From Psychrobacillus sp. BL-248-WT-3 (lineage in GTDB: Bacteria > Bacillota > Bacilli > Bacillales_A > Planococcaceae), in NCBI RefSeq assembly GCF_012843435.1, contig NZ_JABAFC010000009.1, positions 1 to 64,000 on the forward strand: a stretch of DNA of 64,000 nt, given 5' to 3'. Positions 1 to 64,000 of the stretch are shown in pieces. The notes below the pieces were generated by a model. That model did not search any database and was not told where the DNA came from. It worked only from the letters and a program-made list of their open reading frames with translations. Numbering within the stretch: the first letter of the stretch is position 1; every line of letters begins with the position of its first letter. Position numbers and translations under genes: made by a program.

Positions 1-76
1 CATCATCCGCTCGACTTGCATGTATTAGGCACGCCGCCAGCGTTCGTCCTGAGCCAGGATCAAACTCTCCATAATA
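1..76 (-). rRNA. rrs: 16S ribosomal RNA, 5' end only (partial)
   Basis: Read on the minus strand, the window edge is the conserved start of bacterial 16S rRNA. It contains the universal 27F site (AGAGTTTGATCCTGGCTCAG, complement of 49-68) followed by the conserved GACGAACGCTGGCGGCGTG block. The mature 5' end is placed about 7 nt upstream of the 27F site by analogy with E. coli, so the boundary is approximate. The gene runs off the window at position 1. An rRNA operon next to the kbaA/pdaB locus matches the arrangement in Bacillus subtilis. Confidence 0.97.
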
Positions 77-248
77 GAGAACTTAAAAAGCTCATTTTGT
101 TTTGCTGGCATCATCATTAAATGATGTCAAAAATTGTTTTGCGTCAATCAAGCCGAAGCTTGTTGATGCTGTATGTCTTAACGTTTTGCATGTTCAGTTT
201 TCAATGTTCATATAATGTATTTTGTCGTTTTGTTTTAGCGACCTTTGT
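77..248 (-). other. rRNA operon leader region
   Basis: The transcribed leader lies between the rrn promoter and 16S. Visible structure: a UUCG-capped hairpin (CAAGC-TTCG-GCTTG, 149-162), an AT-rich palindrome CATCATTTAATGATG near 111-127 close to the 16S 5' end (possibly part of the 16S processing stalk), and CATTGAAAACTGAAC around 200-215, resembling the conserved motif of Bacillus rRNA leaders. No protein-coding potential is seen. Confidence 0.6.
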
Positions 249-278
249 ATCTTAACATCGTTTTAACATGAATGTCAA
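249..278 (-). promoter_or_regulatory. rRNA operon sigma-A promoter
   Basis: The -35 is TTGACA (273-278) and the -10 is TAAGAT (249-254), with an 18-bp spacer. It lies upstream of the rRNA leader and points toward 16S. The sequence TTAAGTGTTGACA covering the -35 recurs exactly at the rplGB promoter (37168-37173). Confidence 0.7.
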
Positions 279-327
279 CACTTAATCATAAAATTTATTA
301 AAACAAATTGAAAAGGTGTGTGTTTCC

Positions 328-984
328 TTGAAAACAAAGCTCTTAATAACCATCACTTCTATACTGTTATTCTTGCTGTTACTCTTCGCGCCCAATACTT
401 ATTCTACACTTCTTCCCGTGTTCCAAGTAACCGAAAAACCAAGTGTTATATCGAAGGGAACCTATGGGAATACGGTAACTATCGACCTATCATTTGGTAG
501 AGAGGATGTAGAAACCCTAGTAGAAGGTTTGAAAGCTCCTTATCCTCATTTTTTCATTAGCATTGAATGGATTGAGCGATCTGAGCCCATTATTAAAATT
601 ATGCAGGATAAAAAAATCCCTATTAGTCTGTTGGGTAAAGAGGGCTTACTGTATATAGAGGACCGGAGTCTATTTAAAAAAGAAATAGATAGATTTGAAG
701 AGGCTATTGGTGTGAAGCCAGATTGGTTTCGAACTTCTGATTACGAGTTCCCTGTTGAACTTCAAAAAGATGCCTGGAAGGAGGAAGTAAATCTTTTAGG
801 CTCTACTTTAGTTTTAGGAAATACTGTGCCTAAGCTTACGAAGGGAGATATACTTACCGTTCCTCTCCACCAGGAAGAAAGAGTTGATACAATCCAGCTT
901 GCAAAATATTTAAGATCACAATCTTTTGTTAGTATTGAACAAAATATATTTAACATGAAAATGAAAACCAAAAGTTATCCCTAA
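328..984 (+). CDS. PdaB-like polysaccharide deacetylase homologue, probably catalytically inactive
   Basis: A 218-aa protein with one N-terminal membrane segment (about residues 5-22) and a divergent NodB-fold domain. It sits where B. subtilis has pdaB (between kbaA and an rRNA operon, same relative orientation) and aligns along its length by eye: KG..(x)..DIALTFD becomes VTIDLSFG (Asp53 kept), ATFFLSASWAER becomes HFFISIEWIER, and GDIVLLH becomes GDILTVPLH. The metal-binding His after the second motif is replaced (DKKIPIS region, 94-100) and the RPPTG motif reads FRTSD (134-138). PdaB maintains spore cortex peptidoglycan; here a structural or regulatory role, or early decay, is inferred. The start is set at TTG 328 because AAAAGGTG at 311-318 is well spaced for it and overlaps the upstream GTG at 316. 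The reading frame is intact. Confidence 0.7.
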   Translation: MKTKLLITITSILLFLLLLFAPNTYSTLLPVFQVTEKPSVISKGTYGNTVTIDLSFGREDVETLVEGLKAPYPHFFISIEWIERSEPIIKIMQDKKIPISLLGKEGLLYIEDRSLFKKEIDRFEEAIGVKPDWFRTSDYEFPVELQKDAWKEEVNLLGSTLVLGNTVPKLTKGDILTVPLHQEERVDTIQLAKYLRSQSFVSIEQNIFNMKMKTKSYP

Positions 985-1016
985 TAGCGTAGAGAATTCA
1001 ACTATTCTTCTATAAT

Positions 1017-1050
1017 AAAAAACTGCTCCGACTAATAGTCAGAGCAGTTT
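1017..1050. terminator. Bidirectional terminator between pdaB-like gene and kbaA
   Basis: The stem CTGCTC-c-GACT / AGTC-a-GAGCAG is flanked by A-run and T-run, so it can end both the rightward pdaB-like transcript and the leftward kbaA transcript. Confidence 0.85.
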
Positions 1051-1052
1051 TC

Positions 1053-1730
1053 TTATTTAACCTTTGCCTCGGCTTCTCTTCTCGCTTTTCTCCGCGCTTC
1101 TAGTTTTAATCGGTCTTCATCAGATTTAGCGTTGTATTTTGGTAAAGCCAATAACTGATATGCATTAACCGCTAGAATTGGGAACAATAATAAAGTAACC
1201 CAGCTATCGACGTTATCTGCATTAACCATTAAGACAGGAAGCCACTCTATTGTTGAAATTACAATCATAAAGAACAATGCAGAGATTAACACGTGTTTTT
1301 TCGTTTTATTTGCTTTGATAAGCGCCACCACTACTCCTGTTCCGATTAGAACGACTAACAAGAAAGCGTATAGCCAAACTTGCGAAGTAGTATCCGCGTT
1401 TGGACGGAAACGGAACATTATTAAATCAAATATGACAAATGCAATGATTAATAACTGTACCCAATTCCATAAAGTTAGGGTTCTAAATATATTTACACCC
1501 ATTTGGTGAATCGTTAAATATGCGAAAAATCCCATTTGAGTAATAACACTTACGGTAAAGCCCATTACTACCATAAAAGCAAAGGCAGCAAGAAACTCAC
1601 TCCATTGGCCTGCTTCAAAGTATTTAGCAAAGGCATCATCCCAACGGATAAATAGACCTAAAACTCCTGTTATTAAACCACCGATGAGCATGGAATTGAT
1701 AAAAAATTTAAACCAATTTCGTATTGTCAC
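1053..1730 (-). CDS. kbaA: KinB-signalling pathway activation protein KbaA
   Basis: A 225-aa integral membrane protein with about six hydrophobic segments. The conserved block SVITQMGFFAYLTIHQ (residues about 61-76) and FFMIVISTIEWLPVL match KbaA of Bacillus, which activates the KinB sensor kinase feeding the sporulation phosphorelay. The C-terminus is a highly charged cytosolic tail (KLEARRKARREAEAKVK) that makes it longer than the roughly 198-aa B. subtilis protein. It is convergent with the pdaB-like gene and divergent from gerD, the same arrangement as in B. subtilis. Recognition rests on sequence resemblance and synteny. Confidence 0.93.
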   Translation of the reverse strand: MTIRNWFKFFINSMLIGGLITGVLGLFIRWDDAFAKYFEAGQWSEFLAAFAFMVVMGFTVSVITQMGFFAYLTIHQMGVNIFRTLTLWNWVQLLIIAFVIFDLIMFRFRPNADTTSQVWLYAFLLVVLIGTGVVVALIKANKTKKHVLISALFFMIVISTIEWLPVLMVNADNVDSWVTLLLFPILAVNAYQLLALPKYNAKSDEDRLKLEARRKARREAEAKVK

Positions 1731-1867
1731 AGCTAGGTTGCCTCCATCTACTCTATTTCATCCTTCAATTGTAACAACGATTTGCCAAAAAATCTATTTC
1801 TTCATAATATCAATACATATTTCCGTACTAATTGTGAACAATAATTGAAAAGGATGGTGAGGAATCA

Positions 1868-2443
1868 ATGAAGTATTTCGCCCTGATTTTATTAAGTATT
1901 GGTTTACTAGCTGGTTGTAATGACTCTTCTAGTACTCCTTCATATGAAGAAAACAAAAAAATGTTAATCGATGCTTTACAGACAGAGGATGGTAAAAAAG
2001 CGATTCGAACTCTTTTAGAGGATCCAAAGTTTCAAGAAATGCTTGTAATAGACAGTGAGCAAGTAAAAAAATCAGTAGAACAAACCATGCTTTCTAAGGA
2101 AGCCGAGGAGTTCTGGAAAGAAATTTACCAAGATCCTAAATTTTCTGAGACCATGGCTAAGAGTATGAAGAAGCAACAAGAAGACTTAATGAAAAGCATG
2201 ATGAAGGATCCAGAGTATCTGAAAGACTTAGAAACATTCTTTAGCTCAGACGAGATGAAAAAAGAATTAGAGAAAACATTGAAATCGAGTGATATGAGAA
2301 AAGAAATTCAAAAGGTTGTGGAAGAAACTATTCAAAGTCCGTCTCTCCAAGCAAAATGGCAGAAGCTAGTGGAAGAAGCCGGTGCTTCTAAAGAAGAAGG
2401 TGGCTCTAAAGAAGAGGGAGGTAAAAAAGAAGAAGAAAAATAG
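1868..2443 (+). CDS. gerD: Spore germination lipoprotein GerD
   Basis: A 191-aa lipoprotein with a short signal peptide and lipobox L14-A15-G16-C17, predicting lipid attachment at Cys17. The mature part is highly charged and alpha-helical, with repeating (D/E)PKFQEM / DPKFSETM / DPEYLKDL / SPSLQAKW segments typical of GerD, which clusters nutrient germinant receptors in the spore inner membrane. The C-terminal tail is low complexity (KEEGGSKEEGGKKEEEK). GGATGGTGAGGA upstream of ATG is the ribosome site. It is transcribed opposite to its neighbours kbaA and salA, as in B. subtilis; sporulation (sigma-G) control is expected but no convincing sigma-G -35 was found. Confidence 0.93.
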   Translation: MKYFALILLSIGLLAGCNDSSSTPSYEENKKMLIDALQTEDGKKAIRTLLEDPKFQEMLVIDSEQVKKSVEQTMLSKEAEEFWKEIYQDPKFSETMAKSMKKQQEDLMKSMMKDPEYLKDLETFFSSDEMKKELEKTLKSSDMRKEIQKVVEETIQSPSLQAKWQKLVEEAGASKEEGGSKEEGGKKEEEK

Positions 2444-2471
2444 GCCGCTCCTCTATGGAAACGGCCTTTTC
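2443..2471. terminator. Terminator between gerD and salA
   Basis: The GGCCG / CGGCC hairpin starts on the last base of the gerD stop codon and is followed by TTTTCTTT on the plus strand. On the minus strand the same stem is followed by TATTTTTC, so it probably ends salA as well. Confidence 0.75.
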
Positions 2472-2472
2472 T

Positions 2473-3525
2473 TTATGCTTTTTCTATTACTTTTTCAGCT
2501 ATTTCTAAATATAGCTTCCCAGTATCATGCGTTTCGCCGTATACAGAAGGAGCAAAGTCAATGTCGTTCCAGTCAGGCTGACCTAATGGAATTTGACCAA
2601 GAAGCTCGGTACGAAGCTCATCCGCAAGTTTTGGTCCTCCACCTTTTCCAAAAACAAATTCCTTTTCGCCTGTAGATTTAGATTCATACCAGGACATATT
2701 TTCAATAACACCTAGAATTTCGTGGTCCGTCTGTAATGCCATTGCACCTGCACGCGCTGCTACAAACGCAGCTGTAGGGTGAGGAGTGGTTACAACGATC
2801 TCTTTAGAAGCCGGTAGCATTTGGTGTATGTCTAACGCGACGTCACCAGTTCCGGGCGGTAAATCTAGTAGCAAGAAATCTAACTCTCCCCACTCTACGT
2901 CTTTAAAGAATTGGTCTAACACTTTCCCTAACATTGGTCCACGCCAAACTACTGGAGTATTGTTCTCTACGAAAAATCCCATGGATATTACTTTTACGCC
3001 TTTGCGTTCCACTGGAATAATTCGATCCTCTTTAATCTGTGGCACGTCTTTAACACCCATCATATCAGGCACACTGAAGCCGTAAATATCTGCATCTACT
3101 AATGCAACTTTTTTACCTAATCTTGCTAGAGCAACAGCAAGGTTTACGGAGACTGTAGATTTACCTACTCCACCTTTACCCGATGCAATCGAGATGATTT
3201 TTACTTTACTGTTTGGAGAAAGAATATCTTCGCTATCGCTTTCTTTCCCTTTTCCTCTGAACTGCTCCAATACTTCTTTAGGAAGCTCCTCAAAACGAAT
3301 ACCTACAGTATTTGCACCAGCGTTTTTTAACACTTCAACCACTTTTGTTTGTAATTGCATCTGCTCCGCAGAGTTGATCTTAGCGATTGCAAGCTTAACG
3401 CTAACATGATTCTTTTCTTCTTTTATTGAAACTTGAGAGATACCATTCGTTTCTTCAAGCGTTCTATGTAAAAACGGATCGTTTAATTCCCCAAGTAATG
3501 TACGAACTTGATTCTCATTAATCAT
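2473..3525 (-). CDS. salA: Mrp/NBP35-family P-loop ATPase SalA
   Basis: A 350-aa protein with an N-terminal MIP18/DUF59-like domain (about residues 1-85) and a C-terminal MinD/Mrp-type ATPase. A deviant Walker A, GKGGVGKST, lies at 116-124, followed by VDADIYG and LLDLPPGTGD. In B. subtilis SalA represses scoC and so affects exoprotease production; the wider Mrp family carries Fe-S clusters. No CxxC Fe-S ligand pair is evident in the C-terminal part, as in other SalA proteins. Its position between gerD and cwlD is conserved in Bacillus. Confidence 0.92.
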   Translation of the reverse strand: MINENQVRTLLGELNDPFLHRTLEETNGISQVSIKEEKNHVSVKLAIAKINSAEQMQLQTKVVEVLKNAGANTVGIRFEELPKEVLEQFRGKGKESDSEDILSPNSKVKIISIASGKGGVGKSTVSVNLAVALARLGKKVALVDADIYGFSVPDMMGVKDVPQIKEDRIIPVERKGVKVISMGFFVENNTPVVWRGPMLGKVLDQFFKDVEWGELDFLLLDLPPGTGDVALDIHQMLPASKEIVVTTPHPTAAFVAARAGAMALQTDHEILGVIENMSWYESKSTGEKEFVFGKGGGPKLADELRTELLGQIPLGQPDWNDIDFAPSVYGETHDTGKLYLEIAEKVIEKA

Positions 3526-3602
3526 TGTGTAGACACTCCCCTTTAGTTAACTATTCGCAATATAGTATACCATATACGAGTGTCTACCATCCCATCAACG
3601 GC

Positions 3603-4340
3603 TCAATAAATGCTTTCTTCTACAAATACACCTATCCCTTTAGCTATAGCATTTACCATCTCATTTTGATATTTGTCTGATGTAAGTAACTCTCTTTCCT
3701 CTGTATTACTTATAAACCCTGTTTCTACTAATACCGCTGGGGCTTTTGCTTTCTTTAAAATGTATACTTGTTTAATAGCTAGAGCTTCTCGTTCTGTATT
3801 TCCTATATTTGTTCTAATGGAAGACTGAATAGACTTAGCCAACAGCTGACCACCCTCATGTCCTTCTGCGTGGTAGAAAACTTGAGCACCTCTCCATCTT
3901 TCCTCTGGCACAGCATTCACGTGCATACTAATAACCATATCCGGCTCAGAGTTATTCATTATCTCCTCACGAAGCAGAAGGTCAGCTCGTTTTCTAGCTC
4001 TTGTAGTTGGAAAGTCCTCATCTGGTGAATGTTCAGCTACAGCGTCTCCTTCTTTAGTTCTTGTCATAACAACGGTTGCACCTTGAGACTTCAATAACTT
4101 CTCTAGTTTAAGAGACATAGCTAATGTAATATCTCTTTCCACTATTTCTCCATAACTAGCGCCGCCATCCATACCACCATGGCCTGGATCAATCACAATC
4201 TTTACCCCACTCAAAGGCTCTGGTAGGAAGAAACCAATATCACTTGCTCTCGTACTGTACGTTACAGCTAATAGAGTGACAAAAAATAAAACCCCAATTG
4301 TTAACCATTTCTTCAGATTAATCGCCCCTTTTTCACTCAT
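3603..4340 (-). CDS. cwlD: Germination-specific N-acetylmuramoyl-L-alanine amidase CwlD
   Basis: An Amidase_3 zinc hydrolase with an N-terminal membrane anchor. Zinc and catalytic residues are visible: His in IDPGHGGMDGG, Glu in EIVERD, His in SMHVNA and Glu in VLVETGFISN. With a deacetylase, CwlD makes muramic-delta-lactam in spore cortex. The start is uncertain. ATG at 4340 has no Shine-Dalgarno sequence, whereas AAAAAGGGG (4325-4333) is ideally placed for a CTG at 4314-4316 that would give MKKWLTIGVLFFV, directly at the anchor. A TTG at 4358 also lacks a ribosome site. The gene follows the MFS gene closely and is probably co-transcribed with it and the GNAT gene. Confidence 0.92.
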   Translation of the reverse strand: MSEKGAINLKKWLTIGVLFFVTLLAVTYSTRASDIGFFLPEPLSGVKIVIDPGHGGMDGGASYGEIVERDITLAMSLKLEKLLKSQGATVVMTRTKEGDAVAEHSPDEDFPTTRARKRADLLLREEIMNNSEPDMVISMHVNAVPEERWRGAQVFYHAEGHEGGQLLAKSIQSSIRTNIGNTEREALAIKQVYILKKAKAPAVLVETGFISNTEERELLTSDKYQNEMVNAIAKGIGVFVEESIY

Positions 4341-4367
4341 TATACGTACGAGGGACAAAGAGTATGA

Positions 4368-5552
4368 TTAGATTCTAGGCTTCATTTTAGAACTTATCCA
4401 AAACGAGGGAACTGATAAAACAGTAATAATAGATATGATAAAGAACACGACTGCTCCAGCTCCTATGTTGTCTAAAAGTATGCCTCCCAAACTAGGAGCA
4501 ATTATTCTTCCTATAGACTTAACTCCGGTTAGAGCGAAGTAAGTTCCTTTCTCATGGTCCTCACACATACTGTCTATATGTATATCTACCATTGTAAATA
4601 CGAGCACCTCTCCAGCAGTGAAGATTATCATTGCTCCAATCAAAACAATAATATTAGGACTTTGGCCAAATATTAATAACCCTAAGGATAACATCCCACT
4701 TCCTATCATGAGAGAAGTAGTCGTACTAATCCGCTCTCCAAGCTTATAAACAAAATATTGAATGATAAGAACCGTAATAGCGTTCGTAGTGATCAACCAT
4801 GCAAAATATTGTACAGCAAGCTCAGCGTCAAACGTCCTTCCGAGATATTGGCTGAAGGTCGAATCAAACTGACTGTATCCAAAGGTTACAAAAATAAGAG
4901 CTAGTACAAAAATGCTAAACGCATAATCTTTTTTAAATACATAAAAAGATTGAAAAATAGATGATTTACTTGCACTAGCCACTGGCCTCACCATTGGATA
5001 CTTCTTAAACAACACTAAAAATGTAATAATGTTAATTAAAAAGATAAAACCTACTCCAAAGAATATATTCTCTAGCCCAAAACGCTGAAAATAGACAGAA
5101 GTAAGGGGAGCTACAGCAGCAGAAATATTAATCAAGAAATATCGGATATTAAAAATTAGTCTTCTATTCTCTGGCTCCGTATAAAGACTCAATAGAACAC
5201 GATAGGTCGGTTCTACAATCGATTGACTCATCCCAAGAACAATAGCAAAAATGATAAATCCTGCGTATTGATCTATAAATGGAAAATATATATAACACGC
5301 AAGATACCCAGCTAAGCCCGTAATGATTACTTTATTTTTAGGAAATTTATCAATATAAGGACCAATAAAAAAACTCATAATAAGTCCTGAAAATGCAAGA
5401 GTGGAAAGTATAGCTCCAATTTGCATGCCCGTATAGTCAAACTCATTCAATAAAAATAAAGTTAGGTATGGAATAACTAAAAATGTTCCAAATCTCGCTA
5501 AGAAAATGCTCACCAAAATGGTGGAGGTAACAACATTAAATTTTTTTCTCAT
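4368..5552 (-). CDS. Major facilitator superfamily transporter
   Basis: A 394-aa protein with about 12 hydrophobic segments and the MFS loop 2-3 signature region (GPYIDKFPKNKVIITG). It resembles multidrug-efflux-type MFS proteins, but the substrate cannot be read from sequence. It lies 17 bp after the stop of a GNAT gene and shortly before cwlD, so these three genes likely form one transcript. This pair is not at the B. subtilis cwlD locus, suggesting a lineage-specific insertion. Confidence 0.85.
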   Translation of the reverse strand: MRKKFNVVTSTILVSIFLARFGTFLVIPYLTLFLLNEFDYTGMQIGAILSTLAFSGLIMSFFIGPYIDKFPKNKVIITGLAGYLACYIYFPFIDQYAGFIIFAIVLGMSQSIVEPTYRVLLSLYTEPENRRLIFNIRYFLINISAAVAPLTSVYFQRFGLENIFFGVGFIFLINIITFLVLFKKYPMVRPVASASKSSIFQSFYVFKKDYAFSIFVLALIFVTFGYSQFDSTFSQYLGRTFDAELAVQYFAWLITTNAITVLIIQYFVYKLGERISTTTSLMIGSGMLSLGLLIFGQSPNIIVLIGAMIIFTAGEVLVFTMVDIHIDSMCEDHEKGTYFALTGVKSIGRIIAPSLGGILLDNIGAGAVVFFIISIITVLSVPSFWISSKMKPRI

Positions 5553-5569
5553 TTCAACCCTGCTTCTCT

Positions 5570-6073
5570 CTATTTTTCGTATTCATATAAGCAAACTTGC
5601 TTGTCACCCAAGATTATTTCTTTTGCTAGTCTCATTCCTGTCTTCTCTGCTACCTTCCTAGATGCTAGGTTTCCCTTCTGAACAAGCGATATATATCTAT
5701 CTTCTCCTAGCTGGCTCAACCCTCTTTCTAACAAAGATTTTGCAGCTTCACTTGCATAACCATTTCTCCAATGCTCTCTAGCAATCCAATAACCAACTTC
5801 TAATTCTTCTCTTCCCTCTATCACCTGTGGGACAATTCCTGCATGCCCAATAGGTACTCCATCCGTTTTACGGACAAGTAGCTTTAATCCATACTCCTTG
5901 TTTAGCTCATAATGTTGGAATATCCATTGTAAGAAATTTACGGATTCCTCCCGGTTTCTTGGCTTTCCACTCCCTATAAACCTCATCATTTTCTCATCCG
6001 ATAGCATCGAATATAGAAATTTAAAGTCATCCTCTGTATAAGAACGGAACATTAATCGTTCAGATGAAAACAA
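5570..6073 (-). CDS. GNAT acetyltransferase, RimJ/RimL type
   Basis: A 167-aa protein matching the RimJ/RimL-type N-acetyltransferase fold: an ERLMFRSYTEDDF N-terminal strand, VGYWIAREHWRNGYASEA as the acetyl-CoA binding region (Q/RxxGxG-like), and the terminal NLASRKVAEKTGM helix. The substrate is unknown; the family acetylates protein N-termini or small molecules. TTG 6071-6073 is chosen because GGAGGTGGGG is spaced correctly for it, while the farther upstream TTG overlaps that ribosome site. It is first gene of a probable GNAT-MFS-cwlD unit. Confidence 0.8.
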   Translation of the reverse strand: MFSSERLMFRSYTEDDFKFLYSMLSDEKMMRFIGSGKPRNREESVNFLQWIFQHYELNKEYGLKLLVRKTDGVPIGHAGIVPQVIEGREELEVGYWIAREHWRNGYASEAAKSLLERGLSQLGEDRYISLVQKGNLASRKVAEKTGMRLAKEIILGDKQVCLYEYEK

Positions 6074-6222
6074 TTCCCCCACCTCCAATATGTATAATTG
6101 CTAACTTAATATACACCTTCGCAATTTATGCTACAATCACTATTTCGGCAGAAGATAAATTTTTCTTAATAATTTGTTATTAAATAATAATTTCCCAGGT
6201 AATAAATTTTTCCATTACGAAT

Positions 6223-6263
6223 AAAAGGTAGATTAAGGTGCTGAAGACCCAATCTACCTTTTT
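6223..6263. terminator. Terminator after the second GNAT gene
   Basis: A long stem AAAAGGTAGATT / AATCTACCTTTTT with a GGTGCTGAAGACC loop ends just before the stop of the 6266-6688 gene. Flanking A/T runs permit termination in either direction. Confidence 0.85.
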
Positions 6264-6265
6264 CG

Positions 6266-6688
6266 TTAACCTATTTTTTTTACTAAGTAATATTGTTTAC
6301 TATCCTTCGCAGGAAAATCATCCACAATCCCAATTTCTTCGTAACCAAATTTTTTATAAAAATTCGGGGCTTGAAAGCTAAAGGTATCTAATTGTATAAG
6401 CTTACAGCCATGTTCTATCGCAAATTCTTCTATCCTAGTTAGCAGCTCTTTACCGTGACCCTGCCCTCTCAATGAGTCATCCACCCATAGGAAGTCTATA
6501 TGAAGGTGGTACCAAAAAATTATCCCTGTAATTCCTCCGAGAATTTTTTGATGTTCATCACGCAGTATGTAACTGATCTGTTGTTTCGGGTGCTTCACTT
6601 CTTCAGGAACATTGGCCATATTATGCTCGATAACCTTTTGTCGTATATAATCACTATCCGCCTGATTCCATTGCTTTATAATTTCCAT
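6266..6688 (-). CDS. GNAT family N-acetyltransferase
   Basis: A 140-aa single-domain GNAT protein. The acetyl-CoA loop is SLRGQGHGKELL, preceded by the beta-4 strand HIDFLWVDD. The family C-terminal motif APNFYKKFGYEEIG is present. The start is taken at ATG 6688 because GAGAGGGGA lies 9 nt upstream; an in-frame 31-codon upstream extension has no ribosome site and does not resemble the family. The substrate is unknown. Terminators on both sides make it a single-gene unit. Confidence 0.82.
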   Translation of the reverse strand: MEIIKQWNQADSDYIRQKVIEHNMANVPEEVKHPKQQISYILRDEHQKILGGITGIIFWYHLHIDFLWVDDSLRGQGHGKELLTRIEEFAIEHGCKLIQLDTFSFQAPNFYKKFGYEEIGIVDDFPAKDSKQYYLVKKIG

Positions 6689-6927
6689 GCCAACATTCCC
6701 CTCTCCACGTTCTTTGTTCAATTTTAACTTATATAAATTACGTAGTCTTTTTTTATAATAAAACAACTCCTTAGAAATCAAATATTACAAGATTTCACTG
6801 GAGCTATTTCACAAGCATCTGACTCCGCTGTGTTGCAGTTAGTATATAAACAATTATTTTATTTGTTTCTAATAAACTCTTAGCATTCGTCCATACCTGT
6901 CCAATACGCCAATGTTTATTTTTCCAC

Positions 6928-6959
6928 GAAAAAACCCTCTCCCAAATTGGGAAAGGGTT
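6928..6959 (-). terminator. rpsI terminator
   Basis: On the minus strand AACCCTTTCCCAATTTGGGA...GGGTT forms a perfect-loop stem followed by TTTTTTCG, just after the rpsI stop. It ends the rplM-rpsI transcript. Confidence 0.92.
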
Positions 6960-6971
6960 GTAAATTCGATA

Positions 6972-7364
6972 TTAACGTTTTGAGAACTGAGGTGCACGAC
7001 GAGCGCCTTTAAGTCCTGGTTTTTTACGTTCTTTCATACGTGGGTCACGTGTTAAGAATCCTGCTGATTTTAAAGCTGGACGGAAATCAGGATCTACTGT
7101 AAGTAGTGCACGTGCAATACCGTGACGGATTGCTCCTGCTTGACCTGTGAATCCACCACCATTAACGTTTACATGAACATCGTAGCTACCTAAAGTTTGA
7201 GTAGTTACTAATGGTTGTTTAATGATTTCACGTAAAGTTTCGTATGGTACGTAATCTTCTACGTCACGTTTGTTGATAACGATTTTTCCTTCGCCTGGTA
7301 CTAAACGTACGCGTGCTACTGAGCTTTTACGGCGACCAGTGCCGATATATTGAACTTGTGCCAA
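6972..7364 (-). CDS. rpsI: Ribosomal protein S9 (uS9)
   Basis: 130 aa, full length. The protein opens with [16 protein letters not shown] and ends with the basic tail APQFSKR that reaches the P-site tRNA in the 30S head. It lies 22 bp after rplM, and the pair forms the conserved rplM-rpsI operon closed by the terminator at 6928-6959. Confidence 0.98.
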
Positions 7365-7386
7365 GTGTATGTCCTCCTCTTAATTA

Positions 7387-7824
7387 TTATCCGCGAAGCT
7401 CAAATGCTTCTGGTTGTTGTGCTGCATGTGGATGTTCTGCTCCAGCGTAAACGTGAAGTTTTCCGAACATTTGACGACCTAAAGTGTTTTTAGGAAGCAT
7501 TCCTTTGATCGCTAATTCGATCATTTTTGTTGGGTACTTAGTACGCATTTCTAAAGCAGTACGTTGTTTAAGTCCACCAGCAAATTGAGTGTGACGGTAG
7601 TAAATTTTGTCGTTTAACTTGTTCCCAGTTAAATGAATTTTTTCTGCATTGATAATGATCACATGATCACCAGTGTCAACATTCGGTGTGAATGTTGGTT
7701 TGTTTTTTCCACGTAAAATAGCTGCTACTTCAGAAGCAAGACGACCAAGAGTTTGGCCTTCAGCGTCGATAACTAACCATTTACGTTCTACTTCGTGACC
7801 TTTAGCCATGAATGTTGTACGCAT
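7387..7824 (-). CDS. rplM: Ribosomal protein L13 (uL13)
   Basis: 145 aa, the same length and MRTT...ERKWLV start as B. subtilis L13. Family blocks are [19 protein letters not shown] and [16 protein letters not shown]13 is an early 50S assembly protein. The gene has its own strong promoter (7932-7960) and a structured leader, so it is expressed independently of upstream truA. GGAGGACAAAATACATG provides the ribosome site. Confidence 0.98.
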
Positions 7825-7880
7825 GTATTTTGTCCTCCTAATTCAATCATAATCGATCTATAATTTTCTATATCCTCATA

Positions 7881-7907
7881 ACAATAAGTTTCGGGGCTTA
7901 TATTGTG
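7881..7907 (-). promoter_or_regulatory. Hairpin in rplM leader, possible L13 autoregulatory leader
   Basis: The leader between the promoter and rplM carries an imperfect hairpin (ACAATATAAG / CTTATTGT with a CCCCGAAA loop). Bacilli are known to have an L13 leader RNA at this place, but I could not match its consensus in detail, so the assignment rests on position and a visible stem. Confidence 0.4.
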
Positions 7908-7931
7908 GGGCTAATGAAAATACCATACATC

Positions 7932-7960
7932 ATCATAACCCGCCGTCGCTTAATAGTCAA
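7932..7960 (-). promoter_or_regulatory. rplM sigma-A promoter
   Basis: The -35 is TTGACT (7955-7960) and the -10 is TATGAT (7932-7937), with a 17-bp spacer. Located in the truA-rplM gap, pointing to rplM with a leader of about 100 nt. Confidence 0.85.
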
Positions 7961-7995
7961 GTATTTTTCCATAAACACCTGGAAAAGTTGCTATA

Positions 7996-8742
7996 TCATG
8001 AATACTCTACTTTTTCTAGGTATAAACCGTGTGCTGGAGCGGTTTTCCCAGCTTTTTTTCTATCGCAAGATTGAAGAATTCCCGGTAGCTCGTCTACATT
8101 TTTTTTTCCTATTGCCACTTCCCATAAAGTGCCTGCAATAATTCGGACCATATTATATAAAAAACCACTGCCGTTAATCACCATATGCAGCTGATTAGAT
8201 TCTTCCTTCCATTCAAATTCTATCGATCGTACCGTTCGAATAAAATCTTTCACACTAGTTTTAGATGCACAGAAGCTTGAAAAATCATGCGTTCCTAAAA
8301 GGTGAACAGAAGCTTCCTTCATCAATTCTACGTTAGGCTTATATCTATCTACATGGACCGTATAGTTACGCTCAAAGGGACTTTGAATCTCTTCAAGCGA
8401 CCATTTATAACGATACGTTTTACCCGCTGCATGGTATCTAGCATGAAAGTCGGCAGCCACTTCTTCTACGAAAAGTATTCGGATATCCTTTGGGAGTTGA
8501 ACATTTAAAGCAGTTCTCCAGCTGTCCATAGATAAAGTAAAGGGACTATCAAAATGGATTACCTGCCCTGTAGCATGAACCCCAGCATCCGTTCGTCCAC
8601 TTGCTACTACCTTTACTAGCTCTCCTTTATGGATTGTTTGTAGAACTCGTTCAAGCTCTAACTGTACGGTTCTTTTTCCCGGTTGGATTTGATAACCCGA
8701 AAATTGACTCCCGTCATAGCTTATTACAGCTCTTAAACGCAT
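7996..8742 (-). CDS. truA: tRNA pseudouridine(38-40) synthase TruA
   Basis: A 248-aa TruA that isomerises uridines 38-40 of the tRNA anticodon stem. It has the N-terminal ISYDGSQFSGYQ segment and catalytic Asp in ASGRTDAGVHA. FLYNMVRIIAGTL is the conserved C-terminal block. Last gene of the ecfA1-ecfA2-ecfT-truA unit, 14 bp after ecfT, as in Bacillus. Confidence 0.96.
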   Translation of the reverse strand: MRLRAVISYDGSQFSGYQIQPGKRTVQLELERVLQTIHKGELVKVVASGRTDAGVHATGQVIHFDSPFTLSMDSWRTALNVQLPKDIRILFVEEVAADFHARYHAAGKTYRYKWSLEEIQSPFERNYTVHVDRYKPNVELMKEASVHLLGTHDFSSFCASKTSVKDFIRTVRSIEFEWKEESNQLHMVINGSGFLYNMVRIIAGTLWEVAIGKKNVDELPGILQSCDRKKAGKTAPAHGLYLEKVEYS

Positions 8743-8756
8743 ACGGTTACCTCCAT

Positions 8757-9554
8757 TTACTGTCTAAAATAAACAAGGATAGCAGCCAGTAGGACAAGAA
8801 CGACTAAAATTGACGTATCCTTCTTCCTCCACTCAAGCTTGCGATATCTTGTCCTTCCTTCTCCACCTTTATAGCCGCGAACCTCCATAGCTGTTGCTAA
8901 ATCTTCTGCTCGCTTAAATGCACTCACAAATAGTGGAATGAGCAGCGGTACAATAGCATTCATGCGCTGCTTCATACTTCCCGACGTCATATCCGACCCC
9001 CTTGCCATCTGTGCTTTCATAATCTTGTCAGTTTCATCCATAAGAGTTGGGATGAACCTTAAAGAGATTGACATCATAAGCGCTAATTCATGCACTGGGA
9101 GCTTCCATTTCTTTAGGGGATTCAGAAGTATCTCTAAAGCATCTGTAATCGATATAGGGGTTGTAGTGAGCGTTAGAATGGACGTTAGTATAACAAGGAC
9201 GAAGAAACGAATAGATATAAATATCCCTTGCTTCAAGCCTTCTTCATAAATCTTTATAAACTTCCATTCAAAAATAATAGCTCCCTCTCGGGTAAATATC
9301 ATGTGCAGCAGGAACGTAAAGATAATTAGAAAAACGACTGGCTTTAATCCGTTGATTAAAAAGTATAATCTAATTTTGGACATACGAATGATTAAAAAAG
9401 TAAATAACACTAATATCCCATATGTAATCCAGTTATTTGCGATGAAAACTACGGCAATAAAAAGAAAAACAAAGATTAGTTTAGCTCGAGCATCTAAACG
9501 ATGGATAAACGAATCTCCCGGAATATATCTTCCAAAAATCATTTTTTCTAACAT
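8757..9554 (-). CDS. ecfT: Energy-coupling factor transporter transmembrane protein EcfT
   Basis: A 265-aa membrane scaffold of group II ECF vitamin/metal transporters. It couples EcfA1/EcfA2 ATPases to exchangeable S components encoded elsewhere. About five membrane segments are visible near the N- and mid-region. A coupling-helix motif of the Ala-Arg-Gly type occurs as AQMARGSDM, with a second AMEVRGYKG (residues about 182-230). It starts inside the end of ecfA2 (overlap 9548-9554), indicating translational coupling. Confidence 0.96.
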   Translation of the reverse strand: MLEKMIFGRYIPGDSFIHRLDARAKLIFVFLFIAVVFIANNWITYGILVLFTFLIIRMSKIRLYFLINGLKPVVFLIIFTFLLHMIFTREGAIIFEWKFIKIYEEGLKQGIFISIRFFVLVILTSILTLTTTPISITDALEILLNPLKKWKLPVHELALMMSISLRFIPTLMDETDKIMKAQMARGSDMTSGSMKQRMNAIVPLLIPLFVSAFKRAEDLATAMEVRGYKGGEGRTRYRKLEWRKKDTSILVVLVLLAAILVYFRQ

Positions 9555-10423
9555 TCATCCTCACACCCTTCCTTTAACAGGTGTGCCAATTCTTTCGCTA
9601 ACACTTCCTCCGTTAAGCAGAGGTTCGGTAGCCTTTTACCCATCATTTGTTCTAGCTTCCGCTGAAACTTTACTGTTTGAGGTAGCTCTAAACGGTAGTC
9701 CTTTAATTGAGTTTCATTTTGAAATATTTCTTCTGGAGTTCCTTGAACTACACATTTCCCTTTATGCATAATTGCTATTTGATCTGCATATCTAGCTGCA
9801 TCCTCCATGCTGTGCGTCACGAGGATGGTCGTGAGCCCCGTCTCTTGATGGATTTGATAGAAGAGGTCCATAATCTCTTTCCGGCCTCTAGGATCAAGTC
9901 CTGCAGTAGGCTCGTCTAACACAAGGACATCTGGGTTCATCGCCAGAACCCCCGCTATAGCAACTCGTCTCATTTGGCCTCCTGATAGATCAAATGGAGA
10001 CTTATCCATGACTTCATCTGGTAGACCTAATAGTCGAATTAATTCGATGGCCCGAGCTTTGGCTTCTGCCTCTGATACTCCGTAATTCATAGGCCCAAAC
10101 ATAATATCTTTCAGAACAGTCTCATCGAATAATTGATGCTCTGGAAATTGAAAAACAATGCCTACCCTTTGTCTGACTGAGCGTAGCTGCTTATTTTTCT
10201 TATCTGCCTTCACTTCTACGTTTCCTATTTTAACTGTGCCATCCGTAGGCTTTAACAATGCATTCAAGTGCTGTAATACAGTGGATTTGCCCGACCCTGT
10301 ATGCCCTATAATTGCTTGATAAGAGCCAGATGAAATATGCATGTTTACGCTAAACAGGGCTCTCTTTTCAAAGGGCGTATCTTTAGCATAAGCGTAGCTT
10401 ACTTGTTGAAGTATGATGTCCAT
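9548..10423 (-). CDS. ecfA2: Energy-coupling factor ATPase EcfA2
   Basis: A 291-aa ABC ATPase of the ECF module. Walker A is GHTGSGKST, the Q-loop is FQFPEHQLF, the ABC signature is LSGGQMRRVA, and Walker B is VLVLDEPTAGLDP with switch His in VTHSMED. The C-terminal region beyond the ATPase core is typical of EcfA subunits. It overlaps ecfA1 by 25 bp and ecfT by 7 bp, so the three genes are translated together. Confidence 0.96.
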   Translation of the reverse strand: MDIILQQVSYAYAKDTPFEKRALFSVNMHISSGSYQAIIGHTGSGKSTVLQHLNALLKPTDGTVKIGNVEVKADKKNKQLRSVRQRVGIVFQFPEHQLFDETVLKDIMFGPMNYGVSEAEAKARAIELIRLLGLPDEVMDKSPFDLSGGQMRRVAIAGVLAMNPDVLVLDEPTAGLDPRGRKEIMDLFYQIHQETGLTTILVTHSMEDAARYADQIAIMHKGKCVVQGTPEEIFQNETQLKDYRLELPQTVKFQRKLEQMMGKRLPNLCLTEEVLAKELAHLLKEGCEDEC

Positions 10424-11247
10424 AAATCATTCACCAACTCTTCTTCTGTCATATGTTCTGCAGTTAGGGATATCCCTTCAGCTTTTAGGAGCTTGGACAT
10501 TTTCATGGCGAAAGGTAAATCTAAGCCTAAATCCACCAATTCTTGACCACGTTCAAAAATCCCTTTAGGAGTATCCTCCACATACTTTTCTCCTTGATTC
10601 ATCATTATTACTCTATCCGCAAGCAATGTTTCCTCTAAATCATGGGTGATAGAGATAACAGTTAAATCTGTTTCTTCTCTTAACTGTCTGACAGTCGTTA
10701 ACACCTCTTCCTTTCCTTGCGGGTCTAACATAGAGGTTGCTTCGTCTAACAGTAAGATTCGAGGTTGCATCGCAATAGCGCCTGCTATCGCCACTCTTTG
10801 CTTCTGACCGCCGGATAGATGATGAGGTTCGCTATTCATAAAATCTTGCATATTGACCTTTGCTAGCGAATGTCTAACTCGTTCTACCATTTCCTCAAAG
10901 GGGATTCCGTTATTCTCAAGGGCAAATGCTACATCATCCTGAACAGTAGCCCCGACGAATTGGTTATCGGGATTTTGAAAAACCATCCCCATTTTCGATC
11001 TTGTTTCCCAAAGATTGTCTTGTGACAAGGAGTCACCAAAAACACGTACTGTTCCCTCCTGAGGAAATAGAAGACCATTCATTAGTCGGGCTAACGTCGA
11101 TTTACCAGAACCATTATGACCTACAATGGCGACCCATTCACCTTCCTTAATAGAAAATGACACATTATGTATAGCTGGCCGTATAATAGACTCCTCTTCA
11201 GCATATGTAAAGGTTACATTCTGTAAGGATATAATTTCTTTTTTCAA
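10399..11247 (-). CDS. ecfA1: Energy-coupling factor ATPase EcfA1
   Basis: A 282-aa ABC ATPase, partner of EcfA2. Walker A is GHNGSGKST, the Q-loop is FQNPDNQFVG (Q/N type typical of EcfA1), the signature is LSGGQKQRVA, and Walker B is ILLLDEATSMLDP. It starts with TTG at 11245-11247, preceded by GGGAGG. The module follows rplQ in most Firmicutes; here a terminator and a repeat-like element separate it from rplQ, so it needs its own promoter, for which only a weak candidate (TAGGAT near 11284-11289) is visible. Confidence 0.96.
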   Translation of the reverse strand: MKKEIISLQNVTFTYAEEESIIRPAIHNVSFSIKEGEWVAIVGHNGSGKSTLARLMNGLLFPQEGTVRVFGDSLSQDNLWETRSKMGMVFQNPDNQFVGATVQDDVAFALENNGIPFEEMVERVRHSLAKVNMQDFMNSEPHHLSGGQKQRVAIAGAIAMQPRILLLDEATSMLDPQGKEEVLTTVRQLREETDLTVISITHDLEETLLADRVIMMNQGEKYVEDTPKGIFERGQELVDLGLDLPFAMKMSKLLKAEGISLTAEHMTEEELVNDLWTSYFNK

Positions 11248-11317
11248 CCACTTAACCTCCCTTAACTAAACTCTGCTCGGCTTAACTCTATCCTAACAAA
11301 TTTTATGGACAAATTAA

Positions 11318-11435
11318 AAAAGCGCGCACCTCATTTGGAGAAATGCGCTCTTCTATAACTTATTTCTTGACTGGTTGCTCAAGACCAGTCAGAAAATGAG
11401 GTGCGTAGAGCTAGACGAGACGCCACTAATGAAAG
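11318..11435. repeat. Palindromic intergenic element (possible relative of the 59432 repeat)
   Basis: Outer arms GCGCACCTCATTT (about 11323-11336) and AAATGAGGTGCG pair across about 70 bp, and an inner hairpin GACTGGT...ACCAGTC (about 11369-11390) lies between them. It contains GGAGAAATGCG and ends with AGAGCTAGAC, matching GGAGAAATGCG and GAAGCTAGAC of the 59432-59619 element in the same order. This suggests the same intergenic repeat family, though overall identity is low. The rest of the 11248-11572 gap holds the rplQ terminator. Confidence 0.55.
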
Positions 11436-11484
11436 TCCGCTCATCATAACACTCTGCTTTTATAATGTCGTATAAATCTGTTTG

Positions 11485-11524
11485 AAAAAAGAAGAGGGTG
11501 GTAGCAACACCAACATCCCTCTTC
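11485..11524 (-). terminator. Terminator of the S10-spc-alpha operon after rplQ
   Basis: On the minus strand GAAGAGGG...CCCTCTTC with an internal GGT/ACC extension is followed by TTTTTT, about 50 bp after the rplQ stop. Confidence 0.92.
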
Positions 11525-11572
11525 AGCTTTGGATTTTAATTTAGCAATCGATCAAACGACTGATCCATTAAA

Positions 11573-11953
11573 TTAAACTAACTCAATTACTACAACTGGT
11601 GCTCCGTCTCCGCGACGAGGTCCAACTTTCATAATACGAGTGTAACCGCCTTGGCGATCTGCATAACGTGGTGCAACATCATCAAACAATTTTTGCAAAG
11701 CAAAAGTTGTTGATTCTTCGCCTTCTTCGTTTGTAGTAGTAACTACTTCACGACGAATGTAAGCAGCTGCTTGACGACGAGCATGCAAGTCTCCGCGTTT
11801 ACCTAAAGTGATCATTTTTTCAACAACAGAACGTAATTCTTTTGCACGTGCTTCAGTTGTTTGAAGACGCTCATGAATAATTAGGTCAGTCGTTAAGTCA
11901 CGTAACATCGCTTTACGTTGAGAACTTGTACGTCCAAGTTTTCTGTAACCCAT
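11573..11953 (-). CDS. rplQ: Ribosomal protein L17 (bL17)
   Basis: 126 aa. The family start [20 protein letters not shown] is present, with [17 protein letters not shown] near the C-terminus. The start at 11953 is supported by AGGAGG; a ten-codon upstream extension is not part of the family. Last gene of the alpha operon. An acidic insertion [10 protein letters not shown] sits in a loop variable among bL17 proteins. Confidence 0.98.
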
Positions 11954-12005
11954 GGATGTTTCCCTCCTTTGGTGAATATTCATATCTAGCTATATCAAAA
12001 TTCGC

Positions 12006-12950
12006 TTAGTCTTCTTTACGTAATCCTAAGCCAAGCTCATCTAACTTAGCTCTTACTTCTTCTAAAGATTTACGTCCAAGGTTTCTTACTTTCATCATGT
12101 CGTCTTCTGACTTGCTAGCTAGCTCAAGTACTGTATTAATACCTGCGCGCTTCAAGCAGTTATAAGAACGAACAGAAAGATCAAGTTCTTCAATAGTCAT
12201 CTCTAAAACTTTTTCTTTTTGATCTTCTTCTTTTTCAACCATGATTTCAGCAGTTTGTGCCTCATCTGTCATCCCTACAAAAATGTTCAAGTGCTCTGTT
12301 AGTATTTTTGCTCCAAGAGAAATCGCCTCTTTTGGACCGGTGCTGCCATCTGTCCACACATCAAGAGTTAATTTATCGTAGTTAGACATTTGTCCAACAC
12401 GAGTGTTTTCCACTTGAAAATTAACGCGTGAAACTGGAGTATAAATAGAGTCGATCGGGATTACGCCGATAGGAAGATCCTCACGTTTGTTTTGATCAGC
12501 AGGAGTGTAGCCACGGCCTCTCCCTGCGTACATACGCATACGGAAATGACCATTTTTGCCGATTGTAGCAATATAAAGTTCAGGATTTAAAATCTCCACA
12601 TCGCTGTCATGAGTAATGTCAGCTGCTGTAATCGTTCCTTCTCCTTTAACATCTATCTCTATGACTTTTTCTTCATCAGAGTAGATTTTAAGAGCTAGCT
12701 TTTTCACATTCATAATAATAGATGCTACATCTTCCACTACGCCTTCAATAGTTGAAAACTCGTGTAAAACGCCATCGATTTGAATAGAAGTAACTGCAGC
12801 TCCTGGTAAAGAAGACAGAAGGATACGACGTAAAGAATTACCCAAAGTATTTCCATAGCCACGTTCAAGCGGTTCTACAACAAATTTACCAAATTTGGCA
12901 CTTTCGCTGATTTCTACACTTTCAATCTTTGGTTTTTCAATTTCGATCAT
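12006..12950 (-). CDS. rpoA: RNA polymerase alpha subunit
   Basis: 314 aa, standard length. The N-terminal dimerisation domain contains [19 protein letters not shown], and a short acidic linker leads to the C-terminal domain that contacts UP elements and activators ([27 protein letters not shown]). The alpha dimer nucleates polymerase assembly with rpoB and rpoC products. A 136-bp gap separates it from rpsK, longer than most gaps in this operon; no good promoter was found in it. Confidence 0.98.
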
Positions 12951-13086
12951 TCCAATTTACCCTCCCTCAAAACATCGAATGTATAGGTTCTTTCCATCAT
13001 GAATTCGATCGTTTAACTGATTGCTGTGTTGCACAACCTCAGTCTGTACAATAAATGATGTTCTCAAACATATTGAGGATCACCTA

Positions 13087-13494
<408 letters not shown>

Positions 13495-13501
13495 TTACCG
13501 A

Positions 13502-13867
13502 TTATTTTTTCTTGTTAGCTACTGTTTTACGTGGACCTTTACGAGTACGAGCATTGTTCTTCGTGTTTTGTCCGCGTACTGGTAAGCCGCGACGATGACG
13601 GATTCCTCGGAATGAACCGATTTCCATCAGACGTTTAATGTTTAGTGATACTTCACGACGAAGGTCACCTTCTACTTTGTATACACCGATTTGTTCACGG
13701 ATTTTGTTAAGCTCGTCTTCAGTTAAATCACGAACGCGAGTCTCTTCTGAGATCCCAGCTTCCGCTAATACTTTTTGTGACGTAGTTTTACCAATTCCGA
13801 AAATATATGTTAATGCAATAACAACGCGTTTATCGCGTGGAATGTCAACACCAGCAATACGTGCCAT
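13502..13867 (-). CDS. rpsM: Ribosomal protein S13 (uS13)
   Basis: 121 aa, starting [15 protein letters not shown]. It has the helix-two-turn-helix segment [14 protein letters not shown] and a basic C-terminal extension [17 protein letters not shown] that contacts P-site tRNA. AAGGAGGTGCACGACACATATG gives the ribosome site. Confidence 0.98.
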
Positions 13868-13890
13868 ATGTGTCGTGCACCTCCTTCTTA

Positions 13891-14004
<114 letters not shown>

Positions 14005-14042
14005 CTAACCCAACCTCCTTAGTAGTCCGGAGTGCAAAAGAT

Positions 14043-14261
14043 TTATTTAAAACGGTACGTGATACGACCGCGAGTTAAATCGTAAGGAGAAAGTTCAATT
14101 GTGACTTTATCTCCAGGTAAAATGCGGATAAAGTGCATACGAATTTTACCCGATACATGCGCAAGTATCGTATGACCGTTTTCTAATTCTACCTTAAACA
14201 TCGCGTTTGGCAAAGTCTCAACAACTGTTCCTTCGACTTCAATTACATCATCTTTCGCCAT
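14043..14261 (-). CDS. infA: Translation initiation factor IF-1
   Basis: A 72-aa S1-like OB-fold protein ([19 protein letters not shown]...ITYRFK) that occupies the 30S A site during initiation. ATG 14261 gives the family N-terminus; a TTG just upstream is ignored. It follows the map remnant, and the 200 bp directly upstream is AT-rich without a gene. Confidence 0.97.
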
Positions 14262-14464
14262 CAACCCTGTCTCCCTTCTATATACAAATCAGGTTCTCAA
14301 CAATAATCAAACGTAATTTGCTGTAGTATAGCCTCAAAATAAACGAAACTATTCGTTTTAAGCATATGTTTGGAAATCATGAGAGATGTTCGAAAGACAC
14401 TCGTAAGGTTTCGTTTAACGCAATCCACCGAGTAGACTGACTGGTAGAAACCTGTCTCCCTCAT

Positions 14465-14688
14465 GTCAACATGTTCGTACGAATGTGTTGGATGAGTTCC
14501 ATAGTACCCGTTCGATTAATGCTTTCCACGAAACCCATTATACCCTTTCAGAAATCAAAATGCACGTGGACTAGGGGGTCCTCGCTGTTAACACATTTTA
14601 AAATCATCCAGTTCGTATACCGGGCGCAATATGCTTTTGCAGCTCTCGAAAAAAACGTTTACGTTCTTTGCATACTACCCGGATATTC
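14465..14688 (-). pseudogene. map: Decayed, truncated methionine aminopeptidase gene (map)
   Basis: The adk-infA gap is where Bacillales carry map. Read on the minus strand it holds consecutive fragments of the MetAP N-terminus in shifting frames: VVCKERKR near 14680 (compare MIVCKTPRE), LQKHIAPGI (14642-14616), ELDDF (14614-14600), KGYNGFRG (14548-14525) and, one frame on, ESI.....MELI..I (compare GSICASVNEELVHGI). Spacing from LQKHIAPGI to KGYNGFRG is 94 nt against 93 expected. At least two frameshifts, two in-frame stops (TAA, TGA) and loss of roughly the last 175 codons, including all metal ligands, make it non-functional. About 200 bp of unrecognisable sequence remain before infA. Confidence 0.85.
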
Positions 14689-14713
14689 AGTCGTCTGCGA
14701 CGGGCACCGGGCT

Positions 14714-15426
<713 letters not shown>

Positions 15427-15432
15427 CCTACA

Positions 15433-16725
15433 TTATTTCATAAAGCCTTTATAGTGACGTTTAACTAATTGGGATTCTAATTGTTTCATTGTTTCAAGGG
15501 CTACCCCAACAATGATAAGCAGACTTGTTCCGCCAATTTGTATCGATTGTGGTAAACCAGCAAACTTTACAAATAATAGAGGCATAATAGAGATTACTGC
15601 TAAGAAAATAGCTCCAACAAAAGTTAAACGGTATAAAACGCTCGTTAAGTAATCTTGTGTGTTTATTCCTGGACGAATCCCTGGAATATATGCACCTTGC
15701 TTTTTCAAGTTATCTGCTACATTTTCCGGATTCACCTGAATGAATGCGTAGAAATAAGTAAAGGCAGCTATCAAAGCAACATAGATGATCATACCAACTG
15801 GCTGTGTGTAATCTAGCGTGTTTCTAATAAATTCTGTTGTTTTGTTTTCACCAAAGAACAAAATGATAGACTGCGGAGCCATAAGGAACGCAGATGCAAA
15901 GATTACTGGGATAACTCCCGCAGCGTTAACTTTTAAAGGTAAATGTGTTTGTTGGCCTCCAGTTTGTGAAGAACCAGCAACACGTTTTGCATATTGAATA
16001 GGAATTTTACGCAACGCTTGTTGAATATAAATAACTCCTACTGTAACTGCAATGATTGCCAATAAAAGCAAGATGATAATCACGATGTTGATGAATAATG
16101 CATCACCAGCATCTTGGATTTGTTGAGCATACAATTGGTTAACTCCGTTAGGGATAGCAGCAACAATACCTGCAAAGATAATGACAGAAATACCATTACC
16201 AACGCCTGAAGCAGTGATTTGTTCACCTAACCACATTAAAAATGCAGTACCGGCAGTTAATACAACCGCAATAGTTAGATACGTTAGAATACCATCGTCT
16301 TTTATCAAAGAACCACTATACATTTGGTTGAAACCGTATGACATGGCGATCGCTTGGATAAAAGCTAACACAATTGTGAAGTATCGAGTAAATTGAGCAA
16401 GTTTCCGTCTTCCGACTTCCCCTTGTTTTGCCCACTCAGTAAACTTCGGAACAACGTCCATTTGTAACAACTGAACGATAATTGATGCTGTAATGTATGG
16501 CATGATACCCATTGCTAAAATAGAAAAGTTAGCAAGAGCTCCACCACCGAATGTATTTAAGAAACCGATTAAACCTAGTTCATCTGTTTGCTTTAATACA
16601 TCTGCATTAACGTGAGGTACTGGAACAAATGTCCCAATACGAAACACGATTAGCATTAATAATGTAAAAATGATTTTATTTCGAATATCTCTCACACGCA
16701 TAAAGTTGGAGATTGTCTGAAACAT
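15433..16725 (-). CDS. secY: Protein translocase channel subunit SecY
   Basis: A 430-aa polytopic membrane protein with ten predicted membrane segments. SecY signatures: GIMPYITASIIVQLL (plug/TM2 region) and the C5 loop segment NLKKQGAYIPGIRPG. It forms the Sec channel with SecE (48627-48812). The start overlaps the rplO stop by one base (TAATG), implying translational coupling. Confidence 0.98.
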   Translation of the reverse strand: MFQTISNFMRVRDIRNKIIFTLLMLIVFRIGTFVPVPHVNADVLKQTDELGLIGFLNTFGGGALANFSILAMGIMPYITASIIVQLLQMDVVPKFTEWAKQGEVGRRKLAQFTRYFTIVLAFIQAIAMSYGFNQMYSGSLIKDDGILTYLTIAVVLTAGTAFLMWLGEQITASGVGNGISVIIFAGIVAAIPNGVNQLYAQQIQDAGDALFINIVIIILLLLAIIAVTVGVIYIQQALRKIPIQYAKRVAGSSQTGGQQTHLPLKVNAAGVIPVIFASAFLMAPQSIILFFGENKTTEFIRNTLDYTQPVGMIIYVALIAAFTYFYAFIQVNPENVADNLKKQGAYIPGIRPGINTQDYLTSVLYRLTFVGAIFLAVISIMPLLFVKFAGLPQSIQIGGTSLLIIVGVALETMKQLESQLVKRHYKGFMK

Positions 16726-17165
16726 TAAACCACCTCTGTTTGTCCGCCAGCATTCTCGATTGCTTCTTTTGCTGTTGCAGAGAATTTGTGAGCTTTTACT
16801 GATAGTTTCTTCTCAAGAGTTCCATTACCTAAGATCTTAATACCAGACTTTTCGTTACTCACAACACCTGTTTCTATTAATAGAGCAGGTGTAACTTCTG
16901 TGCCTTCTTCGAAACGATTTAATGTGTCAAGGTTTACAATTGCATATTCTTTACGGTTGATGTTAGTAAATCCACGTTTTGGTAAACGACGGAATAAAGG
17001 GTTTTGACCCCCTTCAAATCCTGGACGTACTCCTCCGCCTGAACGAGAATTTTGACCTTTATGACCTCTACCTGCAGTTTTACCGTTACCAGAACCGATA
17101 CCACGACCTACGCGGTTACGTGTAGAACGAGATCCTTCTGCTGGTTTTAACTCATGAAGTTTCAT
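16725..17165 (-). CDS. rplO: Ribosomal protein L15 (uL15)
   Basis: 146 aa. [13 protein letters not shown] start, glycine-rich [21 protein letters not shown] and [18 protein letters not shown]. Late-assembling 50S protein; the spc-operon gene directly before secY. Confidence 0.98.
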
Positions 17166-17197
17166 ATGGTGGCACCTCCTTATTCTTAAAATAAACC

Positions 17198-17380
17198 TTA
17201 AATTTCTTTCAAAGTTACTAAGTGAGCTACTTTGCCAACCATTCCGCGGATAGCGGCGTTGTCTTGGTGCTCAACTGTTTGATGAAGTTTACGTAATCCA
17301 AGAGCTTCTGCTGTTTTGCGTTGATTTGGTTTAGTACCAATCAAGCTTTTAGTAAGGGTGATTTCTAATTTAGTTGCCAT
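17198..17380 (-). CDS. rpmD: Ribosomal protein L30 (uL30)
   Basis: A 60-aa short bacterial uL30 ([27 protein letters not shown]). Lies between rpsE and rplO with normal spacing in the spc operon. Confidence 0.97.
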
Positions 17381-17394
17381 TGTAATTTCCCCCC

Positions 17395-17895
17395 TTATCC
17401 TAACAGTTCTTCTACTGATTTACCACGTAATTTAGCAACGTCCTCAGCACGTTTTAGTTGATTTAAACCTTGTACTGTAGCACGAACCATGTTAATTGGT
17501 GTGTTAGATCCAAGTGATTTCGATAGAATATCAGTAATACCAGCTAACTCAAGAACCGCACGAACTGGTCCTCCAGCGATAACTCCAGTACCTGGTGCTG
17601 CTGGTTTAACTAGAATAGATCCAGCTCCAAAGCGACCAATTACTTGGTGAGGAGTAGTTCCGCCAACTCTTGGTACTTCGATTAGATTTTTCTTCGCATC
17701 TTCAACTGCTTTACGGATAGCATCAGGAACCTCTTGAGCTTTCCCAGTACCAAATCCTACATGTCCGTTTTTGTCTCCAACTACTACTAATGCAGTAAAG
17801 CGGAAACGACGTCCACCTTTTACAACTTTAGCAACACGATTAATTGTTACTACGCGTTCTTCAAGTTCAAGTTTGTTTGGGTCAATACCACGCAT
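17395..17895 (-). CDS. rpsE: Ribosomal protein S5 (uS5)
   Basis: 166 aa. N-terminal dsRNA-binding-like domain with [15 protein letters not shown], and C-terminal [19 protein letters not shown]. No change is visible in the residue region (near GGRRFRF) where spectinomycin-resistance changes occur. Part of the fidelity centre with S4 and S12. Confidence 0.98.
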
Positions 17896-17916
17896 GAAAT
17901 ATGTCCCTCCTTCTTC

Positions 17917-18285
17917 TTAAAATTCTAAGCCGTTTTCACGTGCAGCTTCAGCTAACGCTTTAACACGTCCATGATATAAGTAACCGCCACGGTCGAATAC
18001 AACAGATTTAATGTTCTTTTCAGTAGCGCGTTTAGCGATTGTTTCACCGATCAATTTAGCAGCTTCAACGTTTCCAGCTGTTCCATTGAAATCTTTGTCC
18101 ATAGTTGACGCACTTACGATTGTTACACCTTGTGTATCATCGATAAGTTGAGCGTATAAGTGTTTATTAGAACGGAATACATTTAAACGAGGACGTTCAG
18201 TAGTACCCGTGATTTTTGTACGAACACGTGCATGACGTTTCTTACGAACTTGATTTTTGTCTTGTTTCGTAATCACAGTAGTCAC
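17917..18285 (-). CDS. rplR: Ribosomal protein L18 (uL18)
   Basis: 122 aa. 5S rRNA-binding protein with [20 protein letters not shown] and [18 protein letters not shown] near the C-terminus. Lies between rplF and rpsE. Confidence 0.98.
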
Positions 18286-18306
18286 TCCTTTCTAATGCGC
18301 AATGCA

Positions 18307-18846
18307 TTATTTACCTGTTTTACCTTCTTTGCGGCGTACAACTTCACCTTCATAGCGAATACCTTTACCTTTGTAAGGCTCAGGTGGGCGAACTTGACGG
18401 ATGTTAGATGCTAATGCACCAACGCGTTCTTTGTTAATACCGCGAACGATAATTTTTGTATTAGAAGGAACTTCAACTTCAAGTCCATCTTCAGGAGTGA
18501 ATTCAACTGGATGAGAGTACCCTACGTTAAGTACAAGTTTCTTACCTTGTAATTGTGCACGGTAACCAACCCCAACTAATTCAAGTCCACGTGCAAATCC
18601 TTCAGAAACACCAGTAATCATGTTTGCTAATAAAGCACGAGTTGTGCCATGGATTGTACGGTGTTCTTTAGAATCTGAAGGACGAACTAAAGTAATAACA
18701 TTACCTTCTTGTTCAATCTTGATATCTTGGTTAAAAGAATTTGTTAATTCACCTTTTGGTCCTTTAACGATCACAGTGTTATCAGCGTTAACTGTTACTG
18801 TAACGTTAGCAGGAACCTCTATTGGTTTTTTACCTACTCGAGACAT
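18307..18846 (-). CDS. rplF: Ribosomal protein L6 (uL6)
   Basis: A 179-aa two-domain uL6 starting [12 protein letters not shown], with the C-terminal [16 protein letters not shown] signature. Contacts the sarcin-ricin region of 23S rRNA. Confidence 0.98.
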
Positions 18847-18876
18847 TTTGTTGCACCTCCATTCGTTTGTTGATTA

Positions 18877-19275
18877 TTACCAAACGTAAGCTACGATTTC
18901 TCCGCCAACTTGTTTAGCGCGAGCTTCTTTATCTGTTAATAAACCATTTGAAGTAGAAACTAAAGCAATTCCTAAACCGTTCAATACTCTAGGTACTTCG
19001 TTTGTTTTAGCGTAAACGCGTAGACCAGGTTTTGAAATACGTTTCAAACCAGTAATAACGCGCTCGTCATTTTGACCATATTTTAAGAAGATGCGGATGA
19101 TTCCTTGTTTGCTATCTTCTACATATTCAACATCACGTACGAAACCTTCGCGTTTTAAAATTTCAGCGATTTCCTTTTTCATGTTTGAAGCAGGAACTTC
19201 TAATTTCTCGTGACGAACCATGTTAGCATTACGAATGCGTGTTAGCATATCTGCAATTGGATCTGACATTGTCAT
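18877..19275 (-). CDS. rpsH: Ribosomal protein S8 (uS8)
   Basis: 132 aa. [14 protein letters not shown] start and C-terminal [19 protein letters not shown]. Central-domain 16S binder; in enterics the S8 protein represses the spc operon. Confidence 0.98.
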
Positions 19276-19305
19276 TACATTTACCTCCTTCCCAGTTATA
19301 GGGGA

Positions 19306-19509
<204 letters not shown>

Positions 19510-20049
19510 TTACTTTTGGAATGGCATACCGAACTGTGTTAATAACTCACGAGCTTCTTCGTCAGAGTTCGCAGTTGTTACAATTACGATGTCCATACCG
19601 CGTACTTTCGAAACTTTATCATAATCGATTTCAGGGAAGATTAATTGCTCTTTTACTCCTAGAGTGTAGTTACCGCGACCGTCGAATGCTTTTTTAGAAA
19701 CACCGCGGAAGTCACGTACACGAGGAAGTGAGATAGAGATTAATTTATCCAAAAAGTCGTACATACGCTCACCACGTAGAGTAACTTTTGCACCGATTGG
19801 CATACCTTCACGTAGACGGAATCCAGCGATCGATTTTTTAGCTTTCGTAACTACAGGTTTTTGACCTGAAATAATTTGTAATTCTTCAACAGCAGCATCA
19901 AGTGCTTTTGTGTTAGATACAGCATCACCCACACCCATGTTGATAACAATTTTATCAACTTGAGGAACTTGCATTACTGAACTATATTCAAACTTGCTCA
20001 TTAGAGCAGGAGAAACTTCCTTAAGATACTTTTCTTTTAGGCGGTTCAT
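19510..20049 (-). CDS. rplE: Ribosomal protein L5 (uL5)
   Basis: A 179-aa 5S rRNA-binding protein with [33 protein letters not shown] and [11 protein letters not shown]. Standard length and position. Confidence 0.98.
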
Positions 20050-20072
20050 GTGTGTACCTCCTTTCTCTTTAC

Positions 20073-20381
20073 TTATTTAATAATTTCACCAGATTTTTTC
20101 GCAACACGAACTTTTTTGCCATCTTCTACTTTATAACCTACGCGAGTCGGCTCGCCAGTTTTAGGGTCGATTAACATTACATTCGATACGTGAATTGCAG
20201 CCTCTTGGCTTACAATTCCTCCTTGCGGATTAGCTTGGTTGGGCTTAATGTGTTTTTTGATGATGTTTACACCTTCAACTAAAACACGGTCTTTCTTCGG
20301 GTAAGCAGTTAGGATAACACCTGTTTTCCCTTTGTCTTTACCTGAGATCACCATTACTTTGTCGCCTTTTTTAACATGCAT
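20073..20381 (-). CDS. rplX: Ribosomal protein L24 (uL24)
   Basis: 102 aa with an N-terminal KOW motif ([18 protein letters not shown]). Assembly-initiator protein of the 50S subunit. Lies between rplN and rplE. Confidence 0.98.
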
Positions 20382-20417
20382 TCTGTCGCACCTCCTTGAT
20401 TGGCACTTTCATGATAA

Positions 20418-20786
20418 TTAAAGAACTTCTGGAGCTAAAGATACGATTTTCATGAAGTTGCTGTCACGTAGTTCACGCGCAACAGGTCCGAAAATACGAG
20501 TTCCACGCGGTCCTTTATCGTCTTTGATAATAACGCACGCGTTTTCATCAAATTTGATATAAGTTCCGTCTTTACGGCGTACGCCGCTTTTAGTGCGAAC
20601 GATAACAGCTTTAACTACGTCACCCTTCTTGACAACGCCACCTGGTGTTGCTTTCTTAACTGTACATACGACGATATCGCCGATATTAGCAGTTTTACGT
20701 CCAGTACCACCAAGTACTTTTATTGTTAAAACTTCACGTGCACCTGAGTTGTCTGCAACTTTCATACGAGTTTCTTGTTGGATCAC
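20418..20786 (-). CDS. rplN: Ribosomal protein L14 (uL14)
   Basis: 122 aa, [19 protein letters not shown] start, and C-terminal [14 protein letters not shown]. Sits at the subunit interface and is the contact site of the silencing factor RsfS. First gene of the classical spc operon segment. Confidence 0.98.
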
Positions 20787-20829
20787 TTAGGTTACCTCCC
20801 TCCGGAAATTAGTAGTTCCGAATTTATTA

Positions 20830-21093
20830 TTAGATAATAACCGCTTTTTCTACAACTTCCAATAAACGGAAACGTTTTGTAGCTGATAGCGGACGAGTTT
20901 CCATAATACGGACGATATCGCCGATTTGGGCTACGTTTTGCTCATCATGAGCCTTAAATTTCTTAGAATATTTAACACGTTTACCGTATAATTTATGTTT
21001 TTTATGTGTTTCAACTAAAACAGTGATTGTTTTATCCATTTTGTCAGAAACTACACGGCCAGTGTATACTTTGCGTTGATTACGCTCAGTCAT
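20830..21093 (-). CDS. rpsQ: Ribosomal protein S17 (uS17)
   Basis: An 87-aa OB-fold protein: [20 protein letters not shown] and [18 protein letters not shown]. Primary 16S 5'-domain binder. Confidence 0.98.
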
Positions 21094-21111
21094 GCCTGAA
21101 AACCTCCTTTA

Positions 21112-21736
<625 letters not shown>

Positions 21737-21737
21737 A

Positions 21738-22394
21738 TTATTTGCCTCCTTCCTCAGAGTTCTTCTTAACTGGAAGGACTTCACCACGATAGATCCATAC
21801 TTTAACGCCTAACTTACCATAAGTTGTGTCAGCTTCAGCATGTGCATAATCAATATCTGCACGTAGTGTATGAAGTGGTACAGTTCCTTCGCTGTAATGT
21901 TCAGCACGCGCGATGTCTGCTCCGCCTAAGCGTCCAGATACTTGAGTTTTAATACCTTTAGCGCCAGAACGCATTGTGCGTTGAATTGCTTGTTTTTGAG
22001 CACGACGGAAAGATACGCGGCCTTCTAATTGACGTGCGATACTTTCTGCTACTAATTTAGCATCAAGGTCAGCTCTTTTAATTTCTACGATGTTGATGTG
22101 TACACGCTTGCCAGTGATATCGTTTAAGTGTTTACGAAGTGCTTCGACTTCAGTACCACCTTTACCGATTACCATTCCTGGTTTCGCAGTGTGAATTGTA
22201 ATGTTTACACGTTTAGCAGCACGCTCGATTTCTACTGTAGAAACAGAAGCATCTTTTAAACGAGTTTCAATGTACTTACGAATTTTTAAATCTTCATGAA
22301 GTAAGTTTGCATAGTCTTTGCCAGCGTACCATCTTGACTCCCAGTCACGAATGATCCCAACTCGCAATCCTATTGGATGAACTTTTTGACCCAC
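21738..22394 (-). CDS. rpsC: Ribosomal protein S3 (uS3)
   Basis: 218 aa, [13 protein letters not shown] start. The KH domain carries [10 protein letters not shown], and the C-terminal domain [20 protein letters not shown] lies at the mRNA entry tunnel. Confidence 0.98.
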
Positions 22395-22397
22395 GAA

Positions 22398-22742
22398 TTA
22401 TCCCTCCTTCTTCTCAGATACCACTACCGTAATGTGGCTTGTACGTTTGTTGATAGCACTTGCACGACCCATCGCACGTGGACGGAAACGTTTTAGTGTT
22501 GGACCTTCATCAACAAATACTTCAGAAACAACTAGGTTGTTAATATCTAAATCATAATTGTGCTCTGCGTTCGCAATAGCAGATTTTAAAACTTTCTCAA
22601 CAACAGGTGATGCTGCTTTTGGTGTAAGTTGTAAAATTGCAACTGCCTCGCCAACTTGCTTACCTCTGATTAAATCAACGACTAATCTTACCTTACGAGG
22701 AGCAATGCGCACTGTTTTAGCAATAGCTTTTGCTTGTGACAT
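22398..22742 (-). CDS. rplV: Ribosomal protein L22 (uL22)
   Basis: 114 aa. [17 protein letters not shown], and the exit-tunnel beta-hairpin [19 protein letters not shown] is intact, without the deletions associated with macrolide resistance. Confidence 0.98.
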
Positions 22743-22762
22743 TTGAATGACCTCCTCTCAAA

Positions 22763-23041
22763 TTAGCGTCTTGTTTTCTTATCATCTGCACCATGACTTT
22801 TATAAGCGCGTGTTGGTGCAAACTCGCCTAGTTTATGACCTACCATATCCTCAGTCACGTATACAGGAACATGTTTACGTCCGTCATATACAGCGATAGT
22901 TAACCCGATAAAAGTTGGGAAAATTGTTGAACGGCGAGACCAAGTCTTAATCACTTGTTTTTTCTCAGAATCCTTTTGTGCATCGACCTTTTTCAATAAA
23001 TGATCGTCTGCGAAAGGTCCTTTTTTCAAGCTACGACCCAT
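22763..23041 (-). CDS. rpsS: Ribosomal protein S19 (uS19)
   Basis: 92 aa. [35 protein letters not shown] and [16 protein letters not shown]. 30S head protein. Confidence 0.98.
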
Positions 23042-23101
23042 GCTGAAACCTCCCTCCGTGATTGCACCACGGCTCGTTCTTTGAACCGTAGTAAAACCAC
23101 T

Positions 23102-23932
23102 TTATTTTTTACGACGACGAATGATAAGTTTGTCGGATTTGTTTTTCTTGCTACGAGTTTTGTATCCAAGAGTTGGTTTACCCCATGGAGACATTGGAGA
23201 CTTACGTCCGATTGGAGTACGTCCTTCACCACCACCATGTGGATGGTCGTTCGGGTTCATTACAGATCCACGTACAGTTGGGCGTTTACCTAACCAACGA
23301 TTACGACCTGCTTTACCGATGTTTACAAGTTCGTGTTGTTCGTTTCCTACTTCACCGATAGTAGCGCGGCAAACTCCTAGGATTAAACGTACTTCACCAG
23401 ATTGTAAACGTACGATAACGTACTTACCTTCTTTACCTAATAATTGAGCAGATGTACCAGCAGAACGAACTAACTGACCACCTTTACCAGGTTTCATTTC
23501 GATATTATGGATAGTAGTACCCATTGGGATGTTTTGCAATGGAAGTGCATTACCTGCTTTAATATCAGCTTCTGGTCCTGACACGATTGTCATTCCCACT
23601 TCTAAGCCTTTAGGAGCTAGGATATAGCGTTTTTCCCCATCAGCATAATTTACTAATGCGATGTTTGCAGAACGGTTTGGATCATATTCAATAGTAGCAA
23701 CACGTGCTGGAATACCGTCTTTGTTTCGTTTGAAATCAATTACGCGGTATTGGCGTTTGTGTCCACCACCATGATGACGAACAGTAATTTTACCTTGATT
23801 GTTACGGCCGCCTTTACGCTTAACAGGAGCAAGTAGTGATTTCTCAGGCTTGTTCGTTGTGATTTCAGCGTAATCAAGTGAAGTCATGTTACGACGTCCG
23901 TTTGTCGTTGGTTTATACTTTCTAATCGCCAT
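23102..23932 (-). CDS. rplB: Ribosomal protein L2 (uL2)
   Basis: 276 aa. Peptidyl-transferase-proximal motif [16 protein letters not shown] with the conserved His of the HPHGGGEG loop, and the basic C-terminus [18 protein letters not shown]. Confidence 0.98.
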
Positions 23933-23973
23933 TTTATTCCCTCCTTCTTGATTATTAATTCCTTATATAAGGA

Positions 23974-24258
23974 TTAAATTTCGAATAACTCGATTTCTTT
24001 GCTGTCTTGAGTTAATGTAACAATCGCTTTACGACGTTTGTTAGTAAACCCACCAAATTTACCTACGCGTTTGAATTTACCTTTGTAGTTCATGATGTTA
24101 ACTTTTTCAACATCTACTCCAAAGATTTCTTCTACTGCATATTTAACTTGAGTTTTGTTAGCGCGAGTGTCCACTTCGAAAGTGTACTTTTTATCTGCCA
24201 TTACTTCAGAAGAACGCTCGGTAATGACCGGACGTTTAATAATATCACGTGCTTCCAT
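23974..24258 (-). CDS. rplW: Ribosomal protein L23 (uL23)
   Basis: A 94-aa exit-tunnel rim protein and docking site for trigger factor and [20 protein letters not shown]-like beta strand [12 protein letters not shown]. Start overlaps the rplD stop by one base. Confidence 0.98.
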
Positions 24259-24881
24259 TATCCAAGCACCTCCTCTACTTTTTCTACTGCAGCTTTAGTC
24301 ATCACTAATTTATCGTGACCAACTAAATCTAAAACGTTAATGCCTGTTGCAGACACAACTGTGATTCCAGGGATGTTACGAGCAGCTAATGCTACGTTTT
24401 CATCTAAATCAGCAGTTACTACTAACGCTTTTTTATTGATTGAAAGGTTAGTTAACACTTTCACGAATTCTTTTGTTTTTGGAGCATCAAATGCTAAACC
24501 TTCAAGTACTACGATGCTTTCTTCACGCACTTTAGATGAAAGAGCTGATAGAAGAGCTAGACGACGTACTTTCTTAGGTAATTTATAGCTATAGCTACGT
24601 GGAACTGGACCGAATACAGTACCACCACCACGCCATTGTGGAGAGCGGATCGAACCTTGACGAGCACGACCTGTTCCTTTTTGCTTCCATGGTTTACGAC
24701 CACCACCAGCTACTTCAGAACGATTTTTCACTTTATGATTACCTTGACGTAGTGAAGCACGTTGAGAAATGATAGCTTCAAATAGCACAGATTCGTTTGG
24801 TTCAATTCCGAAAACTTTATCGTTTAACTCGATTTCACCAACAGAAGATCCTGCTTGATTGAATAAAGACACCTTTGTCAT
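24258..24881 (-). CDS. rplD: Ribosomal protein L4 (uL4)
   Basis: 207 aa. The tunnel loop [19 protein letters not shown] is intact. In enterics L4 autoregulates the S10 operon; no such leader is evident here. Confidence 0.98.
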
Positions 24882-24907
24882 TCCTGTTTCCTCCTTTCTT
24901 CAGAGAA

Positions 24908-25537
24908 TTATTTCGATTTAATAGCAGCCTTAACAACTACTAGTGATTTACGAGAACCAGGAACATTACCTTTTACTAATAGTAGGTTACGTTCAGCATC
25001 CACTCTTACGATTTGTAAGTTTTGGATTGTTACTGTGTGCCCACCCATTTGACCAGGTAATTTCTTTTGTTTGAATACACGGTTCGGAGCAACTGGCCCC
25101 ATTGAACCTGGACGACGGTGGTAACGAGATCCATGGGCCATTGGTCCACGAGATTGTCCGTGGCGTTTAATAACACCTTGGAAACCTTTACCTTTAGTAA
25201 TACCTGTTACATCAATTACATCGCCTTCTGCAAAACTTTCTACGTTGACTTCTTGACCAACCTCGTAATTAGCTGTATCCAAGCCGCGGAATTCGCGGAT
25301 GAAGCGCTTAGGAGCGGTGCTAGCTTTGGCTACGTGTCCTTTAGCAGGTTTGTTAGAAAGCTTTTCGCGCTTATCTTCAAAACCTAACTGAATTGCTTCG
25401 TATCCGTCTGTCTCAGCAGTTTTCTTTTGAAGTACTACGTTTGGAGTAGCTTCAATAACTGTTACAGGGATTAAGTCACCGTTCTCAGCAAATACTTGCG
25501 TCATACCGATTTTTCTACCTAAGATTCCTTTGGTCAT
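24908..25537 (-). CDS. rplC: Ribosomal protein L3 (uL3)
   Basis: 209 aa. [16 protein letters not shown] start; the central extension [21 protein letters not shown] reaches the peptidyl-transferase centre (site of methylation in other bacteria). Confidence 0.98.
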
Positions 25538-25582
25538 CCGTCACACCTCCTATAATAATTTGTTGTTTTTTATCTTTTACCA

Positions 25583-26014
<432 letters not shown>

Positions 26015-26019
26015 TCAAC

Positions 26020-26048
26020 ATTATATCCAATAAAAATAGAATATGCAA
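26020..26048 (-). promoter_or_regulatory. S10 operon sigma-A promoter
   Basis: The -35 is TTGCAT (26043-26048) and the -10 a perfect TATAAT (26020-26025), 17-bp spacer. It produces a leader of about 120 nt before rpsJ. The rest of the 25892-26257 gap (26049-26223) is AT-rich with no recognisable gene. Confidence 0.85.
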
Positions 26049-26223
26049 GTCTTTTTCTCAAATTCTTTTTATATGCTTCAACTTTATATATATTCATTTA
26101 AACAATACATTTTTTAGCCGTTTTCTAGTATATAAAATTATCACTAAAAATACAAATGAAATGAATGGTAGAAATCCCTGTCCACGAGTGTCATCTATAA
26201 AGAGTTTGATACTTCTTCTCATC

Positions 26224-26252
26224 AAAAGAAAAAGAGCTCACTTAGGAGCTCT
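26224..26252 (-). terminator. Terminator of the NhaC-type antiporter gene
   Basis: The minus strand reads AGAGCTC-CTAAGT-GAGCTCT followed by TTTTTCTTTTG, immediately after the antiporter stop. Confidence 0.88.
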
Positions 26253-26257
26253 CTCTT

Positions 26258-27574
26258 CTATAGTATATATACAATTCCAAACCAGCTAAAAATGATTAGT
26301 GGGATATTATAGCAAATAAATGTAGGCACTACTGTATCCCATATGTGATTATGCTGTCCGTCAACATTTAACCCAGCAGTTGGTCCAAGCGTGGAGTCGG
26401 ATGCTGGCGATCCAGCATCTCCTAGTGCACCAGCTGTTCCTATTAGAGCTATAGTGGCTAAAGGACTTAACCCCAGCTCTAATGCCAAAGGAACAAAGAT
26501 AGCTGCAATAATTGGAATCGTAGCAAAAGAAGAACCAATCCCTAAAGTTACGATTAAACCAATTACTAGCATTATTAAAACAGCCAAGCTTACGTTTCCT
26601 TCTAAAAGTTGTGCAGATGTCTCTACTAGACTTTCTATGTGTCCCGTTGAACTAATAACTGCAGCAAACCCATTTGCCGTAATCATTACAAAACCTACAA
26701 AGGCCATCATTCTCATACCTTCTGTTAATAGTAGGTCCGCTTCCTTCCATTTTAACGCTCCTGTAATATACAGCACTGTGATACCAGCTAAAGCCCCAGC
26801 TATCATTGAATCAGTCGCAATTTGGACATACAAGGCAGCAATCAAGGAAATGATAGTGAAAATCACACTACTAACTTTAACGTTCAGTTGTAATTCTTCT
26901 ACATCCACTTCCTGTTGTTTGTATTGTCTTGGCTTTCTATATAATACAAACGCCATAACTAGTCCTGCCACCATTCCTAGGGCTGGTATTACCATTGCTT
27001 GAGGAATATCATTTAAATTGATTGCTAGACCAGATAAACCCATCTGAGTAGCTACGATCTCTTGGTAGATTGCACCGAAACCATATGGCAGCAACATGTA
27101 TGGTGTAATCAATCCAAACGCTAAAATAGTTGCAATCAATCTACGGTCAATCTGAAGCATATTTAATACTTTCAAAATTGGCGGAACTAATAATGGGATA
27201 AATGCGATATGAATCGGGATTAAATTTTGCGAGAATATAGCCATCATCAGTAATAACAAGAATATTAATGTCTTAGCTAGACCAGTCTTCTGGGAATCCC
27301 CTTCTCTTCTTACAAGCTTAAGAATAGCTGCTACTAATAGCTCTGGTATTCCTGTCTTGGAGATAGCCACCGCAAAGCCTCCTAAAAGCCCGTAGCTAAG
27401 CGCTATTGTAGCTCCAGCACCTAATCCGCCCGTAAACGCTTCTATCGTTTCTGCGACCGATAAGCCTGCTGTGAGGCCTCCTACCAATGCACCTATAATC
27501 AATGAGAATACTACATTTATACGAAGTAGACTCAGAACTAACATAACTGTAACTGCCATTAGTACTGCATTCAT
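26258..27574 (-). CDS. NhaC-like Na+/H+ antiporter family protein (YuiF-like)
   Basis: A 438-aa polytopic protein with roughly eleven hydrophobic segments. Features of the NhaC/Na+/H+ antiporter-like family: a glycine-rich GGLGAGATIALSYGLLGGF in the first half and GAGDAGSPASDSTLGP-type motif (GALGDAGSPASDSTLGPT) near the C-terminus. It resembles B. subtilis YuiF. Ion or amino-acid substrate cannot be decided from sequence. ATG 27574 (MNAVLMAV) is preferred to a codon three positions upstream. It has its own promoter (27618-27646) and terminator, so it is a separate unit inserted between the ABC transporter and the S10 operon. Confidence 0.82.
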   Translation of the reverse strand: MNAVLMAVTVMLVLSLLRINVVFSLIIGALVGGLTAGLSVAETIEAFTGGLGAGATIALSYGLLGGFAVAISKTGIPELLVAAILKLVRREGDSQKTGLAKTLIFLLLLMMAIFSQNLIPIHIAFIPLLVPPILKVLNMLQIDRRLIATILAFGLITPYMLLPYGFGAIYQEIVATQMGLSGLAINLNDIPQAMVIPALGMVAGLVMAFVLYRKPRQYKQQEVDVEELQLNVKVSSVIFTIISLIAALYVQIATDSMIAGALAGITVLYITGALKWKEADLLLTEGMRMMAFVGFVMITANGFAAVISSTGHIESLVETSAQLLEGNVSLAVLIMLVIGLIVTLGIGSSFATIPIIAAIFVPLALELGLSPLATIALIGTAGALGDAGSPASDSTLGPTAGLNVDGQHNHIWDTVVPTFICYNIPLIIFSWFGIVYIL

Positions 27575-27617
27575 TTTACACACTCACTTTCACACACTAG
27601 ATTGCTAATATGATAGA

Positions 27618-27646
27618 AGTTTATATTCTTTTTTCTATAATGTCAA
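27618..27646 (-). promoter_or_regulatory. Promoter of the NhaC-like gene
   Basis: The -35 is a perfect TTGACA (27641-27646), 17-bp spacer, -10 TAAACT (27618-27623). Confidence 0.7.
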
Positions 27647-27709
27647 TAGAATATACTATGCCAATAGTTAACATCCAAGCATTTTACAGTAGCCCACTAG
27701 CTTCTATAT

Positions 27710-27749
27710 AAAAAAAAGCCTGACCTCCAATTGGAAATCAAGCTTTTTC
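27710..27749 (-). terminator. Terminator after the BceB-type permease
   Basis: The minus strand carries AAGCTTGA..TCCAATTGGA..TCAGGCTT followed by a long T-run, directly after the permease stop. Confidence 0.88.
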
Positions 27750-29729
27750 TTATAAAGCAGCTTTGACTACTTTTCGATAGTACCCTGCAGAAAGAATTGC
27801 AAAGATGGAGTATAGAACAATATATATACCCATCGTGATCAATAAGGGAGCTACCAACTCGGTGCCAAATAAAATCCACCCCGATTTTACTGCAAAATAA
27901 CTGTGTGCTAACCCTATGATTAATGGAAAGCCGAAGTTGAACAGCTGTTTACGTCGGATTCCACTCATAATTTCATTAGTAGTGAAGCCCATTTTTCGTA
28001 AAACTTTATAGGTACCTTTCTCTTCATCTGCCTCAGACATTTGCTTGAAGTACAGAATACTACCCGTAGCTATTAAAAACGCTAAGCCTAAAAATCCACT
28101 TATAAAAATAGTCATTCCAAGTGAGTCTAACATCTTTATACGATAATCTTCCTGAGATTCTACACTGATTGTGTTTGTTGCTCGGTCATTACCTGGAATA
28201 GGTATTTCAACTGACACTTTATTGGCTTCAAACACTTCTTGCGCCTTTATTAATTGATTTTCTTCCTTCAAATCCATACCAACTATTTTTTGATTCACAG
28301 TAAGAGGGTCATTAAGTAGCTTTTGAAAAAAAGAATCGGACACTACAACTGTAAATAAACCATAATTATGATAATCCGGTACTAACCGATCTTCCATCGC
28401 TTCTTTAATAAATATTTCCTCTTTTCCTGTAGAAGTATTGAACTGGATAGGTTTTTGTGATTCTATTCTTATGTTTTCTGCACTCAAACTATCATAACCC
28501 AGTATATAGCCTTCCCCTTCTTGTAATTGAATATTAGGAAGCTTATTTTGAATCGCATTAAGGCTTACAACTTGTATACCTAGCTCGGTGGATAAATTTT
28601 TATTTAATGCAGACTCCTTGACTAATAATGGGCGAACATCTGCTGGAACCTCTAGTAAATCTATATCATACCTGGTATATTGAATACCTTCTTTATCAAA
28701 TTCCTCGACCAATTCGAAGCCAGTATCCTCATACATTATATAATCATAAGGTACTGCCTCTTTTGCTACTGAATCTGTGGAATAGTAAGAGATATAGGTT
28801 AATGTTAATATTGCTAGCGTAGTCGCTGACAATACTGTAATAGTAGTCAGAGACATGGCATTAGCCTTCATTCGGTGCATGATTGTGGATAAAGACAATA
28901 CATCTTGAATAGACAGTAAACCTTTTTTACTTTTTCTTACAAAATTTAAGATTAATGCTACCGAGAATCGAAATACAAAATAGGTTCCGCCAATCGTTAA
29001 AGCAAGGATAGAAACCATTTTGAATAACAGTACATTAGCAGATGGTAAGTTATCCAAATCTAATAGTGTCGTCGATAAATAATAGCCATATCCTATAGAA
29101 ATCAACCCTATAAATCCTAAAAACATCTGAAAGGCATTAAACTTTTTGACTCGCTCGTCTGCGACTGCAGTAGTTGTAATGAGAGCTAGCAGAGTTACTC
29201 TTTTGATTCTTATTGCAGTTTGTAGAATAACTATCAATAATAGTACGGAGAAAACAACTACAGTAGTCATTAGTGCTTCTATAGAAAATGTGAGCTCGAC
29301 AAATGCATCCTTTTCTACTATTTTTAAGAGAATCATGACAAATATTCTGGAGGAAAGTAAACCTACTAATACACCAATGACAATCGCACTGAACCAGAGA
29401 ATAATGTTCTCTATTGCTATTAGTCTAGCCACTAGGCTCTTGGACATTCCGACTAGCTGGTACAAGCCTATTTCCTTGCTCCGTCTGTTCATAAAAAGCT
29501 TATTAGCATAGAGTACAAAGAAAGTTACAATAAATAATAATAAATAGGAAGCTGTTTCTAATGCAGCTGCTGATCTTCCAGTCCCGATTTCATTAACGAT
29601 TGCGGGATTATACTGTAATGTGACAAAGGAATAATATAATGAAACACTGAAGACTAAAGCAAAGACATAAAGATAATAACTCTTTATATTTTTCCTCATA
29701 CTTCTTAGAACTAATTGATTAAGCGTCAT
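27750..29729 (-). CDS. BceB-type ABC transporter permease (FtsX domain)
   Basis: A 659-aa membrane protein with the BceB plan: ten predicted membrane segments, two FtsX-like blocks ([21 protein letters not shown] near residue 80, and [22 protein letters not shown] near residue 565) and a large extracellular domain of about 220 residues (roughly 325-545) between membrane segments 7 and 8. BceB proteins sense and help release cell-wall-targeting antimicrobial peptides bound to lipid II-cycle intermediates. ATG 29729 ([14 protein letters not shown]) is the family start and overlaps the ATPase gene by 11 bp. The peptide recognised cannot be deduced from sequence. Confidence 0.9.
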
Positions 29730-30480
29730 AGCCATCACCACTTAATACACCTTGGGTATTCATGATCTCTTGGAAAAATTGCTTGCGATCCTTATCACCT
29801 TTATACAACTCCGAGTATATTTGACCGTCCTTTAGAAATAGAACACGTGTACAAAAGCTCGCAGCTACAGAATCATGCGTTACCATCATAATCGTAACTT
29901 TCTTTTCTTTGTTTATTTTTTCTAGATTACTTAACAACGCCGTAGCCGATTTAGAATCTAAAGCTCCAGTGGGCTCGTCTGCAAATACAATTGAAGGATT
30001 ACCAACTAGTGCTCTTGCCGCCGATGTTCGTTGCTTTTGTCCACCAGATATCTCATTAGGATATTTGTTTAGAATATCTTCAATTCCTAACAGAGTTGTA
30101 ATCTCCCTTATCTTTTCCTCCCCCTCGCTCTTAGAGGATTTTCCTACAGATAATGGTAGGTAAATATTTTCTTTAACTGTTAGTGTATCCAACAAATTAT
30201 AATCCTGAAAGATAAAACCTAACTGTTCTCTTCTAAATTTGGAAAGCTTCTGTTCTTTCATTTTTTGAAGATTATTATTGTTAATCTCGATTAATCCAGA
30301 TGTAACTTTATCAATGGAAGCTAAGACATTTAATAGCGTTGTTTTCCCTGAACCCGAAGGTCCCATAATTCCAACAAACTCTCCTTCTCGAACTTCTATG
30401 TCAATATCCTTTAATACTTCCTGAGTATTAGATTTTTTACCAAATACTTTTTTAATCTTGCGACCTCTTAAAATTACCAT
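29719..30480 (-). CDS. BceA-type ABC transporter ATP-binding protein
   Basis: A 253-aa ATPase of the MacB/BceA group. Walker [10 protein letters not shown] (40-48), Q-loop [10 protein letters not shown], signature ISGGQKQR, Walker [14 protein letters not shown], switch His in MVTHD. It pairs with the overlapping BceB-type permease. The 98-bp gap to the sensor-kinase gene holds a predicted BceR-type operator, so the ABC pair is probably induced by its own two-component system, as for bceAB and psdAB. Confidence 0.93.
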
Positions 30481-30567
30481 GGTCTACCTCCTACCTTTTA
30501 TTAACTTCATTTTACCCATTAATTTAAGTAAAATCGTTCGTTTTAGGTGACAATCAAAGAAAGTAGA

Positions 30568-30581
30568 TGACATTTTCGTCA
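30568..30581 (-). promoter_or_regulatory. Predicted BceR-type operator upstream of the ABC genes
   Basis: TGACG-AAAA-TGTCA is an inverted repeat that matches the BceR-family pattern TNACA-N4-TGTNA except at one half-site base. It overlaps the TGA stop of the sensor-kinase gene and lies about 88 bp upstream of the ATPase start. No clear -35/-10 pair was recognised downstream of it. Confidence 0.5.
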
Positions 30582-31610
30582 CCTACCTAGTATTTGTTGC
30601 ATCTCATTTTGTAGTGGAAAGTGTAAGGAGAAGGTAGAACCCTGACCGATATCAGAAACAACGTTGATCCTGATCCCTAGCTTTTCAGCGGAATTCTTTG
30701 CTAAGTATAGACCCATTCCAGTTGAAGCAGCACTCTCTCGGCCAACCCTACCAGTAAAAGACTTTTCAAAAATTCTTGGCAAATCCGATTGCGCGATTCC
30801 TACTCCTTCATCTTGAATAGAAAGGATTAGGTGGCCTAAATCATCTGTAGAAGTAAAAATTCGAATTTCACTATTTTCATTACTATATTTCACTGCATTC
30901 GATATTAGCTGCCTTAGAATAAACGCTAGCCATTTCTGATCTGTTAGTATGACGTTTTCCAAGTCGCTAACCTCAAACCCTATATTTCGTTGTATACACC
31001 ATGGCATCAACTCTTTAATTTCCTGAAATACTACTCTTTGTATAGTTACTTCCTCGATTACATTATCCTTTTCAATTGAAGGAAGTCGTGTTTTATGAAG
31101 CTGTTGATCTAAGAGCATATGCAGTCGAAGCCATTCTACTTCTAATTGCTTCTTAAGTGTTGGATCTTCTACATTGTCTATCATTAGTTTCATACTGGTT
31201 AGCGGTGTCTTCATCTCATGTATCCAGGAAAGAGTTTGATCCTTCTCTTCAAGAGAACTGGTATTGGAATCATTCAGTTCTTGTTTTCCGGTTAAAATTA
31301 GTACTTCTACCTCTTCTATAATCATTTTATCAAAAAGTGATTGTCCTTCTGGTAGTCTTGCTATAAGCTCATCGAAAGTCGGGTCACCCTGATTAATCTT
31401 TAAAATACTTTTTATAAACTTTGTTTCCCTAAAGTATCGCCATAAAAAGAATACTAAAAATAAAAGTAGGTTGGTACCATTCAAGTACACAATCGAAGTA
31501 TTGGTAAAGGCAACGTCAACCGTCAGGAGAATATTGAGCCAAAGCTGGAAAAAGCCAAAAAATAAAATCCAGGCAATTCGCTCTCTAATATAATATAACA
31601 GTAACCTCAT
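30579..31610 (-). CDS. BceS-type intramembrane-sensing histidine kinase
   Basis: A 343-aa kinase. Two membrane segments (about 12-31 and 41-58) are joined by only about nine residues, so there is no extracellular sensor domain; such kinases take their signal from the cognate BceAB transporter. The H-box WIHEMKTPLTS has phospho-acceptor His131, the N-box is ISNAVKYS, and the G-boxes are DEGVGIA and TGMGLYLAK. The start overlaps the response-regulator stop by 4 bp. Confidence 0.93.
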   Translation of the reverse strand: MRLLLYYIRERIAWILFFGFFQLWLNILLTVDVAFTNTSIVYLNGTNLLLFLVFFLWRYFRETKFIKSILKINQGDPTFDELIARLPEGQSLFDKMIIEEVEVLILTGKQELNDSNTSSLEEKDQTLSWIHEMKTPLTSMKLMIDNVEDPTLKKQLEVEWLRLHMLLDQQLHKTRLPSIEKDNVIEEVTIQRVVFQEIKELMPWCIQRNIGFEVSDLENVILTDQKWLAFILRQLISNAVKYSNENSEIRIFTSTDDLGHLILSIQDEGVGIAQSDLPRIFEKSFTGRVGRESAASTGMGLYLAKNSAEKLGIRINVVSDIGQGSTFSLHFPLQNEMQQILGR

Positions 31611-32296
31611 AGCTCCTCCTTAGTAACAGCTAGATAGCCTAATCCCTTCTTCGTTACAATAACCTCATCTAATCCAATTTGTTCTAACTTTAACCGCAAT
31701 CTATTAACATTTACAGAAAGAGTATTATCATTTACAAACTTTTCATCGTCCCATAGCTTTCTCATGAGTTCATCTCTCGATACTATTTTATCTACAGATT
31801 GGACTAATACTCTAAGGATAAATAACTCATTCTTTGTAAGTTCAGCCTCTTGTTCCTCTTTGGAAATTGTACTTCTAGAGTAATCAATAATTGCACCATT
31901 CCAATGAACGATATCTGACTGTTCCTCTCCATAATCATACGTTCTTCTTAAAATAGCTTGAACCTTTGCTAATAAAACCTCCATATTGAAAGGCTTTTGA
32001 ACAAAGTCATCCGCCCCCATCTGCATGGCCATGACCATATCCATTGGGTGATCTCGTGAGGAAAGAAATATAATAGGTACTTTAGAATGTCTTCGAATTT
32101 CTCGGCACCAATGGAAACCATCATATGCTGGCAGCTGTATATCTATCATAACTAACTCGGGTTTCTGTTCTAAAAAACTAGGAAGTACTTGTTGAAAATC
32201 AGTAGGGCCTATAACTTCAAATGACCATAGATGAAATTTTTCCTTTAATAAATTAAATATAGAAACATCATCTTCTATTAGCATAATTTTTCGCAT
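31607..32296 (-). CDS. BceR-type response regulator, OmpR/PhoB family
   Basis: A 229-aa regulator. Receiver domain with acidic pair Glu8/Asp9-Asp10, phospho-acceptor Asp52 (VMIDIQLP), Ser in FLSSRD and the conserved Lys in VQKPF. A C-terminal winged helix (LTKNELFILRVL...NTLSVNVNRLRLKLE) binds DNA. ATG 32296 follows AGGAGG; a ten-codon upstream extension is rejected. Likely target: the operator at 30568-30581. TATAAT (32326-32331) upstream could be its -10, but no good -35 is seen because that position falls in the tuf terminator. Confidence 0.93.
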   Translation of the reverse strand: MRKIMLIEDDVSIFNLLKEKFHLWSFEVIGPTDFQQVLPSFLEQKPELVMIDIQLPAYDGFHWCREIRRHSKVPIIFLSSRDHPMDMVMAMQMGADDFVQKPFNMEVLLAKVQAILRRTYDYGEEQSDIVHWNGAIIDYSRSTISKEEQEAELTKNELFILRVLVQSVDKIVSRDELMRKLWDDEKFVNDNTLSVNVNRLRLKLEQIGLDEVIVTKKGLGYLAVTKEEL

Positions 32297-32336
32297 ATAA
32301 TTACCTCCTAAACCCAGTGTACACAATTATACACAT

Positions 32337-32371
32337 AAAAAAAACCATCTCGTCGTCACGAGATGGTTTTA
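32337..32371 (-). terminator. tuf terminator
   Basis: The minus strand reads AAACCATCTCG-tgacga-CGAGATGGTTT followed by a T-run, just after the tuf stop. It closes the str operon before the two-component genes. Confidence 0.93.
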
Positions 32372-32386
32372 ACAGTTTAAATAAGA

Positions 32387-33574
32387 TTACTTAGTGATAG
32401 TAGCAACTACACCAGCGCCTACAGTACGTCCACCCTCACGGATAGAGAATTTAGTACCTTCTTCGATAGCGATTGGAGAGATTAGAGAAACAGTCATTTC
32501 GATGTTATCTCCAGGCATAACCATTTCTACGCCTTCTGGTAAGTTACAAACACCTGTTACGTCAGTTGTACGGAAGTAGAACTGAGGACGGTAGTTTGAG
32601 AAGAATGGAGTATGACGTCCACCCTCTTCTTTAGAAAGAACATAAACTTCAGCTTTGAAGTCTGTGTGTGGTGTAATTGAACCTGGTTTAGCTAATACTT
32701 GACCACGTTGGATCTCTTCACGAGAAACCCCACGAAGAAGAGCACCAATGTTGTCGCCAGCTTCTGCATAGTCAAGAAGTTTACGGAACATTTCAACACC
32801 TGTTACAGTAGTTGATTTCGCTTCTTCAGAAATACCGATGATGTCTACAACGTCACCGATTTTAACTTGTCCACGCTCAACACGTCCAGTAGCAACTGTA
32901 CCACGACCAGTGATTGAGAATACATCCTCAACTGGCATCATGAATGGTTTGTCAGTTTGACGTTCTGGTGTTGGAATGTAGCTATCTACAGCGTCCATTA
33001 ATTCAACGATTTTTTCTTCCCATTCTGGCTCTCCTTCAAGAGCTTTAAGAGCAGAACCTTTGATTACTGGAATGTCGTCGCCTGGGAAATCGTATTCAGA
33101 AAGAAGGTCACGAACTTCCATTTCAACTAATTCAAGTAATTCTTCGTCGTCTACCATGTCACATTTGTTCATGAATACAACTAGGTATGGAACACCTACT
33201 TGTTTAGATAAAAGAATGTGTTCACGAGTTTGTGGCATTGGGCCATCAGCAGCAGATACTACTAAGATCCCGCCGTCCATTTGAGCTGCACCTGTGATCA
33301 TGTTTTTAACATAGTCAGCATGCCCTGGGCAGTCTACGTGAGCGTAGTGACGAGTGTCAGTTTCATATTCAACGTGAGAAGTGTTGATTGTAATTCCGCG
33401 CTCTTTTTCTTCAGGAGCGTTATCGATGTCAGCGTAAGATTTCGCTACTCCACCCATTTTTTTAGAAAGAACTGTAGCGATTGCAGCAGTTAAAGTTGTT
33501 TTACCATGGTCAACGTGTCCGATTGTACCAACGTTAGCATGTGTTTTGGAACGGTCAAATTTTTCTTTAGCCAT
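32387..33574 (-). CDS. tuf: Elongation factor Tu
   Basis: A 395-aa GTPase delivering aminoacyl-tRNA to the A site. G1 GHVDHGKT, G2 ERGITI, G3 [10 protein letters not shown]4 NKCD. Full length. The 116-bp gap to fusA holds a hairpin (33621-33641), and tuf is followed by its own terminator. Confidence 0.99.
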
Positions 33575-33620
33575 TAGAGAAATCCTCCTCAGTAATTGTT
33601 AGTTTTTTTTATGATAAAAG

Positions 33621-33641
33621 ATAGGGACAAGTAGTCCCTAT
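33621..33641. other. Hairpin between fusA and tuf
   Basis: A perfect 8-bp stem ATAGGGAC / GTCCCTAT with a 5-nt loop lies upstream of tuf. On the minus strand it is followed by CTTTTATC, weaker than a standard terminator. It may attenuate readthrough or stabilise a processed tuf message. Confidence 0.5.
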
Positions 33642-33690
33642 AATTCATACACTACAAGAAAGTTATGCTTGAATCAAGATGAAAAATTAA

Positions 33691-35769
33691 TTATTCACCT
33701 TTATGTTTTTTGATAATTTCTTCAGCAATTGATTTTGGAACATCTTCATAGTGGTCAAATACCATCGAGAATACTCCTCGACCTTGTGTATTTGAACGTA
33801 ATGACGTTGCATATCCAAACATTTCAGCAAGTGGAACCATTGCACGTACTACTTGTGCGTTACCACGAGCGTCCATACCTTCAACGCGTCCACGACGAGA
33901 TGTGATATCACCCATGATGTCTCCTAAATATTCTTCAGGAATAACAACTTCTACCTTCATGATTGGCTCAAGAAGTGCAGGGTTTACTTTAGATACAGCA
34001 TTTTTCAATGCCATAGATGCTGCAATTTTAAATGCCATCTCATTCGAGTCAACATCATGGTATGATCCGTCGAATAATTTAGCTTTGATATCGATTAATG
34101 GGAATCCAGCGATTACCCCGTTGTCAAGAGAGTCACGAAGACCTGCTTCAACAGCTGGGATATATTCACGTGGTACTACCCCACCAACGATAGCATTTTC
34201 AAATTCAAAGCCTTTTCCTTCTTCGTTTGGTGAGAATTCAATCCAAACGTGTCCGAATTGACCACGTCCACCAGATTGGCGAACGAATTTACCTTCAACT
34301 TGTGCCGATGAACGGAAAGTTTCACGGTAAGATACTTGAGGAGCACCTACGTTAGCTTCTACTTTGAATTCGCGACGCATACGGTCAACTAGAATATCAA
34401 GGTGAAGTTCACCCATACCAGCGATGATTACTTGACCAGTTTCTTGGTCAGTGTGTACGCGGAATGTTGGATCTTCTTCAGCTAATTTTTGTAGAGCTTG
34501 ACCCATTTTATCTTGGTCAGCTTTTGTTTTAGGTTCTACTGAAAGTGAGATAACTGGCTCTGGGAATTCCATAGACTCAAGAATTACTAGAGATTTTTCA
34601 TCACAAAGTGTGTCACCAGTTGTTGTATCTTTTAAGCCTACTGCTGCAGCGATATCTCCAGCATAAACTTGTGAGATCTCTTCACGAGAGTTAGCATGCA
34701 TTTGTAGGATACGTCCTACGCGCTCACGCTTACCTTTAGTAGAGTTTTGTACATAAGAACCAGATTGAAGAGTACCAGAGTATACGCGGAAGAAAGTTAA
34801 TTTACCAACGTAAGGGTCAGTCATAACTTTAAACGCTAACGCAGAGAATGGTTCAGAATCGTCAGAGTGACGTTCTACTTCTTCTTCGCTATCTGGATCG
34901 ATACCTTTCATAGCTGGAATATCAAGTGGTGATGGAAGGTAAGCAACTACTGCATCAAGAACTTTTTGAACACCTTTGTTTTTGAATGCTGTACCACATA
35001 CTACTGGGTAGAATTCTACGTTAAGGGTACCTTTACGGATACCAGCAACTAATTCTTCGTTCGTAATTTCTTCTCCACCAAGATATTTTTCCATTAGATC
35101 TTCATCAAGCTCAGCTACCGCTTCAACTAGTTTTTCACGGTATTCTTCAGCTTGTGCTTTATATTCTTCTGGAATTTCAACTTCTTGGATATCAGTACCT
35201 AAGTCGTTTCCGTATAAAGTAGCTTTCATTGACACTAGGTCGATGATTCCGCTGAATTCATCTTCAGCACCAATTGGTAACTGAATTGGGTGAGCGTTAG
35301 CTTGTAAACGGTCACGAAGAGTTCCTACAGAATATAAGAAATCCGCACCTGTTTTGTCCATTTTGTTTACGAAAACAATACGTGGTACGCCATAAGTTGT
35401 AGCTTGACGCCATACTGTTTCAGTTTGTGGTTCAACACCAGATTGAGCATCTAGTACTGTAACCGCACCATCAAGTACACGAAGTGAACGTTCAACTTCA
35501 ACAGTGAAGTCTACGTGTCCAGGTGTATCGATAATATTTACACGGTGATTATCCCAAGCAGCTGTTGTCGCAGCAGAAGTGATAGTGATACCACGTTCTT
35601 GCTCTTGCTCCATCCAGTCCATTTGTGAAGCACCCTCATGAGTTTCCCCAATTTTGTGGATTTTACCAGTGTAGTATAGAATACGCTCCGTAGTAGTCGT
35701 TTTACCAGCATCGATGTGAGCCATGATACCGATATTACGTGTTTTTTCTAAGGAGAACTCTCTAGCCAT
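33691..35769 (-). CDS. fusA: Elongation factor G
   Basis: A 692-aa translocase GTPase. G1 [16 protein letters not shown]2 RGITI, G3 DTPGHVDF, G4 NKMD, and a complete set of domains II-V ending [19 protein letters not shown]. It lies 50 bp after rpsG in the str operon. Confidence 0.99.
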
Positions 35770-35819
35770 ATTGTATTTCTCCTTTCAATTTCGGATTAGA
35801 GTATGATTGTATTAGAATC

Positions 35820-36290
35820 TTACCAACGATAGTGAGCAAATGCTTTGTTAGCTTCCGCCATTTTATGCATATCTTCACGTTTCTTAACAGAAGCACCAGT
35901 GTTGTTAGATGCATCAAGAATTTCATTAGCTAAACGCTCTTCCATAGTTTTTTCTCCACGAAGACGTGAATAGTTTACTAGGTAGCGAAGACCTAAAGTA
36001 TAACGACGGTCAGGACGTACTTCAACCGGTACTTGGTAGTTAGCACCACCAACACGACGAGCACGAACTTCAAGAACTGGCATAATGTTAGTTAATGCAG
36101 CTTCAAATACTTCTAATGCATCTTTACCAGAACGTTCTTTCACAAGATCAAACGCACCGTATAGAATTTTTTGAGAAGTACCTCTTTTACCGTCAATCAT
36201 CATTTTATTAATTAAACGAGTTACTAGTTTCGAATTATATATTGGATCTGGTAACACGTCACGTTTGGAAACAGGACCTTTACGAGGCAT
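35820..36290 (-). CDS. rpsG: Ribosomal protein S7 (uS7)
   Basis: 156 aa. [17 protein letters not shown] start, [17 protein letters not shown] core. 16S 3'-major-domain assembly initiator; the second gene of the str operon. Confidence 0.98.
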
Positions 36291-36331
36291 GTGTTTTCCT
36301 CCTTTCGACGAATGTCAATTTATTAAATAGA

Positions 36332-36751
36332 TTATTTTTTAACTTTAGGGCGTTTTGCACCGTATAGAGAACGGCTTTGCATACGACCAGTAACACCAGC
36401 TGTGTCAAGAGCACCACGTACGATATGGTAACGTACCCCTGGTAAATCTTTTACACGTCCTCCGCGGATAAGTACAACACTATGTTCTTGTAGGTTGTGC
36501 CCTTCTCCTGGAATATAAGCTGTTACCTCTAACGTATTTGTTAAACGTACACGAGCGTATTTACGAAGTGCTGAGTTTGGTTTTTTCGGCGTCATTGTCC
36601 CAACACGAGTACAAACCCCACGCTTTTGTGGCGAGTTTAGATCTGTAGCAGATTTTTTAAAGCTATTGTAGCCTTTTCCTAATGCTGGAGACTTTGATTT
36701 CGTGATGTTGGATTTACGAGGCTTACGTACCAATTGGTTAATTGTAGGCAT
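36332..36751 (-). CDS. rpsL: Ribosomal protein S12 (uS12)
   Basis: A 139-aa decoding-centre protein. The two lysines at which streptomycin-resistance changes arise are wild type in [11 protein letters not shown] and [23 protein letters not shown] contains the conserved PxxGxxxxxHS loop. Lies between rplGB and rpsG. Confidence 0.98.
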
Positions 36752-36848
36752 CGATTATTCCTCCCTTCATTTGTTCTTTTAATACCACACATCCAGGTGG
36801 TTCATTTTTTGGGTAAAAACAAAGTCTTTGTGCTTCACACAAAAACTG

Positions 36849-37097
36849 TTACACAGTAATAGCCACAACGGAAGCGCCTAAACGCAATCCACAGGCTCTA
36901 CCAAGGTCTATTTTAGACTCGACATAGGTAATTGGTACATCATTTTCTGTTGCTGTCTGACGTGCTAATTCAATGATTCTCAATTCTACATCAAGTGCAA
37001 TATATACTTCTTTGACAAGCCCTTTTTTCATTGCTTTTACTGCTTGCTTTGTACCTATGATCGTTTTGTCTGCTTGTTTTACTTTTTCATAAGACAT
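36849..37097 (-). CDS. rplGB: L7Ae-family K-turn-binding protein RplGB (YbxF)
   Basis: An 82-aa L7Ae/L30e-fold protein (IGTKQAVKAMKKGLVKEVYIALDVE...CGLRLGASVVAI-like end). B. subtilis YbxF binds kink-turn RNA and associates with ribosomes. First gene of the str operon with a strong promoter 48 bp upstream. Confidence 0.94.
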   Translation of the reverse strand: MSYEKVKQADKTIIGTKQAVKAMKKGLVKEVYIALDVELRIIELARQTATENDVPITYVESKIDLGRACGLRLGASVVAITV

Positions 37098-37144
37098 TTA
37101 CATATCCTCCAAAGCTACAAGTCCGATAACTATCAACCTTAAAT

Positions 37145-37173
37145 ATATTATCATTCCCTGCAAAAAGTGTCAA
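37145..37173 (-). promoter_or_regulatory. str operon promoter upstream of rplGB
   Basis: A perfect -35 TTGACA (37168-37173), 17-bp spacer and -10 TAATAT (37145-37150). The -35 lies inside the inverted repeat AAGTGT-TG-ACACTT, and TTAAGTGTTGACA is identical to the rRNA promoter element at 273-285. Confidence 0.88.
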
Positions 37174-37181
37174 CACTTAAC

Positions 37182-37222
37182 AAGAAAATATTAGGGAGAA
37201 TTATTATTAACTCTCCCTAATA
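37182..37222 (-). terminator. rpoC terminator
   Basis: The minus strand carries TATTAGGGAGA / TCTCCCTAATA followed by TTTTCTTG, directly after the rpoC stop. It separates the rif and str operons. Confidence 0.93.
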
Positions 37223-37227
37223 TAAAG

Positions 37228-40200
37228 TTACTCTGCGTTTACTGCTTCTTTTTGTGCATCTGATTCGTTTTTAGTTATTTGGATTTGACGGTAACGTTGC
37301 ATACCAGTACCAGCAGGAACTAGTTTACCAATAATTACGTTTTCTTTCAATCCAAGTAACTCATCACGTTTTCCTTTAATCGCTGCATCTGTTAAGACAC
37401 GAGTCGTTTCTTGGAATGACGCTGCTGATAAGAATGATTCTGTTTCAAGAGAAGCTTTTGTAATACCAAGGATAACTGGGCGACAAGTTGCAGGAATCTT
37501 ACCTTGTAGTACTGCTTCTTTGTTCGCTTCAGCAAATTGATGAATATCTAATAGTGAGCCAGGAAGCAAGTCAGTTTCTCCCGCTTCAATTACGCGCACT
37601 TTACGAAGCATTTGGCGAACCATTACTTCGATATGCTTATCACCAATTTCTACCCCTTGCATACGATAAACTTTTTGTACTTCTTTTAACAAGTACTCTT
37701 GAACAGTTGAAACATCTTTTACTTTTAACAATTCTTTAGGATCAATAGAACCTTCAGTTAATACTTGCCCACGATGAATAACGTCATTAACTTGAACTTT
37801 TAGACGAGCATTGTATGGAGCTAAGTATTTACGAGTCTCTACATTACCTTGAATTGTAATTTCTTTTTGTCCTTCTCTAATCTCTTCGATTTCAGTAACT
37901 GTACCTGTAATCTCTGAAATAACCGCTTGCCCTTTTGGATTACGAGCTTCGAAGATCTCTTGAATACGTGGAAGACCTTGTGTGATATCATCACCGGCAA
38001 CCCCACCTGTATGGAATGTACGCATTGTTAACTGAGTACCTGGTTCCCCGATAGATTGAGCAGCGATAATACCTACCGCTTCCCCTACTTCTACCTTGTC
38101 ACCTGTAGCTAAGTTTAAGCCGTAACATTTTTTACATACACCATGTTTCGTATTACAAGTAAATGCTGAGCGGATAGTTAATTGAGTAATTCCAGCATCT
38201 TCAATCAAACGCGCGATTTCATTAGTAATTAAGCCGTCTCTTTCTAAAATAACATGCCCTTTTTCAGGATGGAAAATTGTTTTCTTCGTATGACGACCAA
38301 CAATACGTTCGCCAAACTCTTCAATAACTTCCGTTCCTTCCATAAGAGAACCTATTAGTAAGCCACGGTCAGTACCACAGTCATCCTCACGTACGATTAC
38401 ATCTTGCGCTACATCAACAAGACGACGAGTCAGGTAACCTGAATCGGCTGTTTTAAGTGCTGTATCGGCAAGACCTTTACGGGCACCATGTGTAGAGATG
38501 AAATATTCAAGTACTGTTAAACCTTCACGGAACGATGACTTGATCGGAAGTTCGATAATTCGACCAGCCGGATTGGCCATCAGACCACGCATACCTGCAA
38601 GTTGAGTAAAGTTGGACGCGTTACCACGGGCACCAGAGTCACTCATCATGAAGATCGGGTTCATATTATCTAATGATTTCATTAGTTTTTCTTGAATAAC
38701 TTCTTTTGCTCTACTCCAATGTCCAATAACGCTTGCATAACGCTCTTCTTCTGTTATTAGACCACGACGGAATTGTTTCAATACTTTATCTACTTTTCCT
38801 TGTGCTTCTTCAAGAATCTCACCTTTGTCTGGAAGTACGACGATATCAGAGATACCGATAGTTATACCAGCCTTAGTGGAGTACTTAAATCCAAGTGCTT
38901 TCATACGGTCAAGCATTTTAGAAGTTTCTGTAATATGGAAACGTGTAAATACTTCAGCGATGATATTACCTAAAATTTTCTTCTTGAATGGTTGAACAAG
39001 TTCCATAGATTCAATATGTTTTTTCACATCTGTTGTAGTAGAGATGAAATATTTTTCAGGTGTTTCAATTTGTAAATTATAATCCGTTGGTTCGTTAATG
39101 TACGGGAACGTTTCAGGAAGTATTTCGTTAAAAATAACTTTACCTACAGTAGTTAATAACAACATCTTGTTTTGTTCTTCCGTAAACGTCGGATTTTTTA
39201 ATGATGATGCAGCAATTGCAATACGAGTATGCAAATGTACATGACCAGTGTTATAAGCGATTAACACTTCTTCTGGACCGTAGAATGTAGAACCTTCACC
39301 CATTGCACCTTTACGCTCTAGTGTTAAGTAATAGTTACCTAATACCATATCTTGAGAAGGTGTAACAACTGGTTTACCATCTTTAGGGTTCAAAATGTTT
39401 TGTGCTGCAAGCATTAATAGACGAGCTTCCGCTTGTGCTTCTGCTGATAAAGGAACGTGAACAGCCATTTGGTCACCATCAAAGTCAGCGTTATATGCTG
39501 TACATACTAGAGGGTGAAGACGAATTGCACGGCCTTCTACTAATGTTGGTTCAAATGCCTGGATACCTAGACGGTGAAGAGTAGGTGCGCGGTTTAATAA
39601 AACCGGATGCTCCTTGATTACATCTTCTAGTACATCCCAAACCTCTGGATGCATGCGCTCGATTTTGCGTTTTGCACTCTTAATATTATGTGCCAAGCCG
39701 CGTTCCACTAGCTCTTTCATAACAAACGGTTTAAATAACTCGATTGCCATCTCTTTTGGAAGACCACATTGGTACATTTTTAAGTTTGGTCCTACTACGA
39801 TAACCGAACGACCAGAATAGTCTACACGTTTACCAAGTAAGTTTTGACGGAAACGACCTTGTTTCCCTTTAAGCATGTGAGAAAGTGATTTCAACGGACG
39901 GTTACCTGGTCCTGTTACCGGACGGCCACGACGACCATTATCAATCAATGCATCTACTGCTTCTTGTAGCATACGCTTTTCATTTTGAACGATGATGCTT
40001 GGAGCACCTAAGTCTAATAAGCGTTTTAAACGGTTATTACGGTTGATTACACGACGGTATAGATCATTTAAATCAGATGTAGCAAAGCGTCCACCATCTA
40101 ATTGAACCATCGGACGTAATTCTGGTGGAATTACCGGAAGAACATCTAAGATCATCCAATCTGGCTTATTCCCTGAGTTACGGAATGATTCAACTACTTC

Positions 40201-40830
40201 TAAACGTTTAATCGCACGTGTACGACGTTGACCTTGAGCTGTTTTCAACTCTTCTTTTAGGTGTTCAGTTTCACTTTCTAGATCTATTTCTGATAATAGA
40301 CGCTTAATAGCCTCTGCACCCATAGCTGCTTGGAATTTGCTGCCAAACTTATCTCGGTATGCACGGTATTCTTTTTCAGAAAGTAATTGTTTCTTTTCAA
40401 GAGGTGTATCCGCTGGTTCGATTACTACGTACGAAGCAAAGTAAATTACTTCCTCAAGTGATCTTGGAGACATATCCAAAATCAGACCCATACGGCTTGG
40501 AATACCTTTGAAATACCAAATATGTGATACAGGAGCTGCCAATTCAATGTGTCCCATACGCTCACGACGGACTTTCGAACGCGTAACCTCAACTCCACAT
40601 CGATCACAAACTACGCCTTTATAACGAACACGTTTGTATTTACCACAATGACATTCCCAGTCTTTAGTTGGACCGAAAATACGCTCACAGAATAACCCAT
40701 CTTTTTCAGGTTTTAGTGTACGATAGTTAATTGTTTCAGGTTTTTTTACTTCTCCATAAGACCATGAACGAATTTTATCTGGTGAAGCTAAACCAATTTT
40801 CATATACTCAAAATTATTAACGTCTATCAA
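37228..40830 (-). CDS. rpoC: RNA polymerase beta' subunit
   Basis: A 1200-aa catalytic subunit. The N-terminal zinc site [20 protein letters not shown] is intact, the Mg-binding NADFDGD loop lies near residue 450, and the second zinc cluster (CGTD...[13 protein letters not shown]) near residue 800-890. The trigger loop region [21 protein letters not shown] is complete. Normal length, no insertions. It lies 134 bp after rpoB across an unusual reverse-oriented terminator-like hairpin. Confidence 0.99.
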
Positions 40831-40910
40831 GGAGCCTACCTCCCTTTAGTCTTGAGTCTTTAGAAAGACCTTCCAAGTAGCTCTGCATCATGCAATTTAA
40901 TACGGAAATA

Positions 40911-40938
40911 CGGACAGGCATCACCTGTCCGATTTTTT
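40911..40938 (+). terminator. Plus-strand terminator-like hairpin between rpoB and rpoC
   Basis: A perfect stem CGGACAGG / CCTGTCCG is followed by ATTTTTT only on the plus strand, that is opposite to rpoBC transcription. On the minus strand the T-run is missing (TATTTCC). It could block antisense transcripts from rpoC entering rpoB, or be an mRNA-processing structure. Confidence 0.6.
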
Positions 40939-40964
40939 ATCTAATCAATTATTCCTGCTTTGCC

Positions 40965-43900
40965 TTACTCTAAGTTTCCAACTGGCTCTTCTTCATTAGC
41001 TAGTGGTAATAAACCAAGCGCATCAGCTGCCGGAATATCGTCATCTTCATCTAAATCGCGAAGTTCAATTTCTTCTTCGTCAATTGTTAACATCTTAACA
41101 TCCATACCTAAACTTTGAAGTTCTTTAATCAATACTTTGAATGATTCAGGAACACCTGGTTCAGGAACGCTTTCTCCTTTAACGATCGCTTCATATGTTT
41201 TCACACGTCCAACCACGTCATCAGATTTAACTGTTAAGATTTCTTGTAATGTATAAGCAGCACCATAAGCTTCTAGTGCCCATACTTCCATCTCACCAAA
41301 ACGTTGTCCACCGAATTGCGCTTTACCTCCAAGAGGCTGTTGCGTAACAAGTGAATAAGGTCCTGTTGAACGAGCATGAAGCTTATCATCAACCATGTGG
41401 GCAAGTTTGATCATATACATAACCCCTACAGATACGCGGTTATCAAATGGTTCACCTGAACGACCATCATATAGAGTCGTTTTACCATCACGGTTTAAGC
41501 CTGCTTCTTCCATTGTGTTCCAAACATCTTCCTCGTTGGCACCATCAAATACTGGTGAAGCCATGTGTACACCAAGAAGTCTAGAAGCCATACCTAAGTG
41601 AAGCTCTAATACTTGCCCGATATTCATACGAGAAGGTACCCCTAGTGGATTTAACATAATATCTACTGGTGTTCCGTCTGGAAGGAAAGGCATATCTTCT
41701 TCCGGTAGTATACGAGAGATTACCCCTTTGTTACCATGTCGTCCGGCCATTTTATCCCCTACAGAGATTTTACGTTTTTGAACGATATAAGCACGTACTA
41801 ATTGGTTAACGCCAGGTGATAACTCATCGCCATCTTCACGATTGAAGACTTTAACGTCTAATACAATTCCGCCTGCACCATGAGGTACACGTAGAGATGT
41901 ATCGCGAACTTCACGCGCTTTTTCCCCGAAAATAGCATGAAGTAAACGTTCTTCAGCAGTAAGTTCTGTAACCCCTTTAGGTGTTACTTTACCAACTAAA
42001 ATATCTCCGTCTCTTACTTCTGCACCAACACGGATAATCCCACGGTCATCTAAGTTACGTAATGCATCTTCTCCGACGTTTGGAATATCTCTAGTGATTT
42101 CTTCTGGCCCAAGCTTCGTGTCACGTGATTCTGATTCGTATTCTTCTATATGCACAGAAGTATAGACATCATCTTTCACAAGACGTTCACTCATAATTAC
42201 AGCATCCTCGTAGTTGTATCCGTCCCATGTCATGAAGGCTACTAGTACGTTACGTCCTAGTGCAAGCTCTCCTTGTTCCATAGATGGACCATCTGCAAGA
42301 ATATCTAAAGGTTTAACACGATCTCCAACTTTAACAATTGGACGTTGGTTAATAGATGTACCATGGTTGGAACGCTCAAATTTGTGTACTTTATAAGTTG
42401 TTAAGTCACCTTTAACTTCTTTTCCGTCCACTTCTTCAATTCGACGCACGCGAATTTCCTTCGCTTCTACGTGTTCTACAATTCCGTGATATTTCGCAAT
42501 AACCGCTGCACCAGAGTCACGTGCATTGACGTGTTCCATACCAGTTCCGACAAACGGAGCTTCTGGGTTTAAAAGAGGAACCGCTTGACGTTGCATGTTC
42601 GCTCCCATTAGGGCACGGTTAGAGTCATCATTTTCTAAGAAAGGAATACATGCTGTCGCTGCAGAAACTACTTGCTTCGGCGAAACGTCCATGTAATCGA
42701 TTTGATCTCTTCTAAATACCGTGTTATCTCCACGGAAACGACCAACTACTTCTTCGTTTTTGAAAGCACCATCTTCAGATAATGGCGAGTTTGCTTGCGC
42801 AACAACGTAGTTGTCCTCTTCATCAGCTGTTAGGTAGTCAATACGAGAAGTCACAAGACCTGTTTCAGGATCCACACGACGGTATGGTGTTTCGATAAAT
42901 CCAAATTTATTTACTTTCGCAAAACTGGAAAGTGAGTTAATTAATCCAATGTTTGGTCCCTCAGGAGTTTCAATCGGACACATACGACCATAGTGAGAGT
43001 AGTGAACGTCACGTACTTCGAACCCTGCACGCTCACGCGTTAAACCACCGGGTCCTAAAGCAGATAGACGACGCTTATGAGTCAACTCTGCAAGTGGGTT
43101 TGTTTGGTCCATGAACTGAGATAACTGCGAGCTACCAAAGAATTCCTTGATAGATGCAATAACTGGACGAATATTTATCAGCTGTTGTGGAACAATTGCT
43201 TGTGTATCGTTAATAGACATACGCTCACGAACTACACGTTCCATACGAGAAAGACCAATACGGAATTGGTTTTGCAGTAACTCTCCAACTGAACGTAAAC
43301 GACGGTTACCAAGATGGTCAATATCATCTGTGTTTCCAACGTTGAATAATAGGTTAAAGAAGTAACCAATAGATGAAACGATGTCAGCAGGCGTAATGTT
43401 TTTAACTTCTGTTTCCACATACGCATTACTAATTACGTTAATTTCTTTTTGCTCTTCATCATTTGGCGCATAAATTTTAATCGATTGAACCGTAATATCG
43501 TCTTCTAACACTCCACCTACTTGAGAGAATGTTTTAAAGCCAATTCCGTTTTCCAGATGTGGAATCAGTCTGTCTAATACACGACGATCAATCAGCGTAC
43601 CAGCTTCAACTAAGATTTCACCTGTTTCAGGATCCACTAGCGTTTCTGCTACCGTTTGGTTAAATAAACGATTTTTAATATGCAATTTTTTGTTCATTTT
43701 GTAACGACCAACATTAGCTAAGTCATAGCGTTTTGGGTCAAAGAAGCGAGAGTATAGCAAGCTCTTTGCACTTTCCACTGTTGGTGGCTCACCAGGACGT
43801 AAGCGTTCATAGATTTCTAATAACGCTTTTTCAGTAGTTTCTGTATTGTCCTTTTCAAGCGTGTTACGTAAATACTCATTGTCACCGATTAAATCAATGA

Positions 43901-44519
43901 TTTCTTGATCTGAACCGAAACCTAAAGCACGAAGTAAAACAGTTACTGGTAATTTACGAGTTCTATCAATACGAACATAGACTACGTCCTTTGCATCAAT
44001 CTCGTATTCCAGCCATGCACCACGGTTAGGAATAACTGTAGCACCAAAGCCTTTTTTACCATTTTTGTCAGTTTTGTCATGGAAGTACACACTTGGTGAA
44101 CGGACTAGCTGAGATACGATTACTCGCTCTGCACCATTAATTACGAAAGTTCCGGTTTCTGTCATTAGTGGGAAATCACCCATAAAGACATCCTGTTCCT
44201 TCACTTCATCCGTTTCTTTGTTATGAAGACGTACTTTTACGCGTAGTGGTGCTGCGTATGTTGCGTCACGTTCTTTTGATTCATCGACTGAATACTTTGG
44301 TTCATTCAAACTATAGTCGACAAATTCCAATGATAGATTGCCTGTAAAATCCTCGATTGGTGAAATATCTTTAAACATTTCACGTAAACCTTCTTCAAGG
44401 AACCATTCATAAGATGCTGTTTGAATCTCAATAAGATTCGGTAACTCTAGCACCTCACTAATACGCGCAAAACTTCTACGCTGGCGGTGTTGTCCGTACT
44501 GAACTAGTTGACCTGTCAA
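40965..44519 (-). CDS. rpoB: RNA polymerase beta subunit
   Basis: 1184 aa. The rifampicin-binding region ([21 protein letters not shown], then [10 protein letters not shown]) has the sensitive-type Gln, Asp, His and Ser. Start set at TTG 44519 ([20 protein letters not shown]), matching the B. subtilis N-terminus, with GAGGGGTG six bases upstream; the GTG at 44528 lies inside that ribosome site. The C-terminus is acidic ([17 protein letters not shown]), shorter than the B. subtilis tail. Confidence 0.99.
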
Positions 44520-44551
44520 CTCATTCACCCCTCAATTAAAGCGATATTAGG

Positions 44552-44590
44552 TCTTTTCGATATAGACATTTTGGTGTATGATATCGAAAG
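44552..44590 (-). promoter_or_regulatory. Stem-loop in the rpoB leader
   Basis: A perfect inverted repeat TTTCGATAT / ATATCGAAA with a 17-nt loop sits about 25 nt upstream of the rpoB ribosome site. It could control translation or stability of rpoB mRNA. Confidence 0.5.
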
Positions 44591-44591
44591 A

Positions 44592-44622
44592 CAAAAAGAA
44601 AACGAGTTCTTAATAAGAGCTC
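44592..44622 (-). terminator. Attenuator-like hairpin upstream of rpoB
   Basis: On the minus strand GAGCTCTTA / TAAGAACTC (one mismatch) is followed by GTTTTCTTTTT, the form of an intrinsic terminator, between the rpoB promoter and the gene. Confidence 0.6.
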
Positions 44623-44722
44623 ATTTTTGATTCACCAAACTTTTCTCGGCCAGTATACCCATAAAGTATAGCTTTTATACAAAAGGGCATAAGTCCTCAA
44701 AATAATATTTTTGCATTTTATT

Positions 44723-44751
44723 ATAATATCATAGCGATTTTGTCAAGTCAA
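44723..44751 (-). promoter_or_regulatory. rpoB promoter
   Basis: TTGACT (44746-44751), 17-bp spacer, TATTAT (44723-44728). A second register, TTGACA 4 bp downstream with TAATAA at 17 bp, overlaps it. The -35 overlaps the stop of the upstream methyltransferase gene. The predicted leader is about 200 nt. Confidence 0.75.
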
Positions 44752-45350
44752 TCTTTTGTACCTTTTATAATCCAATAACCTTTTTCTTTGTTCACAACTT
44801 CTACTTGACCAAAAATCTCTTCTAAAAAACTAAAAGTAGATGGTGCCCCTTGTTTCTTTTGAATTACAACCCACAATTCTCCCCCTGAAACTAATTTTTC
44901 ATAGGAATCCTTATAGAAACGAAATATAGTCTCTTTTCCAGCGCGAATAGGTGGATTAGTTATAATAGCCGCAAAGTTTGCAGTTTCCACTGCTGACAAC
45001 CCATCACTTTCATAGATTCGCACATTTTGTACCCCGTTAGCAGCCGCATTTTTTACTGCAAGTTGGATTGCACGTGTGTTAACATCTACTAAATGAACTG
45101 TTCTTTCTTCATTTGCTTTTGCAACGGCAAGTCCAATTGGACCGTACCCACAGCCCACATCCAATATATCTCCTTCGAGATCTGGGGCACTAAAAGCATC
45201 AATTAATACACGGGAGCCAAAATCTACTTCGCTCTTACTAAATACACCAGCATCTGTTTCAAACCGAAAATTATGACCAAGTAATTTAAAATTCCAATGT
45301 TGAGGCTTACTTTCCGTTTGAGGTTTTCTAGAATAATAATGTTCAGACAC
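44748..45350 (-). CDS. RsmC-like class I SAM methyltransferase (YbxB)
   Basis: A 200-aa protein of the RsmC/RlmG-like family, the conserved neighbour between rplL and rpoB in Bacilli (YbxB). SAM-binding motif I is DVGCGYGPIG and the catalytic-loop motif is NPPIRAG, typical of N2-guanine rRNA methyltransferases (RsmC modifies 16S G1207). The exact rRNA target in this organism is inferred only. Confidence 0.9.
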   Translation of the reverse strand: MSEHYYSRKPQTESKPQHWNFKLLGHNFRFETDAGVFSKSEVDFGSRVLIDAFSAPDLEGDILDVGCGYGPIGLAVAKANEERTVHLVDVNTRAIQLAVKNAAANGVQNVRIYESDGLSAVETANFAAIITNPPIRAGKETIFRFYKDSYEKLVSGGELWVVIQKKQGAPSTFSFLEEIFGQVEVVNKEKGYWIIKGTKD

Positions 45351-45375
45351 CGTTTAACCCTCCATCATACATACG

Positions 45376-45408
45376 AAGAAAAGCCCGTCGTATATAGACG
45401 AGCTTTTT
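45376..45408 (-). terminator. rplL terminator
   Basis: The minus strand has AGCTCGTC-tatatac-GACGGGCT followed by TTTTCTTC, about 20 bp after rplL. It ends the rplJL message before the methyltransferase gene. Confidence 0.85.
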
Positions 45409-45427
45409 CCCCGAGTTGTACCAGAAA

Positions 45428-45790
45428 TTACTTAACTTCTACGTTAGCGCCTACTTCTTCAAGTTGAGCTTTCATAGCTTCTGCATCTTCTTTAGATACG
45501 CCTTCTTTAATAGCTTTAGGAGCGTTATCTACTACTTCTTTAGCTTCTTTCAAGCCAAGACCAGTGATTTCACGAACTACTTTGATTACTTTGATTTTTT
45601 GGTCGCCTGCAGATGCAAGGATTACGTCAAATTCAGTTTGCTCTTCAGCAGCAGCAGCACCGCCACCAGCTGCAGCAGCTACAGGTGCAGCAGCAGTAAC
45701 ACCGAATTCTTCTTCGATTGCTTTTACTAAGTCGTTTAATTCAAGAACTGTCATTGATTTGATAGCTTCTAAGATTTGCTCATTATTCAT
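45428..45790 (-). CDS. rplL: Ribosomal protein L7/L12 (bL12)
   Basis: 120 aa. N-terminal dimerisation domain, an Ala/Gly-rich hinge ([18 protein letters not shown]), and a C-terminal domain [23 protein letters not shown] that recruits translational GTPases. Multicopy stalk protein bound to L10. Confidence 0.98.
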
Positions 45791-45860
45791 TTTATTTTCC
45801 TCCTATTATTGGGTATGTTAGGCTATTAGCCGGTTTTTTGTCGAAGAGTTGCATAATGAA

Positions 45861-46361
45861 TTATGCGCCTTGTTCTTCTTTTTGTTCTGCAACAGCTTTT
45901 GTTGCAAGTGCGAAATTGCGCACTGGAGCTTGAAGTACAGATAAAAGCATTGAAAGAAGTCCTTCGCGTGATGGAAGTTCTGCAAGTGCTTTTACATCTT
46001 CAGCTGAAGATACGTTACCTTCGATGATCCCTGCTTTAATTTCTAATTGTTCGTTCTTTTTAGCAAAATCGTTGATGATTTTTGCAGGAGCAACTACGTC
46101 TTCGTTAGAGAATGCAACAGCATTTGGTCCAACTAAGAATTCGTTGATCGCATCAACACCCGCGATTTCAGTAGCACGACGTGTAAGTGAGTTTTTATAA
46201 ACTTTGAACTCAACGCCAGCTTCACGAAGTTGTTTACGTAATTCCGTAACTTGTGCAACGTTTAAACCACGGTAATCAACAACTACTACTGAAGCAGCAG
46301 CTTTAAATTTACCAGCGATATCGTCTACAATTACTTTTTTTGTTTCGATTGCTTTGCTCAT
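45861..46361 (-). CDS. rplJ: Ribosomal protein L10 (uL10)
   Basis: A 166-aa stalk base protein; N-terminal [21 protein letters not shown] binds 23S rRNA and the C-terminal helix carries L12 dimers. Preceded by the L10 leader region with an attenuator. Confidence 0.98.
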
Positions 46362-46369
46362 CTTGGCAC

Positions 46370-46560
46370 CTCCTATAAGAATTGGCCATTTATACCGACA
46401 AAAGAAAAGCCTCTGATCTACGGATAGACACAGAGGCAGAAAGTCATCATCTAATTAGAATCTGAATTTACGTGTCCTCGGTAGGATATTAAGTGACAAG
46501 TCACTCCTACTGTCTTCGGTACAAATGTATATTACACAACAAAAGTCATCTTATCAGATA
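46370..46560 (-). promoter_or_regulatory. rplJ leader (L10 leader type) with attenuator
   Basis: The 218-bp rplA-rplJ gap contains a long structured leader. Near its 3' end GCCTCTG / CAGAGGC (46409-46437) is followed on the minus strand by TTTTCTTTTG, an intrinsic attenuator. Upstream, AAGTGACAAGTCACTCCTACTG / paired GTCCTCGGTAGGA elements suggest the known L10-binding fold of this leader family. Position and structure fit the L10 leader; the consensus was not aligned base by base. Confidence 0.7.
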
Positions 46561-46579
46561 GACTATAGGTTGTCAATTA

Positions 46580-47272
46580 TTATTTTACTGATTGAGCATC
46601 AACTTTAATAGCTGGGCCCATTGTAGTTGTTACATTTACAGATTTCATGTAAACACCTTTTGATGCAGCTGGTTTAGCTTTTTGAATTACTTCAAATACT
46701 GCCATGAAGTTTTCTACTAATTTGTCGTCTTCGAAAGAAACTTTTCCGATAGGTGCATGAATAATCCCTGCTTTGTCAGCACGGTATTCTACTTTACCAG
46801 CTTTAATTTCTTCAATCGCTTTAGTAACATCAAATGTAACAGTACCAGTTTTAGGGTTTGGCATTAAACCTTTTGGTCCAAGTACTCGACCGATTTTACC
46901 AACTTCACCCATCATGTCAGGAGTAGCTACGATTACATCGAAGTCAAACCATCCTTGTTGGATTTTGTTGATATATTCCACGTCACCTACATAGTCTGCA
47001 CCTGCAGCTTCAGCTTCTTTAAGTTTTTCACCTTTAGCAAAAACTAATACGCGTTGAGTTTTACCAGTTCCGTTTGGAAGTACTACTGCTCCACGGATTT
47101 GTTGGTCGTTTTTACGAGTATCAATTCCTAGACGGAAAGCAACTTCAACTGTTGCATCAAAATTAACTGTGCTAGTTTTTTTAGCAAGTTCAATTGCTTC
47201 TTTAGCTGAATACGTAGTATTTTTGTCAACTAATTTAGCAGCTTCTTGTAACTTTTTACCTTTGTTAGCCAT
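46580..47272 (-). CDS. rplA: Ribosomal protein L1 (uL1)
   Basis: A 230-aa L1-stalk protein and translational repressor of its own operon: [37 protein letters not shown] and [17 protein letters not shown]. Lies 128 bp after rplK. Confidence 0.98.
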
Positions 47273-47400
47273 TTTAAAATGTCCTCCTTGATAGTGGTTT
47301 TAGCGGAATAAACCTCCCACGTGTAAAGGTTGCAGTTATTCTAAGGAACAACTACAACCTTCCAAAAAACAATTGCTTCATATCAAAATCACATAAAGTA

Positions 47401-47826
47401 TTAGTCTTCGATCGTAATACCCATGCTACGTGCTGTACCTTCAACCATCAACATAGCTGTTTCAACAGATGCAGCGTTTAGATCTGGCATTTTTTGTTCA
47501 GCGATTTCGCGAACTTTTTCACGTTTAACTGTCGCCACTTTAACGCGGTTCGGTTCACCTGATCCAGATTGAATTCCTGCTGCTACTTTAAGTAACACTG
47601 CTGCCGGCGGAGTTTTTGTAATGAATGTAAAAGAACGATCTTCAAATACAGAAATTTCAACCGGAATGATTAGACCTGCTTGATCAGCAGTACGTGCGTT
47701 GAACTCCTTACAGAATCCCATGATATTAACACCTGCTTGTCCTAATGCAGGACCAACCGGTGGAGCTGGATTAGCTTTACCAGCAGGAATTTGTAATTTA
47801 ACAACTTTAATCACTTTTTTAGCCAC
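47401..47826 (-). CDS. rplK: Ribosomal protein L11 (uL11)
   Basis: 141 aa. GTG 47824-47826 is the start: AAGGAGGTG lies just upstream and the protein then begins [34 protein letters not shown] and thiostrepton-region residues are standard (PPAAVLLK). Confidence 0.98.
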
Positions 47827-47842
47827 GAGACACACCTCCTTA

Positions 47843-47877
47843 AGTCCGTGATGTGGTAATTGGGTTGCCCCTCCCAC
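47843..47877 (-). promoter_or_regulatory. Putative L1-binding site in the rplK leader
   Basis: The leader contains GTGGGAGGGGCAACCC, ATTACCAC and ATCACGGAC just upstream of the rplK ribosome site, forming a GTGG..CCAC closed stem with an internal GGG/CCC. This resembles the L1 site of 23S rRNA and the conserved Bacillus rplK leader, where L1 represses translation. Confidence 0.55.
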
Positions 47878-47955
47878 TCAAATATCTGTCTCTCAGCTCT
47901 GCGCTGATAACATTTAGAAAATTCATGCAGACTTTTTTTCAGTCTGACCTTTGAA

Positions 47956-47984
47956 ATGATACCACTTATCCATTTTTTTAGCAA
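47956..47984 (-). promoter_or_regulatory. rplK promoter
   Basis: -35 TTGCTA (47979-47984), 17-bp spacer, -10 TATCAT (47956-47961). The transcript begins with a hairpin CAGACT-GAAAAAA-AGTCTG. Confidence 0.75.
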
Positions 47985-47991
47985 GTATAAA

Positions 47992-48525
47992 TTATACTTT
48001 AATTACTTGTTCGAAATCTAGCTCCATATTCGTTTCGCGTCCGAACATATCTATAGAAACAGTAACTTTTCCTTTTTCTGCCTCGATTGCTTCTACTTTA
48101 CCTTGGAAATGAGCAAATGGCCCTTCTAGTACTTCTACTAATTCTCCAACTGAGAAATCTACCTCGACTTTGCGATCGTTCATACCCATTTGCTTCAGCA
48201 TAGATTGAACCTCTTCTGGAGCAAGCGGTGTAGGCTTTGTCCCTCCACCTGATGAACCTAGGAATCCAGTTACTCCTGGTGTGTTACGTACTACATACCA
48301 AGCGTCGTCAGTCATGATTAACTCTACAAAAACATACCCAGGGAATGTTTTTCTTGTAACCACACGTTTTTTTCCATCTTTAAAATCTGTTTCTTCTTGT
48401 TCCGGGATGAACACTCGGAATATCTTGTCAGACATCCCCATTGTTTCTACACGCTTTTCTAAATTTGCTTTTACTTTATTTTCATACCCAGAGTACGTAT
48501 GAACGACATACCAATTTTTTTCCAT
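47992..48525 (-). CDS. nusG: Transcription factor NusG
   Basis: 177 aa. NGN domain starting WYVVHTYSGYENKVKANL with FPGYVFVEL, and a C-terminal KOW domain VEVLEGPFAHFQGKVEAI. Stimulates pausing or elongation and couples to S10. It is separated from secE by a 101-bp gap with a terminator-like hairpin. Confidence 0.98.
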   Translation of the reverse strand: MEKNWYVVHTYSGYENKVKANLEKRVETMGMSDKIFRVFIPEQEETDFKDGKKRVVTRKTFPGYVFVELIMTDDAWYVVRNTPGVTGFLGSSGGGTKPTPLAPEEVQSMLKQMGMNDRKVEVDFSVGELVEVLEGPFAHFQGKVEAIEAEKGKVTVSIDMFGRETNMELDFEQVIKV

Positions 48526-48569
48526 AGTGTCAGGACTAGACGTCCTTCCCTCCTTTTCTAAGACAAATG

Positions 48570-48599
48570 AAAAAACCCGTTCGTTGACTAAGACGGGCT
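48570..48599 (-). terminator. Terminator-like hairpin between secE and nusG
   Basis: The minus strand carries AGCCCGTC-ttagtcaac-GAACGGGT followed by a T-run. It lies inside the secE-nusG pair and should lower nusG transcription or end the rpmGB-secE message. Confidence 0.75.
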
Positions 48600-48626
48600 A
48601 TTTTCAGATATTTACATGCTACAAAC

Positions 48627-48812
48627 TTATAACTCCAAGTACCAACGGAACAATTCAGAAATACCTAAGTCCACTACTGCAAAGAATACAGCCATTACCG
48701 CTACTGTTGCAAGCACAATGATTGTGTACCGTGTTAGCTCTTTGCGTTTTGGCCAACTTACTTTTCTCATTTCTGACCCTACGTTTTTAAAAAACCCACT
48801 AATATTAGCCAT
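48627..48812 (-). CDS. secE: Preprotein translocase subunit SecE
   Basis: A 61-aa short Firmicutes SecE with a single C-terminal membrane segment (about 31-53) preceded by the amphipathic SEMRKVSWPKRKELTRYT. Clamps SecY in the translocon. Confidence 0.96.
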   Translation of the reverse strand: MANISGFFKNVGSEMRKVSWPKRKELTRYTIIVLATVAVMAVFFAVVDLGISELFRWYLEL

Positions 48813-48852
48813 TTAGTTGAACCTCCACATGAATATCTATCTTCTTACATAC

Positions 48853-49002
48853 TCATAATGTTTGTTTGTGTACTGTATGAGCATTACAATGCGTGCAGTA
48901 TATTTTTCTCTCTATACGAACAGAACCGCTCTCTTTAGACGCTGGAACTGTATAATTGCGATTACCACATTCTACGCAACTCAAGACGATTTTTTTAGTC
49001 AT
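48853..49002 (-). CDS. rpmGB: Ribosomal protein L33 (bL33), zinc-binding form
   Basis: A 49-aa bL33 (MTKKIVLSCVECGNRNYTV...CTHCNAHTVHKQTL) with two CxxC pairs, the zinc-dependent form. Lies between sigH and secE as in B. subtilis. A ribosome site GGTGAG precedes the ATG. Confidence 0.95.
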   Translation of the reverse strand: MTKKIVLSCVECGNRNYTVPASKESGSVRIERKIYCTHCNAHTVHKQTL

Positions 49003-49076
49003 AATCTCACCTTTTTGGTGTATAAGTCTTTTTCAAGATTATCACCTTAGACTTACTGTGTCAACAAAATCCCAAA

Positions 49077-49721
49077 TTATGCATAATTACTTCCAATCTC
49101 CATATAACGCTCTAGCTTACGCTTTACTCTTTGCAAGGCATTATCGATAGACTTAACATGTCTATTCAATTCCTCGGATATCTCTTGATAGGATTGGCCA
49201 TCTAGATATAAGGAGAGCACCTGCTGCTCAAGCTCGCTTAAAATTTCACCCATTTTACCTTCCATGTAATCATAGTTTTCTCTGTTTATGATTAACTCCT
49301 CTGGGTCGTCTACCACAGATCCTGCGATAATATCCATAAGTGTACGGTCCGATTCTTCATCATAGATCGGCTTGTCCAAGGAAATATATGAATTGAGCGG
49401 AATATGCTTTTGCCTGGTAGCTGTTTTAATAGCAGTAATAATCTGCCTTGTAATACATAATTCAGCAAATGCCCTAAAAGAAGAAAGCTTTTCCTCTTTG
49501 AAATCACGAATCGCCTTATATAGTCCAATCATTCCTTCTTGAAGTATATCTTCCTTATCCGCACCTATTAAAAAATAGGATCTACCTTTCATTCTCACAA
49601 ATGAACGGTATTTCGTTATTAAATAATCTAGCGCTTCGGTGTTTCCTTGATGAACCATTTCTACAAGCTCTTCATCTAGTAAACTATCCAATTGTTGTAG
49701 ATTCAGCTCTGTCTTTTCCAA
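49077..49721 (-). CDS. sigH: RNA polymerase sigma-H factor
   Basis: A 214-aa sigma factor for the transition to stationary phase and sporulation onset. Region 2 contains YFLIGADKEDILQEGMIGL, and region 4 is a helix-turn-helix (YQEISEELNRHVKSIDNALQR). Start set at TTG 49721: GAGGTGA is ideally spaced and the predicted transcription start (about 49752) leaves out the upstream in-frame start codon. Confidence 0.96.
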   Translation of the reverse strand: MEKTELNLQQLDSLLDEELVEMVHQGNTEALDYLITKYRSFVRMKGRSYFLIGADKEDILQEGMIGLYKAIRDFKEEKLSSFRAFAELCITRQIITAIKTATRQKHIPLNSYISLDKPIYDEESDRTLMDIIAGSVVDDPEELIINRENYDYMEGKMGEILSELEQQVLSLYLDGQSYQEISEELNRHVKSIDNALQRVKRKLERYMEIGSNYA

Positions 49722-49758
49722 TGAAGTCACCTCAGCTAAATTAGACATATTTACCATC

Positions 49759-49788
49759 AGTATACAGGATTCAAATTTATAGCGTCAA
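49759..49788 (-). promoter_or_regulatory. sigH promoter
   Basis: -35 TTGACG (49783-49788), 18-bp spacer, -10 TATACT (49759-49764), immediately after the rae1 stop. Confidence 0.7.
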
Positions 49789-49792
49789 TGAG

Positions 49793-50302
49793 TCATTTCA
49801 TTCCTCTTCGCCATTTTTCGAAAATTTCCGCTACTTCTTCTGATAAATCAATGGTCGAAGACGGCTTAGCTTCTTGGATATCCTTCACTTTTTTCGTAAT
49901 ATTCGAGGAAATAGAAATCATTTCAATTTCTAACTCTCTTGCAGATTTTCTTAGCGCACCTTGTCCAAATATGACTCGTTGCTCTGTCATATCAGAGGTA
50001 GCAACATAAATTTGTACGCGTCTACCACTTAACTCCCGAGTCATCTTTTCAATTCGCTCGTCTGCTGTTTCATTTTTTCTTGTAAAGATAATTTCCACAT
50101 CATACTGTTTCTTTTTGTTTTCTATACCCGGTACTAGGTGGGCATCAAACACTACAATTACTCGTATACCAGTAAATGCTTTATATTCTGCCATTTGCTC
50201 GATTAGTCTATCTCTAGCATCTAGTAATTTATCATTTTTTAGTTTTCTTAACTCGCTCCATGCGCCGATGATATTATAACCATCGACAAGTAGAATCTGC
50301 AT
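49793..50302 (-). CDS. rae1: Ribosome-dependent mRNA endonuclease Rae1 (YacP, NYN domain)
   Basis: A 169-aa NYN/PIN-like nuclease: LLVDGYNIIGAW, VVFDAH, ETADERIEKM and VATSDMTEQ contain the acidic catalytic residues. B. subtilis Rae1 cleaves mRNA in the ribosomal A site. Directly downstream of rlmB (4 bp). Confidence 0.93.
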   Translation of the reverse strand: MQILLVDGYNIIGAWSELRKLKNDKLLDARDRLIEQMAEYKAFTGIRVIVVFDAHLVPGIENKKKQYDVEIIFTRKNETADERIEKMTRELSGRRVQIYVATSDMTEQRVIFGQGALRKSARELEIEMISISSNITKKVKDIQEAKPSSTIDLSEEVAEIFEKWRRGMK

Positions 50303-50306
50303 GATT

Positions 50307-51068
50307 TTATTGTTTAAGCGGGTTTCTTACGCGCAAAACTTCGTATAGAAGGATTGACGTAGCAACGGACGCATTCAAGCTAGTTACATGACCAACCATC
50401 GGCAAATGGTAAAGAAAGTCGCATTTATCTTTTAATAATCGACTCATCCCTTTTCCTTCACTTCCAATAATGAGTGCTAACGGGAGGGTAGCATCCATAT
50501 TTCTATAATCTGTTGACTTCGCAGCATCTGTTCCTGCAATCCACACTCCGCGCTCTTTAAGCTCGTCCACTGTTTGAGCCAAGTTCCCGGCACGATAAAC
50601 TGGCACATGCTCAATTGCACCTGTAGATGCTTTGGCTACTACTGCTGTTAACCCAACAGCTCTTCTCTTCGGAATGATAATACCATGTGCTCCTACTGCA
50701 TCCGCAGTACGCATAATAGAACCTAGGTTATGTGGGTCCTCAATTTCATCTAAAATGATAAAAAGTGGATCCTCTTTTTTACTTGCAGCTAGATTAAATA
50801 AATCATCTAATTCTGCATATTTGTAAGCAGCAACTGAAGCTACAATCCCTTGATGATTTGCATCGGTTAGATTATCCAGCTTTTTCTTTGGGACAAACTG
50901 AACGATAATTCCTGCTTCCTTCGCCAATTGTATGATTTCTGTAACGCCACTTTTTTGAATACCTTCAGCTATCCAGACCTTATTCATGTCTCTTCCAGAG
51001 CGCAGTGCTTCTACGACTGGATTTTTACCAGCAATAATTTCACCAGTTTGTTCGGATTTCTCTATCAT
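50307..51068 (-). CDS. rlmB: 23S rRNA (guanosine-2'-O-)-methyltransferase RlmB
   Basis: A 253-aa SPOUT methyltransferase with an N-terminal L30e-like substrate-binding domain (GKNPVVEALRSG). Trefoil-knot motifs: LDEIEDPHNLGSIMRTADA, IGSEGKGMS and LNASVATSILLYEVLR. Start overlaps the mrnC stop by one base. Confidence 0.95.
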   Translation of the reverse strand: MIEKSEQTGEIIAGKNPVVEALRSGRDMNKVWIAEGIQKSGVTEIIQLAKEAGIIVQFVPKKKLDNLTDANHQGIVASVAAYKYAELDDLFNLAASKKEDPLFIILDEIEDPHNLGSIMRTADAVGAHGIIIPKRRAVGLTAVVAKASTGAIEHVPVYRAGNLAQTVDELKERGVWIAGTDAAKSTDYRNMDATLPLALIIGSEGKGMSRLLKDKCDFLYHLPMVGHVTSLNASVATSILLYEVLRVRNPLKQ

Positions 51069-51484
51069 TATTTTTTCTCTCCCTTTTGCCCATCGATAAA
51101 TTCAATGGAAAATCGCAGCACCTCTTGCAAACGATCTGCTTGCTCACTTAAGTATAAGCTACCAATAACAGCTTCAAACGCTGTACTGTAATGATACGTC
51201 AAAACATCTGTATTTTTAGGAACCGTTCCAGATTTGGCATTTCTTCCTCTTCTTAAGACAGCCTCTTCTTCCTCAGTTAAGAAATTAGTGTTTAACATTT
51301 CTTTAACGATTGTTGCTTGTGCCTTGGCAGACACGTAATTTGTTGCTTCTTTGTGAAGGATGTTTGGTCTAACCCGCCCTGAGCGGATGAGGTGTTCTCG
51401 AACTACTTGTTCGAACACCGCATCACCCATATAAGCTAAGGCTAAAGAGTTAAGTTGCTTTACATCAGATAATTTAAATTCCAC
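51068..51484 (-). CDS. mrnC: Mini-ribonuclease III (MrnC)
   Basis: A 138-aa RNase III catalytic domain without a dsRNA-binding domain; matures 23S rRNA ends in B. subtilis. [28 protein letters not shown] and [14 protein letters not shown] (with catalytic Glu) are conserved. GTG 51484 ([12 protein letters not shown]) fits the B. subtilis N-terminus and leaves 5 bp to cysS. Confidence 0.94.
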
Positions 51485-51489
51485 GAGGG

Positions 51490-52890
51490 TCACCCACGCT
51501 TCCATCGGATACCTTGGGCAGTATCTTCTAAAATAATATTCATTTCCTTCAGCTGATCTCTAATTTCATCCGCACGAGCAAAATTTCGATCTTTTCTCGC
51601 TTGGTTACGTTCTTCGATCAGCGCATCAATTTCTTCATCCAACACCTCTTGCTCCTTTGAAAGAGTAATTCCAAGAACTGCAGTTAATAAATCCAAAACG
51701 GATATAAATTGATTTAATACTTCTTCAGATGTTTGCTTTTCTAATAGATAAGTATTCGCTAGCTTAGATAATTCAAATAATGCAGCTATCCCATTGGCAG
51801 TATTAAAATCATCATCCATTGCCATTTCAAATTGTTGCTTAACCTCTTGTATTTTGTGCAGCCATATATCATGCTGGTCACCTAAATCCGCTGTTGTATT
51901 CAAACGGTGAAGTACATTTTCATATGAAGTACGAATACGTTCTAATCCTGCCTCTGCCTGCTCTACAAGCTCTTGAGAATAGTTAATTGGGTTACGGTAA
52001 TGAACACTTAGCATAAAGAATCGGAGCACCTGCGGGTTAATTTGCTTGCGAATGTCATTCACCAATACAAAGTTACCAAGTGACTTAGACATTTTTTCAT
52101 TGTCTATATTGATATAACCGTTATGCATCCAATACCTAGCAAAGGTTTTTCCAGTTCTAGCCTCAGATTGAGCAATCTCGTTTTCATGGTGAGGGAAAGT
52201 TAAATCCTGACCACCAGCGTGTATATCAATTGTGTCTCCTAAAATCTCACGTGCCATAACAGAGCACTCAATATGCCAACCTGGTCGACCTTGCCCCCAT
52301 GGACTTTCCCAGAATATCTCACCTGGCTTTGCAGCTTTCCATAGAGCGAAGTCTAATGCGTCTTCTTTCTTCTCTCCACGCTCAATGCGTGCTCCTACCT
52401 TTAAGTCATCTACGGACTGATGTGAAAGCTTTCCGTACCCTTCAAACTTTCTCGTACGGTAGTAAACGTCACCTTGTGATTCATAAGCATAGCCTTTTTC
52501 TACTAGCACTTTAATAAAATCTATAATTTCATCCATATGTTCCGTTACACGAGGATGGGAGTCTGCCTTTGTGCACCCTAGTGCCTCTACGTCTGCATAA
52601 TAAGCTTTAATAAAGCGATCCGTAAGCTCTGATACATCTTCACCGAGTTCGTTGGCCGCTTTAATAATCTTGTCGTCTACATCAGTAAAGTTACTTACGA
52701 ATGTCACATCGTATCCACGATATTGCAAATACTTTCGGACCGTGTCATATACGATAACCGGTCGTGCATTACCGATATGAATGTAATTGTATACCGTTGG
52801 ACCGCATACATACATTTTTACCTTTCCTTCTTCTATTGGCACAAATGGTTCCTTCTCACGTTTTAGTGAATTAAAGATTTGAATTGTCAT
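51490..52890 (-). CDS. cysS: Cysteinyl-tRNA synthetase
   Basis: A 466-aa class I synthetase. HIGN (HIGH-type) motif, KMSKS in [11 protein letters not shown], and zinc ligands including Cys in [12 protein letters not shown] and CSVM. Overlaps cysE by 20 bp; both lie behind the cysteine T-box. Confidence 0.98.
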
Positions 52891-53554
52891 GGCGTTTGGC
52901 TCTCTCCTTTTCCTCTAGCAATCGAACTATTTCTTCCTGTAGCTGCTTAATCTTATCTTCCATTTCCTTGCACCGATCTGCAAATGGATCAGGAAGATCT
53001 TGATGATCTAAGTTTCTTTTTACCTTTTTACCATTTTGAATAACGACTACACCAGGTATGCCAACTACCGTAGAATCTTCTGGTACATCCTTTAGGACGA
53101 CGGAGCCTGCTCCTACCTTACTGTTGTCGCCGATTGTGATAGACCCCAACACCTTAGCTCCAGTAGCTACTAAGACATTATTCTTAAGAGTAGGGTGACG
53201 CTTTCCTTTTTCTTTACCAGTTCCCCCTAAGGTAACACCTTGATAGATCGTACAATCGTCTCCTATCTCACAGGTTTCTCCAATAACCACCCCTGAACCA
53301 TGGTCGATGAAGAAGCGTCTGCCTATCACCGCTCCAGGATGGATTTCTATACCTGTAAAGAACCTGCTGATTTGGGAGATTAGCCTTGCAAGGAAAAACC
53401 ATTTCCTCTTATAAAAGACATGTGCTAACCTATGGCTCCAAACTGCATGTAAACCTGCATAGGTTAATATAACCTCCAACTTACTAGTAGCAGCGGGATC
53501 CTGTTCAAACACTACCTCTATATCTTCTTTCATCCGCTCAAACACGTTAATCAC
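52871..53554 (-). CDS. cysE: Serine O-acetyltransferase
   Basis: A 227-aa left-handed beta-helix acetyltransferase for cysteine synthesis (serine + acetyl-CoA to O-acetylserine). Hexapeptide repeats ([56 protein letters not shown]) and catalytic His in FIDHGSG. The C-terminal tail is a charged coiled coil rather than the usual short acidic tail. Expression is probably tied to uncharged tRNA-Cys. Confidence 0.97.
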
Positions 53555-53566
53555 TCCTTTTTTCCA

Positions 53567-53835
53567 TAAAAAAAGTCTCTGTCTATAAATATAGACAGAG
53601 ACGCTGTTTTGCGCGGTTCCACTCTGATTGGAAAGATGTTTATCTTTCCCGCTTCACATCTTTAACGCAGATGATACGTCCAGCCTACTAATCGTTCGGC
53701 TTGGCGCTCCGAGGTGCATTTCCATAACTCATAGGTTCAGACCACTTTCAGCCGGTGATGGTCCTCTCTAAGGAACTTGCGTTACGTACTTCTCCTCTTC
53801 TTAGCTTTCTTTACTTCGTTCATGAATTACACTCA
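53567..53835 (-). promoter_or_regulatory. T-box riboswitch, cysteine specific
   Basis: The leader upstream of cysE has the T-box core AGAGTGGAACCGCG (53612-53625), an AGAGAG-containing stem (TTAGAGAGGACC), and a specifier loop GAAATGCACC with TGC (complement of 53716-53718) as the cysteine codon. The bulge TGGA can pair with the UCCA end expected for tRNA-Cys. A strong terminator GTCTCTGTCTAT / ATAGACAGAGAC plus T-run (53567-53602) follows. Uncharged tRNA-Cys should allow cysE-cysS transcription. It fills the whole gltX-cysE gap. Confidence 0.95.
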
Positions 53836-53865
53836 TTTTCACACCTTGTAGTGGAAAAGTCAATT

Positions 53866-55329
53866 TTATTGTTTAGCGTATTTGGAAACTCTTGCAATTA
53901 CTTTTTCTTTACCGATTAAGCTAATTGCATCCGCTAATTCCGGACCATGTGTTTGGCCAGTAGTTACGACACGGATAGGCATAAATAGGTTTTTCCCCTT
54001 ATGACCCGTTTCCTTTTGCACTGCTTTAATCGATGCTTTAATTTCTGCTGGTTCAAATGTTTCTAGAGCCTCTAACTGTGCTTTAAAGGCAGCCATAACC
54101 TCTGGTACTTGTTCACCAGTCAATACTTCAAGAGCTTCTTCATTATATGCAACATCGTCGTTAAAGAACAATGATGACAACTCAATAATTTCTGCTCCAA
54201 AGCTCATTTGATCATGGTAAAGCCCTATTAAATTTGTAGCCCATACTTGTTGCTCCTCAGATAATTCCTCTGGAAGAAGTCCTTCTTTTTGTAGATGTGG
54301 CAACGCAAGCTCTACTACTTTTTCTAGTGGAAGTTGCTTAATGTATTGATTGTTCATCCAAGTTAGTTTTTGCTTATCGAACATTGACGGTGATTTGGAA
54401 AGACGAGCTACATCAAATTGTTTAATGAATTCCTCTTTAGAGAAGATTTCTTCTTCTCCTTCAGGAGACCAGCCTAATAGAGCAAAGAAGTTGAACATTG
54501 CTTCTGGAAGATACCCTAGGTCTTTATATTGTGCTACAAATTGTATGATTGATTCATCACGTTTAGATAATTTTTTACGGCTTTCGTTGATGATTAACGT
54601 CATGTGCCCGTACTTAGGATATTCCCAGCCGAAAACGTCAAATACCATTAATTGTTTTGGAGTATTGGATAAATGCTCTTCACCTCGGAATACATGCGTA
54701 ATCTCCATTAAGTGATCATCTAATACTACTGCGTAGTTATAGGTTGGAATGCCATTTGCTTTGACAAGAACCCAGTCACCAACGTCTTTGGATTCAAAGG
54801 ACACAGTTCCACGAACTAAATCGTCAAACTTATACGTTACATTCTCAGGCACACGCATACGAATCGTATAAGGTGTTCCTGCCGCTTCCTTCTCTTGTAC
54901 TTCTTCTTTGGATAGATGTCGGCATTTTCCGTTATACATCGGAGCAGCTACACCATTTTCTTTTTGTTGCTCACGGTCAGCTTCTAATTCCTCAGAAGTA
55001 CAGAAACATTTATAAGCATGGCCTTTTTCTAGCATTTCCTCTGCGTATTTCGTGTAAATATCTAATCGCTCCATTTGGCGATAAGGTGCATAAGGTCCAC
55101 CGATATCTACTGATTCATCGTATTCCATTCCTAGCCACTTTAAGTTATCCAGCTGTGATAATTCTCCGCCTTCAATATTTCGCTCAATATCTGTGTCTTC
55201 AATACGAACGATAAATTTCCCATTATGGTGGCGAGCATATAAATAATTGAATAATGCAGTACGTGCTCCTCCAATATGAAGATTTCCTGTAGGACTTGGT
55301 GCATAGCGTACGCGAACTTCTTGTGTCAT
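53866..55329 (-). CDS. gltX: Glutamyl-tRNA synthetase
   Basis: A 487-aa class I synthetase. HIGG in [13 protein letters not shown], and KLSKR in [11 protein letters not shown]. Probably the non-discriminating type that also charges tRNA-Gln, as is usual in Bacilli. A terminator is not needed before the T-box; readthrough could feed the cysteine leader. Confidence 0.98.
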
Positions 55330-55445
55330 TATAAATCCTCCTAATTATCTTACGTTTAAATTAAACCGTTATCTGGAAAGTGGAATTAAACCGTTGATAG
55401 ACAACGTGATTGTTGCCTGTTTCGCTAAAGTAGTAAACTTTATCT

Positions 55446-55474
55446 ATTCTACCACTGCGTGTAGCATTTTTAAA
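55446..55474 (-). promoter_or_regulatory. gltX promoter candidate
   Basis: -35 TTTAAA (55469-55474), 17-bp spacer, -10 TAGAAT (55446-55451), just after ispF. The -35 is weak. Confidence 0.5.
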
Positions 55475-55475
55475 G

Positions 55476-55955
55476 CTAGTCTTTTTTCATTAAAAGGATA
55501 GTTGCCATCGAAGCAATCCCTTCCCCACGCCCAGTAAACCCTAGCTTTTCGGTAGTTGTTGCCTTTACATTGACCTGAGAGACATCAGCTTGCAGAAGCT
55601 CTGCTACTTTTGAGCGGATTTGCTCTATGTACGGGGCCATTTTAGGCATCTGAGCTATTATCGTGCAATCTATATTTCCAAGCTTATAGCCTTTTGCATC
55701 TACTAGCTTCCAAATATACTCGAGTAATTTCGCTGAATCTGCATCTTTAAATTCAGGATCCGTATCAGGGAAATGTCTTCCAATATCTCCTTCTCCAATT
55801 GCTCCTAGCGCTGCATCTGTAATGGTATGGAGTAACACATCTGCATCCGAGTGACCTATTAAACCTCTTTCATAAGGGATCGTTATCCCACCTATGATTA
55901 ATGGGCGGTTATCTGCAAATTCATGTACATCAAAGCCTTGTCCTATTCTTAACAA
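55476..55955 (-). CDS. ispF: 2-C-methyl-D-erythritol 2,4-cyclodiphosphate synthase
   Basis: 159 aa. Zinc ligands in GQGFDVHEF and HSDADVLLH, and [16 protein letters not shown] near the C-terminus. Cyclises CDP-ME-2-phosphate in the MEP isoprenoid pathway. Follows ispD by 1 bp. Confidence 0.97.
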
Positions 55956-55956
55956 T

Positions 55957-56649
55957 TTATTTTTCCTCCTGCTTTCGTTTATTTAAAATTACTTCTCCTA
56001 ACAATAAGTCCTCTTGAGTGGTTACCTTTACGTTATCATAGGTACTCTCCACGATGTGAACATTTCCACCTTGCTTCTCTACTAGCATAGCCTCGTCTGT
56101 CCCTAAAAAGGATTCCTGCTCAGCGAGTCTTTCGGCTTTCTCCAATACATCATATTGAAAAGCTTGAGGTGTTTGGATAATCCAAAGACTCTCTCGATCA
56201 ACCGTTTCCTGTATTATACCATTGTGAACCTTTTTCATCGTATCCTTTGCCCGTACTGCAGCAACTGCTGCGCCAAATTTTTCAGCTGCTTGGACTAGCT
56301 GATGAATGATTTCCTGCTGAATGAACGGTCTAGCAGCATCATGCACCAATACAATCCCTTTAGCAGGACTAGCCTTCAAGCCCGCATATACACTATGCTG
56401 TCTTTCAGAACCGCCTTCTACAATGGCTGACACCTTTTGGATGGAATATTGCTGAAGCAGCTGTTCTATATATGATTTTTCTTCTTTTTTTATCGCTAAA
56501 ACAATATGAGCGCAGTCAGGGTCTTGTTCAAAAACTCTAAGCGTATGTATTAAAACTGGTATATTACTTAATTCGATAAAAAGTTTGTTGTGACCTGCTC
56601 CCATCCTTTTTCCACTTCCCGCGGCAGGTAAGATTACTGTATACAACAT
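55957..56649 (-). CDS. ispD: 2-C-methyl-D-erythritol 4-phosphate cytidylyltransferase
   Basis: 230 aa. CTP-binding [10 protein letters not shown] loop at residues 8-17, [10 protein letters not shown], and [13 protein letters not shown] pathway. Paired with ispF. Confidence 0.97.
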
Positions 56650-56671
56650 TATTTACGTACCTCCTATATTA

Positions 56672-56709
56672 CAAAGAAAAAGGGTATGCTCCACAAAGGA
56701 AACATCCCC
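56672..56709 (-). terminator. Probable terminator between yacL and ispD
   Basis: The minus strand has an imperfect stem GGGaTGTTtCC / GGaGCAtaCCC followed by TTTTTCTTTG. Bulges make it weaker than others here. Confidence 0.55.
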
Positions 56710-56715
56710 TCCTAC

Positions 56716-57807
56716 TTATTTAGTTTCTTGGGGTTTCGCAAAGATCATTCGTCCTGCTGATGTTTGGAGAACACTCGTCACTTCTACATTAATAGCTTGT
56801 CCGATATAAGCTTTACCGCCTTCTACAACAATCATTGTCCCATCGTCTAAATAAGCTACCCCTTGATTATGCTCTTTACCATCTTTAATCACAACTACAT
56901 GCATTATTTCCCCGGGAATAACTACCGGTTTAACGGCATTTGCTAAATCATTAATATTCAATACACGAACCTGATGCAGCTCACACACCTTGTTTAGGTT
57001 AAAATCATTTGTGACTACTATGCCGCCCATTTTTTTAGCTAGACGCATCAATTTTAAATCAACTTCTTGGACATCCTCAAAGTCTTCTTCCACTATTAAA
57101 ACCGCAGTGCTTCTTTCATCCTTTAGTTTGTTTAGAACGTCTAAGCCACGGCGACCTCTTGTCCGTTTAAGTGTATCAGAAGAATCTGCAATATGCTGAA
57201 GCTCCGTTAGCACAAATTGAGGGACAACTAGTACCCCTTCCATAAAGCCGGTTTCAGAAATATCAGCTATTCTCCCATCAATGATCACACTTGTGTCCAA
57301 GAGCTTGTAAGTCCCCAATGGTAGAGCTTGTTCTTCTTCCTCTGCTGTTTTTTTCTTCAATGCAGGGAGCTTAGAAGATGGAGTAAACACGTGTAGCAAT
57401 TCATCTCTCTTTTTATAACCTACCTGGAATCCTAAATACCCTAAAATGATGGTCAATAGAACTGGAGCAACAGACCGAATGACTGGAAATTCAATACTCG
57501 ATACCGCTGACCCTAAAAAGAAGGCTACGATTAACCCGATGACCATCCCTAACGTCCCAAACAACAAATCACCAATGGGTGCCTTTAATAGTCTTTCCTC
57601 CATCCATTTAATGAAATGAATTAAATAATCTGTTAAAAATAGCGCAGCTACATACAGCATGATTGCTCCGATTAATACAGAAACATATACATTGTTAATA
57701 AAAGAGTTGTTGGATAAATTAATCAGTTCATATAAGTGCGGTAAGAATAGCAACCCTAATGTACCACCTATTAATACAAAAGCAATTTGAATAATCCACT
57801 TTAACAA
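56716..57807 (-). CDS. yacL: PIN/TRAM-domain membrane protein YacL
   Basis: A 363-aa protein with four N-terminal membrane segments, then a PIN domain (DTSVIIDGRIADI, VTNDFNLNKV acidic residues) and a C-terminal TRAM domain. Role unresolved; PIN fold suggests a nuclease. TTG 57807 (MLKWIIQIAFVLIGG) is chosen since GGAGGTG is properly spaced and the B. subtilis protein starts likewise. Upstream, disA is missing. Confidence 0.9.
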   Translation of the reverse strand: MLKWIIQIAFVLIGGTLGLLFLPHLYELINLSNNSFINNVYVSVLIGAIMLYVAALFLTDYLIHFIKWMEERLLKAPIGDLLFGTLGMVIGLIVAFFLGSAVSSIEFPVIRSVAPVLLTIILGYLGFQVGYKKRDELLHVFTPSSKLPALKKKTAEEEEQALPLGTYKLLDTSVIIDGRIADISETGFMEGVLVVPQFVLTELQHIADSSDTLKRTRGRRGLDVLNKLKDERSTAVLIVEEDFEDVQEVDLKLMRLAKKMGGIVVTNDFNLNKVCELHQVRVLNINDLANAVKPVVIPGEIMHVVVIKDGKEHNQGVAYLDDGTMIVVEGGKAYIGQAINVEVTSVLQTSAGRMIFAKPQETK

Positions 57808-57816
57808 ATATTCCAC

Positions 57817-58036
57817 CTCCGTTTAAATTTTATTATACTTCCTTTTATGGCTCTATGCCTATTTTGACGTATGAGCAAGGCTAACCAATGCAGCAATACA
57901 ATACTAGTATCAAAAGTTTACTTATACATAGTTTACATTACCACTCAGAAGTATACGTATTTTAGAAAGCAGGTGGCAGTTCCCCACCACCGTATCTTCT
58001 CTATTATTACCTCGAGTAGTTTGTCCTACTAGTCAG
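57817..58036. other. radA-yacL gap lacking disA
   Basis: This 220-bp gap is where disA (diadenylate cyclase/DNA-integrity scanner) normally follows radA. No DisA fragment was recognised in any frame. A short GGTGG / CCACC inverted repeat (57972-57988) lacks a T-run. Confidence 0.7.
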
Positions 58037-59407
58037 TTAAGAAAAAGCTTCCTTCATCACTTCATTTACTGATTCTACACCAATGACCTGCAGTCCCTTT
58101 GGATAGTCCCAGCCTCCCATATTCGATGCTGGGATGATTGCTCGTTTAAAGCCGAGCTTTGCAGCCTCTTGCACTCTTTGTTCAATCCTCGAAACTCTTC
58201 TTACCTCACCAGTTAATCCGACTTCTCCTATAAAACAGTCAGTTGAAGCAACACCTATATCTCTAAAACTAGAGACAATACTTACTAGGACGGCTAAATC
58301 GATGGCAGGTTCGTCTAATTTTACTCCACCGGCAACTTTTATATAGGCGTCTTGTGTTTGAAGTAGCAGTCCCATGCGTTTTTCTAGCACTGCCATTAAC
58401 AAGGAAATTCTATTTTGGTCAATCCCTGTAGCCATTCTTTTTGGGTAGTTAAAGCTCGACTGTGTGACTAGCGCTTGAATCTCTACTAAAATCGGTCTTG
58501 TCCCTTCCATAGAAGCGACGATTGCAGAGCCTGCTGCTCCATGAGAACGCTCCTGCAAAAATAACTCAGAAGGATTTAGTACTTCCTTTAGGCCCTGTTG
58601 TACCATTTCAAAAATAGCAATCTCATTAGTGGAACCAAATCTATTTTTTTGTGAACGCAATATACGATGATTGTGATGACGCTCACCCTCAAAATATAAA
58701 ACCGTATCTACCATATGCTCGAGAATCCTTGGTCCGGCGATTTGCCCTTCCTTAGTTACATGACCAACTAAAAAGATAGCAATATTTTTAGTCTTCGCGA
58801 TACGCATCAGCTCAGCCGTACTTTCACGTACTTGAGACACGCTACCTGGTGCACTCGTTACTTCTGGGTGATGCACGGTTTGTATAGAATCCACGATTAC
58901 AAAACGTGGACTTACTTGATCGATTGTTTCATTTATCAGCTCTAGATTAGTTTCCGAGTAGATATAAAGTTCGTTTGAAGTAACTCCTAGACGTTCTGCT
59001 CGGAGTTTCGTCTGGCGGATGGATTCTTCTCCGGAAATGTAGAGGACTCTTTCTCCCTTATTCGCAAGAAGTGCAGAAACTTGTAAAAGAAGCGTTGATT
59101 TACCTATACCTGGATCTCCCCCAATTAAAACTAGGGAGCCTGGCACAATTCCTCCACCTAAGACCCGATTCAATTCTACTAAATCCGTCTGTACACGAGG
59201 CTCATCGATCGTTTCAATAGATATAATGGGGGTTGCTTTTTGAGTGACTCCAGAGGAATGCTGAAAAGAATGTCTAGGCCCCTTAGAAACAACCTCTACC
59301 TCTTCCACCATCGTGTTCCATTCTCCACACCCTGGACATCTACCCATCCATTTGGCAGCCTCATAGCCACATGAGTTACACATAAATTTCGTTTTCTTTT
59401 TTGCCAT
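58037..59407 (-). CDS. radA: DNA repair protein RadA
   Basis: A 456-aa RecA-like protein aiding branch migration. N-terminal zinc finger C-x2-C...C-x2-C ([19 protein letters not shown]), Walker [11 protein letters not shown], RadA motif KNRFG and a Lon-like C-terminal domain. It is cut off from clpC by a terminator and repeats, unlike the six-gene B. subtilis operon. Its promoter was not identified. Confidence 0.97.
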
Positions 59408-59431
59408 ATAATCCTCCTATAATAAGAAAAG

Positions 59432-59543
59432 CATAATCGCCTGTTCTGCCCCGACAGGCAAATGGGGAAAAGCGAGGAGGCAGTTCCTCAGCCACCGGAG
59501 CTTTTATCCATTTGACCCGAGGGGCAAGGCGATGAAGCTAGAC
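59432..59543. repeat. Intergenic repeat, full copy
   Basis: Begins CATAATCGCCTGTTCTGCC and ends GGCGATGAAGCTAGACA. The ends can pair (TCGCCT.. with ..GGCGA), and internal pairs occur (CAAATGG / CCATTTG; GAGG..CCTC). The first 65 bp recur at 59555 with two differences. Resembles intergenic repeats seen widely in Bacillaceae; function unknown. Confidence 0.85.
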
Positions 59544-59554
59544 ATCTTGAAAAA

Positions 59555-59619
59555 CATAATCGCCTGTTCTGCCCCGACAGGCAAATGGAGAAATGCGAGG
59601 AGGCAGTTCCTCAGCCACC
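59555..59619. repeat. Intergenic repeat, truncated second copy
   Basis: A direct 65-bp copy (63 of 65 identical) of the left part of the 59432 element, without the right half that ends in GCTAGACA. It lies between radA and the clpC terminator. Confidence 0.85.
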
Positions 59620-59644
59620 TCACATACTCTTTGTTGCACTATGT

Positions 59645-59677
59645 AAAAAAAGGCATTCCGGTGATCTCGGAATGCCT
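59645..59677 (-). terminator. clpC operon terminator
   Basis: The minus strand reads AGGCATTCCG-agatca-CCGGAATGCCT followed by a run of T, right after the clpC stop. Confidence 0.95.
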
Positions 59678-59683
59678 ATAATA

Positions 59684-62134
59684 TTAACTTTCTGTGACAG
59701 GCTCTGTTGTTCGAACAACAAATTCGTCATTTTCTACATCAAATACTACACGCTGACCCGTTAAGACTTCACCTTTTAACAGTTCCTCTGAAAGACGATC
59801 TTCCACATGCTTTTGTAATGCACGGCGCAACGGACGTGCTCCATATGTTGGATCGTAGCCTTCTGTAGTAATTTTATCTTGAGCAGCTTCAGTAAGTACT
59901 AGCTCTATTCCTTGTTCTTTTAAACGCTTCGCTAGCTGCTCTGTCATTAATGTCACAATTTGTTTTAAGTGTTCCTTCTCTAATGAGTGGAATACAATCA
60001 TTTCATCTAAACGGTTTAAGAATTCAGGACGGAATGCTTTTTTCAATTCTTCCAGCATTTTTCCTTTCATATCTTTATAATCCGTTTTTCCTGCTTCTTG
60101 TAAGTTAAACCCTACATGTTTATTATACTTAAGTGCATCTGCTCCAACATTAGATGTCATAATCACTACTGTATTGCGGAAGTCGACTGTGCGACCTTTC
60201 GAATCAGTTAATCGACCATCCTCTAATACTTGTAAAAGTATATTGAATACGTCTGGATGTGCTTTTTCAATTTCATCTAATAAAATTACAGAATACGGTT
60301 TACGGCGAACTTTTTCAGTCAACTGACCACCATCATCAAAGCCAACATACCCCGGAGGTGAACCTACTAAACGAGAAGTAGAATGTTTTTCCATGTACTC
60401 AGACATGTCTACTCGGATCATCGCGTCCTCGTCTCCAAACATTACCTCTGCTAAAGCACGAGCTAACTCCGTTTTACCTACTCCTGTAGGTCCTAAGAAG
60501 ATAAATGAACCAATTGGTCGCTTCGGATCTTTTAAGCCCGCTCGAGCTCGTCGGATAGCACGAGAAATAGCATCTACCGCTTCTTTTTGTCCGATTACAC
60601 GTTCATGTAATTTATCCTCCAGCTTTAACAACTTCTCGGACTCTGTTTGAGCTAACTTGGAAACAGGAATTCCAGTCCACATCGAAACGACAGCAGCGAT
60701 ATCCTCGACTGTAACCTCTGACTCTTCTTTTCCTTGTTTTTCTTTCCAAGTATTTTTCATAGTTTCTAATTTATCTTTAATCTTTTGTTCTTTATCTCGG
60801 AAAGAAGCTGCCTTCTCAAATTCCTGGCTTTGCACAGCTGCATTTTTCTCAGAGCGAACAGCCTCTAGCTTCGTTTCTAATTCTTTTAAATTAGGAGGAG
60901 TTGTATAGGAACGAAGGCGAACCTTAGAACCTGCCTCATCAATTAAATCTATTGCTTTATCAGGCAAGAAACGATCGGAAATGTAACGATCAGACATTTT
61001 AACTGCTGCTTCTACTGCTTCATCCGTAATTTTCACACGGTGATGTGCTTCATAACGATCGCGTAACCCATAAATAATTTGTACAGCTTCCTCAGAAGAA
61101 GGCTCATCAACTTGGATTGGTTGGAAGCGACGTTCAAGCGCAGCATCTTTTTCAATGTATTTGCGATATTCGTCTAATGTAGTAGCACCGATACATTGAA
61201 TTTCTCCTCGAGCCAGTGCTGGTTTCAAGATATTAGAAGCATCAATTGCCCCCTCTGCTCCACCTGCACCGATTAACGTATGAAGTTCATCAATGAAAAG
61301 AATAACATTTCCTGCTTGGCGAATTTCATCCATCACTTTTTTCAGACGGTCTTCAAATTCACCACGATATTTAGTACCCGCTACAACAGTACCCATATCT
61401 AAAGTCATTACACGTTTATCTCTTAAAATTTCAGGAACCTCATTTTGTACGATTTGTTGTGCAAGACCTTCTGCAATAGCAGTCTTACCTACACCTGGCT
61501 CCCCAATTAGGACCGGATTATTTTTCGTACGACGAGCTAATATTTCAATAACACGTGTGATTTCCTTGCTACGCCCTATTACAGGATCTAGCGTACCTTC
61601 TCTTGCAATTTGTGTTAAATCGCGTGCTAACCCGTCTAATGTCGGTGTACTAGCTGGAGCGACTCCGTTGTTATTACTATTGCTATGAGATTGATCGGAA
61701 CTTCCTAATAATTGAAGCACTTGCTGACGCGCCTTGTTCAAGCTTACACCTGCATTGTTCAATACTCTTGCTGCTACTCCTTCTCCTTCACGAATTAAAG
61801 CAAGAAGTAAATGTTCTGTTCCAATGTATGAGTGACCTAGTTTTCTTGATTCATCTACTGACAGCTCAATGACTTTCTTAGCACGAGGCGTATAGTGAAC
61901 AATCGGACCAACTTCCTCTGCTCCAGTTCCAACCAGCTCCTCGATCCCTGCCTCTATCACTTTTGGATCTACTTCGATTGCTTCTAATGCTTTTGCGGCA
62001 ATTCCGCTACCTTCACGGATAAGACCGAGTAAAATATGTTCTGTTCCAATAGATTCATGCTTTAAACGAATAGCCTCTTCTTGAGCTAATTGTAAAACTT
62101 TTTGCGATCTTTGCGTAAATCGATTAAACATCAT
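59684..62134 (-). CDS. clpC: Clp protease ATPase subunit ClpC
   Basis: An 816-aa AAA+ unfoldase. N-domain with two repeats ([33 protein letters not shown]), two Walker A sites ([16 protein letters not shown]), and a UVR-type middle-domain segment ([17 protein letters not shown]). Works with ClpP and McsB-marked substrates. Overlaps mcsB by 4 bp. Confidence 0.98.
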
Positions 62135-63225
62135 GCAGGTTCCTCTCCTTTTGTATTATCTTTTTCTCCTTTTTGCAAACGTTCCCTTAACAGCTTAGCT
62201 CGAAACATGTCACGCTCCGTGGCATTTAAAGTAGTGCCAGCGTACTTTTGTAAAAAACCAGGCTGCATAAAGATCATACATTCATTTAGGATGGACATAT
62301 CTATATCCTTAATAAGTCCAATATCTATTCCTAAACGCACATCAGACAGACATCTTGCCGCCTCCTCTGTGGTCATTAGACGAGCATAGAATAAGGTTCC
62401 TAGTGAACGGTAAAGACGATCCTCCAATGTATTTGGGGAGTGCTGTAAAAGTGCGTCTCTTGCTTCTCTTTCTTTTTGAATAATTTGTTCTGCTATACTT
62501 TGAAGATCAGCAAGTATATCTTCCTCAGTCTTACCAAGTGTCGTTTGATTTGATACCTGATAAACATTGCCGAGCGCTTCACTACCCTCTCCATATATTC
62601 CTCTTACGACCATACCAAGCCGAGAAATAATGGTTACGATTCGATTCATTTGCTTTGTTTTTGTTAAAGCAGGTAAGTGCATCATGACAGATGCTCTAAG
62701 TCCTGTTCCAGTGTTTGTAGGGCAGCTTGTCAAATAACCAAACTGTTCGTCAAATGCATATGGTAATTCCTTTTCTAATAAACGATCTATTGTATCTGCC
62801 CGTTCGTAAGCTTGTTGGATTTGGAGTCCTGGAAATAGGCATTGAATTCGAATATGGTCCTCTTCATTCACCATGACACTAACAGACTCATCTTCTGATA
62901 AAAGGACAGATCCCGTATTTGGTGAATTTGCGAGCTTAGGACTTATTAAATGTTTTTCAACCAAGACTTGACGCCCTAGCTCAGATACATCTTTAATATG
63001 CACAGATGTAAAATTTTTCTGTAATTCTTCATCTGCATCTAACAGTGTGGAGGATACAGATTGGTCAATTTTATGCGCTTCGTCCTCTGTAAATGCTAGA
63101 GGGAAGCGAAAACCATTAAGGTTTCTCGCCAAGCGAATTCTGGTGCTCATCACGATGTCAGAATGCTCTCCTTCCCCTTCCATCCAACTAGATCTGGAAT
63201 TATCTAAAAAGTTCTCAATCGACAT
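62131..63225 (-). CDS. mcsB: Protein-arginine kinase McsB
   Basis: A 364-aa guanidino-phosphotransferase-type kinase that phosphorylates Arg on CtsR and on ClpCP substrates. ATP-binding arginines in [35 protein letters not shown] is the catalytic cysteine segment. ATG 63225 follows GGAGGTGA; a farther upstream start lies before that site. Confidence 0.95.
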
Positions 63226-63754
63226 GTGAATCGTCACCTCCTCCGGCAAGTTGTTTTTCAAGGTCTTTAACTTCGTCTCTTAACTTCGCGGCATCTTCAA
63301 ATTGCTCTTGCTCAACTGCCTGCTTCATTTGAGCCCTAATTGCTTCAATTCGTTTCTTTAAAGCTATTTTTTCACCAAGTCGCCCTGGTGCTTTTCCAAT
63401 ATGTGTAGTGTTACCATTGTGTAGACGTTTTAGGGCTTGAGGTAAATGAGGACGGAAGCTTTCGTAGCATGATGCACATCCAAACTTACCCTCTTCTAGA
63501 AATCTCTCAATAGACCAGCCACATTCATCACATTCAAGTGTTTTTTGTTGTTTTTGTTGAACTATCTGATCTGCTTGGTTAAACCAATTAGATAGAAGCT
63601 GATGAAGAGATAATGGGTCTTGTTTGTATTCAACATAAAACGGGTGGAGGCTATTGGCACAGACCTCACAATAATGTCTTTCAAAGTGTTCTCCGTTATG
63701 CACTTGTGTAACCGTCACTTTAGCTGGCCGTTGTTTACAATTTTCACAAATCAC
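63215..63754 (-). CDS. mcsA: McsA, activator of McsB
   Basis: A 179-aa protein with four CxxC pairs (CENC, CEVC, CDEC, CASC) binding zinc and a C-terminal UVR domain (QAVEQEQFEDAAKLRDEVKD). GTG 63754 gives the family start MICENCKQRPA with GGGGTG eight bases upstream, and lies 16 bp after the ctsR stop; an ATG 12 codons earlier overlaps ctsR without a ribosome site. Confidence 0.95.
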   Translation of the reverse strand: MICENCKQRPAKVTVTQVHNGEHFERHYCEVCANSLHPFYVEYKQDPLSLHQLLSNWFNQADQIVQQKQQKTLECDECGWSIERFLEEGKFGCASCYESFRPHLPQALKRLHNGNTTHIGKAPGRLGEKIALKKRIEAIRAQMKQAVEQEQFEDAAKLRDEVKDLEKQLAGGGDDSHVD

Positions 63755-63770
63755 CTTATCAACACCCCGT

Positions 63771-64000
63771 TCAATTTTCACTTTTTTCATATTTTAGTGT
63801 TAAAAGCATGGCACATAGTATACGTGCTCGTAGCTCATCTCTTGCTGGTAGTGGGATGGCTAAAGTTGTTCTGTCTAGAGCTGCTAAAATTATCTTCGCC
63901 TCTCTTTTGGTAATAACCTCTTCATCCAATAAACGAAAAACAATATCCTCTGTAGTGGATGCAGATGCTCCTGCTTCCAGACTTTGTATTATATGCTCAA
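63771..64000 (-). CDS. ctsR: Transcriptional repressor CtsR, C-terminal part
   Basis: 76 C-terminal residues are visible; the 5' end lies outside the window. STTEDIVFRLLDEEVITKRE and LPARDELRARILCAMLLTLK match CtsR of Bacillus, repressor of class III heat-shock genes including this operon. The residue region contacted by McsB is included. Start and operator cannot be seen. Confidence 0.93.
   Translation of the reverse strand, partial: EHIIQSLEAGASASTTEDIVFRLLDEEVITKREAKIILAALDRTTLAIPLPARDELRARILCAMLLTLKYEKSEN

Follow-up and report, generated by a model that had tools for sequence, protein, structure and literature searches.

A tandem repeat between clpC and radA of Psychrobacillus, probably a partial copy from a structured repeat family spread across Bacilli

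Described repeat families and the copy between clpC and radA

According to the available portions of two reports (PMC6542083 and PMC3446304), bcr repeats, which belong to the Bacillus cereus group, are MITE-like; their mobility is linked to a TTTAT motif, and 40–51% of copies were found in transcripts. The family described here resembles bcr1 and the group A bcr repeats, as these portions present them, in a length of 100–400 bp, intergenic position, MITE-like character, tens to more than 100 copies, frequent placement in UTRs and a short A/T mobility motif (PMC6542083 and PMC3446304). The two differ in range, a comparison made by description only: bcr1 is given in the available part of PMC6542083 as confined to the B. 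cereus group, whereas the present family was found in at least 33 genera of Bacilli. By analogy, the bcr repeats are its closest functional likeness. REP, BIME and REPIN sequences with their RAYT genes offer a second parallel, as high-copy extragenic palindromes in tandem clusters, with a near-fixed flank motif and no gene of their own (in part from PMC2817692). The unit of the present family is, however, about 121 nt long, against 20–40 nt for a REP, and resident RAYT genes are flanked by other palindromes; GTAG, as in GTAG-type REP tags, is found in some tails only. Like MITEs, members of the family are short, non-coding, multi-copy and dispersed.

BOX elements of Streptococcus pneumoniae are modular, with ends (boxA and boxC) around a variable number of tandem boxB units. 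Modularity and variable tandem unit number are shared with the present family, in which, by contrast, the entire palindrome repeats in tandem and a tail comes after it; the comparison is one of layout. A stem-loop repeat family is also on record from a Bacillaceae genome, namely Bhal-1 of Bacillus halodurans, which the available text of Cozzuto et al. (2008; PMC2267715) gives as an undescribed 74-nt family of 36 copies and which, compared by that description, may or may not be related to the present family or a fragment of it. The best reading is that the family is comparable to bcr1 and to REP/REPIN repeats and is to be filed in neither.

The window, a stretch of 64,000 nt from Psychrobacillus sp. 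BL-248-WT-3, carries its copy in the spacer that separates the clpC stop codon and terminator from the radA start; the two genes lie on the minus strand. Two direct repeats of 71 nt (59426–59496 and 59549–59619), 123 nt apart, are 96% identical. Within them, a 65-nt core (59432–59496 and 59555–59619) differs at two positions, which agrees with the 63/65 identities of an earlier note on this DNA. That note had also read the first copy as part of a 112-bp palindromic unit with pairing ends and the second copy as truncated, and both readings held: the unit runs from 59432 to 59543 and ends in GATGAAGCTAGACA, and the second copy breaks off at position 71 of the unit. Folding of the 112-nt unit gave −52.7 kcal/mol, compared with −33.2 ± 3.3 for shuffled sequences (z = −6.0; 0 of 200 shuffles as good), whereas the second copy with its downstream sequence reached a z of −1.8 only. 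The window has two matches to a 22-nt core pattern, against none in 100 shuffles.

The full repeat unit (59426–59548, plus strand) consists of the left end GAAAAGC, an imperfect palindrome, the right end GCTAGACA and a 4-nt junction; its R2 match spans 59424–59545 and scores 129 bits. For the tandem second unit (59549–59619, plus strand), the R2 match spans 59547–59669 with 40 bits, homology by blastn being limited to 59549–59619. To the left lies the target flank (59415–59425, plus strand; ..CCTATAATAA), which adjoins the radA ribosome-binding site and is the counterpart of CCTATGTA in the empty site of relatives. The right flank past the truncation (59620–59650, no strand assigned) lacks the usual right-end tail and has CTATGTA, a sequence of the empty site, directly before the clpC terminator. 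This intrinsic terminator (59651–59683, minus strand), read from the sequence as a GGCATTCCG hairpin and T run, adjoins the element and is kept in the 18 orthologous spacers.

Copies, fold and distribution

A two-unit query returned 64 matches in the same genome (3.80 Mb in 91 contigs), many of them at contig ends. Core motifs, searched with up to one mismatch, occurred 127 times for the left side and 116 times for the right, against 7 and 1 for reversed control patterns, which puts the genome at about 115–125 units. Most units stand in tandem arrays of 2–5, with junctions of 2–5 nt and a period of about 124 nt. Based on these copies, a complete Psychrobacillus element would comprise one or more palindromic units of about 121 nt (GAAAAGCG...GAGCTAGACA) followed by a right tail of about 40 nt, in this genome ATTTATCCACAGGTTCAGAATTTTATAATTTCCTAAAC. 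The tail motif was matched 34 times with up to two mismatches; 30 of these matches were read as loci, and by an eye count the motif follows a unit in at least 24 of them. Many copies are without the tail; either it is dispensable or such copies are deletion products. Tail sequence differs in the copies of another Psychrobacillus genome, G002, and the right end of the element is thus not uniform. Some units (L024, L058, L059, L211, L215 and L224) carry a 35-nt hairpin insert (CAAACGCTCTTGTTTGCGACGAGCTTGCGCAGGAGCAG) at one fixed loop point, between unit positions 72 and 78; pieces resembling this hairpin form a short tandem beside a RAYT gene at L297 (about 2.1 kb).

Across the 61 genomes searched with a single-unit query, matches were obtained in 17 of 18 Psychrobacillus genomes, the present one included, and in none of 43 others. 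The earlier note had staked its element on further copies in the genome or in sister species, and both are present. A covariance model built from 39 Psychrobacillus units then found the family in 47 of 398 Bacilli genomes (E ≤ 1e-3), and a second model, built from 68 copies, in 62 of the 398 (E ≤ 1e-4), distributed over 33 of 145 genera. In a phylum sample of 299 genomes, three were positive, all of them Bacilli, and none was found outside Bacilli with the covariance model. Because these large searches scored 8–12 candidates per genome, the counts are lower bounds. Fuller scoring gave 97 copies in G281, 43 in G162, 41 in G202 and 5 in G015. Genus g100, with nine candidates scored, showed strong variation (one match in G198, three in G299 and nine in G360); such within-genus variation in copy number suggests bursts. 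Sequences of the TGTCTAGCTCCAGCGCCTAGCCCCTCGAGGTCATAAG kind presumably occur in many Bacillus intergenic regions.

Blastn searches of plasmid and phage collections, run in a distant-similarity mode with the L242 unit, returned no match in either. Against Rfam, the window stretch gave only sub-threshold matches to unrelated families at E values up to 5, and 16 loci of other genera gave only rRNA and tRNA-Sec at gathering score. No name or description of the family was found in Rfam or in the open-access literature, searched by words and by sequence strings on both strands; the available portions of PMC3733652 and PMC4666352 contain no description of it.

For analysis of the fold, 68 copies were aligned, 67 of them distinct, the rows including one wrong-strand match and related tandem copies. 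All 33 pairs had changed on both sides, 96.1% of cells were paired compared with 71.8% after shuffling, and the covariation score was 0.607, which shuffling lowered to 0.177 and sliding to 0.108 or less. Fitting the alignment to the model biases it towards structure; the stems are still readable by eye in single copies. The internal loops CGACARGC and GACCYCGAG are kept between genera. On the strand read here, non-Watson–Crick cells comprised 40 G-T and 17 A-C (28 and 8 outside Psychrobacillus), and this excess of G-T is modest evidence that the strand read here would be the folding one. The structured, non-autonomous element proposed in the earlier note was essentially the right interpretation; the change is one of scale, to a family spread through Bacilli.

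Insertion sites and gene context

From 12 array sites with flanks, seven with coding or well-conserved left flanks were compared with the closest relative, G001. Five sites are empty in G001 (L007, L010, L012, L017 and L024), and two (L021 and L027) are filled in both genomes with fewer units in G001, from which it follows that arrays grow in place. A recent duplication or insertion had been suspected from the window alone; the empty sites bear out insertion, and the shared sites with more units here bear out local duplication. Left flanks vary little (AACAA, AATAA or AATTA).

Insertion places adjoin stop codons and terminators. At 44 Psychrobacillus places with enough flank, the left neighbour points towards the element in 22 cases and away from it in 20, a balanced distribution. 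In 19 of 22 co-directional upstream genes the stop codon is no more than 4 nt away from the left end; at L017 and L024 it stands at the identical place in the empty relative, so the stop codon was not brought by the element. Among other genera, for which 28 loci were read, one per genome, 11 of 16 tandem gene pairs have the element in antisense. At L250 (G334:C1 near 94095; locus positions 1501–1623) and L260 (1501–1626) it lies in the 16S–23S rRNA spacer, at L250 about 10 nt past the 16S 3' end. G334 has five same-strand matches of nearly equal score among those listed, perhaps one per rRNA operon. At L243, the element appears, by eye, directly 3' of an apparent tRNA gene end.

The clpC–radA spacer was compared across 18 genomes of the genus. 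Six genomes have it empty (82–84 nt), nine have an element or a decayed element there, and the remaining three (G002, G004 and G009) contain other or unclear inserts. The elements at this site share ends and orientation, but their cores vary from clade to clade. A clpC and radA tree requires a minimum of five changes between filled and empty (a hand count in which G002, G004 and G009 stayed open), and the site has been either hit repeatedly or vacated precisely. The inserts of G004 and G009 are about 200–410 nt long, and the site may thus attract several element types.

Mobilisation and competing explanations

We consider it probable, at roughly 0.75, that the window unit is a member of a Bacilli-wide family of short, non-autonomous, structured elements that are mobilised in trans, insert beside stop codons and terminators and build their arrays locally. 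An enzyme supplied in trans would insert the element at A/T-rich sites right after stop codons, or at an A-tract beside terminators, and would most likely recognise a folded single strand; both the mobilisation in trans and the folded strand as the recognised form we infer, whereas the copy number, the insertion context, the empty sites, the growth of arrays and the conserved structure are observed. Units would then multiply in place into tandem arrays with an identical 2–5-nt junction. On this view the window copy is a single insertion of this kind that duplication brought to 1.6 units and that is cut short on its right side.

As candidate movers, Y1 transposase genes (PF01797) were found in 39 of 61 genomes, among them 17 of 18 Psychrobacillus genomes with 1–3 genes each, mostly RAYT-like and of about 200 aa. 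Thirteen RAYT loci were read with about 1.5 kb around them (12 from Psychrobacillus, one from another genus); palindromes, where seen, were others such as GGTGCCTGGCACC, and the element was not found within about 1.5 kb at any of the 13. RAYT was for this reason rejected as a demonstrated mover; it could still act in trans. Psychrobacillus RAYT-like genes at L291, L292, L293 and L296 have upstream of them GGTGCCTGGCACC or GGTGCCAGGCACC, a palindrome whose arms are A/T-rich and which is likely the cognate REP of these genes. A second RAYT group (L287, L288 and L298) is flanked by repeats CAGAATAGT...ACACAGGGA, probably another REP family. Left and right core motifs, paired by eye among the places listed in the same genome, lie about 67 nt apart, or about 102 nt where a unit carries the 35-nt insert, and hence leave no gene between the ends. 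The transposase with matching ends that the earlier note had suggested looking for did not turn up, either by eye among about the first 100 places listed per core motif in this genome or at the RAYT loci looked at.

A tentative candidate for the mechanism is single-strand peel-and-paste by a Y1 HUH transposase, as in IS200/IS605 and RAYT/REPIN, in which a folded strand is excised and joined 3' of a fixed target with no duplication. The nearly fixed left flank (AACAA/AATAA), a right end that closes with a matching motif, the strong single-strand fold with its excess of G-T over A-C on the top strand, and the intact look of the relatives' empty sites are all consistent with it. Orientation also bears on this reading. 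In G281, GC skew over 20 stretches placed the origin at 4.33–4.56 Mb and the terminus at 2.17–2.40 Mb; joining of arrays gave 73 places from the 75 matches listed of 97, and 60 of the 68 clearly on one arm run against the fork (five were ambiguous). In the same genome, 141 of 186 long ORFs (76%) run with the fork, and gene direction, which confounds the bias, could be part of its cause; replication orientation is for this reason a lead and not a proof. G162, with 26 places from the 42 matches listed of 43, shows no clear bias, 16 of 25 assignable places running against the fork. In G281, the strand preferred by G-T pairs lies on the leading-strand template, the reverse of the placement expected from IS608. 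Further against a Y1 enzyme, the Psychrobacillus Y1 genes are RAYT-like only, the 12 loci read being flanked by other palindromes, and G002 has no Y1 gene yet 14 matches of the element.

It is likewise possible, though doubtful, that the family is MITE-like in its movement, with short inverted ends on which a DDE transposase would act in trans, leaving an A/T-rich target duplication of 4–7 bp. The earlier note had suggested looking for target-site duplications. L007 is one exact site, where ATAA stands on both sides and removal of one ATAA rejoins the flanks at the precise length of the empty site; over 55 copies, target duplications are weakly supported. For these copies, the summed length of left flank recurring at the right was 180, against 158.9 ± 11.5 in permutations (p = 0.036), and flanking repeats of at least 5 nt were seen in 12 of the 55 where 8.2 were expected (p = 0.08). 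Since the left flank is nearly constant, these values do not separate a true target duplication from a fixed target whose motif the right end matches. GTAATAA at L050 and TTCTAAA in G002 stand on both sides of the element, and CTATGTA-like sequence lies either side of the clpC–radA element in several species. The ends in this genome are, however, not clear inverted repeats, and about the first 100 places listed per core motif hold no IS with matching ends.

A broader proposal, which we regard as speculative and rather unlikely in full, is that structured single-strand parasites form an undescribed superfamily across Bacilli, present in dozens of genera and even in 16S–23S spacers. These would move via single-stranded DNA of the replication fork into stop-codon and terminator sites with fixed ends and exchanged cores, by an enzyme other than the resident RAYT or that of an IS with matching ends.

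Insertion through RNA, by a reverse transcriptase in the manner of group II introns, is unlikely. It was considered because of terminator-adjacent sites and replication-linked orientation, and the RNA-like covariation and the orientation blocks of G281 would fit it; no intron or like match in Rfam came from the window stretch or, at gathering score, from the 16 loci in other genera. Improbable, too, is a cis-acting RNA (a 3' UTR stabiliser, terminator or regulator) copied for its usefulness. Such a role would suit the covarying structure, the conserved internal loops, the place between stop codon and terminator and, for comparison, the share of bcr copies present in transcripts in the available part of PMC3446304. 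Set against it are the even use of both orientations to neighbours in Psychrobacillus, the alternation of presence and absence among sister species at the clpC–radA site, and the existence of decayed copies. Simple local duplication or an assembly artefact, to which the many copies at contig ends might point, is excluded by copies elsewhere, at orthologous sites and in single-contig genomes (G003, G008, G015, G281 and G202).

On the reading of a Bacilli-wide, trans-mobilised family, a folded repeat present in up to about 100 copies per genome and in many genera of Bacilli shapes gene 3' ends, terminators and even rRNA spacers. The repeat coincides with contig ends in draft assemblies, and naming the family would clean annotation. 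Its mover, once found, would be either a new trans-acting transposase or a known one with an unsuspected client.
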